From: Candidatus Kapaibacterium sp.
GTDB taxonomy: Bacteria; Bacteroidota; Ignavibacteria; Kapaibacteriales; UBA2268
DNA length: 64,000 nucleotides
Reading direction: 5' to 3'
Assembly: GCA_013414795.1 (NCBI GenBank)
Contig: CP058732.1
Location: 1,463,950-1,527,949 of the forward strand
Each line of letters begins with the position of its first letter. The stretch's first letter is position 1. Below are positions 1 to 64,000 of the stretch, one piece after another. Below the pieces are notes generated by a model. The model was not told the origin of the DNA. It ran no database searches and saw only the letters and a list, made by a program, of their open reading frames with translations. The translations under genes were made by a program, and so were the position numbers.

Positions 1-83
1 TAAAAATCCCAAATCCCAATATGGAACTCAAATCTGGAATGCCGGCGGACTCAAAAATTTTGATTTCTGAATTACAGAAGTAA
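1..83 (+). CDS. HlyD-type membrane fusion protein, C-terminal end only (partial)
   Basis: The reading frame that ends with TAA at 81-83 encodes a tail with the sequence ELKSGMPADSKILI. This resembles the 'LKPGMPADV' end of HlyD/YbhG-type periplasmic adaptor subunits. The stop codon overlaps the ATG of the next gene by one base, so the two are translationally coupled. The position before two ABC ATPases and two ABC-2 permeases is where ybhG sits in the ybhGFSR arrangement. Only about 26 residues are visible, so the family call rests on this short motif and the context. Confidence 0.7.
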   Translation, partial: KIPNPNMELKSGMPADSKILISELQK

Positions 84-994
84 TGGAACCAACTATTAAG
101 GTTGAGAATCTTACTAGGATTTATAATAATAGGAAAGCCATAGACAATCTTTCCTTTTCTGTCCAAAAGGGCGAAATCTTTGGGGTGGTTGGACCAGACG
201 GAAGCGGAAAAACTACATTAATAAAACTTCTTGCAGGAATAATTCAGCCCACAGAAGGGGAAATTGTTATTAATGGACTTAACATCTTGAAGGATTATAA
301 AAAAATCAAGCCATTGATTGGATATTTATCGCAAAACTTTTCCCATTATCTTGATCTTACAGTTGAGGAAAATCTTGAATTTTTTGCGGAAATGCATAAA
401 ATCAAAAATTATCGAGACAGAATCGAATTTTTGTTGAGATTTGTCAATTTAGAGAATTTTCGAAACACTTTGATTGCAAATCTTTCAGGGGGAATGAAAC
501 AAAAATTGGCATTAATTTCTTCGTTAATTTACGAACCAGAAATACTTTTACTTGATGAACCAACAACGGGAGTAGACCCAATTTCGAGGCGTGAATTTTG
601 GTTTTTGTTACATAAACTTGTTCTGGAAGGAAAAACAATATTTTTTGCCACTCCGTATCTGGATGAAGCCGAACGTTTCAATAAAGTTCTGTTGCTGGAT
701 AGTGGGAAGAAATTGGCTTGCGATTCTCCATCAAATCTACTTGCAAATGTTGATTTCTCCGTCCTCGAAATTATTTGTTCAAATTTGAACACTGGCAGCA
801 AAATCTTAAAAGAATATGGTGATGTGCAAGTATTTGGCGACAGAATCCATCTTGTTTTACACAAACAAAAGAGTAATCTTGTTGAAAAAGTGAAAAATAG
901 TATTGAATCTGCCGGTGTTGAACTTTATCAAATTCAAGAGATTAATCCAACATTAGAGAATGTATTTTTACATCTGATAACGAAAAGGAATTAA
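83..994 (+). CDS. ABC transporter ATP-binding protein (YbhF N-half-like)
   Basis: This is a 303-residue nucleotide-binding subunit of an ABC-2 exporter. Walker A reads GPDGSGKTT at about residue 37, with Asp where most homologues have Asn. The signature is LSGGMKQ, Walker B is ILLLDEP and the D-loop is GVDP. The sequence most resembles the N-terminal ATPase of the double-ATPase protein YbhF, here made as a separate protein. The start ATG overlaps the stop codon of the upstream fusion-protein gene. The stop codon overlaps the next ATPase gene by one base. The five genes from 1 to 4194 form one operon, probably for efflux of drugs or another hydrophobic substrate through both membranes. The substrate cannot be told from sequence. 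Confidence 0.93.
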   Translation: MEPTIKVENLTRIYNNRKAIDNLSFSVQKGEIFGVVGPDGSGKTTLIKLLAGIIQPTEGEIVINGLNILKDYKKIKPLIGYLSQNFSHYLDLTVEENLEFFAEMHKIKNYRDRIEFLLRFVNLENFRNTLIANLSGGMKQKLALISSLIYEPEILLLDEPTTGVDPISRREFWFLLHKLVLEGKTIFFATPYLDEAERFNKVLLLDSGKKLACDSPSNLLANVDFSVLEIICSNLNTGSKILKEYGDVQVFGDRIHLVLHKQKSNLVEKVKNSIESAGVELYQIQEINPTLENVFLHLITKRN

Positions 995-1914
995 TGAACG
1001 CTATCGTAACAAAAGGTTTAACGAAAAAGTTTGGTGAATTTATTGCGGTGAACAATATCGATTTAGAAGTTGGCAATGGGGAGATATTCGGTTTTCTTGG
1101 TGCTAATGGGGCGGGGAAAACGACAACAATCAAGATGTTGGTAGGGCTGTTACCCCCGACAAGCGGTTCAATTTTTGTCTCTGGCATAGATGTGGTGAAA
1201 CAACCATTAAAAATCCGAGAAACTATCGGCTATATGTCGCAAAAATTTTCGCTTTATAATGATTTAACAGTGGAAGAAAATATTGATTTTTTTGCTGGTA
1301 TCTATGGGATTGCTTTTAAAAAAGCAAAGCAACTAAAAGAGGAGTTAATTGAGCGTTTTCAGTTGCAAGAATTTAGGAAATTTTTGACAAAAGACTTGCC
1401 TCTTGGATTGAAGCAACGGCTTGCTCTTGGTGTTGCATTGATGCACAAGCCAAAAGTAATTTTTCTCGATGAACCCACCTCGGGTGCAGACCCAATTGCA
1501 AGAAAGTATTTTTGGGAGTTAATCCAATCGCTTGCAAACGACGGCGTTACTTGTTTTGTTACGACACATTATCTTGAAGAGGCAGAATTTTGTTCGAGAA
1601 TAAGTCTAATTGATTCTGGAAAAATTATTGCTTGTGGTTCTCCTAATGAATTAAAAAGAAAATATTTTCAAACACCAATATTCGAGGTTGATTTTGGAAA
1701 TCTTGAAAAGAACATTGAAGTTTACCGAAAAGGGGTTAGCAATTCTGAAATTTCCTTCTTTGGAAGTAGATTACATATAACAATGAAAGAATTATCAGTC
1801 TCTGAAAATGATTTACGGATACAGTTAACCTCAACTTTTGGAGAGCAACCACGGACAATTCGACGAATATTACCAACTTTGGAAGATGTTTTCATAAAAG
1901 CAATTCAAAAGTAA
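994..1914 (+). CDS. ABC transporter ATP-binding protein (YbhF C-half-like)
   Basis: This is a second ATPase of 306 residues. It has Walker A GANGAGKTT at about residue 36 and Walker B VIFLDEP followed by TSGADP. Its signature motif is LPLGLKQ instead of LSGGxxQ, so the ABC signature serine and first glycine are replaced. The same 'LPLG' form is known from the C-terminal ATPase of YbhF/RbbA-like proteins, which argues that this gene and the previous one together equal one split YbhF. Such a pair would have one canonical and one degenerate ATP site. The next gene follows after a 4-base gap. Confidence 0.93.
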   Translation: MNAIVTKGLTKKFGEFIAVNNIDLEVGNGEIFGFLGANGAGKTTTIKMLVGLLPPTSGSIFVSGIDVVKQPLKIRETIGYMSQKFSLYNDLTVEENIDFFAGIYGIAFKKAKQLKEELIERFQLQEFRKFLTKDLPLGLKQRLALGVALMHKPKVIFLDEPTSGADPIARKYFWELIQSLANDGVTCFVTTHYLEEAEFCSRISLIDSGKIIACGSPNELKRKYFQTPIFEVDFGNLEKNIEVYRKGVSNSEISFFGSRLHITMKELSVSENDLRIQLTSTFGEQPRTIRRILPTLEDVFIKAIQK

Positions 1915-1918
1915 TGTT

Positions 1919-3064
1919 ATGATTGACTTAAGTGTTATTGGGGCAATTGCAAAGAAAGAATTACGGCAGTTAAGTCGTGAGAAAAGAATGCTTTTTGTGA
2001 TATTCTTTTTTCCTCTCTTTTTGCTGTTGATATTTGGTTATGCGATTAATCTTGATGTCAAGCATATACAACTTGCTGTTTTGGACTTTGACCGCACAAG
2101 TGAAACTCGTTCAATTGTGAACTCGCTTGCTTCTTCTGAATATTTCGATTTGGTTGGATATGTAAAGAACTACAATGAAGCAAGGCATTATTTGAATATT
2201 GGCAAGGCACAACTTGTTATTGTATTTCCCGAAGACTTTACCAAGAATCTTTACAGGAAACAAAATTCCAAGATTCAATTTTTAATTGATGGTGTTAATG
2301 GAAACACTTCGGGCGTAATATACAATTATTCAAATCTTGCAACTGGTTTTGTTTTGACAAGGTGGATAAATGAAAATGTTGGGACAAATTTTGCTCGAAA
2401 GTCATTGCTTGGAGTTAACATTGAATCCAGATTTTGGTACAATCCAGAATTGAAATCCAGCATTTTTCTTGTGCCAGGTCTAATTGGTATAATAATAATT
2501 CTTACATCTGCAATTACTGTTTCTCTATCAATTGTCAAAGAGAAAGAAAGAAATACCATAGAACAGATTTTGATTGCCCCAATTTCCCCATTGGATTTCG
2601 TGTTGGGCAAAATTATTCCATACTCGGTCATTGCATTAATCAATTCTTTATTGGTTGTTGTTTTGGGTAATCTTGTATTTAACGTTCCTATAAAAGGAAA
2701 CATTTTATTGCTTCTACTTGCAGTGGTTATGTACATCTATTCTTCTTTAAGTATTGGAGTTTTTGTTTCAATTGTTGCAAACAACCAACTTCTGGCTTTC
2801 CTTATGGTTGTTATTATTTCTGTTCTTCCTTCAATGATTCTTTCTGGTTTTATCTTTCCAATCGAGAGTATGCCATTTGTAATTCAATTGATTACAAATC
2901 TTACCCCTGCGAAATTCTTTTTAGCAATTATCCGTGGTTTATTGCTAAAAGGCATAGGTTTTGAATATATTTGGCAAAATTATTTGTATTTACTTTTCTA
3001 CGGTTCAGCTTTTTTTGCTATTGGTTTTGTTGCCTATAGAAAAAGTTTTCGTTTGGATTTATGA
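1919..3064 (+). CDS. ABC-2 type transporter permease (YbhS-like)
   Basis: This is an integral membrane subunit of 381 residues. It has one N-terminal membrane helix (about 22-45), a large extracytoplasmic domain (about 50-175) and five further helices from about 180 to the end. The motif KEKERNTIEQILIAPIS, which follows the second membrane helix, is typical of ABC2_membrane_3/DrrB-YhhJ proteins, and SGFIFPIESMP is the typical loop near the end. It lies in the operon after the two ATPases and overlaps the next permease gene by 4 bases. It probably forms a heterodimer with that protein. Confidence 0.93.
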   Translation: MIDLSVIGAIAKKELRQLSREKRMLFVIFFFPLFLLLIFGYAINLDVKHIQLAVLDFDRTSETRSIVNSLASSEYFDLVGYVKNYNEARHYLNIGKAQLVIVFPEDFTKNLYRKQNSKIQFLIDGVNGNTSGVIYNYSNLATGFVLTRWINENVGTNFARKSLLGVNIESRFWYNPELKSSIFLVPGLIGIIIILTSAITVSLSIVKEKERNTIEQILIAPISPLDFVLGKIIPYSVIALINSLLVVVLGNLVFNVPIKGNILLLLLAVVMYIYSSLSIGVFVSIVANNQLLAFLMVVIISVLPSMILSGFIFPIESMPFVIQLITNLTPAKFFLAIIRGLLLKGIGFEYIWQNYLYLLFYGSAFFAIGFVAYRKSFRLDL

Positions 3065-4194
3065 GAAGAATATTAAGTTTTGTAATTAAAGAACTAATAC
3101 AACTTCGCAGAGACAAGAGAATGATTGGTATTGTTCTTGTTTCTCCGATCATTCAACTAATTTTACTTGGTTATGCAGCGAATTTAGATGTAAAAACAAT
3201 TGGTACAACAATTCTTGATTTTGACAAAAGTACTTTAAGTCGAAAATTTGTTCAAACATTGCTTTCAAGCAAGTATTTTCAAATAAACAAATATGCTAAG
3301 AATTATAATGAAATTAAAAAAGATATCGAATCGGGTAGGGCGATAGTTTGTATCGTTTTTCCAAAAGATTTTGAAAAAAACTTGATTAGACATCGCACTT
3401 CAAGTATTCAAGTTATTCTTGATGCTTCGAATGGAAACAAGACATCGATAGTTTTTGGATATCTTGCCAATGCAACTGCTCAGTTTAACAAACTTCACCT
3501 TGGAGATTTTCAAATACAAAACGGTAGTTTTTTATATTCATCATTTCCACGGATACAACCAGAAATTAGGGTTTGGTACAACCCGAATATGGAGACCAGG
3601 AAGTTTTTCTTGCCAGGTATTGTAGCACTTCTTTTGTTAATCATTGCGATTCCATTGACAGCAATGGCAATAGTTCGAGAGAAAGAAATCGGAACAATCG
3701 AGCAGATTTTAATTTCCCCAGCGAAATCATTTGAAATCGTTGCTGGCAAGTTGATACCATTTCTTTTGGTCGGTCTTCTTGATTTTACCTTTGTTCTTTC
3801 AGTTATGGTTTTCTGGTTTGGAATTGAAGTCCGTGGAAGTGTGCTTCTACTTTATTTTACTGGTTTTTTGTTTACCCTTTCCAATCTTGGTCTTGGGCTT
3901 TTCATTTCAACGATATCGAAGACCCAACAACAAGCAATGATTCTTTCAGTTTTTGGTATTATTGTCCCAATGATTTACCTTTCTGGTTTTGTTTTTCCAA
4001 TTGAAAATATGCCAAAGATAATTCAAACCATTACATTTTTGATTCCATTGAGGTACTTTTTAGTCATATTAAGAGGAATTGTATTGAAAGGAATTGGAAT
4101 CTTTGAACTCTGGGATCAAATACTAATTCTTTCAGCATATGGCGTAGCATTTTTCCTTCTTAGTTTGATAAGATTCAGAAAAACATTTCATTAG
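3061..4194 (+). CDS. ABC-2 type transporter permease (YbhR-like)
   Basis: This is the second permease, 377 residues, with the same layout as its neighbour: an N-terminal helix, a periplasmic domain and five C-terminal helices. The shared landmarks are REKEIGTIEQILISPAKS and SGFVFPIENMP. The two permeases are clearly paralogous. Its start overlaps the end of the preceding gene, which indicates coupled translation. This is the last gene of the exporter operon. The following 600 bases hold no gene and the next gene is convergent. Confidence 0.93.
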   Translation: MRRILSFVIKELIQLRRDKRMIGIVLVSPIIQLILLGYAANLDVKTIGTTILDFDKSTLSRKFVQTLLSSKYFQINKYAKNYNEIKKDIESGRAIVCIVFPKDFEKNLIRHRTSSIQVILDASNGNKTSIVFGYLANATAQFNKLHLGDFQIQNGSFLYSSFPRIQPEIRVWYNPNMETRKFFLPGIVALLLLIIAIPLTAMAIVREKEIGTIEQILISPAKSFEIVAGKLIPFLLVGLLDFTFVLSVMVFWFGIEVRGSVLLLYFTGFLFTLSNLGLGLFISTISKTQQQAMILSVFGIIVPMIYLSGFVFPIENMPKIIQTITFLIPLRYFLVILRGIVLKGIGIFELWDQILILSAYGVAFFLLSLIRFRKTFH

Positions 4195-4795
4195 TTTTTA
4201 TTTATACTTTATCAATTCATAATTTTTCTTTTTACCAAGAATTTTTACATTTTTACAAAACATTTTACTTTCTTGGTTTGTCGGCTTCGTGTTAATTTGG
4301 ATTGCAATTAGGAATCAGACCCAGCTTCCAATTTGTGTATTAATCTTTGCCATACCGCAAAGTCTGTTGGAAGTATATTTACCAAACTTTATAATTAAAA
4401 ATTAACATCTCAAACAAAAAGATTATCAAAATTGGATATTATCAAAAGGAAAAATTAAAGTTCTAAAAAAGATATATTTCACAACATTTATTTTGCCAAT
4501 TTTTAAAATGCCTTCAAAGTCAAGAGTGTAAATTTATATCCGGGAAGTAAATTTATCGATATTAAGTTGTTTTGCTTTTTCCCCTTCATTCTGCAAAACA
4601 TTCAAGTTTTGATACACAATGGAACCCAAGAAATCATAAAACTTTAAATTTGCTTGTTTTGGCTTAACGTGCTCGGTTAATGAACCCCACAAGGTGGGGC
4701 GAAGTGGCGACCGAAGGGTAATTTGGTTGGAGCAACCAAAGAGAGCGAAACCGCATAGCCGAAGTTATTTGCAGTGCTGGGCAAATTATCATATT
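4195..4795. other. Gene-free spacer between convergent genes
   Basis: I find no credible coding region here on either strand. The first 460 bases are AT-rich and featureless. The last 120 bases are distinctly richer in G+C and hold a chain of short hairpins, listed as a separate entry. Confidence 0.6.
4664..4786. repeat. Multi-hairpin, GC-rich intergenic element
   Basis: Four perfect dyads lie in tandem: TTAAC/GTTAA (4664-4680, 7-base loop), CCCCAC/GTGGGG (4685-4699, 3-base loop), TTTGGTTG/CAACCAAA (4722-4740, 3-base loop) and ATTTGC/GCAAAT (4767-4786, 8-base loop). There is no T-run after them, so they are not ordinary intrinsic terminators. The block is richer in G+C than the surroundings and codes for nothing I recognise. 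It could be a REP/MITE-like repeat, a structured RNA or a recombination site. I cannot choose between these from one copy. Confidence 0.5.
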
Positions 4796-5998
4796 TTATT
4801 TCTCCAATTCTATAATTTCTTCTTCTTCCGCAATAGGTTTTTTAAGTAAATGTTTTGGTAAAAATGCCATATTGGCTATCACTGTTGGAATAACCGCGCT
4901 GCCTATTACTACGGCTACTAAATATGAGTATTGTTCTTTTGTAACTATACCGTTTGTTAATCCATACAATGCTGATATTGTTCCAAAAGTAAGTCCAGTT
5001 GACATCAATAAAGTATAATACCAGGTTTCTTTTTTATTGTTGTTTCTAAATTGTTTAATCACAGGTTGTAAACCGAATATTTTTGATAAAACTTTTCCAG
5101 CAAAAAGTACTAAAAAGATCACCGGCGCAGAAATCACAGCCGGAATTGATACCAATGCCCCAGCTCGTAAAAAGTAAAAAGGCGTCAAAAACCCAATTGT
5201 CAAGGTTCTTATTCGTCGTATAAAAAAGTTATCTTTGCTGATTGTTCCGGCGAGTACCATACCGGCAATGTATGCTAGTAAAACGGCCTCGCTCCCAGCC
5301 CATAAAGCCAATGATCCCAATCCGAACAAAAGGAATAGTATCCATTTAGTTCTTATTGCCGCTGTCTTAAATCCATAAGTGCGGGTTAAAAATGAAGTAA
5401 TTGATGGCATTACGAAGAAAGCAAGTCCTGAAATAACAATAAAGACAACTGTTTTATAATTAAAAGGAGCAAATATCAATCCAAGAGCAATGACAGTCCC
5501 GAGGTCATTAATGAAACATGAACCCAGGATACCTTTTCCAAATTCCGTTTTGTTAAAACCATATTCCAACATCACAGAGTATACGACCGCCATTGATGTA
5601 GTTGAAAGGGCTATCCCCGCCAATAAACTGGCTTGCCAACCCCAGCCAAGAGCAAATCTTGCAAGTAAAGTACAACCAATAAATGGAGCCAAAAACCCAA
5701 TAAGCCCAATAACTGATGATTCTTTCAATTTAGCTTTCAGAGAGGCTGGGTCTAATTCTGCGCCAGCTAAAAATGTTAAAATTATTGCCCCGCTTCCGGC
5801 AATGAATTTCAACCATTCAGAATCAGCTTTTAACAAATCGGAACCAAAAAAATAAGTAGCGACGTAACTTGCAATAGCTCCAATGCAAATTTCCATTAAA
5901 GCCATCGAAATTTTGAAATGATTTGCAAAAATGGTGGCAAGTATTGCTAATGCAAGCCAGATTGTAGCGATAAAATAAATTTCTAACATAGGGTTCAC
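4796..5998 (-). CDS. Cation:proton antiporter (CPA2/Kef-type membrane domain)
   Basis: This is a 400-residue polytopic membrane protein of about 12-13 helices, matching the Na+/H+ exchanger (CPA2, KefB/NapA-like) domain. Landmarks are SGAIILTFLAGAELDP near residue 90, ALSTTSMAVVYSVMLE near 130-146 and the conserved polar helix LGSCFINDLGTVIALGL around 160. The Asn-Asp pair in that helix is the usual ion-binding signature. No TrkA-N or TrkA-C regulatory domain follows; the protein ends in a short acidic tail. The likely role is proton-coupled Na+ or K+ exchange across the inner membrane. It follows the ferredoxin remnant and acr3 on the same strand and may be part of the same stress locus. Confidence 0.88.
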   Translation of the reverse strand: MNPMLEIYFIATIWLALAILATIFANHFKISMALMEICIGAIASYVATYFFGSDLLKADSEWLKFIAGSGAIILTFLAGAELDPASLKAKLKESSVIGLIGFLAPFIGCTLLARFALGWGWQASLLAGIALSTTSMAVVYSVMLEYGFNKTEFGKGILGSCFINDLGTVIALGLIFAPFNYKTVVFIVISGLAFFVMPSITSFLTRTYGFKTAAIRTKWILFLLFGLGSLALWAGSEAVLLAYIAGMVLAGTISKDNFFIRRIRTLTIGFLTPFYFLRAGALVSIPAVISAPVIFLVLFAGKVLSKIFGLQPVIKQFRNNNKKETWYYTLLMSTGLTFGTISALYGLTNGIVTKEQYSYLVAVVIGSAVIPTVIANMAFLPKHLLKKPIAEEEEIIELEK

Positions 5999-6164
5999 CT
6001 CATAAATTATTTTTCTTAAATAATCCTTCTGCAGAAGTCATCAGCCAATTGGCATTTGTGAGGGAGACTTCATTCCCTATGTCGAAAGCGTTATGACGTA
6101 TACTTAATGTAAAATATTATAATATAATTCTTCAATACTTGTAGAGCATTGCCCAGAATGGTAT

Positions 6165-6314
6165 TTAACGGCTGGAGGGTATCCGAAGTTTGCGTCCGAA
6201 GGTCACATAACACAACTCGCATCCAATACACGCATCTGCTTTCACTGTTGGGTACCAAGGTATTTCTTCCCGTGGAACTCCATGGCAAGGAGTCTTGCTG
6301 AAGTCTTTAGCCAT
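6165..6314 (-). pseudogene. Truncated 4Fe-4S ferredoxin of the arsenic locus
   Basis: Behind a strong ribosome-binding site (GAAGGAGG) an ATG at 6314 opens 49 codons that include CHGVPREEIPWYPTV and DACIGCELCYVTFGRK. This is the N-terminal half of the small ferredoxins often found with ars genes. The first cluster motif C-x2-C-x2-C (Cys29, 32, 35) is present, but the next ligand is Phe39 (TTC, one base from TGC). The frame then runs into unrelated residues and a TAA. The second half, with its other cysteines, is missing in all frames. The gene is therefore broken by substitution plus a deletion or rearrangement near 6190. A different frame over the same bases is longer but meaningless. Confidence 0.75.
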
Positions 6315-6368
6315 TTGTTACCCTCCTTCTGATGTTTAAAGGGAATTTATATTTATTTTTTGTAGCAA

Positions 6369-6395
6369 AGTCTTTTGCCAATTATTATCTCCTTC
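6369..6395 (-). other. Second ribosome-binding site and MAKDF start, partial duplication
   Basis: On the minus strand a CAGAAGGAG site is followed by TTG GCA AAA GAC TTT GCT. This mirrors the CAGAAGGAG...ATG GCT AAA GAC TTC AGC start of the ferredoxin 67 bases further on. The frame that it opens (TTG at 6381) ends after 24 codons, just past the second start. It looks like the leftover 5' end of a duplicated or related gene. Confidence 0.45.
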
Positions 6396-6545
6396 TGATT
6401 ATTCTGTTTCTGTCGATTTGGTTGTTAATTTTGTGTATTATAACTTTCGCAAAACTTGACCGATATTCTGTACTTTACCCATTTTAATTTTTTAATTACC
6501 CTTTTGTTCATGCTACTAAATGATTTTTTGAGAATTGAGTTTTGG

Positions 6546-7598
6546 TTAACTGTTATTAGATGGATAAAATTTTTTCTTTAAGAACAAAGCTGCGTTAACT
6601 AATCCAATAAGTACTGGTACCTCAACCAAGGGACCAATAACTGTCGCAAAAGCGGCCTCCGAGTTAATCCCGAACACAGCTACTGCAACTGCTATGGCAA
6701 GTTCAAAATCGTTGCTGGCAGCTGTAAATGCAACCGTAGTTGTTTTTTCGTAACTAATGCCTTGCCTTTTCACAAAAAAGAATGTTGCGAAAAACATTAT
6801 TGCAAAATAAAATGTGTATGGGATTGCAACTCGTACCACATCTAAAGGAAGTTCAGTTATTTTCTCTCCTTTTAGTGAAAACATTACGAAAATTGTGAAA
6901 AGAAGTGCAATTGGTGTTAATAAAGATATTCTGGGTATGAAATTTTTATGATACCAATCTTTATTTTTGATTTTTATGAGAGTAAAACGAGTAAGGAAAC
7001 CACCCGCAAAAGGGATTCCAAGGTAAATTAGAACTGTTTTAGCAATTTCTCCAATGGAAACTTCAACCATTTCACCTTTAACGCCAAAAATTGGGGGAAG
7101 GACAGTAATAAATATATATGCATAAATTGAATATGTCAAAATTTGGAATAGGGCATTGAAAGCCACCAATCCAGCTGCAAGTTCAGAATCACCTTTGGCT
7201 AAATCATTCCAAACTAAAACCATAGCAATGCATCTAGCAAGACCAACCAAGATGACACCAACGGCCATTCCGTGTTTGTCTGGTAGAAAAATTAAAGCCA
7301 GAATAAACATAATGAATGGTCCTATTATCCAATTTTGAATCAATGATATTGTCAGAAGTTTGACATTTTTAAAAACAGTGAAGAACTCTTCGTATTTAAC
7401 TTTTGCAAGTGGGGGATACATCATACATATTAAGCCAATTGCAATTGGGATATTCGTTGTGCCGCTACTAAGAGAATTCCAAAAGTTGGCAATATTTGGG
7501 AAGATAGAGCCGACCGCAACTCCAACCGCCATCGTGATAAAAATCCACAAAGTAAGATAGCGGTCGAAAAAAGAGAGGCGCTTGGCAACTGTATCCAT
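6546..7598 (-). CDS. acr3: ACR3-family arsenite efflux transporter
   Basis: This is a 350-residue protein with ten predicted membrane helices that exports arsenite from the cytoplasm using the proton gradient. Family landmarks are [16 protein letters not shown] (about 57-71), [17 protein letters not shown] (about 121-137), which contains the essential cysteine of transmembrane helix 4 (Cys123), and [14 protein letters not shown] near the C-terminus with the conserved glutamate. The length is normal for the ACR3(2)/Bacillus-type group. The start is supported by an AAAGGAGA ribosome-binding site. No arsR, arsC or arsM is seen nearby. The only companions are the broken ferredoxin and the cation antiporter downstream. 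Confidence 0.95.
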
Positions 7599-8453
7599 AA
7601 AAAATCTCCTTTTTTTATTTAGTTAAATAACAAAATGACAAAATTAAAGAAGAAAAATCATATGACAAAAGATTTTAAAGAAAAATTGGGGGCAAAAAAA
7701 CTGAGAGGTTATGTGGAGTATACAGAAATTCAAATCAACTTAAAATTTTTTGTTAATACTAATTTATTTAAAAAACTTGCATATAGTACTACTAATAAGA
7801 ATTAGGAAAATAAAATTTAATTTAAATTTTGTAAAAAGTGTATTTAATATGAAATTTGTGGTTTATTTTGGGCGCAAATATTCTTTTGACTGCTTGGGGA
7901 AAGAGGTGAGGATTGAAATTGAAATATTTACATTAAAAAATTAAATTAACAATAAAAAATAAAGCAATTTTTATTTTTTTGGTGTTTAATTGATAGAATG
8001 TTATTAAATTAGTAAGGGAGTTAAGTACAAGTTGCAAAACAATTAGGTGGTGATTTGACAATCAATTTTAAATCGCCCCAAAAGAGCAATCGAGCAGAAA
8101 AATCTATCTTTTGCTTAATTGGCAACTGGGTTCAAACCATTATTTTGCTAACAGATAAGCGGTGTAATTCAAAATATTGTAACAAATCAGAACAAATAGC
8201 AATGTCCAGTTATGCGGGATGTTCAGAAACTAATGAACGACTTGCAACTGTTAAAAAAAGGATTTTAAAGATTTACAGAAAATTTTTAAATGATAAATCC
8301 TTAGTTTTATTTGGAGAATTTAGAGTAGTTTTATTACAGCATTTCAAAAGAAAAAAAGCCCGTCTTTTCAATTTTTCTAATGTTTTTTGTCTTTTTTTAA
8401 AGACAAAGCAAATCAACCTACAAATTGCAAATGTGAGAAAGTTTCAAAATGAA
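7599..8453. other. Gene-poor AT-rich stretch
   Basis: About 850 bases have no gene that I can support. The first part is the 5' region of acr3 and should hold its promoter. An A/T-only hairpin (about 7954-7979) may act as a weak terminator or be chance. A TTG-initiated frame of 153 codons spans 8055-8516, but its composition and sequence resemble no protein. Only its last 20 codons make sense, as the signal peptide of the decayed protease gene. Confidence 0.5.
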
Positions 8454-9969
8454 ATGAAAAGTATTTTTAGTATGTTTAAAGTCATAACCTTCTTGGAATT
8501 ATATGCTTATTCTTAATCCTTTTCTGAAATCAAAATTTTTGGAAATTGGGCTGATGCTGTTGTAATTGTTAGAGGAAATTATGGAGAATTGGGCAGTGGA
8601 ATTATTTATTAATGAAAACGGAGATATAGAAACAAATCTTCGTTCAATACAAGTTTACTTCGGTTTCATTTTCAAAGAATCTAATACTGTACAACTCAGA
8701 AATGGTGATGTTTTATTTGCTAAGGACATTGTTGTAACAAAAAGTTGGGTTAGTTTTGACTTGAAAGTTATTAGAACAAAACAAAAATCTCCAAAGTTTT
8801 TACCCTTTAAAGATAGAGATGAAGAGGTGAGTGAAGATGTTGTTTCAATTGGTCACCCATACCGTAACTTTTGGTGTCATACGAAAAGAATTGTCTCGAA
8901 TGTTTATCTTCAAGGGGTTTCCTTTTTAAGAGACTATTATTTTTGCTTCTTGCAACAAGATGTTCCAACGGATGTGGGAAACAGAGGGAATCCTCTAATT
9001 AATTCAAAAGGTCAAGTTGTAGGGATCCTAACTGGTTATAAAACAATGCCTGGAAAATTAGGGATTAAAATCCAAGAAACTGGTAAAATTGTATTTAAAG
9101 GTTCTAAGGCAAAACGGTTTTTAAAGGGGGATGGGATATTGCATTCATTTAAACCAATAATTAATGAGGAAGTATCGGTAATTGAAAATCAAATTTATGA
9201 GTTACGTCAGGCAAGGGAAATAAATTTAGAGTGGAAAAAACAATTTCAAAGAGAAAAAGAGGAATTTCAAGATCAGAGAAAACAATTTGAATTTGAAAAA
9301 TTAAGATTTTTCAAAGAAAAAGTTTTGTTTGAGGCAAAGGTAACAGAAGCCCAAAATTTGCTTAAACAAACCAAACAAATTACGGGTAATAAAGAAAAAA
9401 TTCAAAATGAATGGAAAAAAATCTTTGTAACAAAGGCAGACCTTGAAAATCAAAAAAATTGGATTGTTGAAAAAATATGGATTGTTAATAGGAAACTTCC
9501 AAAAAGATTTTTTTTTGAATTAAAATTCGAACCAGTTTACCTGAATAATTCGGAAAACAAATTTCAATTTATGGGTTGGGATGTTGGATGCTCTCTAGTC
9601 TATAAATTTGGTTTTGAACGTAATTTGAATGGATCTGTTGTTGCAATTGATCGAATTGGATTAACCGTTTCTTTTAGTAGGTATTTAACTTTTCCTGTTA
9701 AGGCTAAAACACCAAAATATTATTCTAAATTAGGACTTGCTATCGAATTTAGCAACCTTTTTCATTTCTCATTTGGTAAATTTTTCGAGCTTCATCCATT
9801 TGTTAGTAATAACAAAAATATGTATTTAATTAAAATCCAATGGAATTGGACTAAAGCGCCATTTATTTCTGGTTTATCTTTTCCTTACTTTCCTAACTTT
9901 GATTTGAAGAAAAAGTCCATCAGAATTGCTTTGCATTTACTATACAATATTTCTTTTTTAATGTTCTGA
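8454..9969 (+). pseudogene. Decayed HtrA/S1C-type protease with coiled coil and beta-rich C-terminus
   Basis: An ATG at 8454 starts a signal-peptide-like stretch (MKSIFSMFKVITFL...), interrupted by TAA at 8514. The same frame continues as SEIKIFGNWADAVVIVRGNY and GELGSGII up to 8606. There one extra base in ATTATTTATT shifts the protein into the frame of 8581-9969, which goes on FINENGDIETN. Together these give the S1C start 'GSGfiIneNGdIvTN'. The usual TNxH histidine is Arg (NLRSIQ) and the GNSGGP serine motif is GNRGNP, so only the Asp (SFDLKVI) of the triad survives. A coiled coil (about 9175-9450) and a beta-rich segment follow. The frame 8581-9969 (462 residues) has an AGAGGAAA site before its ATG and might still be expressed as a fragment without a signal peptide. 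Confidence 0.7.
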
Positions 9970-9984
9970 TTTATGGGAGGATTT

Positions 9985-10380
9985 ATGAAAAAAAAAGTTA
10001 TATTTCTAATAATAATTTATTTAGCTATTACTCCTTTCGCCTTAGATTGTAAACCTAAAAAAAGAAAAATTGAAACCTATGAAATTACACATACCTACAC
10101 CAAATGGTGGTACTGTTTTGACGGGTATAAATATGATGAGAATTGCATTGAGCGAATGAGTCTGACGTTTGAAAACGGATCTCAATTCCAAACCTCTGGG
10201 TTGTCATTCTGGGTAGAAATTAGAGACTTTGACGACAATGTGTTGTATAGGCGGAAACATACAGCATCGTTGCAATTAGATCCTGGTGAGGTTGGTTCCA
10301 CCGAAGAATTTTATCTATACGAAAAGGTTTGGTGGTACGACCCAAACAAGATTTATATAACTATTGAATCTGTATGGTAA
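9985..10380 (+). CDS. Small exported protein of unknown function
   Basis: This is a 131-residue protein with an N-terminal signal sequence (MKKKVIFLIIIYLAITPFA). The Cys after LD is not in a good lipobox, so I call it secreted or periplasmic. I chose the ATG at 9985 because GGGAGG lies seven bases before it, rather than the in-frame ATG at 9973. The mature part is rich in aromatic residues (KWWYCFDGYKYDENC, EKVWWYDPNK) with two Cys that could pair, and looks like a single beta-sandwich domain. It sits between the decayed protease and the VWA-OmpA lipoprotein with short gaps, probably in one transcription unit. I do not recognise the family. Confidence 0.7.
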   Translation: MKKKVIFLIIIYLAITPFALDCKPKKRKIETYEITHTYTKWWYCFDGYKYDENCIERMSLTFENGSQFQTSGLSFWVEIRDFDDNVLYRRKHTASLQLDPGEVGSTEEFYLYEKVWWYDPNKIYITIESVW

Positions 10381-10429
10381 TTTTTTTATACTTTAGTTGT
10401 TTTATGTTTCACAATTTAAAGGTCATATT

Positions 10430-12073
10430 ATGAATAAGAATTGGATCTTTGTGTTTTTCTCTTTCTTATTTTTCTTAAGGTGTGCATCTGTAAAACCACC
10501 TGTTGTTTTAGACTTTTCAGCCTCGCAAACACAAGTTACACCAGGGACTAGCGTTGAAATTAAATGGGATGTAGAAAATTGCAATACTGTCGATATCAAA
10601 GGTATTGGCACAAATTTACAACCGCGAGGAAGTCAAACAGTTGTTTTAAATCAAACACAAACGTTTGTCCTTACAGCAAGAAATAGGGATCAGTTGATTT
10701 CGAAAGAACTTATAGTTGTTGTAAAAAAGCAAGAAATTAAAGATGAACCGAAAAAGTCAAATCCAGTTGTTGAAAAGCCGAATACTGAGCCTTCCAACTA
10801 CCTCAAAGGGCTAATAAACATTGAATCAGTCAAACCATCTAACGAACTTTATCTTAATATTAATTTGGTTGATGCTCATAATTTCCCGAAGGAGGTAGTT
10901 TTGTATTGCACTGTGAGAGATCAATATGGAAATCAAATTGCCAATCTTGCTCCACCCTACAATTACAATTACCTTGACAATTGGAAAAAGCTTGCAGAAG
11001 AAGTTGCAGGAAAAGATTACTATATCGAAAATTTTAGTGTTCAAGAGGTTCGCGAAGACGTTGCTCCTCCATATTCCGTAAGCTTTGTTCTTGATTATAG
11101 TGGTTCAATGTTTTCCGAGATTAATTTACTTGAAAATGCATTGAAAGTTGGTTTGACATTTTTGAGAAAGGGAAAAGATGAATTCAGTATTGTTCAATTT
11201 GACCATAGGATATTTAACTCGGTTCCTCTGACAGAAAATGTTCTATCAGTAAGCAATATAATTCCTTTTTTACAGCTTGGAGGAGCCACAGCATTTTACG
11301 ATGCTTCACTTTTTGGATTCTCAACAATTTCGAATTCTTCAAGAGAAAAGATTGCAATTCTGTTTACAGATGGGGGTGACAATGCCTCTATTAATTACGC
11401 TTTCGATGTGATTCAAAGAGCACGTGAACAAAATGTTAAAATATTTGTTATTGGGTTTAATAGACCGTTTGGTGGAATTCTTCAACCAATTCTAAGTATG
11501 ATAGCACTACAGACGGGTGGAAAGGCTTATTTCCCTTCCAGCATTTTTGAATTACCAGATATTTTTGCAGAAATTTTTAGGATGCTTAATGTTTACTATA
11601 TCATTACTTTCAAGGCGAATAAAGAAATTGGTAATGTGAGAAATGTCAAATTATGGTTTGAGAATCCTATTAATAAAAAAGAAATTGTTGCCCAAGGTAC
11701 CTATTATGTTAAACCGGAGAGGTTAGACGAACCACAAAAATCATTAATAGTTGCACTTTTTGAGAATAATAAATCTACCTTGAGAGAAGAGGATTTTGAG
11801 CTTTTGAGTAGAATTGCAAAATTTTTGAAAGAGAATCCAAACAAAAAAATCAAAATCATTGGTCACACCGACACAAAAGGGTCAGATTCGTATAATCAAA
11901 GATTATCAGCTCAAAGAGCGAGAGCTGTTGCTAAAAAATTAATCGATCTAGGTGTTTCAAAAAAACAAATTATTGAAATTATTGGTATGGGTGAGAAATT
12001 TCCAATTTATCCGCAAGAAACTGAAGAATATCAATTCCAAGAAAATCGCAGAGTGGAAATTGTATTTCAGTAA
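10430..12073 (+). CDS. Lipoprotein with von Willebrand A and OmpA-like domains
   Basis: This is a 547-residue protein. A signal peptide ends in FFLRC, a plausible lipobox, so it should be anchored in a membrane. Residues about 25-95 form an Ig-like domain (PGTSVEIKWDVENCNTV). A VWA domain follows at about 200-390, with the metal-ion-dependent adhesion motif DYSGSM and FTDGGDN. The C-terminal 110 residues are an OmpA-family peptidoglycan-binding domain (IIGHTDTKGSDSYNQRLSAQ, ENRRVEIVF). I prefer the ATG at 10430, which starts the signal peptide, to the upstream in-frame start at 10397. The protein probably links the outer membrane to peptidoglycan and exposes a ligand-binding VWA module. A GC-rich hairpin follows the gene. 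Confidence 0.88.
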   Translation: MNKNWIFVFFSFLFFLRCASVKPPVVLDFSASQTQVTPGTSVEIKWDVENCNTVDIKGIGTNLQPRGSQTVVLNQTQTFVLTARNRDQLISKELIVVVKKQEIKDEPKKSNPVVEKPNTEPSNYLKGLINIESVKPSNELYLNINLVDAHNFPKEVVLYCTVRDQYGNQIANLAPPYNYNYLDNWKKLAEEVAGKDYYIENFSVQEVREDVAPPYSVSFVLDYSGSMFSEINLLENALKVGLTFLRKGKDEFSIVQFDHRIFNSVPLTENVLSVSNIIPFLQLGGATAFYDASLFGFSTISNSSREKIAILFTDGGDNASINYAFDVIQRAREQNVKIFVIGFNRPFGGILQPILSMIALQTGGKAYFPSSIFELPDIFAEIFRMLNVYYIITFKANKEIGNVRNVKLWFENPINKKEIVAQGTYYVKPERLDEPQKSLIVALFENNKSTLREEDFELLSRIAKFLKENPNKKIKIIGHTDTKGSDSYNQRLSAQRARAVAKKLIDLGVSKKQIIEIIGMGEKFPIYPQETEEYQFQENRRVEIVFQ

Positions 12074-12647
12074 TTTTTTTAATTAATTAATTTCTTATTA
12101 AAATTCAAGTTTATCTTCAACTATTTAGCAAGGGGCGTTTGCCCCTTGCGTTATGTATTATGTGTCTAAATTATATTAAGTTTTTATTACCTCTATTACA
12201 AGAAATATTTTTGAGGTCAAGGTTGAAAAATTTTTGATTTCATTTGGATATATTTGTTTTAAAAAGGCTAAAAAGGTATTCTTTTATTTACCTTAGAAAT
12301 TCCCTAAATCAGTAGTTTTTTGTTCATAGCAATGAATAAAGTTCAGTTAATATAAAAATTTAAAAAGGTTTTAAAGCCTCTAAAGTAAAAAGGAAAAAAG
12401 TCGAATCAAGAGATGATGTTCGTAATTTATTAATTGGGTAAATTTAGGTTCCTTAAAATTGTAGTAATTAACGAAAATTTACATAATCTATTCTTGAGCT
12501 TTCTAATATTTACTATGCTTAATCAAAAATTAACATTTTCGATTTCTCAATAGAAGTAATATGTAAAAATTTTATGTAATTTGTATGTTAGTTATTCTCT
12601 TATTGTTTAAAAGTTATTGAAAGTAAAGGACTTGCAAAATAAAGTTG
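12074..12647. other. Gene-free AT-rich spacer
   Basis: Apart from the hairpin at 12128-12149, I see nothing coding or structured in this stretch. It separates the convergent VWA-OmpA gene and the tmRNA gene, so no promoter for either is expected here. Confidence 0.5.
12128..12149 (+). terminator. GC-rich hairpin after the VWA-OmpA gene
   Basis: A perfect 9-base stem GCAAGGGGC/GCCCCTTGC with a GTTT loop lies 55 bases after the stop codon. The T-run is poor, so it may be an imperfect terminator or an mRNA 3'-end stabiliser. Confidence 0.55.
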
Positions 12648-13008
12648 TGGAGATGGCGGGAGTCGAACCCGCGTCCGGAGCGTTTCAACCGCAGTGCCTA
12701 CATACTTAGTCGTTCTTTGGTTTTTCGCCTTTACGCGAACCGAACGACAGGTTTCGTAAAGGCTATCGGTTGTTTTTGTCGCAAATGGACCAACCGAAAA
12801 ATCCATTTGCCAGCCTATCTAATTGCGACACCTTTCTGGAAACCGATAGGCAAATTTCCAGAAAGATGGGCTACCTTTTTTAATTAGGCAGCCAAAGCGT
12901 AATTGCTTTCGGCATTTTTGGTTTGCCGTTTGGATTTACGTGCTGCCACGGCAAAGCACGGTATGCCACTGCCAGTCTCCTTCGCCCCGTCGAAGCCATT
13001 TCATCCCC
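12648..13008 (-). ncRNA. ssrA: Transfer-messenger RNA (tmRNA)
   Basis: Read on the minus strand, the RNA starts GGGGATGAAATGGCTTCGACGGGG and ends with the T-arm GGTTCGACTCCCGCC and CATCTCCA, whose 7-base acceptor strand pairs with the 5' GGGGATG. It is about 361 nt long, normal for a one-piece tmRNA. The CCA end is not encoded (CAA follows the discriminator A). The tag reading frame ends ...N-A-E-S-N-Y-A-L-A-A followed by TAA (stop at 12884-12886), a typical proteolysis tag recognised by ClpXP. I cannot fix the resume codon by eye. It rescues stalled ribosomes together with SmpB, which is not in the window. Confidence 0.96.
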
Positions 13009-13079
13009 TCAAAGAACTACCAAAATTCTATACGATTTTTCTATTGCATTATTGTTAATTTTGTTTTTTATTTGAAACT

Positions 13080-14873
13080 ATGGCAGAGTTAAAATTTAAA
13101 TACAGACTTTTTGTATATATCGTTGGATTTTTCTCCATTGTTTTCGTTCTTCGGCTTGCATATCTCCAAGTCCTAAAAGGAAGTATCTACAAAATAAAAT
13201 CTGAAACCCAGGCAATAAAGGCCCAAATTGTTTATCCCTTTCGCGGAAATCTTTACGATAGGGACGGAAATCTTCTTGTGTATAATGCACCCTCTTTTAG
13301 TCTGCAAATTTCGACTGAAAATTTTCGATTGGACCGTGCACCTCTCCTTGGAAAAATTTTAGGTATGGATAGCATCGGAGTCTACGATTTAATTTTTCAA
13401 AATATTTTGAATTATCGTTTTGGCGATGTAAAAGTATTGCGAGACCTTGACTACGAAACTGTTCAAAAGATTGAAGAGTATTCCGATTTGCTACCGGGAG
13501 TTGAAATCGTTGTGGAATCGAAAAGGATGTACAATCTGAAAGCAAGAATGTCTCACATAATTGGCTACATCCAAGAGATTTCTGCCGAAGAGTTGAAGAC
13601 CGAAACTTACTATAATTTGGGGGATTATGTCGGTCGAGCAGGTTTAGAAAAATATTACGAAATGGAACTTCGTGGATTGAAAGGTAAAAGATTTGTTGGG
13701 GTTTATGGCTCTGGATTAAAAACAGAAAAATTCAACGAAGGAAGAGCCGACGTTCCAGTTAAAAATGGAGACGATTTGATATTATCTATTGATTTAAAAT
13801 TGCAATCCAAAGCTGAAGAATTGTTGGAAGGTAGGCGAGGGGCAATTGTTGCAATAGATCCAAATAATGGAGAGGTGCTTGCTTTGGTTAGTAAGCCAGA
13901 TTATGATGTTTCAGTTCTGAGTGGCAAAAATTTTCAAGAAAATTATAGGCAATTGGTTAATGATAAAAATAAACCGCTAATCAATCGAGCAATACAATCG
14001 AGATATCCACCAGGTTCTACTTGGAAGCCGTTAATGGCAATTGCTGGACTTGAAGAAGGTGTTATCGATGAAAGAACAACATTTTTCTGTGGCGGTCAAT
14101 TGATGTTTGGGGATAGGGCTTTCGGGTGCCACGGAGCACACGGCAATGTAAATGTGACCCGAGCAATTCAGGCTTCCTGTAATGTTTTCTTCTACCAACT
14201 TGCCTTGAAATTACAGTTAGAGAGAATTTCGAAATGGGGTTTAAATTTTGGATTTGGTAATAAAACTGGAATCGATTTACCGTTTGAAAACACTGGTGTA
14301 TTTCCAACTTTGGAGTACATAAAGAAAAAGTTCGGGAGTTTGGATCGAACTCCAAAAGGTCTTTTGTTGAACTATGGAATTGGGCAAGGAGAAATTTCGG
14401 TTACTCCAATGCAAATGGCAGTTTATGTTTCTGCAATTGCAAATGGAGGTACAATATACACTCCTCATTTGGTCCGTGCTATTAAAAATAGTCTTTCCAA
14501 TCAAACAACCCTGGTTAATGTTAATAGTAGGCAATTGCAAATTTCTCCGAAGAATCTTGAAATAGTAAAAAAAGGTATGTTTGATGTGGTCAATACGCCT
14601 GGAGGCACTGCGTTTGGAATTAAGATTCCAGGCTTAGACGTATGCGGTAAAACTGGAACCGCACAAGCGCCCCAACCTGGTCAAATGGATCATTCTTGGT
14701 TTATTTGTTTTGCACCCAAAGACAACCCCAAAATTTCATTAGTTGTTATAGTTGAAAATGCTGGGTTTGGTGCTGCTGTCGCTGCTCCAATTGCAAGGGA
14801 ACTTTTGAAAGAGTTCTTCAACATTAAAGAAACAGTAGTTCAAGTTGACTCTTTAAAAATTCTACCAGATTAA
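13080..14873 (+). CDS. mrdA: Penicillin-binding protein 2 (peptidoglycan transpeptidase)
   Basis: This is a class B penicillin-binding protein of 597 residues. It has one N-terminal membrane helix (about 8-28), the PBP dimerisation domain with RGNLYDRDGNLL near 60 and YAE-like GLEKYYE near 195, and a transpeptidase domain. The catalytic motifs are visible: SxxK as GSTWKP (about 313), SxN as SCN (about 364) and KTG as CGKTGTAQ (about 522). The family crosslinks peptidoglycan in the cell-elongation complex with RodA and MreBCD, none of which lies nearby. The next gene follows after 65 bases with its own GGAGG site. Confidence 0.96.
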   Translation: MAELKFKYRLFVYIVGFFSIVFVLRLAYLQVLKGSIYKIKSETQAIKAQIVYPFRGNLYDRDGNLLVYNAPSFSLQISTENFRLDRAPLLGKILGMDSIGVYDLIFQNILNYRFGDVKVLRDLDYETVQKIEEYSDLLPGVEIVVESKRMYNLKARMSHIIGYIQEISAEELKTETYYNLGDYVGRAGLEKYYEMELRGLKGKRFVGVYGSGLKTEKFNEGRADVPVKNGDDLILSIDLKLQSKAEELLEGRRGAIVAIDPNNGEVLALVSKPDYDVSVLSGKNFQENYRQLVNDKNKPLINRAIQSRYPPGSTWKPLMAIAGLEEGVIDERTTFFCGGQLMFGDRAFGCHGAHGNVNVTRAIQASCNVFFYQLALKLQLERISKWGLNFGFGNKTGIDLPFENTGVFPTLEYIKKKFGSLDRTPKGLLLNYGIGQGEISVTPMQMAVYVSAIANGGTIYTPHLVRAIKNSLSNQTTLVNVNSRQLQISPKNLEIVKKGMFDVVNTPGGTAFGIKIPGLDVCGKTGTAQAPQPGQMDHSWFICFAPKDNPKISLVVIVENAGFGAAVAAPIARELLKEFFNIKETVVQVDSLKILPD

Positions 14874-14938
14874 CTGTAACTTTTTCCCTTTTTATGAATT
14901 ATTAGTTTTTGAATTATTTTTAAATTTTTGGAGGTTCT

Positions 14939-17197
14939 ATGAAGAAAGTTTTGTTTTCCATCTTCGTTTTTGTTTTTACTTTTTTAATGTTCTCTTGTAG
15001 TGAAAGCACTAACCAGACAACCGAGGAAAACTCGATTAGCGGTGTACTTGTGGACGAACAGGATATTCCAATACCAAATGCAATAATGTACTTGGTTAAA
15101 GTTTCGGATGGTAAAACAAAAACTCTTGTAAGCGAGGAGGTAGTTGCAGTCGATACAACTGACGAAGACGGAAATTTTGATTTTAAGAATCTTCCACAAA
15201 CCTTGGGTTCAATAAAGGTTCGAATAATTCACCAAGATTTCAAGATTTTCGAGGATTATCTACTTTCTCTTCTTGAAAAACAACACCGTAATAAGATGCG
15301 GGTTAAAATGTTCCACAATGATGACTGCTGTGGTAAAATTATTATCAGAACAATAGATCAAGATTCTGCTGTGGTTGGAAATGTCGAGGTGCGATTAAAT
15401 CGAGGGCGGGATATTATCAGAAAAATTAAAACCAACGACAATGGTTTGGCTGTGTTCGAAAATGTTTGTTCTGGTTCCTATTGGGTAAGGATTGCCAAGG
15501 AAGGCTACCAGGTAATTGAAAGAGAATTCAATCTTGGCAATTGCGATACATTAGAATTCACTTTTGTTTTGAACAGAAGGGAAGTTGATACTTGTTGCCG
15601 AGGAGTGATTGGTATTGAAGTGAAAAATCAAAATGGCGAAATTTTAAACGGTTCGATTGTGAAACTTCGTAAGAATGGTGAGTTGTTAACTACTCTAACT
15701 ATTAGAGAAAACCAACCTGTGTTTTTCCGTGAACTTTGCCCAGGAACTTATAGTCTTCTAATTCTGAGAGAGGGATACAAAGCGGTCGAGCGTAATGTTA
15801 CAATTGAATGCAACGACTCGACATTTGTTTCCGTCCAGATGGAAGTAGATACTTGTTGCAATAGTGTCTTGCGAGTTGTTGTGAAAAATGGTGATGGGCA
15901 ACCAATTCCCCAAGCAAAAGTAACTATTTGGAAGTCTGGAACAAAACTTGGCTACTATTTGACGAATGATGATGGGGTGGTTGTTTTCCGAGAACTTTGC
16001 AATGGGAAGTATGGATTTGATATTCAAAAAGAAGGATATAAGAGTATCGAATTCAACGTTGAAATTGGTTGCAACGAGGAGAAAGAAATTACAAAAGTAC
16101 TTCAAAGAGCAGAATCTGATTCGTGCTGTAATGGTGCTATTAAAATTGTTGTAAATAACGGGGAAGGGCAACCAATAAGCCAAGCCGAAGTAAATCTCTG
16201 GAAAGATAACCAAAAAATTGCCACATCATCAACCAATAATGATGGATTCGTTATTTTCAATAAACTTTGCCAAGGTAAATATGTCTTTGAAGTTAAGAAA
16301 GAGGGCTTCAAAGCAATAGAATTTGCAGTTGAATTAGGATGCAACGAAGAAAAGGTTGTTACAAAAGTTTTACAAAGAAATGAAACCGATAGTTGTTGCA
16401 AAGGTGTACTGATACTTAAAGTTAAAGACAGAACAACTGAAGAAAATGTGAATGGTGCAAGAGTTAAAATGTGGAAGAATGGTCAAGTGATTAAAGATGG
16501 GACGGTTTCCGAGGGAAGAGTCGTCTTTACCAATATTTGTCCTGGACAATATGGATTTTCAATTCTTAAGGATACATATAAATCACTTGAATTTTCACTA
16601 ACTTTCGAGTGCAACGATACATTGGAATTAACTAAGTTGCTCGAAAAAGAAAACCAGGATACTTGTTGTAAAGGTCGAGTTGTTTTATTCGTGAAAGATT
16701 CTTCCAATAATAATCCACTTTCTGGTGTTGAGGTAAGGTTGTATCAAGGTAGCCAGAAAAAAGCAGTTCAGACTACTAACGAAAATGGCAGGGTGGTTTT
16801 CGAAAACTTATGCAGAGGGAATTATCAAATTTCGATGACAAAGTCTGGCTATCAAGGTATGGAATTCAATTTTGAATTGGATTGTAACCAAACAAGAGAG
16901 TTCGAGAAATATTTGGTTAGAAAATCTGACACTTGTTGTACAGCACGTTTAAAATTAAGAATAGTCGATGATTCCACTGGTGCATATATACAAGGAGCAA
17001 GGGTTTTGGTTCGTTACAATGGCTCGAATATTGCGGATCCAGTTTCAAATGCTGAGGGATGGGCTGTTGCCGATGGATTATGTGCCCCACGAACATATTC
17101 GATTCGAGTTTCTGCTGAGGGTTATCAAGTGAGAGAGTTTACTATAACTTTCCAGGAATGTAATACAATTATGGAAACAGTCAGATTAAGAAGATAG
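14939..17197 (+). CDS. Lipoprotein with seven tandem Cys-patterned carboxypeptidase-regulatory-like repeats
   Basis: This is a 752-residue lipoprotein: the signal peptide ends FLMFSC with the acylated Cys near residue 20. A first CarboxypepD_reg-like domain (SGVLVDEQDIPIPNA) is followed by seven repeats. The repeats begin with a Cys-Cys pair encoded at 15326, 15593, 15854, 16124, 16394, 16664 and 16934, that is every 87-90 codons. Each repeat has the order D-[DST]-C-C, a beta stretch, a [LVI]-C-x-[GP] turn, EGY- or SGY-like residues and a C-N or C-D near the end, giving four conserved Cys per repeat. The fold is probably a string of transthyretin-like beta sandwiches held by disulfides. It follows PBP2 and ends at a strong terminator. 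The function is unknown; an adhesive or spacer role at the cell surface is my inference. Confidence 0.85.
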   Translation: MKKVLFSIFVFVFTFLMFSCSESTNQTTEENSISGVLVDEQDIPIPNAIMYLVKVSDGKTKTLVSEEVVAVDTTDEDGNFDFKNLPQTLGSIKVRIIHQDFKIFEDYLLSLLEKQHRNKMRVKMFHNDDCCGKIIIRTIDQDSAVVGNVEVRLNRGRDIIRKIKTNDNGLAVFENVCSGSYWVRIAKEGYQVIEREFNLGNCDTLEFTFVLNRREVDTCCRGVIGIEVKNQNGEILNGSIVKLRKNGELLTTLTIRENQPVFFRELCPGTYSLLILREGYKAVERNVTIECNDSTFVSVQMEVDTCCNSVLRVVVKNGDGQPIPQAKVTIWKSGTKLGYYLTNDDGVVVFRELCNGKYGFDIQKEGYKSIEFNVEIGCNEEKEITKVLQRAESDSCCNGAIKIVVNNGEGQPISQAEVNLWKDNQKIATSSTNNDGFVIFNKLCQGKYVFEVKKEGFKAIEFAVELGCNEEKVVTKVLQRNETDSCCKGVLILKVKDRTTEENVNGARVKMWKNGQVIKDGTVSEGRVVFTNICPGQYGFSILKDTYKSLEFSLTFECNDTLELTKLLEKENQDTCCKGRVVLFVKDSSNNNPLSGVEVRLYQGSQKKAVQTTNENGRVVFENLCRGNYQISMTKSGYQGMEFNFELDCNQTREFEKYLVRKSDTCCTARLKLRIVDDSTGAYIQGARVLVRYNGSNIADPVSNAEGWAVADGLCAPRTYSIRVSAEGYQVREFTITFQECNTIMETVRLRR

Positions 17198-17205
17198 AAA
17201 CTTTT

Positions 17206-17242
17206 AAAAAAAGTAAGGGAGTTTTTCTCCCTTACTTTTTTT
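17206..17242 (+). terminator. Intrinsic terminator after the Cys-repeat lipoprotein
   Basis: A perfect inverted repeat AAAAAAAGTAAGGGAG/CTCCCTTACTTTTTTT with a 5-T loop and a terminal T-run lies 8 bases after the stop codon. It is symmetric and could act in both directions. Confidence 0.9.
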
Positions 17243-17275
17243 ATTTTTGTTTTTCACAAATGATTAGTTTTTGCT

Positions 17276-17806
17276 ATGGTTAGTCGCACTCTGAAAAATA
17301 TATTCTTTCTTTTTTTGATATTCATTGTCTCTTGTAATGTTTCAGATGAAGAAAAAACAGCCCAGTTCGTACCTTTCCGCGATTTTTTGAATCTTGTTCC
17401 TGGATTCGAATGGTTTAACTTAGAGTATAATAAATACAACCCCGATGCTAATATTATTCAACAAATTGATTCGCTTTGGAAAGTAAAAGGTTATCGTTTT
17501 TACATTTTTGCGAATCCGAGTTGCAATTGCGACAATACTCAATCAATTTTTCCAATGATTTGTAAAATCTTAAAGTCTTCGAATGTACCAGATTCGGCTA
17601 TGTTTATTTATACAATGTTGAATACATCGTATAAACATCCATTTATGCATAAATTTTCGGTTAAGAAATTGCCATCTTGTTTTACCGAAATTGACTCTGC
17701 TCGTTCTTTTTATTTTTCTGTAATCGATACTTTTGAACTGTACCGCTTGAAATATCCTGGAAAATACCCAATGGAGCGAATCATTTTAATGAGTCTTGAA
17801 AAATAA
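17276..17806 (+). CDS. Lipoprotein, possibly thioredoxin-like
   Basis: This is a 176-residue protein with a signal peptide ending FIVSC, a good lipobox. The mature part contains FYIFANPSCNCDNTQSIFP followed 60 residues later by KKLPSCFTEID. This recalls the strand, active-site helix and cis-Pro loop of thioredoxin-fold proteins, but with Cys-Asn-Cys in place of Cys-x-x-Cys. The assignment is weak. It stands alone after the terminator and its stop is 12 bases from the stop of the convergent glycosyltransferase gene. The start lacks a clear ribosome-binding site. Confidence 0.65.
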   Translation: MVSRTLKNIFFLFLIFIVSCNVSDEEKTAQFVPFRDFLNLVPGFEWFNLEYNKYNPDANIIQQIDSLWKVKGYRFYIFANPSCNCDNTQSIFPMICKILKSSNVPDSAMFIYTMLNTSYKHPFMHKFSVKKLPSCFTEIDSARSFYFSVIDTFELYRLKYPGKYPMERIILMSLEK

Positions 17807-17817
17807 AAAAATTAACA

Positions 17818-18870
17818 CTAACTCAAAACCTCAATTGCTATATTCAAAACCCTTTCTGGTGGGATTTCATTCATACATTTATGGTGTTTCAACGGGCATT
17901 GATTATATCCGTGAATTGAACAAGGCTTACAATCCAAGTTTTCATTTTGAATTATTTGGCTCTTTGGAGAGAGCGGATAAAATCCAAATTCTGGAATTGT
18001 TGGACCAAAGATTGTAACAGTTGGACATTTGACAAGTGATGCAAGGTGCGTCGGGCTGCTGTCGTTAGTAATCAACAATTTTGACATTTTAATTACATAC
18101 AAACTTTCTGCAAGATTCGTCTTTCCAGCCAGATTAATAGCACCTGTTTCCCTTGAAATTTCATCGCAAATTTCGATGTCTTCCTTGCCTCCAACTAACA
18201 CAACTTGTTTGTTCATTTTGAATAGTTCTTTTGCCACGAAAAGGAATCCATCCGAACGCCACCGTTTTGTCTTCCAAACAGAACCAGGAGAAATTGTAAC
18301 TAAATCGTTTTTGGCAAAAGTTTCACCAAGTAAATTTTGAACTCTTGCAATCAACACATTTGGAAAATCTAATTCAACATTGGGGAGTGGCTCGATTTTT
18401 TCGTACTCTTCGAAAATGCTTAACAATTGATAGTTTCTATAAATTTCGTGTACTTTGTATAAATATGGAACTACTTTTTTGTATAAAAATCTCAAAGTCG
18501 ATGTTGAATAAGAGACCGAAAGTTTAGGCTTCGAGAGAAAAGAAACCAAAGTTGTTCGTAAGGAACGATGTGGAGCAAGGATAAGTTTGACCCCCTCCTC
18601 TCTTAAAAAATTTGCAATTTTAAGGATACCTTTTACACCTTTATGGCGATTTCGCTTGTCGAAAACAACTGGAAAATCTATCGCTTGGACCAATGGAAGT
18701 AAATCCTGAACTTTTGGATTTGTTACAAAGTAGATTTTACAATCGTGGTGTAAATTTTTGATATTTTGTGCAAGGAAGAAAGAAATAACGATATCACCAA
18801 TGAACGCCGTATTAATTATTCCGATTTTGTCGTATTCTGTAATTTTGAATTTTGATTTCATCTGAGGCAA
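17818..18870 (-). CDS. Glycosyltransferase family 9 protein (LPS heptosyltransferase-like)
   Basis: This is a 350-residue GT-B glycosyltransferase related to WaaC/WaaF. The N-terminal motif is INTAFIGDIVISFFLAQ, matching the 'GDvl.t.Pll..L' sugar-acceptor region. The C-terminal half has ISPGSVWKTKRW (about 193), VLVGGKED and ITNDSSPTHLASLVKCPTVTIFGPT (about 270), which are the nucleotide-sugar-binding motifs. The conserved Cys residues near the end (DCKPCSIHGYNQCP) are common in this family. It probably adds heptose or a related sugar to the lipopolysaccharide core on the cytoplasmic face. It follows the sigma-54 regulator gene by 3 bases on the minus strand. Confidence 0.9.
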   Translation of the reverse strand: MPQMKSKFKITEYDKIGIINTAFIGDIVISFFLAQNIKNLHHDCKIYFVTNPKVQDLLPLVQAIDFPVVFDKRNRHKGVKGILKIANFLREEGVKLILAPHRSLRTTLVSFLSKPKLSVSYSTSTLRFLYKKVVPYLYKVHEIYRNYQLLSIFEEYEKIEPLPNVELDFPNVLIARVQNLLGETFAKNDLVTISPGSVWKTKRWRSDGFLFVAKELFKMNKQVVLVGGKEDIEICDEISRETGAINLAGKTNLAESLYVIKMSKLLITNDSSPTHLASLVKCPTVTIFGPTIPEFGFYPLSPKSQIIQNENLDCKPCSIHGYNQCPLKHHKCMNEIPPERVLNIAIEVLS

Positions 18871-18873
18871 AAT

Positions 18874-20367
18874 TTATTGTTGAGTTCCTTCAGTTTTCTC
18901 TTGCTCAATTTTCCTTTGAATTTCATTTAGATTAATTTCAAATTTTTTAATGTAGTAATAAACAGCATAATTATTGTTAAAGCCTAAAATTTTGGTTGCT
19001 TTATTAATGTTACAATTAGATTTGATTAAAGCGGAAATGAGTGCCTCTTTGGTTAGTTTTTGTTTTTTCCTTTTAATGTTGATAGTGTCTAATGTTGAAT
19101 TAAATAATTCTCGGGCTTTCTTACTTATCATTCTTTCTTTTTCAAGTTGGAATTTTAAATCGGAAAGACTTATTTTGTTTTTGTTACAAAGGGCAAATAT
19201 CAAAAGTTTAGTAACGAAGTTTTCTAATTGACGAATATTACCTGGCCAATCCCAATTTATAAGAAAGTCAATTACTGTTTGTTCGAAAATTTCTTCTTCT
19301 TTTATTCCATAATTTGAGCAAAATAATGGGTTTTGTTCGAAAAATTTTTTTGTGAAATGTTTTATTAGTAATGGAATATCTTCCTTGCGTTCTCTAAGTG
19401 GTGGAACTACGATAAAATCTCCTTTAAGGCGATAGTAGAATTCCTTATGCATATATTTGGAAGTCAATTCATCTTCATTCAAGGTGCTTGTGGCGATAAT
19501 TTTAGAGTTGAACTTTATTCGATTTTTGGTGTCTCCAAATTTGTAAAAGAACTTTTCTTGTAAAGCCTGGAGTAAACCTTTTTGAACTTCGGGGGGAATG
19601 TGTTGGATGTCGTCGAGAACTATAATTTCGCATAATTCCAAGTAACCCTTTTTGTCGGAGTACGCACCAGTGTAGGCACCTTTAACGTGTCCAAACAATT
19701 CTGAGCGGAACGTGTTGACATCATTGGACAACCATCCACAATGGATTTCTCCAATAGTTTTATTGTTGAATTTAGACATTTTGTGAATTGTGTGGGCTAT
19801 TCTTGTTTTTCCAGTCCCAGTTTCGCCGAAAATAATTATACCCAGATCGCTGTTATTAAAAATTTTTATCGACTCCAAAATTTGCTTTGCAAGGAGTTTG
19901 TTTTGGGTTATTAAACCATACTGTTGTAGATTCGTAAAGATGGTTTCTGTGGCAATGTCAGTTTTGGATTTTGAGTTGATGGCGTTTTCAAGTATTTCAA
20001 GAAGTTTGGTTATACTGAAAGGTTTATCCAGAAAAGCGTAAGCAAAGTTTAGAATTGAATCAATGGCAACTTTTCCTCTGTTTTCTGCTACCCCAGATAT
20101 CATAATCACTGGAATTTCAGAAAAATTTGTATTTAGATATTTTAAAAAAGTCAAACCGTCCAGTCTTTTGCTTTCGTCCTTATGGCCAGAAAAATCATAA
20201 TCACAAACTATTGCAGAAATTTTTTCTTTTTCTGCGGTGATATAATTTAAAGCGTCGAAGCAATTATCAAATGATACAATAGAGAACTTATCTGTTAAAA
20301 TAGGATTTTTACTCAAAGACTCCAACAAATCGATATTTTTTACCATCTTTTGATTTTTATTAAACAT
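18874..20367 (-). CDS. Sigma-54-dependent transcriptional activator with a shortened receiver domain
   Basis: This is a 497-residue NtrC-type protein. The AAA+ domain has Walker A GETGTGKT, the sigma-54-contacting loop GAYTGA, Walker B VLDDI and the R-finger region FYYRLKGDFI. A Fis-type helix-turn-helix ends the protein. The receiver keeps the phospho-acceptor Asp (IVCDYD, about 56) and the Lys (LDKPF), but the first strand and acidic Asp pair that should precede NQKMVKNI are absent. The first codons and the upstream bases offer no replacement. Phosphorylation is therefore doubtful. No partner kinase is adjacent. It may control the downstream GT9 gene, and its own 5' end may have been lost in a deletion (see findings). 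Confidence 0.88.
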   Translation of the reverse strand: MFNKNQKMVKNIDLLESLSKNPILTDKFSIVSFDNCFDALNYITAEKEKISAIVCDYDFSGHKDESKRLDGLTFLKYLNTNFSEIPVIMISGVAENRGKVAIDSILNFAYAFLDKPFSITKLLEILENAINSKSKTDIATETIFTNLQQYGLITQNKLLAKQILESIKIFNNSDLGIIIFGETGTGKTRIAHTIHKMSKFNNKTIGEIHCGWLSNDVNTFRSELFGHVKGAYTGAYSDKKGYLELCEIIVLDDIQHIPPEVQKGLLQALQEKFFYKFGDTKNRIKFNSKIIATSTLNEDELTSKYMHKEFYYRLKGDFIVVPPLRERKEDIPLLIKHFTKKFFEQNPLFCSNYGIKEEEIFEQTVIDFLINWDWPGNIRQLENFVTKLLIFALCNKNKISLSDLKFQLEKERMISKKARELFNSTLDTINIKRKKQKLTKEALISALIKSNCNINKATKILGFNNNYAVYYYIKKFEINLNEIQRKIEQEKTEGTQQ

Positions 20368-20510
20368 AGTAACTATTTCTCAAAACATATACCCAAAGAG
20401 GAAAATGTTAAGAAAAAATATCAGTTTATTAATTATTGTTAAACCATATACTTAAAATTGTTACATTTATGATAAAATCAAATTTAGTAAAAAGTAAGTT
20501 TTAAAAATGA

Positions 20511-20936
20511 AAATTTAAGGGTAATGTTGTAGCCGTAAGGGCACAAAGCGAACCAATCGAAGTTTTAACCGTGAGACAAAAGCGTCAAAATTTAGTAGGA
20601 GATTATGAAGTAGAAAAGTTCAGTTTGATATTATTTGATTTCGACAAAGCCACAATCGAAGGAATGAACAAGAATATAGTTGAGTTCATAAAGAAAAGAA
20701 TAAAATCCAATTCCGAAGTGCAGATAGTTGGTTATTCAGATAGAACTGGGGACCAAGAATACAACAAGAGGCTTTCCGAAGAGCGAGCGAAATCGACAAA
20801 GAAGGAACTAAAAAGAATAGATGCAAATGCTTTTGGATTAGGAGAAGAAGTTTTGCTTTATGATAATAATTTACCAGAGGGAAGATTTTACTGTCGAACA
20901 GTTGAAATTATTGTGAAGACAAAAATTTTTAAATAG
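20511..20936 (+). pseudogene. 5'-truncated OmpA-family C-terminal domain
   Basis: The frame is open from 20511 and reads coherently from about 20523 (NVVAVRAQSEPIEVLTVRQK), but there is no ATG or ribosome-binding site. The first possible start, GTG at 20571, would begin in mid-domain. The body is an OmpA-type peptidoglycan-binding domain: FSLILFDFDKA, VQIVGYSDRTGDQEYNKRLS and the final CRTVEIIV. Homologous domains normally end much larger outer-membrane proteins. The missing signal peptide and N-terminal domains make this a remnant. Confidence 0.7.
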
Positions 20937-21011
20937 AAGATAGGAATTTACAAAGAGTTATGAAATTTAGAAAAAATTTCTTATTTTAAAACAGTCAAAA
21001 TAGAGGTTAAA

Positions 21012-24000
21012 ATGAAAAAGATTTTGATATTTTTCATCTTATTTTCTTGCCTGGAAGTATTCAGCCAATCATTTTCCCTGTTCGATATAGATGCGTCAAA
21101 TTTTCCAACGATACGAGCCAAGTTTTATGCGTTTGATGGGAACGGGAATCAAATCACAAATTTATCTCCTGCGGATTTTGAAGTTAAAGAAAATGGAATA
21201 AAACGGACCGTTACGTTGGTATCTTGTCCATCGCCGAAACCACCCCAAGCGGTATCGAGCGTACTGGTGATTGACGTCAGTGGTTCAATGGCGAGTGGAC
21301 CTGGTAATCGCCCCAATATTGAAGTAGCCAAAGAAGCAGCACGTGCCTGGGTTAATGCTCTACCCTTGGGCAAAAGCGAATGTGCAATCACTGCATTCGA
21401 TAATAGAAACTATCTTATACAGGATTTTACCACTGACCGCAATAAGTTAATCGATGGAATAAATAAATTGATACCGACTGGTGGCACCGATTATGATATG
21501 GCACTTATTAATCCTCCCGCTGGTGGTTTATTAGTAACTCAAAGAGCTAAATATAAAAAAGTAATTGTATTCCTTTCGGACGGAATGCCTAATCGGGAGC
21601 CAAAAACAGATAAAATCATTCAAGAGGCGCTTGCACAAAAGGTAGTGATTTTTGGTGTAACATTGGGAATGCCTTGTCCCGACAATATCAAACAATTTAC
21701 AACGCAGACTGGAGGTATGTGGTTTGAGAATGTAACAACAGTTGAACAAGCCTGCCAGATATATCAGCTAATTCTCCAAACAGCCCAAGGCGGAGACCCT
21801 TGCACAATAGAATGGCAAAGCGGAACAATGTGTTATCTTTCGGTTGTAAACACTGAAATTAATTTAAACAAACTTGGATTAAGAGCAACTACCCATTATA
21901 CCCCACCATCAAATGTTCTTACACAATTATTATTCGAACCTCGTTCAATAACTTTCAAAAACAAACCACTTGGAATAAAACACGACACTACGGTGAAAGT
22001 AACAGCGATAAATGGCGATTTTGTGGTAACAAATATTAAAAGTACTAACTCGCTGTATTCTATATCACCAAAAACTTTTAAACTAAGCAAGGGGCAAAGC
22101 ATAAATTTGACGATTTCATATACACCTGCCGATTCAGTATATAGTTTTACAAAATTTGAGTTTGAAACTAGTCTATGTCCAGCGGAACTCAATGTTTCGG
22201 GCATATATCCCAGGTCGAGGAAATTCTCATCTACACTTATGGTGAACCATCCTAATGGGGGTGAAACATTTGCTATCGGGAGTGATACTGTAATTACTTG
22301 GGGAGGAATACCTAGTACGGATTTAGTAAAGATTGAGTACAGTGCTGACAGTGGCAGAACCTGGAAGTATATCGATACAGCAAGAGGTTTAAAATATCAA
22401 TGGGGAAATATCCCCAAACCAGCAAGTAAGGAATGTTTGGTTAAAGTAACTCAAGTAGGCGGAACTAATTTTCCAAATATAGATCCAAGCAAACCTGGAC
22501 CGCAAATAATATGGCGGAAGACATTTGGAGGTAGTTCGCCCGAGTATGACAATTCAATTTTTGAAAGTAGAAATGGTGCATATGTTGTGGCTGGAACAAC
22601 TTCCTCAAACGATGAAGATGCAGTGGGAAATATGGGCTATAATAATTTTTGGGTAGTAAAAATCGGTCGGAATAAAGGGAATTTAATCTGGCAGAGGTCT
22701 TATGGGGGGAGTGGAAATGATTATGCCACTTCTATTATCGAGAGCAGCGATGGTGCTTATGTAGTGGCAGGGTATTCTAATTCAAGAAATGGCGATGTGA
22801 CGGGGAATAAAGGGGGTTACGATTATTGGGTAATAAAAATAGATACCAATACGGCGGATATTATCTGGCAGAGGTCTTATGGGGGGAGTGGTAATGATTA
22901 TGCCACTTCTATCATCGAGAGCAGCGATGGTGCTTATGTAGTGGCAGGGTATTCTAATTCAAAAGATGGCGATATAACAGGAAATAAAGGAGATTTCGAT
23001 TATTGGATCATTAAAATCGATAGAAATACCGGGGATATTATTTGGGAGAAGACTTATGGTGGAGGAGCTACAGACCAAGCGAATTCCATTTTCGAAACTT
23101 GTGATGGAGCTTATGTGGTGGCAGGTTGGACAGAGTCATACAATGGTGATGTAACTGGAAATAATGGTCTCAATGGTGAATTTTGGGTGATAAAAATTGA
23201 TAGAAACACTGGAGATCTAATCTGGCAAAAGACTTATGGGGGAAAAAATATTGATAGAGCCACATCCATTATTGAGAGCAGTGATGGGGCTTATGTGGTT
23301 GTGGGTTATACATCCTCAAACGACGGTGATGTAACTGAATTTAAAGGTCGAAGAGACTTTTGGGTATTAAAAGTTAACAGTGAAAACGGTGATATAATTT
23401 GGCAGAGGACTTATGGAGGAAGTGAATATGATATGGCAAATTCCATCATCGAAAGCAGCGATGGATCTTATGTTGTTGCTGGACGTACAGGTTCAATTGG
23501 TGGCGATGTAACAGAAAATAAAGGAGATTTCGATTATTGGATCATTAAAGTCGATAGCAAATCTGGCGATATTATCTGGCAAAAAACTTTTGGTGGGAGT
23601 AGACTTGATTATGCCACTTCCATCATCGAAAGCAGCGATGGCGCTTATGTTGTAACTGGGTCTTCGAGTTCAAATGATGGCGATGTTATTAACCAAAAAG
23701 GACAAGGTGATTTTTGGGTAGTTAAATTTGCGGAAAATATAACTTTGCAAAGTGATATTTCTGATAGTGTTTTCGCTATTGTTGAGCCAAGAGTAGCAAG
23801 TCACGATATCGATATGGGGCAATGCCTTTTAAATTCTACCAAAGATAGTGTTATAGTTGATTTTGTAACTAACACCGGTATTTGGAGGGTTAGGGTAGAT
23901 AGTATATATTTCCGCGGTCAAGATTCTTCCGCTTTCTCTCTAGTCTCTGGCTTTCCAAAGTACTATGTCGAACCTGGAAGTACGTATCTTGGGGAATTTC

Positions 24001-26654
24001 GTTTCAGGCCAAATCGTGTAGGAGTCCATCTTGCAGAAGTTTTGATTGTTACTCAATCTGATACTTTGGTTCAAAAGATAAGAGGAAAAGGCGTAGCCGA
24101 GTGTCTTACTATTGAAAACCCAATAATCGATTTTGGTGCCGTAGAAGTAGGAAATATAAAGGATACAATTCAAGTTGCAACAATAAAGAATTCTGGTCTG
24201 ACACCGATAACAATTAATAACACAAAGATTGGCTTTCCTAATGACAAAGATTTCCTTATTATTAATGGCGGGGGAAAGTTTACTCTCCAACCTAACGAAA
24301 CTAAACGAATGGATCTGAGGTTTCGTCCAAGCGATGCCGGGAGAACATCTGGTACTCTTGAATTTCATTACAATGGTGTTGGAAGTCCTATCGTTGTTCA
24401 ACTATATGGTGAGGGTATAAAGAAAGTAATCATTACTAGCCATAATATTGATTTAGGTCAGTGCATTGTTAATTCAGTTAAGGATAGCATAGTTGCAGAT
24501 TTTCTTACAAACGTTGGAAATTGGAAAGTTCAAGTAGATAGCATTTACATTAGTGGTCAAGATGCATCTGCATTTTCTCTTGTTTCTGGGTTTACAAAAT
24601 TTTTTATTGACCCAGGTGAAACTCGTCAGGCAGTATTTAGATTCCAACCGAAGCGTGTTGGTTTACATACTGCAGAAATTATCATTATTACTCAATCCGA
24701 CACGTTGGTGCAAGAAATTCGGGGTGAAGGTATTGAAGGACAAATTGCAATTGTTAATTCTGTTATAGATTTTGGATTAGTAGAAGTAGGTGATAAAAAG
24801 GATACCATACAAGTTGAAACCATTAAAAATACTAGTGGAACAGCAATAACCATCACCGACACAAAGATTGGATTTCCAAATGATAAAGATTTTATAATAA
24901 TTGGTGGCGGTGGCAGTTTCACTCTTCAACCGGGTGAGACAAAGCGAATGGATTTACGCTTCCAACCAAGTGATGTTGGAAAAACATCCGGAACAATTTT
25001 ATTTTACTATATTGGTGTGGGAAGCCCTGCTGTTGTTCAATTGTTCGGTGAAGGAATTAAGCGAAAACCACAAATTCAGGCTCAATTTTCTTCATTTTCA
25101 GATTTAATATGTGAAAACGAAGAGACAGAAGAAGTAGTTATTAGTAATCCAAATGGTGGAGAAAATTTAGTAATCACAAGGATTGAATTGAAAGGCACAG
25201 ACGCCAGTGAGTTTGAAGTAAATGAAAGTTTGCCAATTACAATCCAGCCCGACAGTTCAAGGAAGATACAAATCAAATTTAAGCCAAAGACACCTGGTCA
25301 AAAGCAAGCAGAGTTAGAAATCCTATCCAATGCAGACCCAGATTCGATATTGAAAATTCCAATAACAGCAAGGAAAGAACTGATAGATTTTGTATCAAAT
25401 ACAACAACGATTGACTTAGGCTATTTATGTCCCAACGATCGCAAAGATACAAGTATAATAATAACAAACACGGGGACAATTGGTGCTGGATTTAGGATTG
25501 CTGGTTCATCATTGATTAGTTCAAAGCAAAGCAGCATAGAACTTTTGCAAAATCAATCGCTGCCAATAGAAATCAACTTTATTGGACAAGCAAGCGAAGG
25601 TGTCATCAATGAACAGATAACAATCAGCGACACACTGTGCAACGTGGAGAAGAAAGTAGAAATTAAAGGCAAGGTATCTCTGCCCAAATTAGAGATTGGT
25701 GATATTTCAATAAGCACATTAGTGGGAAGTAGCAAAGACGGGGTGTTGAAGATAAAGAACACGGGTAAGCGAGAAGTAATCATAAATCAAATCAAAGGAA
25801 TTGTCAGCCCATTTACAACAAATGTTCAACTTCCAATAAAATTATCAGTTGGCGAGGAAAAAGAAATAGCCATAACATACAGTCCGACGGATAGCCAAAG
25901 GGCGGAAATTACATTAGAAATCATTGCAGAGCCTTGTAATATGCAAAAAAGCGTCAAAGTTACTGGAATGCCTTTTACTGCCTCTGCTATGTTGAAAACA
26001 ATCGAGGTAGAAGGATATCCGGGCGATGAGGTAAAGGTGCCGATTGTACTTGAAAAGGAAGAGAATCTACAATTAGCCCGAGTTTCAGCAATTGATGTGG
26101 AAATGGAATTCAACCCAACCCTTTTATATCCGAAGAGTTTTCCAGTAGAAGTTATAAATGATACATTAGCAAAAGTAAAAATAGAGGACTTACCATTGAA
26201 CAAAGATGAAGGGGAGACGCTTGGGGAAGTTGTTTTCGTCGTAGGTTTAGGCAATGCGGAGGAATGCGATTTACGGTTAAGCAATGCAGTTACCAAAGGT
26301 GGGCAAGCAGAAATTACTTTGCGGAATGGACATTTCCGCTTGCTGGGAGTGTGCCGTGAAGGAGGGGCTCGCCTTGTTAATCCATACGCGAAGGTAGGAA
26401 TAGTCAACATTGTTCCAAATCCAGCGGATGAAAGCGTAACGATAGAGGTTTTGTTAACCGAAAATGGAAGAACTGAACTTTTGCTCTACAACACAATTGG
26501 TGAAGTAATGATGGAACTAATCAAAGAGAGCAAAGCAACCAGGGGATTAAGAACAACCAATATAAACACAAACCGATTACCGACGGGACAATATATTTTG
26601 CAATTGCGAACACCAACTTATATCGAAAGCAGAATTGTTAGAATAGTAAGATAA
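21012..26654 (+). CDS. Giant secreted protein: VWA, propeller repeats, ASH repeats, T9SS sorting domain
   Basis: This is a 1880-residue protein with a Sec signal peptide (MKKILIFFILFSCLEVFSQS). Domains in order are a VWA domain (about 75-255) with MIDAS DVSGSM and FLSDGMPN; an Ig-like domain around 405 (NHPNGGETFAIGSD); and seven repeats of 58-60 residues (about 497-910) with the pattern IIWQ-x-YGG...SIIESSDGAYVVAG...DYWIIKID. These probably form a beta-propeller. Next come alternating ASH/choice-of-anchor-D domains (about 925-1640), a cohesin-like region and a type A T9SS sorting domain (PNPADESVTIEVL to IVRIVR). It should be exported by the Sec and type IX systems and attached to the surface. 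The VWA domain suggests adhesion. Confidence 0.9.
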   Translation: MKKILIFFILFSCLEVFSQSFSLFDIDASNFPTIRAKFYAFDGNGNQITNLSPADFEVKENGIKRTVTLVSCPSPKPPQAVSSVLVIDVSGSMASGPGNRPNIEVAKEAARAWVNALPLGKSECAITAFDNRNYLIQDFTTDRNKLIDGINKLIPTGGTDYDMALINPPAGGLLVTQRAKYKKVIVFLSDGMPNREPKTDKIIQEALAQKVVIFGVTLGMPCPDNIKQFTTQTGGMWFENVTTVEQACQIYQLILQTAQGGDPCTIEWQSGTMCYLSVVNTEINLNKLGLRATTHYTPPSNVLTQLLFEPRSITFKNKPLGIKHDTTVKVTAINGDFVVTNIKSTNSLYSISPKTFKLSKGQSINLTISYTPADSVYSFTKFEFETSLCPAELNVSGIYPRSRKFSSTLMVNHPNGGETFAIGSDTVITWGGIPSTDLVKIEYSADSGRTWKYIDTARGLKYQWGNIPKPASKECLVKVTQVGGTNFPNIDPSKPGPQIIWRKTFGGSSPEYDNSIFESRNGAYVVAGTTSSNDEDAVGNMGYNNFWVVKIGRNKGNLIWQRSYGGSGNDYATSIIESSDGAYVVAGYSNSRNGDVTGNKGGYDYWVIKIDTNTADIIWQRSYGGSGNDYATSIIESSDGAYVVAGYSNSKDGDITGNKGDFDYWIIKIDRNTGDIIWEKTYGGGATDQANSIFETCDGAYVVAGWTESYNGDVTGNNGLNGEFWVIKIDRNTGDLIWQKTYGGKNIDRATSIIESSDGAYVVVGYTSSNDGDVTEFKGRRDFWVLKVNSENGDIIWQRTYGGSEYDMANSIIESSDGSYVVAGRTGSIGGDVTENKGDFDYWIIKVDSKSGDIIWQKTFGGSRLDYATSIIESSDGAYVVTGSSSSNDGDVINQKGQGDFWVVKFAENITLQSDISDSVFAIVEPRVASHDIDMGQCLLNSTKDSVIVDFVTNTGIWRVRVDSIYFRGQDSSAFSLVSGFPKYYVEPGSTYLGEFRFRPNRVGVHLAEVLIVTQSDTLVQKIRGKGVAECLTIENPIIDFGAVEVGNIKDTIQVATIKNSGLTPITINNTKIGFPNDKDFLIINGGGKFTLQPNETKRMDLRFRPSDAGRTSGTLEFHYNGVGSPIVVQLYGEGIKKVIITSHNIDLGQCIVNSVKDSIVADFLTNVGNWKVQVDSIYISGQDASAFSLVSGFTKFFIDPGETRQAVFRFQPKRVGLHTAEIIIITQSDTLVQEIRGEGIEGQIAIVNSVIDFGLVEVGDKKDTIQVETIKNTSGTAITITDTKIGFPNDKDFIIIGGGGSFTLQPGETKRMDLRFQPSDVGKTSGTILFYYIGVGSPAVVQLFGEGIKRKPQIQAQFSSFSDLICENEETEEVVISNPNGGENLVITRIELKGTDASEFEVNESLPITIQPDSSRKIQIKFKPKTPGQKQAELEILSNADPDSILKIPITARKELIDFVSNTTTIDLGYLCPNDRKDTSIIITNTGTIGAGFRIAGSSLISSKQSSIELLQNQSLPIEINFIGQASEGVINEQITISDTLCNVEKKVEIKGKVSLPKLEIGDISISTLVGSSKDGVLKIKNTGKREVIINQIKGIVSPFTTNVQLPIKLSVGEEKEIAITYSPTDSQRAEITLEIIAEPCNMQKSVKVTGMPFTASAMLKTIEVEGYPGDEVKVPIVLEKEENLQLARVSAIDVEMEFNPTLLYPKSFPVEVINDTLAKVKIEDLPLNKDEGETLGEVVFVVGLGNAEECDLRLSNAVTKGGQAEITLRNGHFRLLGVCREGGARLVNPYAKVGIVNIVPNPADESVTIEVLLTENGRTELLLYNTIGEVMMELIKESKATRGLRTTNINTNRLPTGQYILQLRTPTYIESRIVRIVR
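22688..22962 (+). repeat. Near-identical DNA repeat inside the propeller region
   Basis: About 98 bases beginning CTGGCAGAGGTCTTATGGGG occur at 22688 and again at 22865, a period of 177 bases or 59 codons, with about two mismatches. The remaining five propeller repeats are more diverged, so this copy pair is recent or kept alike by gene conversion. Confidence 0.85.
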
Positions 26655-26866
26655 AAATCACTAAAAAACTAAAAATCGAAAGTGTGAATCGTTAATCTTA
26701 ATTTATTAGCGATAGTTTTTCCGTATTTTTTTATTGAATTTAATTTTCAAGTTTAAAAATTTTTATGAGTTAAACATATTCGTGTTAATATTCCCATTTT
26801 TGTTGTAATTTGTAATTTTGAATTTTTTGGGCATATTTTAAATTTTCATAATTTTTTGTTTTGTAA

Positions 26867-29086
26867 ATGGCTGTTGAAAAACTAACTACAAAGAAAAAAG
26901 ATAACTTGAGCGAACCGAAAAGATTGTTATCCAATCAATTCTTTGTGAAGGTACTTTTTGGGCTTGCAACTGTTTTGATATGTACTATTTTTCATATGTT
27001 TAGATTTTATCCCAGAGAAGATTTACTATCTTTTTCATTCCAGGAAGGAGGGATTTGGCCACATAGGACGTTGATTGCTGAATACTCTTTTCCAATTTTT
27101 AAAAGCAAAGAACAATATCTTCAAGACGTAGAAAAAGCCCGTGAGAGCGTGCTACCAGTTTTTCTTGAAAATCGGAATGCTCAAACTCAAACCATTACAA
27201 GACTGGATTCTCTTTTTCAGCGACTTCAAAATCAGAATTTTACGTCACAGGCGTTTGAGGAAGTTATACCAAATTTTCCATATAAAAATTCATTTATAGT
27301 AAGCGCCCAAGAAAAACAAATCGAATTACAAAAAGCGAAAAATTTGGTGATACGTTTTTTAGTAAATGCCTTTTCCCGAGGCGTTGTCGACAACAACTTG
27401 AAAAATTTTAAAACTTCGGAAGTTGTTATAGCCTCTTCGAACAATAACACCGAAAGAATTTTACCTAAACGCTTTCTCTACGATAGAGAGCGTTTAAGAA
27501 AAGAAATTCAAAGTCTTCTTTCGCCAAATTACAAAGAAGAAATAGTGGAATTATTCAATGAACTTGTTGCTCGCTCGCTGGTTCCAAGTTTATCATTTTC
27601 CGAAGAGTTGTTTCAAAGAAGGATTCAGATAGCGGAAAAATCTGTTCCAAGAACAATTGGCTTTGTCAAGGCTGGGGAAGTTATTGTTGAAAAAGGCAAA
27701 AAATTAAATGATATCGATGTATTGAAACTGAAATCTTACGAGAAGGTGAAACTTTTGGAGGAAGAAAAATCTTTTGTCTTTTCATCATTTTTTGGTTCCT
27801 TTTTGAATATTCTTTCGATTTACTCTATAATTTTTATTTATCTTCTTATCTTGCGAAAACGTATATTTGGTGACAACTTTCAATTTGGTTTAATTAATGT
27901 TGTTTTTATACTCGTTGGTTTGCTTGCCTGGTTAAGTGTAATCATACAAACCGATTTGCAAATTAGGTATTTGATACTACTTCCTTCAATTTCGCTTTTG
28001 ATTGCAATTGTCTTTGATTCCCGCACTGCTTTTTATTCTACTATTACATTTTCTTTACTGATTGCCTCGATACGGGGAAACGATTTTGAAACTGCTTTTG
28101 CATTAATGTTAGCTGGAATTATCGGAGCCTACTCTGTAAGAGACATTCAAAGTCGTACGCAAATGTTTCGTTCTATGGTATTTGTTGCTTTGGGGTTTGT
28201 TGTTCCAATTTTGGCTTTCTATTTTCAAAAAGCATCGAATCCCTCTTCTTTATTCGAGCAAATGAGTTTTGCCTTTTTAAATTCAATTCTTTCACCAATT
28301 TTTTCTTATGGAATGTTGTTTATTATTGAAAAACTTTCGAGCATTACAACAGATTTAAAACTTAAGGAATTCGATGACATAAATCATCCATTACTTCAAA
28401 AGTTAAGCGAAGTTGCGCCTGGCACCTACCAACACACTCTTTCGATGGCTCTTCTTGCCGAATCTTGTGCCGAAGCAATTGGTGCAAATCGTTTGTTAAC
28501 CAGAGTTGGAGCCTATTTCCACGACATTGGAAAGATATTCAAGCCAGAATACTTTGCCGAAAACCAAATCGAAGTTGAAAATAAGCACGAGTACATTTCC
28601 CCCAAAAAGAGTGCCGAAATCATCAAAGAACACGTCACCAAGGGTATTGAATTGGCAAAAGAGTATCGTTTGCCACCAAGAATTATCGATTTTATTCCAA
28701 TGCACCACGGCACCTCATTGATTAGGCATTTTTATGCGAAGGCACTTGAAGAATCGGAAGAAGGAACTGTCGACGAAAGGGATTTTCGATATCCTGGTCC
28801 GAAGCCAAATTCAAAGGAAACAGTGATTGTGATGATTTGCGACTCGGCGGAAGCAATGTCCCGTTTGCCAATAAAAAGTCGAGAGGAGTTGTCGCAGACA
28901 ATAGAGAAAATGATTATGGGTAAATTATCGGATGGTCAATTCGATGAATCCGATATTTCAATGAAAGATTTGAAGACTATTCAAGAAGTTTGTGTTCGTC
29001 TATTATTTGGAATTGCTCACCAACGAGTTGAATATAAAGACTTACCCCAAAATAGGGTTTCGAGTAAAAATGAAAGCCAAGAATGA
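26867..29086 (+). CDS. pgpH: 7TM-HD domain phosphodiesterase (PgpH-like)
   Basis: This is a 739-residue protein with one N-terminal helix (about 28-50), a long extracytoplasmic 7TMR-HDED domain (about 55-300), seven membrane helices (about 300-490) and a cytoplasmic HD domain. The HD motifs are YQHTLSMALLAESC (about 517) and AYFHDIGKI (about 549), followed by MHHGTS. Proteins of this build in Firmicutes (PgpH) hydrolyse cyclic di-AMP to pApA. The function is therefore probably c-di-AMP turnover, which affects potassium and osmotic balance. xerD begins 17 bases before its stop codon. Confidence 0.9.
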   Translation: MAVEKLTTKKKDNLSEPKRLLSNQFFVKVLFGLATVLICTIFHMFRFYPREDLLSFSFQEGGIWPHRTLIAEYSFPIFKSKEQYLQDVEKARESVLPVFLENRNAQTQTITRLDSLFQRLQNQNFTSQAFEEVIPNFPYKNSFIVSAQEKQIELQKAKNLVIRFLVNAFSRGVVDNNLKNFKTSEVVIASSNNNTERILPKRFLYDRERLRKEIQSLLSPNYKEEIVELFNELVARSLVPSLSFSEELFQRRIQIAEKSVPRTIGFVKAGEVIVEKGKKLNDIDVLKLKSYEKVKLLEEEKSFVFSSFFGSFLNILSIYSIIFIYLLILRKRIFGDNFQFGLINVVFILVGLLAWLSVIIQTDLQIRYLILLPSISLLIAIVFDSRTAFYSTITFSLLIASIRGNDFETAFALMLAGIIGAYSVRDIQSRTQMFRSMVFVALGFVVPILAFYFQKASNPSSLFEQMSFAFLNSILSPIFSYGMLFIIEKLSSITTDLKLKEFDDINHPLLQKLSEVAPGTYQHTLSMALLAESCAEAIGANRLLTRVGAYFHDIGKIFKPEYFAENQIEVENKHEYISPKKSAEIIKEHVTKGIELAKEYRLPPRIIDFIPMHHGTSLIRHFYAKALEESEEGTVDERDFRYPGPKPNSKETVIVMICDSAEAMSRLPIKSREELSQTIEKMIMGKLSDGQFDESDISMKDLKTIQEVCVRLLFGIAHQRVEYKDLPQNRVSSKNESQE

Positions 29087-29984
29087 TAATTTAGAAGAGT
29101 TACTTCAAGATTATCTTTTCTTTTTAAGTGTTGAAAAAGGTTTAAGCAAAAATTCTGTTGAATCCTACAAACTTGATTTACTAAAATTTCATAATTTTTG
29201 TGAAAGTAAGGGTATTAATGATTTTAAACAGATAGATAAGAAAACATTGGAAGAGTTTCTTTCGTACTTGAATCAAAATAAAATTTCATCATTATCCCAA
29301 GCAAGATATATTTCTTCTTTACGTAGTTTTTTCAATTATCTGATTGGACAAGGAATAATCGAAGACAATCCCATAGAGAAAATAGATAGCCCAAAGATAA
29401 GAAGGAATTTACCGAATGTGCTTACAATTGATGAAGTTTTCGCTATTCTTGATTCAGTTTCAACTGAAAACTGTACTGGAATTCGTGACAAAGCAATTCT
29501 CGAAGTGCTTTATGCTTGCGGTCTTCGAGTTTCTGAACTTATTAATTTGAAACAAAGAGATATTTTTTGGGACGAAGGGTTTGTTAGAATTTGGGGCAAA
29601 GGTTCGAAAGAACGAATTGTGCCAATAGGTAATTCTGCTTTAAATTGGATAAATATCTATATTAAAAAATGTAGGCATATGTTTGTAAAAGAGAATGTCG
29701 ACAACAAAGACATACTCTTCTTGAACCAAAGAGGACAAAAATTGTCGAGAATGGGAATTTGGAAAATAATTCGGCGTTATGCTTTGCTTGTTGGATTAGA
29801 AGATAAGGTACATCCACACATTTTTAGACATTCCTTCGCCACGCACTTGCTCGAAGGCGGAGCAGATATTCGTGTGGTTCAAGAAATGCTTGGTCATTCG
29901 GATATTTCCACAACACAGATTTATACCCATCTAACAAAAGAATACTTAATTGAAGTTCATAAAACTTATCATCCAAGAGCATAG
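29070..29984 (+). CDS. xerD: Site-specific tyrosine recombinase XerD/XerC type
   Basis: This is a 304-residue phage-integrase-family recombinase. The SAM-like N-terminal domain covers residues 1-95. The catalytic residues are visible: Arg153 (CGLRVSEL), Lys177 (WGKGSK), His250 and Arg253 (HPHIFRHSFATHLL), His276 (LGHSD) and the nucleophile Tyr285 (TTQIYTH). The family resolves chromosome dimers at dif during division. I chose the ATG at 29070, which starts a normal XerD N-terminus and overlaps pgpH by 17 bases, over an in-frame start 78 bases upstream. No second Xer gene or dif site was identified here. Confidence 0.93.
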   Translation: MKAKNDNLEELLQDYLFFLSVEKGLSKNSVESYKLDLLKFHNFCESKGINDFKQIDKKTLEEFLSYLNQNKISSLSQARYISSLRSFFNYLIGQGIIEDNPIEKIDSPKIRRNLPNVLTIDEVFAILDSVSTENCTGIRDKAILEVLYACGLRVSELINLKQRDIFWDEGFVRIWGKGSKERIVPIGNSALNWINIYIKKCRHMFVKENVDNKDILFLNQRGQKLSRMGIWKIIRRYALLVGLEDKVHPHIFRHSFATHLLEGGADIRVVQEMLGHSDISTTQIYTHLTKEYLIEVHKTYHPRA

Positions 29985-29991
29985 GTAGTAT

Positions 29992-32900
29992 ATGGGTTTC
30001 GTTGTTTGTAATGAAAGTTTTAGGAAAAGATTTGAGACTTTCTGGTTCGATGATTTGCTTGATAAAATCATAAATGAAGGTAATACAGAAGAGTTTTATT
30101 TTGTTTCTGCAACAAATCAACTTGCTTGGAATTTCAAACTTTCCTTTGCTGAACGCTACTTTTCAGAACAGAACAAGCCATTAGTTAACTTTACAATTTC
30201 AAATCTTGAGGGTCTTGTTAAAAGAGTTTTTGAAGCCACCAAGCCAAAGAATGTTGGGAAAGTACTTTCCGATTCCTATCGTTTTTTGATTTTTAAAGAG
30301 GCTTTCGACAGAGCGAAATTGCAATTCTTTCGACAAGCAAACGAGCAAGTTTCTTTGTATGTTATAAGATGGCTATCCCAAATAATTTTTGGACTGAAGG
30401 AAGACGGAATAACCATTGACAATTTTGAAAAAGAGATTCAGAGGGTAGACGAGAGATTGGTGAATTTGCCAAAATTTTTGGATACTAAATCGCTTTTTGA
30501 AGAATATCAGACTATACTGCAAGAAAGCAATTTGTTCGATATAGTTGATGCCATAAATTATTCTTCAAATTGGTTTAACGACTATTTTGAAAAAGAAGCC
30601 CAGACCAATCGAAAAATTCATTTGCCATTTTTCGATAGGAACAAAACATTTCTTTTCTTTGGCTTTTACGATTTCAAGATTCCAGAAATTCGATTTATTG
30701 GTAGCATTTCACGCTACGAAAATCCAATTGCAATTTTTTTAGATTTTGATGCCGAAAATGGTCCTCTGTTTGGAAATTATGTTGAATTAATTGAAAATCT
30801 TAAAAAGTATGGTTTGTATGCATTTGAAGTGGAGAACGAGAATGCGGAAACGAATGTGAATTTTTTAAAAAAGTACTTGTTTAATAATTTGAGTGGAAAG
30901 ACTAAACCAGAACTTGCCGAAAAGATATGTATCTGTGCAGTTGAAAATAGATATAAGGAAGCAAAACAAATTGCCAAGTTGTGTAAATACTTAATTGCAA
31001 TAAAAAAATATAAACCATCTGAAATTTGCATTACTACGAAGGCACCAGAAAGTTATGCTTCGTTGTTCCGAGAGGTTTTCCAAGAAGTTGGTGTTCCAGT
31101 TAATATTACCGAAAGATTTCGTCTGAATTCTTCTCCACTTGTCTTGTCAATTCTCTCTGCATTGGATGTTGTGGCAAAAGGCTTTCGCTTCAAAGATATA
31201 CGAAAGGTTTTGTTGAGTTTCTACTTCCGTTTTCTGAAAAAATCGGAGCAGGGTTGGCAAGAAGAAATTGACAAAGAAAATTTCTTGGATGTGGTAACAA
31301 AAATGAAAGGATTGGGCGGGGAAGAATTTGGTGGAAAAGAGTATTGGTTGCGACGATTCAAAACTCGCTTGCAAGTAATTGATGACCGAATTTCGTTTCT
31401 GAAAGCCACACCATATCCAGACCAGATGGAGTTAGCCAATCTGGAGAAAGAAAGAAAACAAGTCCAGAAGGCGAAAGAAGATTTCGAGGTTCTTTTAAAT
31501 TATTTTGATTTTGATAGCAAGGAAATCACAGTCGAACAGTTTTACGATATAATTTTAAACAAAATCATTAAAAGGTTTGGAGTTTTGAAAGTCTTGGAAA
31601 GTGTTGTTGAAAACCTCTTGGATAGTTTGCAAGAGTATGAAAAATACGACAAGATTGCAAAAATCGAAGAAGTCGAAAAGGATTCCCGAGCCCTTTCAAA
31701 GTTCTTTGGATTGTTAGAAGAATTTACTCTTCTTACGACTATTCGATATAAGGATAAAAAATTTTCTTTAAAGGAATTACTTGAACTTTTCAAAGTTGTA
31801 ATATTCGAGGAAAGATTTCAAATTTCAAGGAAACCGTCGTACGGGGTTACAATCACAACTATTGAGCAAACTCGAGGTATTCCCTATAAAGTTATGATTT
31901 TGTGTGGGGCAATTGATGGGGACATTCCTCGAAAATATTCGACAGAAAAGTTTCTCGGAAAGGAACTTGGAAAAAGCGAGCAACGACACTTCGAAAACGA
32001 ACGGTTGGAATTCTTTTTCTTTTTGACAAACAATCAAAAATTATTCAATCAAAATGAGCGATTGACTTATATTTTCTATCCTAAACGTGATGCAAAAAGA
32101 GAATTTATCCCAAGTCCTTTTCTTTTTTCTTTGTTTGATTTATTCCCAGAAAGAAAGGACGAGATTTTTTTTGATTTGACAAAACCCATAGTTTTTGAAA
32201 ATACCGACCAAATGGAATGGTTAAATGTCATTGCCTCGAACGTTGAAAGAAATTTGGTTTCATTGAATCAAGAGGAAACTCAATCAAGTAAACAGTTTTA
32301 TGATGATATCAATAGTATTTATTTTAAGAAAAACGAGGTAAATTATCTTTTAGAAAATAAGTTAACTGATGAAACATTCCAGTTTTTCTCTGGTTTGACT
32401 TCAAAACCCATTTCTGTAACATTTTTAGAGGACTACAACAAATGTCCATACCGTTTCTTTGTCGATAGAATATTGCGTCTTGAACGACCGCCAGTGGAAA
32501 TGGAGTTGTTTCTGACTAATAGAGAAAAAGGCGAAATACTTCACATAATTGTTTCAAACTTTTTCAAAAAACTTGCCGAAGAGACTTATCAAAATGGAAA
32601 TTATGAATTCATAATTGATTTGGGGAACAAAAAATATGTACCTGTCAAATTGCAACCCGAGAAGAAGGATGAATATTTCGAATTAATAAGTAGAATAACT
32701 TATGATATACTGCAAAAATTCAATACAGAAATAAGTCTTTTCAGTATTGATACAGAAGAGTTTATTTCCACAGAGCCTGGAAGAATTGGTTTAGTCCAAC
32801 TTTGGTTGAATTACGAGTTGAAGCGAACAAAGTGGGGATATTATCCTTGTTTTTTCGAGTTGAGTTTCGGTATGAATTACCAGGATTCCCTATCCCCAGT

Positions 32901-33435
32901 TGACATTGATTTAGATGGACAAAATAAAATTTCTTTACGGGGGAAAATTGATAGGATTGATGTTTTTAAAAACGGTGAAAATTTTGATTTGCTTATCATA
33001 GATTACAAACTGAATAAGTCGGAGGTAACCACAATTAATGATTGCCTTAGAGGAATTGCATTTCAAATGCCTTTTTATGCGATTGCCTTTATGAAATTGT
33101 TTAGTGAAAAAGGCTATGATTCTCCAATTGTTAGTTTGCTTTACCAGATATTCAAGTTTCGTAAAGACAACAAGAGAAAGAATGAAGATTCTACTTTTAA
33201 CTATGTGAAATTATTTGTTAATAGCGAGTCTTCTATTCGTCTATATTTTAATATTAAAAAAGACGAGGCTACCAAAGATGATTTTTTAGGTTGGCTTGAA
33301 GTTACCAAGTTAAATGCTTTGGATATCTTAAAGAAGATAAAAGAGAAAAGGGATTTCCCAGTGAAACCCCTTCGCTCGAAAAATGTATGCAGATATTGTC
33401 AATACAAGAGTATTTGCAAAATCGAGGTAATTTAA
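29992..33435 (+). CDS. AddB-like PD-(D/E)XK nuclease / inactive helicase
   Basis: This is an 1147-residue protein. The N-terminal two thirds resemble the helicase-like part of AddB, but I see no Walker A GxGKT, so ATPase activity is unlikely. The C-terminal nuclease domain (about 815-1147) has GKIDRID and LLIIDYKLNK, the Asp and Asp-x-Lys of the PD-(D/E)XK site. Four cysteines, one in NKCPYRFF (about 818) and three in VCRYCQYKSIC at the end, match the iron-sulfur staple of AddB. The family works with an AddA helicase in double-strand break repair, but no AddA gene is seen. It follows xerD by 7 bases and ends at the stop codon of the convergent peroxidase gene. Confidence 0.85.
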   Translation: MGFVVCNESFRKRFETFWFDDLLDKIINEGNTEEFYFVSATNQLAWNFKLSFAERYFSEQNKPLVNFTISNLEGLVKRVFEATKPKNVGKVLSDSYRFLIFKEAFDRAKLQFFRQANEQVSLYVIRWLSQIIFGLKEDGITIDNFEKEIQRVDERLVNLPKFLDTKSLFEEYQTILQESNLFDIVDAINYSSNWFNDYFEKEAQTNRKIHLPFFDRNKTFLFFGFYDFKIPEIRFIGSISRYENPIAIFLDFDAENGPLFGNYVELIENLKKYGLYAFEVENENAETNVNFLKKYLFNNLSGKTKPELAEKICICAVENRYKEAKQIAKLCKYLIAIKKYKPSEICITTKAPESYASLFREVFQEVGVPVNITERFRLNSSPLVLSILSALDVVAKGFRFKDIRKVLLSFYFRFLKKSEQGWQEEIDKENFLDVVTKMKGLGGEEFGGKEYWLRRFKTRLQVIDDRISFLKATPYPDQMELANLEKERKQVQKAKEDFEVLLNYFDFDSKEITVEQFYDIILNKIIKRFGVLKVLESVVENLLDSLQEYEKYDKIAKIEEVEKDSRALSKFFGLLEEFTLLTTIRYKDKKFSLKELLELFKVVIFEERFQISRKPSYGVTITTIEQTRGIPYKVMILCGAIDGDIPRKYSTEKFLGKELGKSEQRHFENERLEFFFFLTNNQKLFNQNERLTYIFYPKRDAKREFIPSPFLFSLFDLFPERKDEIFFDLTKPIVFENTDQMEWLNVIASNVERNLVSLNQEETQSSKQFYDDINSIYFKKNEVNYLLENKLTDETFQFFSGLTSKPISVTFLEDYNKCPYRFFVDRILRLERPPVEMELFLTNREKGEILHIIVSNFFKKLAEETYQNGNYEFIIDLGNKKYVPVKLQPEKKDEYFELISRITYDILQKFNTEISLFSIDTEEFISTEPGRIGLVQLWLNYELKRTKWGYYPCFFELSFGMNYQDSLSPVDIDLDGQNKISLRGKIDRIDVFKNGENFDLLIIDYKLNKSEVTTINDCLRGIAFQMPFYAIAFMKLFSEKGYDSPIVSLLYQIFKFRKDNKRKNEDSTFNYVKLFVNSESSIRLYFNIKKDEATKDDFLGWLEVTKLNALDILKKIKEKRDFPVKPLRSKNVCRYCQYKSICKIEVI

Positions 33436-34005
33436 CTAATTGGAATTAAGCAATTTTTCGATGTCCTTCTCAATACTTTCTGGTGTGGTTTGAGGTGCAT
33501 ACCGTTCCACAACATTGCCTTGCTTATCGATAAGGAACTTGGTGAAGTTCCATTTGATGTCTTTTGTTCCCATTAGACCAGGTTTAGCCTCTTTGAGGAA
33601 ATTGTACAGAGGATGTGCATTGGGACCGTTGACATCAATCTTGTCGAAAAGTTTAAATGTAACATTGTATTTGGTGGAGCAGAAATTCTTGATTTCTTCA
33701 TTTGAACCAGGTTCCTGGTTTCCAAATTGATTACAAGGAAATGCCAAGATTTCGAAACCTTTGCTCTTGTACTTTTTGTAGAGTTTCTCCAAACCTTCAT
33801 ATTGTGGTGTAAAACCACATTTGCTTGCGACATTAACAATTAAAAGGACTTTTCCTTTAAAATCATTAAGTTTCACTGGTTTTTTGTCGATGTCGAGAAG
33901 CGTGAGATTTAAGTTATATATATTCATATCTTTTGCCAGAAGAAAGTTAAACAAACTAATTGTCAAAAAGCCTAATAGAAAAATTTTGAAAGTTCTCAAT
34001 TTCAT
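33436..34005 (-). CDS. Glutathione peroxidase-family thiol peroxidase, exported
   Basis: This is a 189-residue protein with an N-terminal hydrophobic signal (residues 1-24). The catalytic Cys63 lies in [12 protein letters not shown]. The other family residues are the Gln in [12 protein letters not shown] (about 93) and the Trp-Asn in IKWNFTKFL. It uses Cys, not selenocysteine, and contains the extra Cys typical of thioredoxin-dependent enzymes of this family. It should reduce hydrogen peroxide or lipid peroxides in the periplasm. The gene has its own GGAGG-type site and lies downstream of the DUF1015 terminator. Confidence 0.92.
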
Positions 34006-34054
34006 TTTAGCCTCCGTTAAAAAAATATTAGACGATTGATGATTAAGATATTTT

Positions 34055-34083
34055 AAAAAAAAGGGGAGATATTTCTCCCCTTT
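34055..34083 (-). terminator. Intrinsic terminator of the DUF1015 gene
   Basis: The stem AAAGGGGAGA/TCTCCCCTTT with a 4-base loop is followed on the minus strand by eight Ts. It lies 34 bases after the stop codon of the DUF1015 gene and ends the serA-DUF1015 unit. Confidence 0.88.
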
Positions 34084-34116
34084 ATAGCATTATACAGCAT
34101 TAAACAAGAAATTAAA

Positions 34117-35358
34117 TCAATCGAGAAAATGAACGAAAAGACCATCCTTCAACTTTGGCTCGAACCAGGTGGATTTCGGTGGCATAATTTTCCCAGCGTC
34201 AGCAATTTGCATAAGTTCATCGATTGATGTGGGATACATAGCGAAAGCCACAGCCCAATCGCCAGAATTCACTCGTTTTTCGAGTTCTTCAAGACCGCGT
34301 ATACCACCAATAAAGTCTATTCTTTTCGAAGTGCGCGGGTCGTCTATTCCCAAGATTGGTGCAAGGATGTGATTTTGCAAAATGGAAATGTCGAGTCGTT
34401 CAACAGGGTCATCGTTTTTAAAGTATTCAGGTTTAATGGTTAATTTATACCATTTTCCATCGAGATACATACCAATTTCGCCTTTTTTTGTAGGTTTGAA
34501 TCTACTGTTTTGTTCTTCAATATCAACGATTTTAGAGATTTTGTTGATAAATTCTTCCTTTGTGTTTCCATTCAAATCTTTTACAACGCGATTGTAATCC
34601 ATAATCATAAGATGGCTTGCTGGGAAAAGCACAGCAAGGAAGTAGTTGTATTCTTCGTCGCCACGATGATTAGGATTGGCTTGCTGTCGTTCTCTACCAA
34701 CTATTGCAGCAGCAGCCGAACGATGGTGACCATCGGCAACATAAAAACAATCCATTCTCTCAAAAATATTTTGGATTTTGTCTATCGTTTCTTTATCTTT
34801 AATAACCCAAACTCGTTGACGAACGTTATCCTCTGAAATAAAATCATAGATTGGCTGGGTTTCAATAATTTTGGCAACGATAGAATCGATTTCGGGATTA
34901 TCGCGATAGGTTAGGAAAATTGGTCCAGTATGAGCATTGGTAACACGAACGTGATTGCAACGGTCTTCTTCTTTATCTTTGCGTGTTTTTTCGTGTTTCT
35001 TGATTTTGTCGTTCCAGTAATCATCGACCGAAGCACAACCAACCAAGCCAATTTGGGTTCGGTTGCCCATTGTTTGTGCCCAAAGATAAAAATATGGTTC
35101 TGGATCTTGCTCTAAAATTCCATCAGATATGAACTTCATTAAGTTTTCGCGTCCTTTTTCATATACTCTTGGGTCGTACAAATCTATTGATGGGTCAAGA
35201 TCGATTTCTGGTTTACCGACGTGGAGAAAAGACAATGGATTATCTTTCGCTTCGATGCGTGCCTCTTCCGATGAGAGCACATCATAGGGTTTTGCAGCAA
35301 CTTTCGCTGCAAACTCTGGCTTCGGACGATACGCTTTGAAAGGCTTGAAAACTGGCAT
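34117..35358 (-). CDS. DUF1015 family protein
   Basis: This is a 413-residue cytoplasmic protein. I chose the start MPVFKPFKAYRP because the family begins this way and an AAAGGTGGAA site precedes it. A longer frame upstream would overlap serA. The conserved core includes KPYDVLS near the N-terminus and YVADGHHRSAAA (about 207-218). DGHHR-type motifs also occur in ParB-fold free-serine kinases (SbnI/SerK). The gene starts 10 bases after serA, so the two are co-transcribed. A role in serine or phosphoserine metabolism is my inference; no biochemical function is established for this subgroup as far as I know. Confidence 0.85.
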   Translation of the reverse strand: MPVFKPFKAYRPKPEFAAKVAAKPYDVLSSEEARIEAKDNPLSFLHVGKPEIDLDPSIDLYDPRVYEKGRENLMKFISDGILEQDPEPYFYLWAQTMGNRTQIGLVGCASVDDYWNDKIKKHEKTRKDKEEDRCNHVRVTNAHTGPIFLTYRDNPEIDSIVAKIIETQPIYDFISEDNVRQRVWVIKDKETIDKIQNIFERMDCFYVADGHHRSAAAAIVGRERQQANPNHRGDEEYNYFLAVLFPASHLMIMDYNRVVKDLNGNTKEEFINKISKIVDIEEQNSRFKPTKKGEIGMYLDGKWYKLTIKPEYFKNDDPVERLDISILQNHILAPILGIDDPRTSKRIDFIGGIRGLEELEKRVNSGDWAVAFAMYPTSIDELMQIADAGKIMPPKSTWFEPKLKDGLFVHFLD

Positions 35359-35368
35359 TGTTCCACCT

Positions 35369-36280
35369 TTAATATTTTGATAATGCTTCAACAACTTTCT
35401 GGGCAATTTCGATTCCAACTCTTTCCTGTGCCTCGATAGTTGAGGCTCCGATGTGTGGAGTAACCGATACTCTTGGGTGATTAATTAGTTCCATTTGCGC
35501 TTCTGTGGGTGGTTCATTTTCAAATACATCGATACCAGCGGCAAGAACGGTTCCGTTATTTAGAGCCTCGAGTAAATCTTTTTCGGAAACGACACCACCA
35601 CGAGCACAGTTTATGATCACAACGCCCTTCTTCATCTTTTCAAATTCTGGTTTCGCGATTGCTGGCGGTTCTCCTTTGATTTTGGGTAAATGCAAAGATA
35701 TAATATCTGAACGGGAAAGAAGTTCATCTTTGCTAACAAGTTCAACATTTAAATCTGTTGAAGTAACATAGGGGTCGTATGCCAAAACTTTCATTTGCAA
35801 ACCAATAGCACGTTTTGCTACTTCTTTGCCAATGTTTCCAAGTCCAATTATGCCAAGAGTTTTTCCTGTAAGTTCAAAACCTTTGGAATATTCCTTTTTG
35901 GGCCATTTGCCTTGTCGCATTTCGATATTGCTTAAATTCAAAAAGCGAGCAACAGCAAACATATGGGCAATTGCAAGTTCTGCAACAGAAATTGCGGAGG
36001 CACCAGGAGTATTCAAAATTTCAATCCCTTTCGATTTCGCATATTCAACATCGATGTTGTCCAGACCAACACCACCACGAGCGATGACTTTTAAATTCTT
36101 GCCAGCGTCGATGACATCTTTAGTAACTTTTGTTGCAGAACGAACGATTATTGCATCATATTCTCCGATTTGTGCAATTAATTCTTCTGGGTTTAATTTT
36201 TGGATTGTTAAAGTGTGACCAGCATTACGGAGAATTTCTTCTCCTTTTTTGTCGATTCCATCAGTGATAATTATTTTCAT
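35369..36280 (-). CDS. serA: D-3-phosphoglycerate dehydrogenase, short form
   Basis: This is a 303-residue NAD-dependent dehydrogenase that makes 3-phosphohydroxypyruvate, the first step of serine synthesis. The dinucleotide motif is GLGNIG (146-151), and the catalytic residues are Arg227 (NCARGG), the Glu in DVFENEPP (about 254-256) and His276 (TPHIGAST). It lacks the C-terminal ACT or ASB domain, so it is the short type without the common serine feedback domain. I chose MKIIITDG with a GGAGGAAAA site over an earlier in-frame start. The partner serC lies 21 kb away at 57743. Confidence 0.93.
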   Translation of the reverse strand: MKIIITDGIDKKGEEILRNAGHTLTIQKLNPEELIAQIGEYDAIIVRSATKVTKDVIDAGKNLKVIARGGVGLDNIDVEYAKSKGIEILNTPGASAISVAELAIAHMFAVARFLNLSNIEMRQGKWPKKEYSKGFELTGKTLGIIGLGNIGKEVAKRAIGLQMKVLAYDPYVTSTDLNVELVSKDELLSRSDIISLHLPKIKGEPPAIAKPEFEKMKKGVVIINCARGGVVSEKDLLEALNNGTVLAAGIDVFENEPPTEAQMELINHPRVSVTPHIGASTIEAQERVGIEIAQKVVEALSKY

Positions 36281-36334
36281 TTTTCCTCCAAATAAAGTAA
36301 GAAAATACAAAATTAACAACAAACGATGAAAAGA

Positions 36335-38533
36335 CTAATAGAAAATTGTAAAGAGTATTCTAATGTTGCGACCAGGTTCAGGAAAAATTGATTTAATTCT
36401 TGATAGATGGTTATAGTATGTTTTATTAAAAATGTTGTCAATATTCAAATTTATTACTGCAAGGAGATTGTAAATCGAAAAAGGATATCGAAAATTCATC
36501 GAAAAGATTGTATAGCCTGGTGTTGGTTCTTCGAATTCACCGACTTTGTCTTGTTTGAAGGCGAATGTGTTTATTAGTTGAACTTCCAGTTGTTTGATTT
36601 TGTAATTGATTTCCAATGAGCCTTTGGCTGGTGGAATCAAAGGTAGATTGCTATTAGTTGTTATGTTTATGCCACGTGAAAAATTAAAGTGAAATGCCGA
36701 CGAAAGATTTTCGGTAACTTCAAAATTAGTATTAAACGAAAAGCCCAAATGTCTGGCTTTGGTGTTGGTGATTTGGTATATTGGAAGAAGTTGTGATACA
36801 CTTATTTTTCCAGTATTGACTGGATAGAGGAAATTTGTGAACTCGTACCAATAGTAAGAAGAATAGATTTCAATTTTATCTGTCTTGTAGGAGTATGAAA
36901 GTTCACCAAAAAATGCTTCTTCTTTTTTCAAATTACTACTTCCAATTTCAAATGAATATGCTGCAAGATGAGGTCCATTTGAATAAAGTTCTGTAACAGT
37001 TGGAAATCTTTCGTTTCTTCCTATGTTCAATCCAAGATACGAGTTTTTTCTAAAGTTGTGCATAACAAGAATAGAAAAGGAGAAGTTATTAAAAATTCTG
37101 CTTGAGGGCGCATTTTTTCGGAAATTTTCGTCCTTGTTCGGAACGTAATTCTTATGGTCGAAGCGGAAAGAATAATCTATAAAGTGGTTACCAATTTTAA
37201 TGTTTTGAAAAAATGAGACAGAAAACAATGTTGAAGAAACAGAGGGAGTAAAGACATAACCACCAAAATCATTGAAAGTTTTTTCAAATGTAAATCCTAA
37301 TGTATTTTCATTGAATATTCCAATTGGAAGAAAGTTAAAATTCAAATTCCCATAGTAATTTTTTAAAAGGAATTCTGCCCCGATTGCATTACTTTTTTCG
37401 TATTCGATATGATGGTAATAGCCCCTTGAAAAATTAAAATTAATAACATCAAGAAATGTGTGCAAGTGATAGAGAGACTTGAAATTTAAGGTTGTTTTTT
37501 CTAAATCGATATCAACACCTTTGGGATGGGCTCCAACAAAACCACCAGGCACCCCATACTTACTACGGAAAAAGTTTCCTTCAATCATACTGGAAAATTT
37601 TGAATTTTTGAAGCCCATAATTAAATCGCCAGACTTGCTTTTAAAGTAAGTGTTAGGTATAACGCCCTTGCCACTATGCATATCTTCTGCATTTCTAAAT
37701 CCAACACTTCCAGAGGAAAAGAAATTCCAAAGCGGTGTTTCAAATTTTATATTGTTTGCAAAGGCATTATAAGCAGATTCGTAAATACTGGTGGCATTCA
37801 AGGTAAATTCGTTCGGAGTTTCGGCAAGGTAATTTTTGGTACTTAAATTAACCAATCCGCCAAGAGCATTGTTTGCGAAGAGAAGCAGTTTTGGTCCCCG
37901 AATCAATTCAATTTTGCTGTAATTTATTGGATCTATTGCTGTTGAGTGATCTGGTGCTGTTGCGGAAAGATCCCTTACTGGTAAATTGTTTTCATAAATT
38001 GATAAATATTCAAGGCTTAAACCACGAAATACTGGTTTGGATGTGGCGGGTCCCATAGAACGAACAAAAATATCAGATTCGTTTTTCAAAGTTAAGCCAA
38101 GCGTAGATGAGATTGAAGTGATAAGTTCCTTGCCTTCTTTTGTTGTCTCGTAATTGTGAATTCGACGCAAGAAATCGTCATCTCTTTGAGACGAAATTAT
38201 AACTAATGGAAGAGAGTATTCTTTTGGTTCGATTCTAAATATATAATTAATCATTGGTTCAGTGATATTAATTTTAGATGAGAATTTCAAAAAGCCTTCT
38301 TTTGATATTTCAATTTCGATTTGATTGATTCCATCGGTAAGTTCCAATGAAAATACGCCAACCGAATCCGATTGCAAAATATTGGTGATAGTTTTTTGTT
38401 GAGTAATTTTTACAGTTGCTTGGCTAACTGGTAAGCCCGTTTTTTTATCGATAACTGTCCCTCGGAAAATCCGAGGGACAGCGAATGCCGAATGGACAGC
38501 AAATATCAAAAGCAAAAATATTCTTATTTTCAT
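36335..38533 (-). CDS. TonB-dependent outer membrane receptor
   Basis: This is a 732-residue protein with a signal peptide (MKIRIFLLLIFAVHSAFA) and an N-terminal carboxypeptidase-regulatory-like domain (about 20-105: FRGTVIDKKTGLPVSQATV). A plug domain (about 110-235: GPATSKPVFRGLSLEYLSIY, LIRGPKLLLFANNALGGLVN) and a 22-strand beta-barrel follow, ending in an aromatic residue (ILFTIFY). It imports a ligand too large or scarce for porins, powered by TonB. The two small genes upstream, one His-rich and one DUF2946-like, suggest a metal or metal complex. I chose the ATG at 38533, which starts the signal peptide and lies 13 bases after the preceding stop codon. Confidence 0.92.
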   Translation of the reverse strand: MKIRIFLLLIFAVHSAFAVPRIFRGTVIDKKTGLPVSQATVKITQQKTITNILQSDSVGVFSLELTDGINQIEIEISKEGFLKFSSKINITEPMINYIFRIEPKEYSLPLVIISSQRDDDFLRRIHNYETTKEGKELITSISSTLGLTLKNESDIFVRSMGPATSKPVFRGLSLEYLSIYENNLPVRDLSATAPDHSTAIDPINYSKIELIRGPKLLLFANNALGGLVNLSTKNYLAETPNEFTLNATSIYESAYNAFANNIKFETPLWNFFSSGSVGFRNAEDMHSGKGVIPNTYFKSKSGDLIMGFKNSKFSSMIEGNFFRSKYGVPGGFVGAHPKGVDIDLEKTTLNFKSLYHLHTFLDVINFNFSRGYYHHIEYEKSNAIGAEFLLKNYYGNLNFNFLPIGIFNENTLGFTFEKTFNDFGGYVFTPSVSSTLFSVSFFQNIKIGNHFIDYSFRFDHKNYVPNKDENFRKNAPSSRIFNNFSFSILVMHNFRKNSYLGLNIGRNERFPTVTELYSNGPHLAAYSFEIGSSNLKKEEAFFGELSYSYKTDKIEIYSSYYWYEFTNFLYPVNTGKISVSQLLPIYQITNTKARHLGFSFNTNFEVTENLSSAFHFNFSRGINITTNSNLPLIPPAKGSLEINYKIKQLEVQLINTFAFKQDKVGEFEEPTPGYTIFSMNFRYPFSIYNLLAVINLNIDNIFNKTYYNHLSRIKSIFPEPGRNIRILFTIFY

Positions 38534-38546
38534 ATTGCTTATGAGC

Positions 38547-39002
38547 CTATTTAACAACAAGAGGAACCTTGGGCGTTTTGAAGTCTGGATGATCGTAGTG
38601 ATTCAATCTAAATTCTACGAGCGTTTTGCCAGTCTTTATTCCTCGCATATTAAATTTATACTTCTCGTTGCTAACGAACGAAGCGGAAACGAGGGAAGTA
38701 TCGTCTAAAACCCAAGAAAAGTTTTTGCTATGCTCGGTTGGTGTTATGATTTCCCCATCAGTATCAATAAATTTCACTTCGAAAGTCATTTCTTGTTGGT
38801 ATGGAACAAGAAATTCTTTGGCGACTGTGGTATCAATTTGGGCATTAATAACTTTAAAGTAGGGCTTGTCCATATTGTATACAATTAATCCGATGGCTTC
38901 GGTGTGGTCGTGTTCATCTTCAAGCGTGTTCTTTTCTTTGCAAGATATTAAATTTAGAAAAGCAAAAATAATAGTTATTGCCACCGAAAATTTTGTTTTC
39001 AT
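38547..39002 (-). CDS. Lipoprotein with His-rich N-terminus, TonB receptor companion
   Basis: This is a 151-residue protein with a signal peptide ending LNLISC, a good lipobox. The mature N-terminus contains EDEHDHTEAIG, a likely metal-binding stretch, followed by a beta-rich Ig-like domain (FEVKFIDTDGEIITP, KTGKTLVEFRLNHYDHPDF). It lies directly before the TonB-dependent receptor gene and should be co-transcribed. It may hand a metal ion to the receptor. I know no firm family name for it. Confidence 0.8.
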   Translation of the reverse strand: MKTKFSVAITIIFAFLNLISCKEKNTLEDEHDHTEAIGLIVYNMDKPYFKVINAQIDTTVAKEFLVPYQQEMTFEVKFIDTDGEIITPTEHSKNFSWVLDDTSLVSASFVSNEKYKFNMRGIKTGKTLVEFRLNHYDHPDFKTPKVPLVVK

Positions 39003-39101
39003 ATTTCCTCCTAATTTTTTTATAATGTTTAAATTATAAAGTTTAAAAACTTGTGGAATTTGAGCAAAACAGTAAAAGCGAAATTGGAATTGTAACTTTG
39101 T

Positions 39102-39431
39102 TCAAGAAGGAAGGGGTGGGCTTCTAATCGATTTATCATCGATTGAAGTAATGGTTTTAAAGCCTAATACTGGGAAGAGACAAATGTCAGATGTACTATC
39201 GAAAAGTAAATTCGGTATCTTTTGAAAAAAAGAATTGTTAAGAGTTGCAAGAAATTCTTCAAGAAGACAGTTGTAATAATTTATGGATGAGTTCTTTTGA
39301 AAATTTACAATCTTTGGATTGTTTTCTTCAATAATTTTGAAACTGTGGAAGTGTAATAGTTCAAGGTTTGCAGTTATAGTTATAAATGCAAACCAAAAAA
39401 CAAAGAATTTTTTGATGAACTCTTTTCCCAT
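39102..39431 (-). CDS. Small membrane-anchored protein, possibly DUF2946-like
   Basis: This is a 109-residue protein with one N-terminal hydrophobic helix, then LELLHFHSF, and an ending SIRSPPLPS. Short proteins with a His-containing segment and an 'R-x-PP' C-terminus (DUF2946-like) are often encoded before TonB receptors for metals. The start ATG is 71 bases from the divergent plsY start, so the two promoters share this gap. The family call is weak; the coding call rests on the context and the signal-like start. Confidence 0.6.
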   Translation of the reverse strand: MGKEFIKKFFVFWFAFITITANLELLHFHSFKIIEENNPKIVNFQKNSSINYYNCLLEEFLATLNNSFFQKIPNLLFDSTSDICLFPVLGFKTITSIDDKSIRSPPLPS

Positions 39432-39502
39432 AAAAATAGAATTTAAAACTTACAAACGAAGTGTTATTTTTGTTATTTTTGAAATCTATTTGAAAATCAA
39501 AA

Positions 39503-40180
39503 ATGGCGATAATCTTACTGGGTGTGGTGTTAAGTTATCTTATTGGGTCCTTCCCAACTGCTGTAATTGTCAGCAAGTTATTCTTTGGATTTGATATCCG
39601 CACTCGTGGTAGCGGGAATATGGGGAGTACGAATGCCTTTCGTCAACTTGGTGTTTTCTGGGGTATTGTTGTTCAATTAGTCGATATCCTGAAAGGTTAT
39701 GCCCCGACTTTCTTTATTTCCAAATTTGTTGTAAATAATTTAGGAAATGACATAACATTTTCGCTCGGTGGGGAATTCACCTTTATGCTTTTGTTTGGTT
39801 TTTGTGCAGTTGCTGGGCACATTTGGTCAATTTTTGTTGGCTTTAAAGGTGGCAAAGGAATCAATACTGCTTTGGGTATGCTTCTTGCGATAACACCATT
39901 AGAAGTTGGGATTTGTTTGGTAGTTTTTCTGCTTGCTTTTATTTCTTCTGGATATGTTTCATTGGGTTCTTTGCTTGCTTCTTTAACATATCCAATTGTG
40001 ATTGCTATTCGGGGCTTGGTGTTCGGGCACAAATATTTAAATTTCACTGGCTTATTGATTTTTTCGATTTTGCTTTTAAGTTTAATTGTTTTCACTCACA
40101 GAAGTAATATTAAAAGGATTGTTCAAGGGACAGAAAACAAATTTGAAAAGTTTCATATTATAAAGTTCAAGAGAAAGTAA
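39503..40180 (+). CDS. plsY: Glycerol-3-phosphate acyltransferase PlsY
   Basis: This is a 225-residue inner-membrane protein with several helices. It transfers an acyl group from acyl-phosphate to glycerol-3-phosphate, the first step of phospholipid synthesis. The three PlsY motifs are visible: SYLIGSFPTA with RTRGSGNMGSTNAFR (about 10-53), the GFKGGKGINTALG loop (about 115) and the polar segment near residue 180. Its TAA overlaps the ATG of gpsA, which makes the substrate, so the two steps are coupled in one operon. Confidence 0.95.
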   Translation: MAIILLGVVLSYLIGSFPTAVIVSKLFFGFDIRTRGSGNMGSTNAFRQLGVFWGIVVQLVDILKGYAPTFFISKFVVNNLGNDITFSLGGEFTFMLLFGFCAVAGHIWSIFVGFKGGKGINTALGMLLAITPLEVGICLVVFLLAFISSGYVSLGSLLASLTYPIVIAIRGLVFGHKYLNFTGLLIFSILLLSLIVFTHRSNIKRIVQGTENKFEKFHIIKFKRK

Positions 40181-41178
40181 TGATAAAACGGATTGGAATT
40201 GTTGGGATTGGTGCTTGGGCAAGTGCAATTGCTATTCTGCTGGCGGAAAATGGATTATCGGTTACCGTTTGGTCCCAAGAGATTGACCTCATCGAAGAAA
40301 TTAGCACCAAGCGGGAGAACAAAAAATATTTAAAAGGGGTGCAATTTCCAAGAAAAGTTTCTTTCACAATTGATGAGAACCAACTTGCACTTTGCGATTT
40401 AATTATCCAAGCGATACCCACCCAATTCATTCGTCAAGTTTTTAGTAGAATAGGAATTCCAATTGCTTTCAAACCGATATTAAATGTTGCGAAAGGTATT
40501 GAAAAAGGTACTTTTAAAAGGGTATCCGAAATTCTTAAAGATTTCGATGTTGGAGATGATGATTATGCGATACTCACAGGTCCCAGCCACGCCGAAGAAG
40601 TTGTCAAGCGGGTGCCTACTGCTGTTGTGGTTGCTTCTAAAAATGCGAAATTGCGAGAAGAAGTACAGAAGTTGTTCACCAATGTTTACTTTCGGGTGTA
40701 TACATCAGATGATGTTATTGGCTGTGAGTTAGGTGGTTCTTTGAAAAATGTTATAGCTATTGCTGCTGGAATTATTGATGGCTTGGAACTTGGGGACAAC
40801 TCGAAAGCAGCATTAATCACACGTGGGTTAGCAGAAATAACACGACTTGGAACGGCAATGGGCGCAAATCCATTGACCTTTGCTGGGCTTTCTGGCTTAG
40901 GCGATTTGATAGTTACCTGCAATAGCAAATACAGTAGGAATAGGTATGTCGGAGAGCAAATTGCAAAAGGGCGAAAACTTGAGGAGATTGTCAAAAGTAT
41001 GAATGCAGTTGCCGAAGGAGTAGATACCACAATTTCTGCCTATCAGTTAAGTTTAAAGCAGAAAGTCGAACTACCAATCACAAAAAAAGTATACGAAATC
41101 CTTTTCGAAAATTTAGAACCAAGAAATGCAATTTTGGAATTAATGACACGAGAGGCTAAACCCGAGGTTTGGAGATAG
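40180..41178 (+). CDS. gpsA: Glycerol-3-phosphate dehydrogenase [NAD(P)+]
   Basis: This is a 332-residue cytoplasmic enzyme that reduces dihydroxyacetone phosphate to glycerol-3-phosphate. The N-terminal nucleotide motif is GIVGIGAWASAIA, with Ile where Gly-x-Gly-x-x-Gly would have another small residue. The catalytic Lys lies in GGSLKNVIAIAAG (about 186-198), and substrate-binding residues lie in TFAGLSGLGDLIVTC and KYSRNR. The start overlaps plsY by one base. The last 23 bases overlap the 3' end of the convergent symporter gene. Confidence 0.95.
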   Translation: MIKRIGIVGIGAWASAIAILLAENGLSVTVWSQEIDLIEEISTKRENKKYLKGVQFPRKVSFTIDENQLALCDLIIQAIPTQFIRQVFSRIGIPIAFKPILNVAKGIEKGTFKRVSEILKDFDVGDDDYAILTGPSHAEEVVKRVPTAVVVASKNAKLREEVQKLFTNVYFRVYTSDDVIGCELGGSLKNVIAIAAGIIDGLELGDNSKAALITRGLAEITRLGTAMGANPLTFAGLSGLGDLIVTCNSKYSRNRYVGEQIAKGRKLEEIVKSMNAVAEGVDTTISAYQLSLKQKVELPITKKVYEILFENLEPRNAILELMTREAKPEVWR

Positions 41179-42595
41179 CCAATTCCTTCCTTTTGTTAAC
41201 AATGTAAAACAAAACAGTAAGAATCGTAGACCATAGAAAACCAAAGACCATTGGTTCGAAGAAAAAAAGTGCTTGCAACAATAAATAATCATCTTTGATG
41301 ATTTCCTTCATAAATGTGAATAGAAGAGTAATGATTGCCGAAGATGTAATAATAATATTTGCTTGTTTGGGTATAATAATTTTTCTATTGGTGAAACTAA
41401 ACAACAAAGGATAAAATAGAGAAGGAACAGCAATTGACGATGTTTTGTAAATGATATCAATTGCAGATGGAATTAGGTAGGCAATCAGTATTGATGAAAT
41501 TGCCGTAAAAAGTAATCCAATTCTTATTCTGGTTTTAAGATTTAAATTTGTCCCGATTTTAAAGTATTCAAAAATGTCTTTTCCTATTATAAGAGCAGAA
41601 AGGAAAGTGTAACTTTCGAGGGTGGAAATAATTGTCGCCAGCATTGAGACAAGAACTATAGATTTAAATATGGTGGGAACAACTTTTTCAAGTAAAATGG
41701 GGTAAGTATATAAAGGGTCAATATTTGCAATGGTTAACTTTGCAATTAAACCAATGACAATTGTCATTGAATCGAATATAAGCCAGAAAAAAATTGAAAG
41801 AAAAATACCTTTTTGAGCGATATTGAAGGATTTTACCGAAGTACATCTTTGGTAAAAACTTGGGTCAACAAAAGTTTGTAAGGAAATGAAGATCCAAGTA
41901 ACAAGAAATTGCCAAGAAACGTCGCCAAAAAATTTTAAGTGGGATTGGGGAAGTTCTTGAAATTTAATAAAATCGAAATTGACACTTGATAGAGAAAAAT
42001 AAAGAAAAATTGCAAAGCCAAGGTACATTAAGATGAATTGGAATGTGTTTGTAAAAATATTTGATTTAAATCCACCATAGGCAATATACAGAAAACTTAT
42101 TAATGTTCCAATTATTATTGAAATAAAGAGATTTAAGTCAGTAAACATATTTACAAACACACCTACCATAAGAACATAAACAGAAGGGAATGTAATAATT
42201 AACATCACAATTGAAGCAACAACACCAGAAGTCTTTCCGAATTTAGAAGCAATTTGTTCTGCAATGGTTTGACTTGGAGAAGTTCTTATTCTTTTGCTAA
42301 GTAACAAAGCATATACAAATGCAGAAAAATAATAAACAATACCAAAGCAGAACCAAGCCACTAAGCCATAGCGGTACACAAATTCACCAATTCCCAAAAT
42401 GTTTCCGTACCAAGTTGCTACAAGTGATGCAACAAAAAATGGAAGTGTAAGTTTTCGTCCCGCAAATAGATAATCGGCTTCGCTTTCATTTACTTTTTTG
42501 CTACTTTTTTGGGAAACAAAAAAACCAATGAATGTCAGAAGTAAGTAATAAGAGGCAATTATAAGAATGTCCCAAAAAGATAAACTTATTTTCAT
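41156..42595 (-). CDS. Sodium:solute symporter family transporter
   Basis: This is a 479-residue SSS-family (SLC5-like) protein with about 13 membrane helices. Family landmarks are the N-terminal GRKLTLPFFVASLVATWYG (about 46-64), SPSQTIAEQIASKFGK (about 105) and VSMLATIISTLESYTFLSALIIGKDIF (about 316-342), which holds the sodium-site serine/threonine residues. The substrate is unknown; sugars, proline, solutes such as pantothenate or others are all possible. The gene is convergent with gpsA and their coding ends overlap by 23 bases. Confidence 0.88.
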   Translation of the reverse strand: MKISLSFWDILIIASYYLLLTFIGFFVSQKSSKKVNESEADYLFAGRKLTLPFFVASLVATWYGNILGIGEFVYRYGLVAWFCFGIVYYFSAFVYALLLSKRIRTSPSQTIAEQIASKFGKTSGVVASIVMLIITFPSVYVLMVGVFVNMFTDLNLFISIIIGTLISFLYIAYGGFKSNIFTNTFQFILMYLGFAIFLYFSLSSVNFDFIKFQELPQSHLKFFGDVSWQFLVTWIFISLQTFVDPSFYQRCTSVKSFNIAQKGIFLSIFFWLIFDSMTIVIGLIAKLTIANIDPLYTYPILLEKVVPTIFKSIVLVSMLATIISTLESYTFLSALIIGKDIFEYFKIGTNLNLKTRIRIGLLFTAISSILIAYLIPSAIDIIYKTSSIAVPSLFYPLLFSFTNRKIIIPKQANIIITSSAIITLLFTFMKEIIKDDYLLLQALFFFEPMVFGFLWSTILTVLFYIVNKRKELAISKPRV

Positions 42596-42704
42596 TTTAA
42601 AAAAAATACAAAATTATTCAAACCAAAACTAACGAGTTTAAATTGGTCCAAAAGCAATATTTTAATTAATTTGCAGTCTTGGAAGGTAATAAAATCGTTA
42701 AAAA

Positions 42705-44810
42705 ATGAAAAAAATTTTGGCAATACTATTAATTCTTTTTGTTGCGGGTTGCAAACACTATGAAAATTTTACAACCTATTTCAATACATATTACAATGCC
42801 CAAAGATTAATGAAAGAATCGGAAGATGAATTCGAGTACCAAGATACAAAACTGAAAGCCCAACCGAAAGTTGTTTTTCCAGACGAGTATTTACAACCAG
42901 TTGAAATGACTACCAGCGGACCCCCGCCATTTATGCAAGAATTTATTATTTCGCCCTTGAAACTACAACCAGTTAAAACCAAATTGGATTCAATAATTAT
43001 CAAAGGTTCTAAAATTTTATCTCGGAAATCCAAAAGCAATTATGTCGAAGGTTCTATCTACTTGATGGCAAAATCCTATTTTTACAAGAATGAATGGTTA
43101 CCATCGCAAATAAAATGTAGCGAGTTGATAGATAAATTTCCAGAAGGCGACCTTTCCCCCGATGCCCACTTGCTTTATGCAAAGAATTTACTGATTCAAA
43201 GAAAATTTTATAGCGGAAAATTGTTGCTTTCAAGAACTATCGACATTGCTTGGCAAAAGGAAAGGTACGACATTCTTTCGGAAGCCTTTCGTTTGCAAGC
43301 CGAACTTGCTTTGTACGAAAACGATGTAAAAGGTGCAGTAAAACCGTACAAACAAGCAATTGCCCAAAGCGACAACAACTTCTATCGTTCCAATTGGCAA
43401 TTCGACCTTGCTTCGATTTATTACCGTTTGGGAGACTGGCAGAATGCTCTGGAAAATTTTCAAAAAGTTAGGAAGTACAGTCCCGATTATCTCACCCTTT
43501 ACTCTTCATACTACTATGAAGCATTGTGTTTAATTCGCTTAGGAAAGTACGACCAAGCCGAAGAAATCTTAAAGAAATTAGACGAGGACCAAAAGTATCA
43601 AGAATGGAAAGCATATACACATTCTGGGTTTATGCTTTCTGCTTTGTTAAAAGGGGATTCAGCCTCTTTCCGTAAACTTGAAATCAAAGCCGATTCAGCA
43701 TTTAAAGTTTCTCCTCCGTTGCTTATTGTATATTACGAGAAAGGATTAATAGAGTATAACAAGGGAAACTATCTTGAAGCCCGAAAGTATTTTGCGAGGG
43801 CAAGGAATTTGCGAACACCAGTGTATGCTTCCGCAGATAAAATGTATAATTTGTTGAACAATTGGGAACAAAAGATTAAGTTTGCACAACCATTGCTTTC
43901 GAAATATGAAAAGGGTGAGGAATTAACTGATACTTCTCGAATGTTTCTTGCTGGAATGTTGTATGAACTTGGGGCGAATTTCGAAAGACTTGGGTTTATG
44001 GATTCAACTATAAAGTATTATAAAATTGCTTGTGAAGTTGCTCCCAGTTTTGATACTAATTCTGCTCGTTATATTTATTCCTATGCGAGAGTAATTTCAG
44101 ACAAAAATCTTTATTTATCTGATAGTTTAAAGGAAGTTATAGTTGAACGATATCCATTAACAGAATTTGGCAAAGAAGTTTTGAAAGAACTTGGATATAC
44201 AAGCAATTACGTCATCGATACAACATACGAATTAATGACTTCTGGTTTACGATTGATTAAAAACAACGAAATAGAGTTTGGTTTAAACCAACTTAAATTG
44301 CTATTCAATAAATATCCAACAAATAAATTTGCCCCACGTGCCTTGTATGTAATTGGGCATACGTACGAGCGAAAGTTGTTTAATTACGATAGCGCTTTTT
44401 ATTATTATAAAATTTTAATTGATAGTTTTCCAGAAAGTATCTATGCGAAGGATGTTAAACTCGCAATAACTTATTATTTGGCAGTTCAAAGTGGCCAACC
44501 AATTCCAGATTCATTGAAGGAACGCGAACTTCCACCTCGAACACCTTTTGGACCAGTTAAAGGGTTTGAAATTCCTCCTCCGCCACAACAATCCAAAATT
44601 GAAAAGAAAGAAGAAAATAAAGATGGATTTAATCCCTTAGATTATTTCAAAGACCCAAGCAAAATCATCAAAGATGCTAAACAAATCATTTCTCCCGACG
44701 ATTTAGTTCCAAATGTGAATTTACCCAAGAATCCCTTGGATGAGTTTAAGAAAAAAGATTCTACCAATGTTCCCCAACCAGAACCAGATGTAGAAAAACC
44801 AAAGAGATAG
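42705..44810 (+). CDS. TPR-repeat outer-membrane lipoprotein (PorW/SprE-like)
   Basis: This is a 701-residue lipoprotein: the signal peptide ends FVAGC. The mature N-terminus reads YFNTYYNAQRLMKESE, similar to gliding and type IX secretion lipoproteins of the SprE/PorW kind. At least eight TPR-like helical hairpins span residues about 100-600 (for example ALENFQKVRKYSPDY and AFYYYKILIDSFPES). A Pro-, Lys- and Asp-rich tail ends the protein. Two T9SS cargo proteins in the window make a role in T9SS plausible, but the match is by eye only. It leads a run of eleven co-directional genes and the histidine kinase gene starts 4 bases after it. Confidence 0.78.
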   Translation: MKKILAILLILFVAGCKHYENFTTYFNTYYNAQRLMKESEDEFEYQDTKLKAQPKVVFPDEYLQPVEMTTSGPPPFMQEFIISPLKLQPVKTKLDSIIIKGSKILSRKSKSNYVEGSIYLMAKSYFYKNEWLPSQIKCSELIDKFPEGDLSPDAHLLYAKNLLIQRKFYSGKLLLSRTIDIAWQKERYDILSEAFRLQAELALYENDVKGAVKPYKQAIAQSDNNFYRSNWQFDLASIYYRLGDWQNALENFQKVRKYSPDYLTLYSSYYYEALCLIRLGKYDQAEEILKKLDEDQKYQEWKAYTHSGFMLSALLKGDSASFRKLEIKADSAFKVSPPLLIVYYEKGLIEYNKGNYLEARKYFARARNLRTPVYASADKMYNLLNNWEQKIKFAQPLLSKYEKGEELTDTSRMFLAGMLYELGANFERLGFMDSTIKYYKIACEVAPSFDTNSARYIYSYARVISDKNLYLSDSLKEVIVERYPLTEFGKEVLKELGYTSNYVIDTTYELMTSGLRLIKNNEIEFGLNQLKLLFNKYPTNKFAPRALYVIGHTYERKLFNYDSAFYYYKILIDSFPESIYAKDVKLAITYYLAVQSGQPIPDSLKERELPPRTPFGPVKGFEIPPPPQQSKIEKKEENKDGFNPLDYFKDPSKIIKDAKQIISPDDLVPNVNLPKNPLDEFKKKDSTNVPQPEPDVEKPKR

Positions 44811-44814
44811 GAAT

Positions 44815-45861
44815 ATGGTAACAATTCCAACAGAGATTTTCAGATTGTATTTTGAAGAGTCGAATGATGCAATTTTGTTAATTGATGGTTCAAATTGGAA
44901 GTTGCTTGCTGCCAACAAGTTTGCACAAAAATTGTTTGGATTGTCTGAAGATGATGTCAGCAAAACTACATTTCCACAATTTAAAAGAATTATTAAACTG
45001 GCTCGAAGGGACAATACCGAAAGCGTATTCACAGAATTGACACTCGATACAAAAGATTTCGGAGAGGTTAGAGTTGACATCTATGCGAAATTAATCGAAT
45101 GGGATGGCAAACAAATTATCGTTGCAACCTGTCGCAATGTTGCCGACCATTACTTTATGAGCGAGAAACTTGTGCAAACGGACAAACTTGTCCTTCTTGG
45201 TCAAATTAGTGCTTCTTTGGTGCACGAAATTCGCAATCCTCTTGCAGCAATTAATCTTAATTTGCAACTAATGAACCGTGCCGTTGGAGATAACAAGGAA
45301 TTACAATCCTATATTAGTTCTGCATTGCAAGGTGTCGAGCGAATTTCAAAATTAATCGATGTTACACTTGGTTTTTCTCGCCAGTCGACACCTCAAATTG
45401 AAGAAATCAATCTTAACGCGATTGTTATAAACACTGTTGATTTGATGAACCATTTGATGAAAAAAAAGGAAATTTCCATAACTTTCGATTTGAAAAAGGA
45501 CATTCCTCCAATTTCTGCTGATCCCAAGCATATACAACAAATATTAATCAATTTGATTTCAAATTCAATCGATGCAGTTGAAGGGAATGGAAAAATTATT
45601 CTTAAGACATTTCTTGAAGAATCTGCGGAAATTAAAGAAAAATTCGTTTGCATAAGTGTTGAAGATAATGGTGTTGGTATTCCAGAAGAAGACCTTGACA
45701 AAATATTCAATCCTTTCTTTACCAAAAAGCCTAATGGAACTGGCTTAGGAATGGCAATTACTCAAAAATTACTTTATAAATATAACGGAACAATTATTGT
45801 CAGCAGTAAGCCTGGACAAGGGACAAAAATTATTATTAAATTTCCATTCGTTCAAGATTAG
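44815..45861 (+). CDS. PAS-domain sensor histidine kinase (NtrB-like)
   Basis: This is a 348-residue soluble kinase. A PAS domain covers about 5-115, then the dimerisation/phospho-acceptor helix with His137 (LVHEIRNPLAAINLN). The ATPase domain has N-box INLISNSIDAVEG, G1 VEDNGVGIP and G2 GTGLGMAI. There are no membrane helices, so it senses a cytoplasmic signal. The NtrC-type regulator gene follows after 58 bases and is the obvious phosphorylation partner. Confidence 0.93.
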   Translation: MVTIPTEIFRLYFEESNDAILLIDGSNWKLLAANKFAQKLFGLSEDDVSKTTFPQFKRIIKLARRDNTESVFTELTLDTKDFGEVRVDIYAKLIEWDGKQIIVATCRNVADHYFMSEKLVQTDKLVLLGQISASLVHEIRNPLAAINLNLQLMNRAVGDNKELQSYISSALQGVERISKLIDVTLGFSRQSTPQIEEINLNAIVINTVDLMNHLMKKKEISITFDLKKDIPPISADPKHIQQILINLISNSIDAVEGNGKIILKTFLEESAEIKEKFVCISVEDNGVGIPEEDLDKIFNPFFTKKPNGTGLGMAITQKLLYKYNGTIIVSSKPGQGTKIIIKFPFVQD

Positions 45862-45919
45862 AAATTAGAAAAAAGTTATTATTTTTGAGTTAATTTTTTT
45901 AATAACAAACAGAATACGA

Positions 45920-47347
45920 ATGGCTTTGCAAAACTATACAATTTTGATAATTGAAGACGACCCACTTGTAAACAAAGCTATCAAAGATGTAATGACAAAA
46001 AAGTATTCGCGAGTATTTTCCTATCTTAATGCAACCGAGGCTTTAAACGATATTAACTTAATTTCCCCAGATTTAATACTTCTTGATATATTTTTAGGTC
46101 CACACAATGGGTTAGAGATCCTCGAGCAACTTCGTAATCAAGGCTATACGGTACCAGTCATTATAATGACGTCGTCGTCGGATATCAAGATGGCTGTTCG
46201 GGCAATGAAATTGGGTGCCGAGGATTTCATTGTAAAACCAATTGATTTAGAGCAACTTGAAGTTGCCGTTGAAAAAGCATTACAGAATTATGATCTGAGA
46301 CGACAGGTTGAAATTCTTTCTGATAGACTTAAGGAAGAGCAACCAAGCGAAATTATTGGAAATTGCGAGCAATTGAAAAAAGTTTTAAATCTTGCAAAAA
46401 TTGTTGCTGCAACCGATTCAACTGTATTGATCGTAGGAGAAACTGGAACAGGAAAGGAATTACTTGCTAAGTTCATCCATAGAAATTCGCCCCGCGCAAA
46501 AGGACCTTTTATCGCTATTAATTGTGGAGCAATTCCAAAAGACCTTGCTGAATCTGAATTTTTTGGCTATGAGAAAGGAGCATACACTGGAGCAACAGAA
46601 AAGTTTAAGCAAGGAAGATTTGAATTGGCGAATCACGGAACAATTTTTTTAGATGAAATTTCCGAACTTAGCCTTGAACTTCAAGTTAAGCTTCTGAGAG
46701 TTTTGCAAGAAAAGCGTTATTTTCGACTTGGTGGAACAAAAGAAATTTCTGTTGATGTTCGTGTTATTGCCTCAACAAATCGAGTTCTTGAAGATTTAGT
46801 TGAGCAAGGCAAGTTCCGAGAGGACTTATTCTATCGACTTAATGTTGCTCGGTTGGAACTTCCTCCATTGCGGGAACGAGGAGAAGATATTATGCTTCTG
46901 GCTTCTGCGTTTGTCAAGGAATTCAACAAAAAGTTTGGCAAAAACGTCACTGGTTTTACCCCAGAAGCCGTTAACCTTCTTAGAACATACCAATGGAAGG
47001 GCAACATTCGTGAATTGCGTAATGTTATCGAACGGGTTGTACTTCTTGAAGCAGAAGACATTATTACTAAAGACTCATTAAGTTTTCTCAAAGTTGGTGA
47101 CTCTCAACCAGCAACAATTTCTTCAGAACAAAACCTTCAAGAACTAAAACCTGGCGAGCACAAATTGATTATTTCTAAAACCGGTGCTCCAATGAATAAT
47201 GTTATGAAGGATTTAATCATTCAAACATTAAGACTTGTGAATGGAAATCAAATCAAGGCAGCAAAAATTCTTGGTATTTCTCGAGCAAAACTTCGTTACA
47301 GAATTGAACAACTTGGCATTAACATTTCTGGAAAGATTGTTAATTAA
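45920..47347 (+). CDS. Sigma-54-dependent response regulator (NtrC-like)
   Basis: This is a 475-residue protein. The receiver domain is complete (IIEDD at 10-14, phospho-acceptor Asp56, VKPID). The AAA+ domain has Walker A GETGTGKE, GAYTGA and Walker B IFLDEI. A Fis-type helix-turn-helix (NQIKAAKILGISRAKLRYRI) ends the protein. It pairs with the preceding kinase to switch on sigma-54 promoters. Because it heads the chemosensory block, that block is a possible target, though I did not find a convincing -24/-12 site by eye. Confidence 0.94.
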   Translation: MALQNYTILIIEDDPLVNKAIKDVMTKKYSRVFSYLNATEALNDINLISPDLILLDIFLGPHNGLEILEQLRNQGYTVPVIIMTSSSDIKMAVRAMKLGAEDFIVKPIDLEQLEVAVEKALQNYDLRRQVEILSDRLKEEQPSEIIGNCEQLKKVLNLAKIVAATDSTVLIVGETGTGKELLAKFIHRNSPRAKGPFIAINCGAIPKDLAESEFFGYEKGAYTGATEKFKQGRFELANHGTIFLDEISELSLELQVKLLRVLQEKRYFRLGGTKEISVDVRVIASTNRVLEDLVEQGKFREDLFYRLNVARLELPPLRERGEDIMLLASAFVKEFNKKFGKNVTGFTPEAVNLLRTYQWKGNIRELRNVIERVVLLEAEDIITKDSLSFLKVGDSQPATISSEQNLQELKPGEHKLIISKTGAPMNNVMKDLIIQTLRLVNGNQIKAAKILGISRAKLRYRIEQLGINISGKIVN

Positions 47348-47359
47348 ATCAAATAAATT

Positions 47360-48640
47360 ATGGATTTGAATCAAATCAAACACAACTTAAAAAGCGGGGA
47401 TGAATTCCTTATAAAAGATGCACTTTACTATCTTTTCGACAACAAAACTTACGACGAAGAGATTGTTCAACAAGTTGCTGGCTTTTTGACTGCAAAGAAT
47501 CGAGGAATCCAGAGTTTAGCAATTGATTGTTTAAAAAACGTACCTGAGGAATTTAAAATTGCTGCTTCGAGGTATATTGCTCCTCTTGTCGCAAGTGATA
47601 ATATAGAACATCGAAATATTGCCTCCGATATTCTCTTAAATTACAATGATCTTTGCTACGATTCTTTAAAGCCCTATTTAAACCATCCAAGTGCGGATGT
47701 TCGCCAATTTGCTCTGGATATCTGGGGAAATATTGGAAGCAAGAAGGATTGGGAAATTGTATTTTCGATGTTGAACGACGAAAATAAAAACGTAGTGATT
47801 TCTGCAATTATGGCATTGGGAAATATTAAAGTAGAATCAGTGGTCGATGATCTTATTAGTAAGTTTAAAGAGGATGATGAATATAAGCCTTTTGTACTTA
47901 ATTCATTGGGGAAAATTGGTGGTGAAACTGCCCGCAAATTCATTGTTGATGTAATCAATAATGAAACAGATTCCCTTTTACAACTCGCAGCAATCGATGC
48001 TCTTAGTTATTTTGATGTCGACCAATATTTTGTTGAATATCTTTTAGCAAAATTGATTCAATCCCCCAAAAGGATCCAACCCTATTTTCTTAAAACAATT
48101 TGTAATCTCGGCAAAAAGTACTGCAAAACTTTTCAAAGACCACTTGAATTGAAGGAAATCGCACGTGAAGCGTTGAAGGAGGAGGACCCAGAGATAAGAA
48201 AAGCCGCAATTTTTGCTTTAGGTAATTCTTATGAGGTTCTTGATGTTGATAGTTTGATTATAGAAGTTTGTCGATTTGAACCAGAAAATATTGAGATTAT
48301 TTTTCAGAACCTGGTACACAATTCAAGCACTGAAGTTTTAACAGATTTTATAGAAAAAATAACTTTTCAAAAGGATAATGGCGAGATTTTCGCTTCTCTG
48401 ATGGATTTCTTCTTCCGGGAATGGGATTCTATGGACCAGCAGAAAAGAATTGCATTGATGACGACAGTGCTTTCTCTTGCAGATGAACTTCCAGACTCAC
48501 TGCTAAATGATTTTTGTGATTGGTTTGCGTACAAAGAAAGGGATACTTTTCAAACAATTCTTCAAAATGCTTTAAAAACTTCCAATCAAACTACGAGGGG
48601 TTTGTTGGAAGAACTTGGTTCCAGATTTGAACTCTTTTAA
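47360..48640 (+). CDS. HEAT-repeat protein
   Basis: This is a 426-residue soluble protein built of helical repeats of about 30-37 residues, for example HPSADVRQFALDIWGNIGS, DENKNVVISAIMALGNIKVE and EDPEIRKAAIFALGNSYE. These are HEAT/PBS-lyase-like repeats, which bind proteins. No catalytic motif is seen. It starts 12 bases after the NtrC-like gene and precedes cheR by 45 bases, so it probably works with the two-component or chemosensory proteins as a scaffold. That role is inferred from position. Confidence 0.85.
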   Translation: MDLNQIKHNLKSGDEFLIKDALYYLFDNKTYDEEIVQQVAGFLTAKNRGIQSLAIDCLKNVPEEFKIAASRYIAPLVASDNIEHRNIASDILLNYNDLCYDSLKPYLNHPSADVRQFALDIWGNIGSKKDWEIVFSMLNDENKNVVISAIMALGNIKVESVVDDLISKFKEDDEYKPFVLNSLGKIGGETARKFIVDVINNETDSLLQLAAIDALSYFDVDQYFVEYLLAKLIQSPKRIQPYFLKTICNLGKKYCKTFQRPLELKEIAREALKEEDPEIRKAAIFALGNSYEVLDVDSLIIEVCRFEPENIEIIFQNLVHNSSTEVLTDFIEKITFQKDNGEIFASLMDFFFREWDSMDQQKRIALMTTVLSLADELPDSLLNDFCDWFAYKERDTFQTILQNALKTSNQTTRGLLEELGSRFELF

Positions 48641-48685
48641 TTTTTCTTTGAAATATTTATATTTGTTTTTTAAAATAAATATTTT

Positions 48686-49543
48686 ATGGAACAAACAGCG
48701 GAAACAAAATATACTTTAACCGACGAGGCTTTCAAAGAGCTTAGGGATATTATTTACAAGACTAGTGGTATTTATTATAGTGAAAGCAAAAAATACCTCT
48801 TGGAAAGTCGAATATTGAAGAGAATTCAAACATTGAAATTAAATAGTTTATATGATTATGTTAATTTTATTAAAAACCCTGCAAATAAAGGAGAATTAAA
48901 AAATTTATTTGATGCAATAACAATTAATGAAACTTATTTTTTCAGAGCCGAGCAACAATTCGAGGCAGTTGAAAAAATAATCATTCCAGAATTGATTAGA
49001 AATAAAAGCGGACAGTCTGGTCAGATAGTGATTCGTATTTGGAGCGCTGCTTGTTCGACTGGCGAGGAGCCTTACACCTTGGCAATGATTGTATTGGAAA
49101 AAATCAAGCCAATTTATCCCAATGTTCAATTTCAAATTCTTGGAAGCGATATTAGCAACCAGGTTTTAGAAATTGCAAAGAGCGGGGTATACAAAGAGTA
49201 TTCAGTGCGAAATATGCCTGATTCTTATTTGAAAAAATATTTTATAGCCAAAGATGGTTATTATTACCTAAAAGATGAGGTAAAACGGCTTGTAAGATTT
49301 TCGAATATTAATTTGTTTGATGCTAGCCAAGTTAGATTAGTAAGTAATTGTGATATAATTTTTTGTGCAAATGTTTTGATTTATTTCGATATTCCAGCAA
49401 AGCAGAAAGTTGTTTCGTTACTCTATGATGCTCTGAACCCAGGTGGTTATCTTTTCATTGGATATTCCGAGTCACTGCATGGGATTTCCAAGGCTTTTAA
49501 ATTAGTACATTTGCCAAAAGCAATTGCGTACAAAAAAGAATAA
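48686..49543 (+). CDS. cheR: Chemotaxis protein methyltransferase CheR
   Basis: This is a 285-residue enzyme that methylates glutamates of chemoreceptors using S-adenosylmethionine. The N-terminal helical domain (about 8-80) is followed by the methyltransferase domain with NETYFFR (about 78), WSAACSTGEEPYTLAM (the SAM-binding loop), ILGSDIS and FCANVLIYFD. It has no TPR or pentapeptide tether. No receptor with a methylation helix is in the window. It is followed by the first cheY gene after 17 bases. Confidence 0.95.
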   Translation: MEQTAETKYTLTDEAFKELRDIIYKTSGIYYSESKKYLLESRILKRIQTLKLNSLYDYVNFIKNPANKGELKNLFDAITINETYFFRAEQQFEAVEKIIIPELIRNKSGQSGQIVIRIWSAACSTGEEPYTLAMIVLEKIKPIYPNVQFQILGSDISNQVLEIAKSGVYKEYSVRNMPDSYLKKYFIAKDGYYYLKDEVKRLVRFSNINLFDASQVRLVSNCDIIFCANVLIYFDIPAKQKVVSLLYDALNPGGYLFIGYSESLHGISKAFKLVHLPKAIAYKKE

Positions 49544-49560
49544 CAAAGGGTAAAGGATAT

Positions 49561-49938
49561 ATGCCAAAAACAATATTAGTAGCAGAGGATTCAGAGACGA
49601 TTCGCCGCTTCATAGTTATGTCTTTGAAAATAGCAGGTTTCGAAGTGATTTCTGCTGTTGACGGTATGGAGGCTCTGGAAAAGCTACCATTGCATAAAAT
49701 AGACTTGGTGGTCACAGATTTGAATATGCCAAATCTAGATGGCTTTGAACTTATTAAAACAATTCGTGAAAACCCAGAATACAAAGATTTACCAATAATC
49801 ATTCTTTCATCGTTAGGTAAAGAAGAAGATATTAAACGGGGCTTTGAAGCGGGTGCAAACTCTTATTTAATTAAGCCATTTAATGCAAAAAGGATACAAT
49901 ACGAAATTTCTAAATATCTTGGAACAGGCAATGATTAA
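49561..49938 (+). CDS. CheY-type response regulator 1
   Basis: This is a 125-residue single receiver domain. It has the acidic pair AEDSE (9-10), phospho-acceptor Asp53 (VTDLNMPNLDG), the Ser-Ser of ILSSLGKEED and the Lys of YLIKPFN. It diverges more from canonical CheY than the next gene. It could be a phosphate sink or act on a different output. Confidence 0.92.
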   Translation: MPKTILVAEDSETIRRFIVMSLKIAGFEVISAVDGMEALEKLPLHKIDLVVTDLNMPNLDGFELIKTIRENPEYKDLPIIILSSLGKEEDIKRGFEAGANSYLIKPFNAKRIQYEISKYLGTGND

Positions 49939-49962
49939 ATGTGAAACAAATTGGTGTGGCAT

Positions 49963-50340
49963 ATGAAGTTTTTAGTAGTGGATGATTCACCTACTATGCG
50001 TAGAATTGTCATCAATGCTTTAAAGTCATTTGGTGTAGAAGATATTGTTGAAGCAGAGGACGGGCAGGATGCACTGGCTAAATTAAAAGAGAACAAGATT
50101 GATTTTGTTATTACTGATTGGAATATGCCAAATATGAATGGTCTGGATTTAACTAAAACTATTCGTTCTTCTGAACGATGGAGTAATTTACCAATTCTTA
50201 TGGTAACAACGCGTGGCTTGAAAGAAGATATAATACAAGCCCTTCAAGCAAAAGTAAACAATTACATTGTAAAGCCTTTTACACCTCAAGTTTTGAAGGA
50301 GAAAATCCTTGCCATTTTAAAGACAAACGAAATCAAGTAG
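49963..50340 (+). CDS. cheY: CheY-type response regulator 2
   Basis: This is a 125-residue receiver close to canonical CheY: VVDDSPTMRR, phospho-acceptor Asp52 in TDWNMPNMNG, MVTTRGLKED and YIVKPFTPQ. I chose the ATG at 49963 rather than a TTG four codons upstream, because the family starts directly at the first strand. It should carry the signal from CheA to the motility apparatus. The CheZ-like gene follows after 9 bases. Confidence 0.93.
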   Translation: MKFLVVDDSPTMRRIVINALKSFGVEDIVEAEDGQDALAKLKENKIDFVITDWNMPNMNGLDLTKTIRSSERWSNLPILMVTTRGLKEDIIQALQAKVNNYIVKPFTPQVLKEKILAILKTNEIK

Positions 50341-50349
50341 GAGGAAATA

Positions 50350-51258
50350 ATGAAGGAATTAGATATTAAGGAACTACTTAGGAAAGCAGATGAATTAAGG
50401 GCTCTATTTGTTCTTGGTCAAAGAGTTATACCATTCCTCGAGGAATTGTTCTCATTTATTGGTGAAATTCAACCTTTATTAGAAGAAATTAATAAATCGA
50501 TTAAGGAAAATCTTTCAAAAATGCCAAATTTATCCAAGCAACTTTCGAAAGTTACAGAAGCCACTGAATTAGCCACAAACGAAATTTTGGATATAATTGA
50601 TGGTATCTTTTACAAACTCGATATACTTGCTTCGGGAGTTGACACTGTTGAAAACAAAATTGGAAATGTTGATAATTTCATTACGGAATTCAATCAAATA
50701 TTAAAATCCAAAGAAAATCAAGAACTTAATTCTGATGAATTTATTTCAAAAGTCACCAAACTTTTTGAAAATTTCAAATTTGAATTTCATAAAGAGCTGA
50801 AACTTGGTAATTTTAAGGAAATAATCGAAAATATAAGAGCCGATTCTACATCTATTATGCTTGCTTTACAGGTTCAGGATATTACCTCTCAACAAATCGC
50901 AGCTGTGAACCATCTTTTAAATACTGTCCAAAATAAGTTGAGTACGCTCATTCAAAAATTTGAATCTTCAGATGTCCATAAGGTTGTCTCCGAAGCAGCT
51001 GAGACTGTAAATGTTTCAAAATTGCATCGCGAGGTTGCTTTCGATCCGGACGCTGTAGAAACGCTAGTTGGAAATACAACCAAGCAGGATGAAATTGATA
51101 AAATTTTTGAGCAAGGGCTTCTTATTGAACACAACGATACTGTGGATAGCGGACCAAAGGAAGTTAGTTCAAGCAGCACAAATGTTGTTGATGAAAGTGA
51201 GACAATATCTCAAAGCGATATCGACGCATTGTTTGCTCAAAGTGATACTGATAAGTAA
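50350..51258 (+). CDS. cheZ: CheZ-like protein phosphatase
   Basis: This is a 302-residue mostly helical protein. The motif LQVQDITSQQI (about 177-187) matches the CheZ phosphatase motif Q-D-x-x-x-Q, with the Asp and Gln that act on phospho-CheY. Long helices on both sides fit the four-helix CheZ dimer. The C-terminus, an acidic Ser-rich linker ending ETISQSDIDALFAQS, resembles the CheY-docking tail of CheZ. It stands between cheY and cheA. CheZ is best known from Proteobacteria, so its presence here is of interest. Confidence 0.82.
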   Translation: MKELDIKELLRKADELRALFVLGQRVIPFLEELFSFIGEIQPLLEEINKSIKENLSKMPNLSKQLSKVTEATELATNEILDIIDGIFYKLDILASGVDTVENKIGNVDNFITEFNQILKSKENQELNSDEFISKVTKLFENFKFEFHKELKLGNFKEIIENIRADSTSIMLALQVQDITSQQIAAVNHLLNTVQNKLSTLIQKFESSDVHKVVSEAAETVNVSKLHREVAFDPDAVETLVGNTTKQDEIDKIFEQGLLIEHNDTVDSGPKEVSSSSTNVVDESETISQSDIDALFAQSDTDK

Positions 51259-51273
51259 GATTGAGGAGGTTTT

Positions 51274-53229
51274 ATGTATAATGATCCCGAAATGCAAGAA
51301 ATTTTTGAAGCCTTTGTTGTTGAATCCACCGAATTATTAGAAAATCTTTCCCAAGATTTAATGCTTCTTGAATCTAATCCTGAAGATGAAGAGTTATTGA
51401 ATCGTATATTTCGTGCTTTTCATACTATAAAAGGAACCTCTTCTTTTATGGGTTTTGAAAAAATTTCTACACTTACCCATCACGCAGAAGATATTTTGAA
51501 CAAACTTCGAAAATTTGAATTAAAAGTAAACCAGCAAATAATTGATGTTCTTCTTGAAGTTTATGATTATTTATTCTTAATGATTCAAAAAGTGAAGGAA
51601 GGCGAAGATATTTCTAATGTAGATTATTCTAATACTTTAAAAAAGATTGAAGTTATAAAATCTGGTGGTTCTGTCGATGAGATTGAACCGCAAATTCAAC
51701 CTGAAATTGAAACTGGGCAAAAAATCGAGCCATCAAGCGGCGAATCCAAAGTTGCTCAAGTTTTGACTAAAGCAAGTGAAATTGTTTCTAAGGCTGGGGA
51801 CTTTACGCCCGAAGAGTATGAGTTGATTAATGCTGCGTTTGAAGAAGTAAATAAAGAGTTGATGGCGCAGAAAACCCCACAAGTAGAGGTGGAAAAGGAA
51901 GGAAGCCCTGAGCAGAGCGTAAATGTTGTTCAAACTCAAGAAGAAAGTGTAAAAGCGGCGGATACAAAGATCGAACAAAAACCTGAAACACAAGAGGTCG
52001 TGGGTACTTCCAAAGCAAAGGAAAGTGCTAAAGTGCCCGGAGCGACTGCGGCAGAGACAATTCGAATTGATGTTTCAAGGGTCGAAAGTTTAATGAATTT
52101 GTCGGGTGAATTAGTGCTTGGGAGGAATCGCTTAGAACAAATAACCAGGAATTTACTTGCCGGAGAATTGAGTAAGGAAAATTTGAAAGAACTTGAAGAA
52201 ACGACTTCCCAAATTGATTTCATTACTTCCGAAATACAAGCCTCAGTAATGCGAATGCGAATGATACCGATTGGCAAGTTGTTCCAAAAAGCCCCGCGAA
52301 TTGTTCGCGACCTTGCCAAGCAGTTTAACAAAAAAATTCAATTGATTATGGAAGGCGAGGAAACAGAGATAGACAAAGGTATCATTGATGAATTAAGCGA
52401 CCCGTTGGTTCATATGCTACGAAATGCCTGCGACCATGGCATTGAACCACCGGAAGAAAGAATTAAGTTAGGAAAGCCAGAAGTTGGAACAGTTTATCTT
52501 GGTGCTGAACAAGAGGGTAACAACATTGTAATCAGAATATCGGACGATGGAAGGGGAATGGATCCCGAGAGATTAAAAGCAAAAGCAATCGAGCGTGGTT
52601 TGATAACACCTGAAGAAGCCTCTCAAATGTCCGACAAAGAATCATACCAATTAATCTTTCAACCGGGTTTCAGTACTGCCCAGATTATTTCTAATGTTTC
52701 TGGTCGCGGTGTGGGTATGGATGTTGTCCGGACCAATATCCTCAAATTAAAAGGAATGATTGATATTGAATCGGAAAAAGGTGTCGGTACAACTTTCATT
52801 GTAAAACTTCCTTTAACTTTAGCAATAATTCAAGGTTTGTTAGTACGAGTCCATTCTGAAATTTACGCTATACCTTTGGCTTCTGTACTTGAAGTTGTCG
52901 ATTGCGACGTTTCTAAAGTTAGCACAATCAACAAAAGAGAAGTCATTCGAATTCGCTCCGACATTTTACCCTTGATACGGCTTAGTCGTGTTTTACAGGT
53001 AAATGGCACAAATGACTCTTTAGCAGATAAATATGTCGTTGTGGTTGGGATTGGCGAATACCGTGTTGGTCTCGTTGTTGATGAACTTCTTGGACAACAA
53101 GAAATAGTTATAAAATCTTTGGGCGATTTTCTTGGTCATATCAAGGGAATTGCGGGGGTTACAATTCTTGGTGACGGTTCTGTGGTAATTATAATTGATA
53201 TTGGTGAATTGGTTTATAGTAGAAGTTAA
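51274..53229 (+). CDS. cheA: Chemotaxis histidine kinase CheA
   Basis: This is a 651-residue kinase. The P1/Hpt domain has the phospho-acceptor His50 (FRAFHTIKGTSSFMGF). A long Glu/Gln/Lys-rich linker (about 125-260) without an evident P2 domain is followed by the P3 dimerisation helices (VSRVESLMNLSGELVLGRN), the P4 ATPase (LVHMLRNACDHGIEPP, ISDDGRGMDP, GRGVGMDVV) and the P5 CheW-like domain (LLVRVHSEIYAIPLASVLEVV). No separate CheW gene is in the cluster. Confidence 0.95.
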   Translation: MYNDPEMQEIFEAFVVESTELLENLSQDLMLLESNPEDEELLNRIFRAFHTIKGTSSFMGFEKISTLTHHAEDILNKLRKFELKVNQQIIDVLLEVYDYLFLMIQKVKEGEDISNVDYSNTLKKIEVIKSGGSVDEIEPQIQPEIETGQKIEPSSGESKVAQVLTKASEIVSKAGDFTPEEYELINAAFEEVNKELMAQKTPQVEVEKEGSPEQSVNVVQTQEESVKAADTKIEQKPETQEVVGTSKAKESAKVPGATAAETIRIDVSRVESLMNLSGELVLGRNRLEQITRNLLAGELSKENLKELEETTSQIDFITSEIQASVMRMRMIPIGKLFQKAPRIVRDLAKQFNKKIQLIMEGEETEIDKGIIDELSDPLVHMLRNACDHGIEPPEERIKLGKPEVGTVYLGAEQEGNNIVIRISDDGRGMDPERLKAKAIERGLITPEEASQMSDKESYQLIFQPGFSTAQIISNVSGRGVGMDVVRTNILKLKGMIDIESEKGVGTTFIVKLPLTLAIIQGLLVRVHSEIYAIPLASVLEVVDCDVSKVSTINKREVIRIRSDILPLIRLSRVLQVNGTNDSLADKYVVVVGIGEYRVGLVVDELLGQQEIVIKSLGDFLGHIKGIAGVTILGDGSVVIIIDIGELVYSRS

Positions 53230-53245
53230 AAGTTAAATTGAAATT

Positions 53246-54352
53246 ATGAACGAAAAGAAAATAAAGCTTTTAATCGTAGATGATTCAATATTTATGAGGC
53301 AAGCCCTATCGAAAATTTTTTCTCAACCGGACATTGAAATTGTTGGTCTTGCTCGAAATGGCAAAGAAGCAGTTCAAATGGCGGCTGAACTTTCTCCCGA
53401 TGTGATTACTATGGACATAGAAATGCCCGTGATGAATGGTCTCGATGCATTGCGTGAAATAATGAAAACAAATCCCACGCCAGTTTTGATGGTAAGCACT
53501 TTGACCTCCGAAGGTGCTGATGCCACTTTGGAAGCACTTTCCCTTGGGGCTGTTGATTTCATAACTAAGAAAAGCAATTTCACTGAAATGGGGTCTCTTA
53601 AAGACGAACTTCTTGCGAAAGTTCGAAACATTGCCCATAATTCAGAAGTTAAGAATAGATTAATTCGTCGCCGTTTACTTCAAAAATTGCAAGAATCACA
53701 AACAAGACAGGGTTTATCCAGGGAAGCAACTACTGATGTTTCAACAAAATCCGAGGTTCAATTCAAAGCCAGACCAAATCCCCAAGATATTGATGTTGTC
53801 GGTATCGGTATTTCAACTGGGGGACCAGCAGCTTTGCAAGAAGTTTTTTCGCAACTTCCTGGGGATTTGCCTTTTCCAATATTAATTGTTCAACATATGC
53901 CACCACTTTTTACCAAATCCCTTGCAAATAGGTTAAATTCACTTTCCAAAGTGAATGTGAAAGAAGCCGAAAATATGGATATTTTACAAAATGGTTGGGC
54001 ATATATTGCTCCAGGCGGATTGCAAATGACTGTAAATAAGCAAGGAAGAATTGTCATTTCGCCAGAACCAAATACGCTTTTCAAACCCTCTGCTGATGTT
54101 ATGTTCAGTTCCCTCGCAGAAGTTTTTGGTTCTCATACTGTTGGTATAATTATGACTGGAATGGGAAATGATGGCACGGAAGGGCTTCGTTTAATCAGTG
54201 GAAAGGGTGGCTATGTGATAGCTCAAGCTCCCGATACTTGTGTTGTGGCTGGTATGCCCGGTTCTGTCATCAGTGCAAAAATTGCTAATGAAATAGTACC
54301 ACTTAAAGACATTCCCCAAGTAATTTCTGAACTTGGTACGAATAAACGATGA
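53246..54352 (+). CDS. cheB: Protein-glutamate methylesterase CheB
   Basis: This is a 368-residue protein with an N-terminal receiver (Asp57 in TMDIEMPVMNG) and a C-terminal methylesterase/deamidase. The catalytic residues are Ser190 (GISTGGPAAL), His217 (VQHMPP) and Asp309 (GMGNDGTEG). It removes methyl groups added by CheR when phosphorylated by CheA. Its stop codon overlaps the start of the next gene by 4 bases. Confidence 0.95.
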   Translation: MNEKKIKLLIVDDSIFMRQALSKIFSQPDIEIVGLARNGKEAVQMAAELSPDVITMDIEMPVMNGLDALREIMKTNPTPVLMVSTLTSEGADATLEALSLGAVDFITKKSNFTEMGSLKDELLAKVRNIAHNSEVKNRLIRRRLLQKLQESQTRQGLSREATTDVSTKSEVQFKARPNPQDIDVVGIGISTGGPAALQEVFSQLPGDLPFPILIVQHMPPLFTKSLANRLNSLSKVNVKEAENMDILQNGWAYIAPGGLQMTVNKQGRIVISPEPNTLFKPSADVMFSSLAEVFGSHTVGIIMTGMGNDGTEGLRLISGKGGYVIAQAPDTCVVAGMPGSVISAKIANEIVPLKDIPQVISELGTNKR

Positions 54353-54843
54353 AATCCAGTGTTATTCCCAAAGAGGAAGCAAACAAATTTAAAATTGAAA
54401 ATTTTTTCGAGAACTTACAATCAACCCCTGAACCAACTCTTGTTGACAAAATTTTAGAAATTAATCGTGAACTTTCCCAGGAAGAAAAGGACAAGATTGA
54501 TAAAATCCTCGAAACTTTCTTTTTGTACCGTAGACCAAATGTTGAACTTGCCCGAAAATTTCGTGATTTGTTCGAAGAAGAAGTAGAAAAAAATCGGGGT
54601 GTTACTCCATCGCAAAAGTTTGTTGATTTCCTTATTACTAAGAAATTGTCTGGTTCCTTCAGCCGTAAGAAAAGCAACATTGTAGAGCCAAGCGAACATA
54701 TTGAAGTAAAACCGATTCATTCATTCGCAGAGGAAGAATCGGACTTTCCCAAAATCATTAGGAATCAGAATGGCGAAATTACTGCGATTGAAGTAAGATG
54801 CAAATGCGGTGAAATAATTCACCTTGATATTGAATTCGAATAG
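54349..54843 (+). CDS. Unknown protein coupled to cheB, with a C-terminal CxCG motif
   Basis: This is a 164-residue hydrophilic protein. The N-terminal 105 residues are helical and charged (LVDKILEINRELSQEEKDKI, FRDLFEEEVEKNRG). A flexible linker follows. The last 30 residues are beta-rich with VRCKCGEIIHLDIEF, half of a zinc-ribbon-like motif. Translation is coupled to cheB by a 4-base overlap, which points to a chemosensory role. I do not recognise the family. The gene ends 2 bases before the stop of the convergent clpS gene. Confidence 0.75.
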   Translation: MKSSVIPKEEANKFKIENFFENLQSTPEPTLVDKILEINRELSQEEKDKIDKILETFFLYRRPNVELARKFRDLFEEEVEKNRGVTPSQKFVDFLITKKLSGSFSRKKSNIVEPSEHIEVKPIHSFAEEESDFPKIIRNQNGEITAIEVRCKCGEIIHLDIEFE

Positions 54844-54845
54844 TG

Positions 54846-55145
54846 TTAGGTTTCAATTTGTGTGTGCAAAGCAATTTCTTCTAATATAGCACTTACACGT
54901 AAACATTCACCAATATCCCCTTCGTAGACACAGGCTTTTCCTTTTGTGTGTACTTCCCAAGCAATGTCTAAACCTCGTTCATAGGTACAATGTATTGCTT
55001 TTACGAGTTGCAAAGCCACTTCTTCGAAAGTGTGTACATCATCGTTGAACAAAATTACTCTCGCAGGGAATGTTACTCCCGTTGAGTCTATTGTTAAAGT
55101 TTCTTCTTTTTCCTGTGTGGAAAAGTAGAATTTCTTTTTTTCCAT
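54846..55145 (-). CDS. clpS: ATP-dependent Clp protease adaptor ClpS
   Basis: This is a 99-residue adaptor that delivers N-degron substrates to ClpA or ClpC. The core motif is VILFNDDVHTFEEVALQLVKA (about 29-49), where Asn-Asp-Asp and the Met-substituting residues form the N-end-rule pocket. VHTKGKACVYEGD matches the second conserved segment. The length is normal. No Clp ATPase gene is adjacent. Confidence 0.92.
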   Translation of the reverse strand: MEKKKFYFSTQEKEETLTIDSTGVTFPARVILFNDDVHTFEEVALQLVKAIHCTYERGLDIAWEVHTKGKACVYEGDIGECLRVSAILEEIALHTQIET

Positions 55146-55204
55146 ATTGGCTGAAATTGTAGATTACAAATTTATTAATTTTATTTAAAAGTTAAACTTT
55201 AACG

Positions 55205-57622
55205 TTAGTCAAAAGTGAAAAAGATTAGTTGCGAAAAACCCCCAGAAGCATAAATTCTAATAAGATACATTGAATTTTTTTCAAAGGGAAAATCTATTAA
55301 TGCATTACCGTTTGGAAAGTTTCCTTTGTAAATATTTCTTCCGAGAATGTCAAAGATTTCAATTTCGATGGAATTGTTATCTGTTTGATTTAGACGTACT
55401 AATAATTGATTAGAAGAAATTCGTTCGACAACAAGTTTATCGACAAAGGCTGTGAAATTGCTTGTTCCATATACTTTTGTATTGCATCTGGAAGAGGCAA
55501 AATAATAGTTGGTATCTATTTTTGCTTTAAAAACTATCCGTTTATAAAAACACTCATCAACAATTTCGAGTGTATCCTTGTATATTGAAGTTTGTTCGTG
55601 CACTGGTGCAAAGCAAATAGCAATCTGGGTTGAATCCAAAGGAGGCAAGACTATTGGGAGTTCAGAGGGTGGGATGGAAAAATCAATATTTTGTTTAAGA
55701 GCAAGGGTTTTTAAAATGATTGTATCGGTGGTTTTGTTACAGAGCCAGATTTTTTCGCAAGAAGTAGAAAAGAAGTTCCTTTTGCCAAAGTCGAAAGAAT
55801 CGGAGGGATTGAATCGCAGTAAATCGGAGAAATTTGCGTAAAGCGAGTCTTCGAGTATCAATTTGTTATTTGATTTGTTTGTTACCTCGATTTTGTAATA
55901 ACCAGTTTTGTTTTTGTCAAGCAATTGTACTACGATTTTCGCAGAAGTCTTTGTCTTTGAAACAATATTGAAACCGACATTGTCAAGGCGAATTGGATTA
56001 ATAGATTCAATTCCAGAGATGGTGCTCTGGGTGTCTGCGATGGAAATTATTTTCACTGCACCACAAGAATCGGTAATCGATGTATACGTTGGCGGAAGGG
56101 TATCGATAATATCTACTGTACCTTGAGATATCCTTAAAATTCCAACAAAACCATCATAACTCCCCCCTAAATTGCTTTGTATTGGGTATTTCAAGGGTAA
56201 ATCGTTGCTGGACGTAAGTCCACATAGAGCAAATGTTGTGTCATCTATTGGAATTAAATCTCCTGGGGTATCGAAATTATTACCACCAACGTATGTGGAG
56301 AAAATTCTTTCGAATTTATTGTTAAGAATGAGTAAGTAAGAATCGAAATCTTTACTATAAACGTGTAAATCTGTTGGTAAATTCGTTGAATTAGTTCTAA
56401 AAAGAAGTGCAATATTTTTTCTTTGAGTTAGACGTACCGAACCACCAATGTAATTTAGACCACCGTAGTCAAAACCCTCGAAATTAACTCCACCAAAATA
56501 TGAGCCGAAAAGATAAATTCCATTCTTATCGAAAACGGATAAAAAGATATCTGTTGCCCCAGAAAAACTACTGTTTAAGGTTGAATTTAATAACGTCAAG
56601 TCAGAACTCCTTGTGTAATGAAGAATATAAATGTTATCGTCTTGGTCAATAGTGATTTGGCTAGCATAATCGGCGGAATTTCCACCAAAATATGTGCAAT
56701 ATTTTAATTTACCGTTGGAATCGAAAATGCTATTAAAAGAATCGAACGATTGTGATTTTGTTTTTTGGTAGGCATTTGGTGATATAGGTAAAGTGTTTGA
56801 GTTTGTGTATCCAGCTATTACAATGTCACCAGAAGAAAGGACATCAATTACATCACCTAAGACCCAACTACCTCCTGTTGAACCACCAAAGAATGATGAA
56901 TATAAAAGTGCTCCATTTGTGGAAATTTGTACTATTGGAGTGTTGTATTCCTCAAGCAATACATTTTTTTCTGCATTTGGGGTAAGAGGAAAATCACCGC
57001 TTGAGGTTCTACCAGTAAGCCAAATTGTATTATCTTTATTTACAACTAAATGAGTAAAACTGTCGTAGTTTGTACCGCCCAAAAAAGTAGAGAAAAGTAG
57101 TTTGCCAGTTTGGGAATCCAATTGGAAAATTACCCCATCAGCCGTACCTCCACGGAAATTTTTTTGTATAGCGTTAGGTGTTGTAAAAAAATCGAATCCA
57201 TTAGTTTCTCCACAACACCAAACATTTCCGTTAGAATCTAATGCAATAGCAAAAAGATAATCATCACCAGAAGAAGCCACAATGGTTCCCCAAATAACTT
57301 TACCTTGTAAATTCATTTTAATAATCACAAAATCTGCGAAACGTCGGTTTCCATAAAGATTTGTAGCATAAGGGAAGTTTGGGCCTGATGTTAGGCCCCC
57401 TATGTAAATTGATGAATCTTTTAATACAATTGAAGTAAATTCGTCGTTGGCACTTCCCCCAAGATATGAAAGAAAAATCCAATTGTATTGTGCTAAAATT
57501 TCTTCTTTTTTAAGATTTTCCTCTGATGTTAAACATTTTTGAGCAAAAAATCTTGGTGGGATTAGCAAAACGAATAGCAAATTGATTAACAATAGCCTTG
57601 TTTTAATTTGCCCTACATTCAT
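55205..57622 (-). CDS. SBBP-repeat beta-propeller protein with T9SS sorting domain
   Basis: This is an 805-residue secreted protein with a signal peptide (LLLINLLFVLLIPPRFFA). Residues about 50-500 consist of repeated units such as LFSTFLGGTNYDSFTHLVVN followed by NTIWLTGRTSSGDFPLTPNA, the SBBP (seven-bladed propeller) pattern. A middle region (about 560-705) is ASH-like. The C-terminal 80 residues are a type A T9SS sorting domain (IEIFDILGRNIYKGNFPNG to LIRIYASGGF). It should be exported through the type IX system and attached to the surface or released. The ligand is unknown. Confidence 0.88.
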   Translation of the reverse strand: MNVGQIKTRLLLINLLFVLLIPPRFFAQKCLTSEENLKKEEILAQYNWIFLSYLGGSANDEFTSIVLKDSSIYIGGLTSGPNFPYATNLYGNRRFADFVIIKMNLQGKVIWGTIVASSGDDYLFAIALDSNGNVWCCGETNGFDFFTTPNAIQKNFRGGTADGVIFQLDSQTGKLLFSTFLGGTNYDSFTHLVVNKDNTIWLTGRTSSGDFPLTPNAEKNVLLEEYNTPIVQISTNGALLYSSFFGGSTGGSWVLGDVIDVLSSGDIVIAGYTNSNTLPISPNAYQKTKSQSFDSFNSIFDSNGKLKYCTYFGGNSADYASQITIDQDDNIYILHYTRSSDLTLLNSTLNSSFSGATDIFLSVFDKNGIYLFGSYFGGVNFEGFDYGGLNYIGGSVRLTQRKNIALLFRTNSTNLPTDLHVYSKDFDSYLLILNNKFERIFSTYVGGNNFDTPGDLIPIDDTTFALCGLTSSNDLPLKYPIQSNLGGSYDGFVGILRISQGTVDIIDTLPPTYTSITDSCGAVKIISIADTQSTISGIESINPIRLDNVGFNIVSKTKTSAKIVVQLLDKNKTGYYKIEVTNKSNNKLILEDSLYANFSDLLRFNPSDSFDFGKRNFFSTSCEKIWLCNKTTDTIILKTLALKQNIDFSIPPSELPIVLPPLDSTQIAICFAPVHEQTSIYKDTLEIVDECFYKRIVFKAKIDTNYYFASSRCNTKVYGTSNFTAFVDKLVVERISSNQLLVRLNQTDNNSIEIEIFDILGRNIYKGNFPNGNALIDFPFEKNSMYLIRIYASGGFSQLIFFTFD

Positions 57623-57691
57623 ACTAATAAATTATTTTAAAACTTGTTTATATTGCAAATGTAAATTAATTAAAATTTTAGATTTACAACG

Positions 57692-57723
57692 AAAAAAGCC
57701 CGCCGAAAATGGCGGGCTTTTTT
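57692..57723 (-). terminator. Intrinsic terminator of serC
   Basis: The perfect repeat AAAAAAGCCCGCC/GGCGGGCTTTTTT with a 6-base loop lies 20 bases beyond the serC stop codon. It is symmetric, but on the minus strand it ends serC. Confidence 0.93.
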
Positions 57724-57742
57724 ACATTATTTTTTTTTTAAC

Positions 57743-58828
57743 TTATTTATTCACTTTGGTGAATTCTTCCATAAATTTCACAAGTTTTTCGACCCATTCG
57801 AGTGGACAAGCATTGTAAATCGATACACGAATACCGCCAACACTCCTATGTCCCTTTAAGTTTGTCATATTGTGCTTCTTCTTTGCTTCCTCAATGAACT
57901 TTGCTTCGAGTTCTGGCGTCGGAAGATTTACAACAACATTCATAATCGAGCGGTCTTCCTTATTTTTCACTGGTGTAAACCAGAAGTCGGAGTTAGCATC
58001 GAAAAAGTCATAGAGCATATTTGCCTTTTTGAGATTGGTTTGGTAAACAGCCTCGACGCCACCTTGCTTTTGAATCCACTTCAATGTCTGATTTACTACA
58101 AAAATGTTAACGCAGGGTGGGGTGTTGAAAAGTGAATCATTTTTGATGTGGGTCATATAGTTGAGCATTGTTGGGGCATTGGGATTTCCCTTTTCTTCTG
58201 CCCATTTTTTGTTAATAACAACAATCGTTACGCCAGCGGGTCCGACATTTTTTTGTGCACCAGCGTAAATCAGATGAAATTTGGAGAAATCACGTGGGAT
58301 ACCCAAAAAGTCGCTGGACATATCTGCAACCAAAGGAATTCCGCCAGTATCGGGAATTGTCTTCCATTCTGTTCCGTAAATAGTATTGTTAGTTGTAATG
58401 TGTACATAATCCGCATCGGGAGTGAATTTAATGTCCTTTGGGATATAAGTAAATTTTGCCTCTTCACTCGAAGCAACAACATTGGTTTTACCAACCCATT
58501 GGGCTTCTTTAATTGCTTTTTTCGACCAAGCCCCAGTGTTGACATAGTCTGCTTGATTGCGAAGGAAATTCATTGGAACCATTAGAAATTGAAGGCTTGC
58601 ACCACCACCAAGGAACAAAACTGAATATTCATCTGGCGAAAGACCCATTATTTGAAGAGTGAGTTGTTGTGTTTCCTTGATTAAAGCATCGAATTCTTTG
58701 GAGCGGTGGCTGATTTCCATAATTGATATGCCCGTGTTGTTAAAATCGAGCACTGCTTTACTTGTGGCTTCCAGAACTTCAACTGGAAGTACTGCTGGAC
58801 CAGGTGAAAAATTAATTGCCCTATTCAT
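57743..58828 (-). CDS. serC: Phosphoserine aminotransferase
   Basis: This is a 361-residue PLP-dependent enzyme that converts 3-phosphohydroxypyruvate and glutamate to phosphoserine, the second step after SerA. It starts MNRAINFSPGPAVLP, typical of SerC. The PLP lysine is Lys193 (YAGAQKNVGPAGV), GGGASLQF (about 74-81) binds the cofactor phosphate, and HRSVGGIRVSIYNA is the C-terminal substrate arginine region. A gene for phosphoserine phosphatase (serB) was not identified in the window. It forms a single-gene unit with its own terminator. Confidence 0.96.
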   Translation of the reverse strand: MNRAINFSPGPAVLPVEVLEATSKAVLDFNNTGISIMEISHRSKEFDALIKETQQLTLQIMGLSPDEYSVLFLGGGASLQFLMVPMNFLRNQADYVNTGAWSKKAIKEAQWVGKTNVVASSEEAKFTYIPKDIKFTPDADYVHITTNNTIYGTEWKTIPDTGGIPLVADMSSDFLGIPRDFSKFHLIYAGAQKNVGPAGVTIVVINKKWAEEKGNPNAPTMLNYMTHIKNDSLFNTPPCVNIFVVNQTLKWIQKQGGVEAVYQTNLKKANMLYDFFDANSDFWFTPVKNKEDRSIMNVVVNLPTPELEAKFIEEAKKKHNMTNLKGHRSVGGIRVSIYNACPLEWVEKLVKFMEEFTKVNK

Positions 58829-58900
58829 TTTTTCCTCAAATAAGTGAACTAAAAATGCAAATTACAATTTTGCAGTTACATAACAAAAAGGAAAAATAAA

Positions 58901-58930
58901 AAACATTGCAGGACAAACACTGCAATGTTT
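58901..58930 (-). terminator. Intrinsic terminator of rpmG
   Basis: An 11-base perfect stem AAACATTGCAG/CTGCAATGTTT with an 8-base loop lies 21 bases after the rpmG stop codon on the minus strand and is followed there by a T-rich run. Confidence 0.87.
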
Positions 58931-58951
58931 CTATAGAGAAGTAAGTCTGGT

Positions 58952-59131
58952 TTACTTTACTTCACGGTGTATAGTGTGCCGTCGAAGGAATGGGTTGTAT
59001 TTTTTTAATTCAAGTCTGTCGGGTGTATTATTCCTATTTTTTGTAGTTGTGTAACGAGAAGCAGGTTTTCCTTCCTTCTTTGCTTCTGTGCATTCCAATG
59101 TTACTATGATTCTTGCCTCTTTTTTTGCCAT
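58952..59131 (-). CDS. rpmG: 50S ribosomal protein L33
   Basis: This is a 59-codon gene that starts at the ATG complementary to 59129-59131. The product reads [20 protein letters not shown], then [20 protein letters not shown] and [15 protein letters not shown], which is clearly bacterial L33. It has only one Cys, so it is the zinc-free (C-minus) form. A terminator follows. L33 is often next to secE, nusG or tRNA genes, none of which is visible here. Confidence 0.96.
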
Positions 59132-59198
59132 TTTATCTGTCCTGTATTTTTTAAAAATACAAAATTAGTCAAAAACAAAGAAATAATTGCAAATTTCT

Positions 59199-59792
59199 TT
59201 ACCTTTTTAAGTATAAATTATTTCTATAGATATAGTTTTTCACTTTTTCGGGGACTAAATAGTCGATGGATTTGCCATTTTGAACTAAATCTCTAATTAA
59301 AGTTGAACTTATTTCGATTATTGGATTTTGCAAGAAAAATATAGAATTGTGGAATTCATTTGGGACAAAATCCTTGCTAATTGGCTCAAAATCTCTGCGT
59401 GCAACAACAAGATAACAATTTTCAAGGATTGTTTTCCAATTTTTCCAGAGTGTAAATTTCTTTGCTTGGTCTGTTCCAATAAGAAAAAATAAATTCGAAG
59501 AGGTGAATTTGTTTTTAAAGTGTAGGACTGTCTCGAAAGAATATGAAATTCCACCTTTTTTAATCTCATAAGTATCAACTTGCAACTTGGGGTTCCCTTC
59601 TATTGCCAAATTAATCATTTCAAGGCGATATTGGTCGGCTATTTGCTCTTGGTCTTCAATTTTAAAAGGAGATTTGTGGTTTGGAACCAAATAACATTGA
59701 TCCAAGTTAAAGTTGGAGATGAAAAAGTTTGCAATAATTAAATGACCGATATGAATTGGGTTAAAAGAGCCACCGAAAATTCCTATGTTCAT
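59199..59792 (-). CDS. nadD: Nicotinate-nucleotide adenylyltransferase
   Basis: This is a 197-residue nucleotidyltransferase that adenylates nicotinate mononucleotide in NAD synthesis. The motif GIFGGSFNPIHIGHLIIA at the N-terminus contains the HxGH site, and ISSTLIRDLVQNGKSIDYLVP near the C-terminus is the conserved SxTxxR nucleotide-binding segment. I prefer the ATG at 59792 to a TTG two codons upstream. It follows the HAD gene directly, 6 bases after its stop codon. Confidence 0.95.
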   Translation of the reverse strand: MNIGIFGGSFNPIHIGHLIIANFFISNFNLDQCYLVPNHKSPFKIEDQEQIADQYRLEMINLAIEGNPKLQVDTYEIKKGGISYSFETVLHFKNKFTSSNLFFLIGTDQAKKFTLWKNWKTILENCYLVVARRDFEPISKDFVPNEFHNSIFFLQNPIIEISSTLIRDLVQNGKSIDYLVPEKVKNYIYRNNLYLKR

Positions 59793-59798
59793 CTGCAA

Positions 59799-60554
59799 TT
59801 ATGCTATTTTTTCAATTTCGTTGATAATTTCGGGAATTTCTTTCCAAGAAGTTGCAATGAAATCGGCAATCGTGTGGAGTTCAGCATCCTCATTTAGAAA
59901 GTCTAAATGGTTTCCAATAAAACGAATTGCATACATATTTAAATTCTTTGCACCTTGAATATCTGTTTCCTCAATATCGCCAATGTGAATGGCTTGTTCT
60001 GGTGGACAATCAAATTGTTGCAATGCAGTTTGGAATGCTTTGGGATGGGGTTTGGCTACCCCAGTTTCGTTCGAAAAACTAAAAGCAGAGAAAAAGTCGT
60101 ATATCTCATTAATTTTCATCAATTCTCGAAGTATCGTACCTGGGGAAAATCCCGTATCGGAAATTATTGCGAGTTTGTAATTTTTAGATAGAAATTCTAA
60201 AACCTCACGGACTCCATCGATAAGTTTTGGTGGATGAATTAGGATGCTTTTTTCAAATGTATCTTGTACATCACGAATTAGTTCTTCGACTTTTGGAGCG
60301 TCGAAATAATTCCAGAAAAAGAGCAAAGCGTCGTAAGTTGAAATTGTTCTTTGTTCGTTTCTCCAAATGTTGTTGAAATACTCCCAAGCCTCTTGCATTG
60401 CTTTTTCATATTCTTCGTCTGGTACCGAAACACCTAAAAGTTGGAAAGCAGATTTCAATTTTTCCAATCTTAAAATGTTTCTTTCGGTACCATTGGTCGA
60501 GTCGAATAATGTATTCCAGAAATCGATGGTTATTACTTTAATTTTTTTATTCAT
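59799..60554 (-). CDS. HAD-superfamily hydrolase
   Basis: This is a 251-residue protein of the haloacid dehalogenase superfamily. Motif I is ITIDFWNTLFDS; the nucleophile Asp is present, but the second position (Asp in most phosphatases) is Trp, as in several HAD subfamilies. Motif II is IISDTGFSP, motif III includes KPHPKAF and motif IV is HIGDIEETDIQGAKN. The likely activity is hydrolysis of a small phosphorylated or halogenated compound. I chose the second ATG of the frame, which starts MNKKIKVITID. It is coupled to nadD, so a role near NAD or nucleotide metabolism is possible. Confidence 0.87.
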   Translation of the reverse strand: MNKKIKVITIDFWNTLFDSTNGTERNILRLEKLKSAFQLLGVSVPDEEYEKAMQEAWEYFNNIWRNEQRTISTYDALLFFWNYFDAPKVEELIRDVQDTFEKSILIHPPKLIDGVREVLEFLSKNYKLAIISDTGFSPGTILRELMKINEIYDFFSAFSFSNETGVAKPHPKAFQTALQQFDCPPEQAIHIGDIEETDIQGAKNLNMYAIRFIGNHLDFLNEDAELHTIADFIATSWKEIPEIINEIEKIA

Positions 60555-60663
60555 TATATTGTTCAAATTAGTCTTACAAAATTACTGAATTTTGATTTTA
60601 TGGTAAACAAAATTAAGAGTACAGTTACTTCGTTTTTTCTTTTTCAAAAATAGATTATAAAAA

Positions 60664-62481
60664 TTGGAACTTAAGGAAAAAATAAGCAATCTTCCGACAT
60701 CGCCTGGAGTTTATCTTTATAAAAACAAAAACGGCAAGGTAATTTACGTCGGCAAGGCTGTAAACTTGCGAAACCGTGTTCGTTCTTATTTTCAGACAGG
60801 GAAGCATTTCGATGCAAAAACTGTTGCACTTGTTAAGAACATAGAGGATTTGGAATTCATAGTTACGGATACTGAAGCAGAAGCCTTGATACTTGAAGAT
60901 ACTCTAATCAAAAGGTATAAGCCAAAATATAATGTAATGTTGCGAGACGATAAGACTTATCCTTACATTCGAATTACCAACGAAGAATACCCAAGAATTT
61001 ACTCTACTCGCAAAGTAGTTCGAGATGGTTCGAAGTATTTCGGACCCTACGCAGACGTCAAATCAATGAAACGAATCATAAAACTTGTTCGAACCATATT
61101 TCGATTGCGAAGTTGCAAATTGAAACTCAATGATGAGTCAATCAAGCAAGGGAAGTTCAAAGTCTGCTTGGATTATCAAATCAAGAAATGCGATGGACCT
61201 TGCGAAGGATTAATTTCAAAAGAGCAATATCTGGAAAGTGTCAGAAATGCAATTAGTTTGATTAACGGAAAGACATCCCAAATCGAAAAGCAGTTGCTTC
61301 AAAGTATGCAAAAGTATGCAGAAGAATTGAAATTTGAACAGGCTGCCTACTATCGTAATCAATACTTGCTTTTAAAAGATTACACTGAACAGCAAAAGGT
61401 TGTTACTGCCGAACTAATCGACAGAGATGTTTTTGGATTTGCAGAGGCAGAGGGAATGGCTTGCGTTTTGGTTTTTAATATTCGTGAAGGAAAACTAATT
61501 GGGAAGAGACATTTTCTTATGCGGAATACTGTCGGGTCAACAAATTCCGATATTTTGCAAGCGGGAATTGAGAAACTCTATCTTGAAACAGAATTTATTC
61601 CCGACGAAATTCTCCTTCCTTTTCAATTGGAAGAAGATAAATTCATAAGGGAATATCTAAAATCGAGGAAAGGAAAAGTAGTTGAAATCTCAATCCCAAA
61701 ATTGGGAGATAAGAAGAAACTGGTCAATCTTGCCAACGAAAATGCTCACTTTCAACTTCAAGAACATCTTTTGACAATGATGAAAAAGGATGCTGAATTG
61801 CCAAAGAGAGTGCTCGAAGTGCAAAAGGATTTGTCTTTGTCCAAGCCACCTCGGAGAATTGAATGCTTCGACAATTCACATATTCAAGGTAGCGATTACG
61901 TGTCGTCAGTTGTTGTTTTTAAGGATTGCAAACCAAATAAAAGTGAGTACAGAAAATTTAAGATTAAAACAGTCGAGCAAAATGATGATTTTGCCGCAAT
62001 GCGGGAGGCAGTTTTTCGCCGCTACCGTAGGCTTTTAGACGAAAACAAAGAATTGCCCGACCTTATTATTATCGATGGAGGGAAAGGTCAATTGAACGAA
62101 GCGGTTTCAGTATTGAAAGAATTGGGAATTTACGAGAAAGTCCAAGTTATTTCAATTGCTAAAAGATTGGAAGAAATTTTCAAACCAGAGCAAAGCGATT
62201 CTATAATTTTACCAAGAAGTTCCGCAACTTTACAATTAATCCAACAGATTCGAGACGAAGCCCATAGATTTGCAATTACATACCATCGCAAATTGCGAGC
62301 GAAAAGAACAATTTCGACAGAGTTACTCAATATCGATGGGGTAGGAGAAATAACAGCAAATAAATTACTTAATGAGTTTGGTTCTGTTAAGGAAATAAAG
62401 AACAAAACATTAGAGGAATTGACAAGTGTGGTAGGGAAAAAAGTTGCACAGAAGATTTATGATTATTTTCACAAGGAATAA
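60664..62481 (+). CDS. uvrC: Excinuclease ABC subunit C
   Basis: This is a 605-residue nuclease of nucleotide-excision repair that cuts on both sides of a lesion with UvrA and UvrB. It has a GIY-YIG domain (SPGVYLYKNKNGKVIYVGKA, about 13-32), a UVR motif (about 205-240), the UvrC RNase-H-like domain (IECFDNSHIQGSDYVSSVV, IIDGGKGQL) and a C-terminal helix-hairpin-helix (LLNIDGVGEITANKLL). Translation starts at TTG: no ATG is available before the in-frame stop at 60658. The weak start may keep expression low. Confidence 0.95.
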   Translation: MELKEKISNLPTSPGVYLYKNKNGKVIYVGKAVNLRNRVRSYFQTGKHFDAKTVALVKNIEDLEFIVTDTEAEALILEDTLIKRYKPKYNVMLRDDKTYPYIRITNEEYPRIYSTRKVVRDGSKYFGPYADVKSMKRIIKLVRTIFRLRSCKLKLNDESIKQGKFKVCLDYQIKKCDGPCEGLISKEQYLESVRNAISLINGKTSQIEKQLLQSMQKYAEELKFEQAAYYRNQYLLLKDYTEQQKVVTAELIDRDVFGFAEAEGMACVLVFNIREGKLIGKRHFLMRNTVGSTNSDILQAGIEKLYLETEFIPDEILLPFQLEEDKFIREYLKSRKGKVVEISIPKLGDKKKLVNLANENAHFQLQEHLLTMMKKDAELPKRVLEVQKDLSLSKPPRRIECFDNSHIQGSDYVSSVVVFKDCKPNKSEYRKFKIKTVEQNDDFAAMREAVFRRYRRLLDENKELPDLIIIDGGKGQLNEAVSVLKELGIYEKVQVISIAKRLEEIFKPEQSDSIILPRSSATLQLIQQIRDEAHRFAITYHRKLRAKRTISTELLNIDGVGEITANKLLNEFGSVKEIKNKTLEELTSVVGKKVAQKIYDYFHKE

Positions 62482-62506
62482 ACTATGTAACTTATAGCAA
62501 AACCAA

Positions 62507-63412
62507 TTATTTATTTCTTCCAGTCAAATTTTCGATGATTCGTTCGAGGTCATCAAGATTATAATATTCAATGATTATTTTTCCTTTGTTGTTTTTGTCT
62601 TGGATTTTTACTTTTGTACCAAGAATACGGGAAATCTCATTTTCGTAGAATGCGATATTGCTATCTTTTGTTTGTTCCCTTTGCTTTTTGGCTTGCAATT
62701 TTTTGAACTTTTCGTTTAATTTGCCTACGATTTTTTCAGTTTGACGGACGGAAAGGTTTTCGGAAAGAATTTTTTTCCAAACTTGCTTAATCAAATTATC
62801 ATCACTTAAAGAGAGCAATACTTTTGCGTGACCAATGGAAATTTCGCCGTTTCGCAAACTATCTTGAACTGCAATTGGAAGTTTTAAAAGCCGAATAAGG
62901 TTTGTGATGGTCGAGCGGTCTTTTCCAACACGTTTAGCGATTTCTTCTTGTGTTAAATTAAATTCCTCGCTAAGTTTTTTTAAACCGTTGGCTAAGTCGA
63001 TTGGGTTTAAGTCTTCACGCTGGATATTTTCAATGAGTGCGATTTCCAGCATTTTGTAATCTTCGTCGACTTTGATGATGAATGCAGGTATTTTGGTTAA
63101 TCCAGCCTTGATTGCAGCACGTATTCGCCGCTCACCAGAAATTAATTGATAATTATTTCCGATTTTCCTAAGAGTTATTGGTTGAATAACGCCATTGATT
63201 TTTATTGATTCAGCCAGTTCCTCTATGTTCTTATCTTCGAATTGCTTCCTTGGTTGATATGGATTGAATTGAATTTGGGAGATTTCAACTTCCTGGAATA
63301 TTTCGTTCAAATAGTTCTGCATTCTTTGCTTTACATCGTCATCAAGAATGTCCGACGGAATTAAAGAACTTAATCCTTTTCCCAGTCCGAAGTTTTTCTT
63401 CTTTTCGCTCAT
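62507..63412 (-). CDS. parB: Chromosome-partitioning protein ParB
   Basis: This is a 301-residue DNA-binding CTP hydrolase. It has QFNPYQPRKQFED (about 48), the CTPase motif ISGERRIRAAI (about 92) and the parS-reading helix-turn-helix (LTQEEIAKRVGKDRSTITNLIRL). The C-terminal dimerisation domain follows a Lys-rich linker. It follows parA by one base on the minus strand. I saw no full parS palindrome in the window. Confidence 0.96.
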   Translation of the reverse strand: MSEKKKNFGLGKGLSSLIPSDILDDDVKQRMQNYLNEIFQEVEISQIQFNPYQPRKQFEDKNIEELAESIKINGVIQPITLRKIGNNYQLISGERRIRAAIKAGLTKIPAFIIKVDEDYKMLEIALIENIQREDLNPIDLANGLKKLSEEFNLTQEEIAKRVGKDRSTITNLIRLLKLPIAVQDSLRNGEISIGHAKVLLSLSDDNLIKQVWKKILSENLSVRQTEKIVGKLNEKFKKLQAKKQREQTKDSNIAFYENEISRILGTKVKIQDKNNKGKIIIEYYNLDDLERIIENLTGRNK

Positions 63413-63413
63413 T

Positions 63414-64000
63414 TTACTTATTTATATTGTTTCTTCTCAAAATTTCTTTTGCCAATTCAATGTAATTTTTACATCCAATGCTTGTTGGGTCGTATAAAAC
63501 AACTGGTTTGCCGTGGCTTGGTGCTTCCGACAAGCGAACATTCCTATTGATTACGGTTTTGTAAGCTTTTTCGCCGAAAAGTTTCCAAATCTCTTGTGCA
63601 ACTTGATTGGAAAGCCTTAGCCTCGAATCGTACATAGTAAGCAAAACGCCTTCAAGATTTAAATTTGGGTTTAAACCAATTCGTACCATATGAATAGTGT
63701 TCAACAATTTGCTAAGACCTTCGAGTGCATAATATTCACATTGGACTGGAATAATCACACTGTCGGCAGCAGTCAGTGCATTTATTGTCAACAACCCGAG
63801 AGAAGGCGGACAATCGATTAAAATAAATTCAAATTCGGTTCTGATAACTTCGATTTTTTCTTTTAAAACCTTTTCTCGATTATCAAAGTTAACCAGTTCG
63901 ATTTCAGCACCAACGAGGTTGATATTGGAAGGAAGTAATTTAAGGTTTTCGATTTCTGTGTCCAAAAGTGCTAACTGAATTGGAGTTTTTCCTATTAGAA
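63414..64000 (-). CDS. parA: Chromosome-partitioning ATPase ParA (partial, cut by window edge)
   Basis: The C-terminal 194 residues of a Soj/ParA ATPase are present: [20 protein letters not shown] (switch II), [14 protein letters not shown] and [16 protein letters not shown]. The frame stays open to the edge of the window ([15 protein letters not shown]), so the Walker A part lies beyond it. ParA and ParB segregate the chromosome origin. In many bacteria they lie close to oriC, so the origin may be not far beyond position 64000. Confidence 0.95.

Follow-up and report, generated by a model that had tools for sequence, protein, structure and literature searches.

Directly behind the PBP2 gene mrdA of a Candidatus Kapaibacterium sp. 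genome lies a lipoprotein gene whose product carries four cysteines in each of seven tandem repeats, which raises the question of what so regular a set of cysteines does in repeats of a kind that normally lack them. We examined this question in a 64,000-nt window (the whole stretch of DNA that was analysed, contig CP058732.1, positions 1,463,950 to 1,527,949; Table 1) and in related genomes. An earlier note on this DNA had described seven repeats of 87-90 residues with a strict CC-C-C pattern, and this description proved correct down to the codon positions: the CC codon pairs lie at 15326, 15593, 15854, 16124, 16394, 16664 and 16934, the repeats are in order 89, 87, 90, 90, 90, 90 and 87 residues long, and the cysteines within them are spaced CC-x45-47-C-x23-25-C. 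Together with Cys20, they make up the 29 cysteines of the protein. The repeats are 24-59% identical to one another, and the cysteine pattern has therefore outlasted the divergence of the remaining sequence. What the earlier description missed is a Cys-less CarboxypepD_reg domain ahead of the seven repeats (residues ~31-128), whose PF13620 match in the genome scan (1.8e-6) falls under the family cut-off. Cys20 (codon 14996-14998) is the predicted lipidated residue because the signal peptide ends in LMFSC; it is invariant across 15 aligned relatives, and the mature lipoprotein begins with CSESTN.

Table 1. Features of the lipoprotein locus, in window coordinates
Feature	Position	Strand	Basis or remark
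mrdA/PBP2 gene	13080..14873	+	TIGR03423, E 3.8e-173; PF00905, PF03717
Shine-Dalgarno GGAGG of the lipoprotein gene	14930..14934	+	sequence
Cys-stapled (predicted) CarboxypepD_reg repeat lipoprotein, 752 aa	14939..17197	+	
Type II signal peptide and lipobox LMFSC	14939..14998	+	sequence
N-terminal Cys-less CarboxypepD_reg domain	15029..15322	+	PF13620; AlphaFold2 beta strands
Repeat 1, CC-C-C	15326..15592	+	
Repeat 2, CC-C-C	15593..15853	+	
Repeat 3, CC-C-C	15854..16123	+	59% identical to repeat 4
Repeat 4, CC-C-C	16124..16393	+	
Repeat 5, CC-C-C	16394..16663	+	modelled with repeat 6, pLDDT 95.4
Repeat 6, CC-C-C	16664..16933	+	
Repeat 7	16934..17194	+	distinct C-terminal cap type, judged by sequence
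Intrinsic terminator, 17-pair stem and T run, ends transcript	17205..17243	+	

The Pfam family matched by the protein is PF13620 (CarboxypepD_reg; 1.8e-65, 217.7 bits against a cut-off of 32.3, in eight stretches), as its comparison with carboxypeptidase-regulatory-like repeats in the earlier note had implied, with weaker overlapping matches to related prealbumin-like families; NCBIfam gave no name for the lipoprotein. Fifteen sibling PF13620 domains of the same genome are nearly Cys-free and none has a cysteine at the middle position, which bears out the view that such repeats normally lack this set. A known Pfam family thus covers the repeats, but its sibling domains do not share their cysteines, and the claim that no family of this kind had been described stands for the Cys-stapled subfamily, which Pfam and NCBIfam do not name, and fails for the well-known fold family. 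A literature search returned no paper on Cys-bearing CarboxypepD_reg repeats or on Kapabacteria lipoproteins. With phmmer, the single protein gave no match in the PDB; a profile built on repeat pairs (an alignment of triple repeats fell into two registers) matched NOMO2, B. anthracis TIE and SdrD, and the fold is therefore known. AlphaFold2 predicts seven strands per repeat for the adjacent repeats 5-6 (78 alignment rows; pLDDT 95.4), with CC just ahead of strand A, the third cysteine (C3) in the two-residue D-E turn and the fourth (C4) in the F-G turn. If the strands alternate up and down, this predicted topology, rather than any distances, would bring the four cysteines to one pole of the domain, at the joint with the preceding domain, as a disulfide reading would have it. 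The angle between the domains is uncertain because the pair model has a pTM of 0.53. The full-length model has eight domains (pLDDT 83.5), the best Foldseek matches are CnaB, TIE and pilin domains (CnaB2 8bdw at an rmsd of 1.7 A), and each repeat is predicted to be a CnaB/transthyretin-like seven-stranded beta sandwich.

Of 60 related genomes, 39 encode relatives of the lipoprotein, and a profile scan of genome contigs returned carriers named Candidatus Kapabacteria/Kapaibacterium, Ignavibacteria and Bacteroidetes MAGs. Among 396 evenly drawn Bacteroidota genomes, the CC-C-C pattern was confined to the window's order and one further genome of the same class. The members are lipoproteins, most of them with a Cys-less N-terminal domain followed by about 3 to 11 repeats. 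Across 231 full-length repeats of the window's relatives, conservation of the Cys columns is 93-100% (with C4 counted allowing a one-column shift), higher than in almost all other columns, and the pattern is thus kept in homologues. It is very improbable that the protein is an ordinary CarboxypepD_reg lipoprotein whose cysteines are incidental passengers of repeat duplication. CarboxypepD_reg repeats are indeed common, and repeats 3 and 4, at 59% identity, speak for a duplication origin; but the repeats share no more than 24-59% identity and have diverged over many genera while the Cys columns have held, and the non-family PF13620 domains of the same genome lack such cysteines almost entirely. 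Hence what is known here is the fold and what is unusual is the cysteine set, and we regard this variant of the CarboxypepD_reg/CnaB stalk, Cys-stapled and restricted to one clade, as real. Last repeats are closer to one another (40% mean) than to inner repeats (28%), and the last repeat, judged by its sequence, is a distinct cap type, with the signature CCTA-LKL ... LCAP-TYS ... EC-T--ET-RL in repeat 7. One candidate, G195, was rejected as an ordinary CarboxypepD_reg protein without the cysteines, and matches in Geomonas and Terriglobia were rejected for want of the pattern. A 2043-aa protein of Geomonas limicola (L108:1114-7242) has ten CarboxypepD_reg-like repeats and 53 Cys, with neither the CC-C-C pattern nor CxxCH.

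All four cysteines are present in 202 of the 231 full-length repeats. One of the CC is gone together with C4 in 12, mostly first repeats, and together with C3 in six, all of them last repeats; C4 alone is gone in one, and the others that lack the full set are fragments or domains devoid of Cys, most of the latter N-terminal. No repeat among the 231 keeps CC while having lost both C3 and C4, and none has lost both CC while keeping C3 and C4. On a rough tree, these losses require at least four changes in first repeats and as many in last repeats. In the same-class genome outside the order, an inner repeat has CTNG in place of CCNG, with C3 gone and C4 kept, thus suggesting C2-C3 and C1-C4 pairing there. 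The cysteines therefore vanish in pairs, which indicates two intra-domain disulfides, and the most likely pairing on this comparison is C1-C4 and C2-C3. This pairing reads clearly from the C3 losses (CCTA to CKTA, CCNG to CTNG), whereas it is ambiguous in the first repeats, in which a one-residue deletion could shift either cysteine. Being conserved and co-lost as pairs, the cysteines behave as those of a disulfide-stabilised CnaB domain would, and the two disulfides per domain proposed in the earlier note fit both observations and probably form. The same four cysteines, gathered at one pole in the predicted fold, could also form a four-Cys site that binds a metal ion (Zn, Cu(I) or Fe) in the cell envelope, in which case the protein would be a metal-sequestering or redox surface lipoprotein. 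This is quite unlikely in our assessment: complementary pairs have been lost in two different ways, leaving two cysteines each time, as fits two independent disulfides and not one tetrahedral site, and there is neither a conserved His nor CxxC spacing in the repeats. A vicinal CC is also uncommon for a mononuclear metal site.

We consider it probable, though some way from certain, that the protein is a lipid-anchored, disulfide-clamped stalk, most likely located outside the outer membrane, with its cysteines paired as described. Lipidation at Cys20 would be followed by a short tether, one Cys-less CarboxypepD_reg domain, seven CnaB-like beta-sandwich domains in line, the last of them a distinct cap, and such a stalk may have a presenting or adhesive role. 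In each repeat, C1 (the first of CC) would bond C4 in the F-G turn, and the partner of C2 would be C3 in the D-E turn, with both staples at the N-terminal pole of the domain, the junction with the preceding one; at this position they would fasten the incoming chain to the two hairpins, making the rod stiffer and protecting it. The staples would take the part that isopeptide bonds play in the CnaB stalks of Gram-positive bacteria, and stalk length would be tuned via repeat number. Of the stiff rod at the outer membrane that had been suggested earlier, the rod is plausible from the Foldseek matches and the full-length model, and stiffness would be a property of the stapled junctions. Relatives with an intact start carry a lipobox, and 28 of 48 have an acidic residue at +3. 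In surface lipoproteins of Bacteroidota, the lipoprotein export signal (LES) is acidic and lies right after the +1 Cys, as C-X-K-(D/E)2 or a species variant (PMC5080379). The acidic +3 residues are LES-like in a suggestive way only, and the K-(D/E)2 rule of Capnocytophaga does not fit the start of the window's protein, CSESTN. To our knowledge, no LES has been established for Kapabacteria.

The gene's position directly behind PBP2, as first reported, holds: 65 nt separate the end of mrdA from its start. No terminator-like site was found on the + strand between the two genes, and the 17-pair terminator follows the lipoprotein gene, so that a bicistronic transcript with PBP2 is plausible. PBP2 adjoins the stalk gene in four of the five genomes of the window's genus, and in the fifth it lies ~2 kb off with a 131-aa ORF in between; in other genera, PBP2 is adjacent at 3 of about 30 loci (in three genera), while ~27 have different neighbours. 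Linkage to mrdA, which the earlier note had proposed as a check in relatives, is thus found in the genus and in three others and is local, not general, and we rejected it as a general feature of the family. These data bear on an alternative in which the protein, expressed together with PBP2, would serve cell-wall synthesis as a spacer or scaffold in the periplasm, held by its anchor in the outer membrane. The terminator-free gap, the strong terminator past the lipoprotein gene and the adjacency or nearness to PBP2 throughout the genus and in three other genera are what such a scaffold would lead one to expect, but we hold it to be unlikely given the different neighbours at most loci of other genera, the range of about 3 to 11 repeats, which leaves the length unfixed, unlike what a periplasmic ruler needs, and the acidic residues past the lipidated cysteine, which resemble a surface signal. 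The 131-aa ORF of the fifth genome (G003, L052:10512-10907, - strand) has two CxxC pairs and by eye resembles an IS1-type InsA protein. Past the terminator in the window, a gene for a 176-aa lipoprotein with a CNC motif (17276-17806, + strand) gave no match in Pfam or NCBIfam; its place beside the stalk gene is conserved across the genus (five of five genomes). In one group of relatives (L095, L097, L103 and L110), a conserved run of genes for proteins of ~245, 260 and 265 aa lies downstream of the stalk gene, and the first of them looks like an ABC-transporter ATPase.

The proposed stalk can be compared with several known systems. It is like PF13620 CarboxypepD_reg in its sequence match, its G-x-Y and G-Y/F landmarks and its predicted seven-stranded sandwich, and unlike it in the conserved CC...C...C of every repeat, which the siblings in the same genome lack, and in being a long homotypic array carried by a lipid anchor. 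Isopeptide staples are common among the CnaB stalk domains of Gram-positive bacteria. Such stalks (SpaA, SdrD B, B. anthracis TIE, CnaB2) provide the best fold matches and, like our protein as predicted, form rods of tandem domains that are each covalently stapled; in contrast to them, two disulfides are predicted here instead of isopeptide bonds, and the anchor is a lipid. Sortase (LPXTG) anchoring was not found in the protein, which has a lipobox instead and stops in its last repeat. The actinobacterial pilins FimP, FimA and SpaA also have disulfides within CnaB-fold domains of a surface shaft, such as C385-C449 of the FimP C-domain, which links sheet to hairpin, but theirs is one disulfide per CnaB domain, at other positions and in addition to isopeptide bonds (PMC3485203). 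Several isopeptide families often carry disulfides as well, and the stalks of Gram-negative fibrillar adhesins likewise have covalent staples in their CLIPPER/DUF11 domains, although with a CnaA-like fold, a local CTTC disulfide and an isopeptide bond (PMC12617251). The family appears to be a parallel to isopeptide stalks in a Gram-negative group, with two disulfides in each of up to about eleven domains. With a subfamily model, annotators could tell Cys-stapled stalks apart from CarboxypepD_reg proteins at large, which are very common.

Actinobacteria use disulfides in their secreted proteins, whereas here DsbB and VKOR are undetected: their profiles found nothing in any of the 60 relatives of the order and gave matches in control genomes. 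Thioredoxin_4 was absent from all 30 genomes searched, and DSBA from all five genomes of the window's genus. Overall, DSBA is present in 15 of 60 genomes, some of these matches may be cytosolic DsbA-like proteins, and most stalk carriers are without detectable DsbA; divergent oxidases could have been missed by the profiles. We also compared cysteine usage in an 864-kb sample of the window's own genome (forty 20-kb stretches, with the window included; crude gene caller). Predicted exported proteins have 8.7 and cytosolic proteins 9.3 Cys per 1000 aa, which is no depletion, and even:odd Cys counts of 45:72 and 82:101, respectively, show no even bias. The same script applied to a small control sample of E. 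coli K-12 (200 kb) gave 5.8 against 12.2, a depletion, and 10:5 against 22:34, an even excess. The failure to detect DsbB and VKOR in the relatives and DsbA in the genus, and the lack of Cys depletion and of an even-Cys bias in exported proteins, count against the disulfide stalk, and the undetected oxidases and the lack of a disulfide signature in exported proteins are points in favour of metal binding. They also expose a gap, namely how Kapabacteria without detected DsbB or VKOR would oxidise up to about 22 disulfides per protein. Because DsbB and VKOR are undetected in the 60 relatives and DsbA in most carriers, we tentatively raise the possibility, without favouring it, of a clade-specific, doubly stapled Kapabacteria stalk with an unrecognised oxidation route, whether through an envelope oxidase not yet known or through oxygen acting spontaneously on the exported protein. 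The genome encodes a haem-copper oxidase, and oxygen-driven oxidation of a surface protein is therefore possible. The same genome sample contains two exported proteins of ~218 aa (L119:396-1049 and L118:17307-17963) with 16-18 Cys and near-identical signal peptides.
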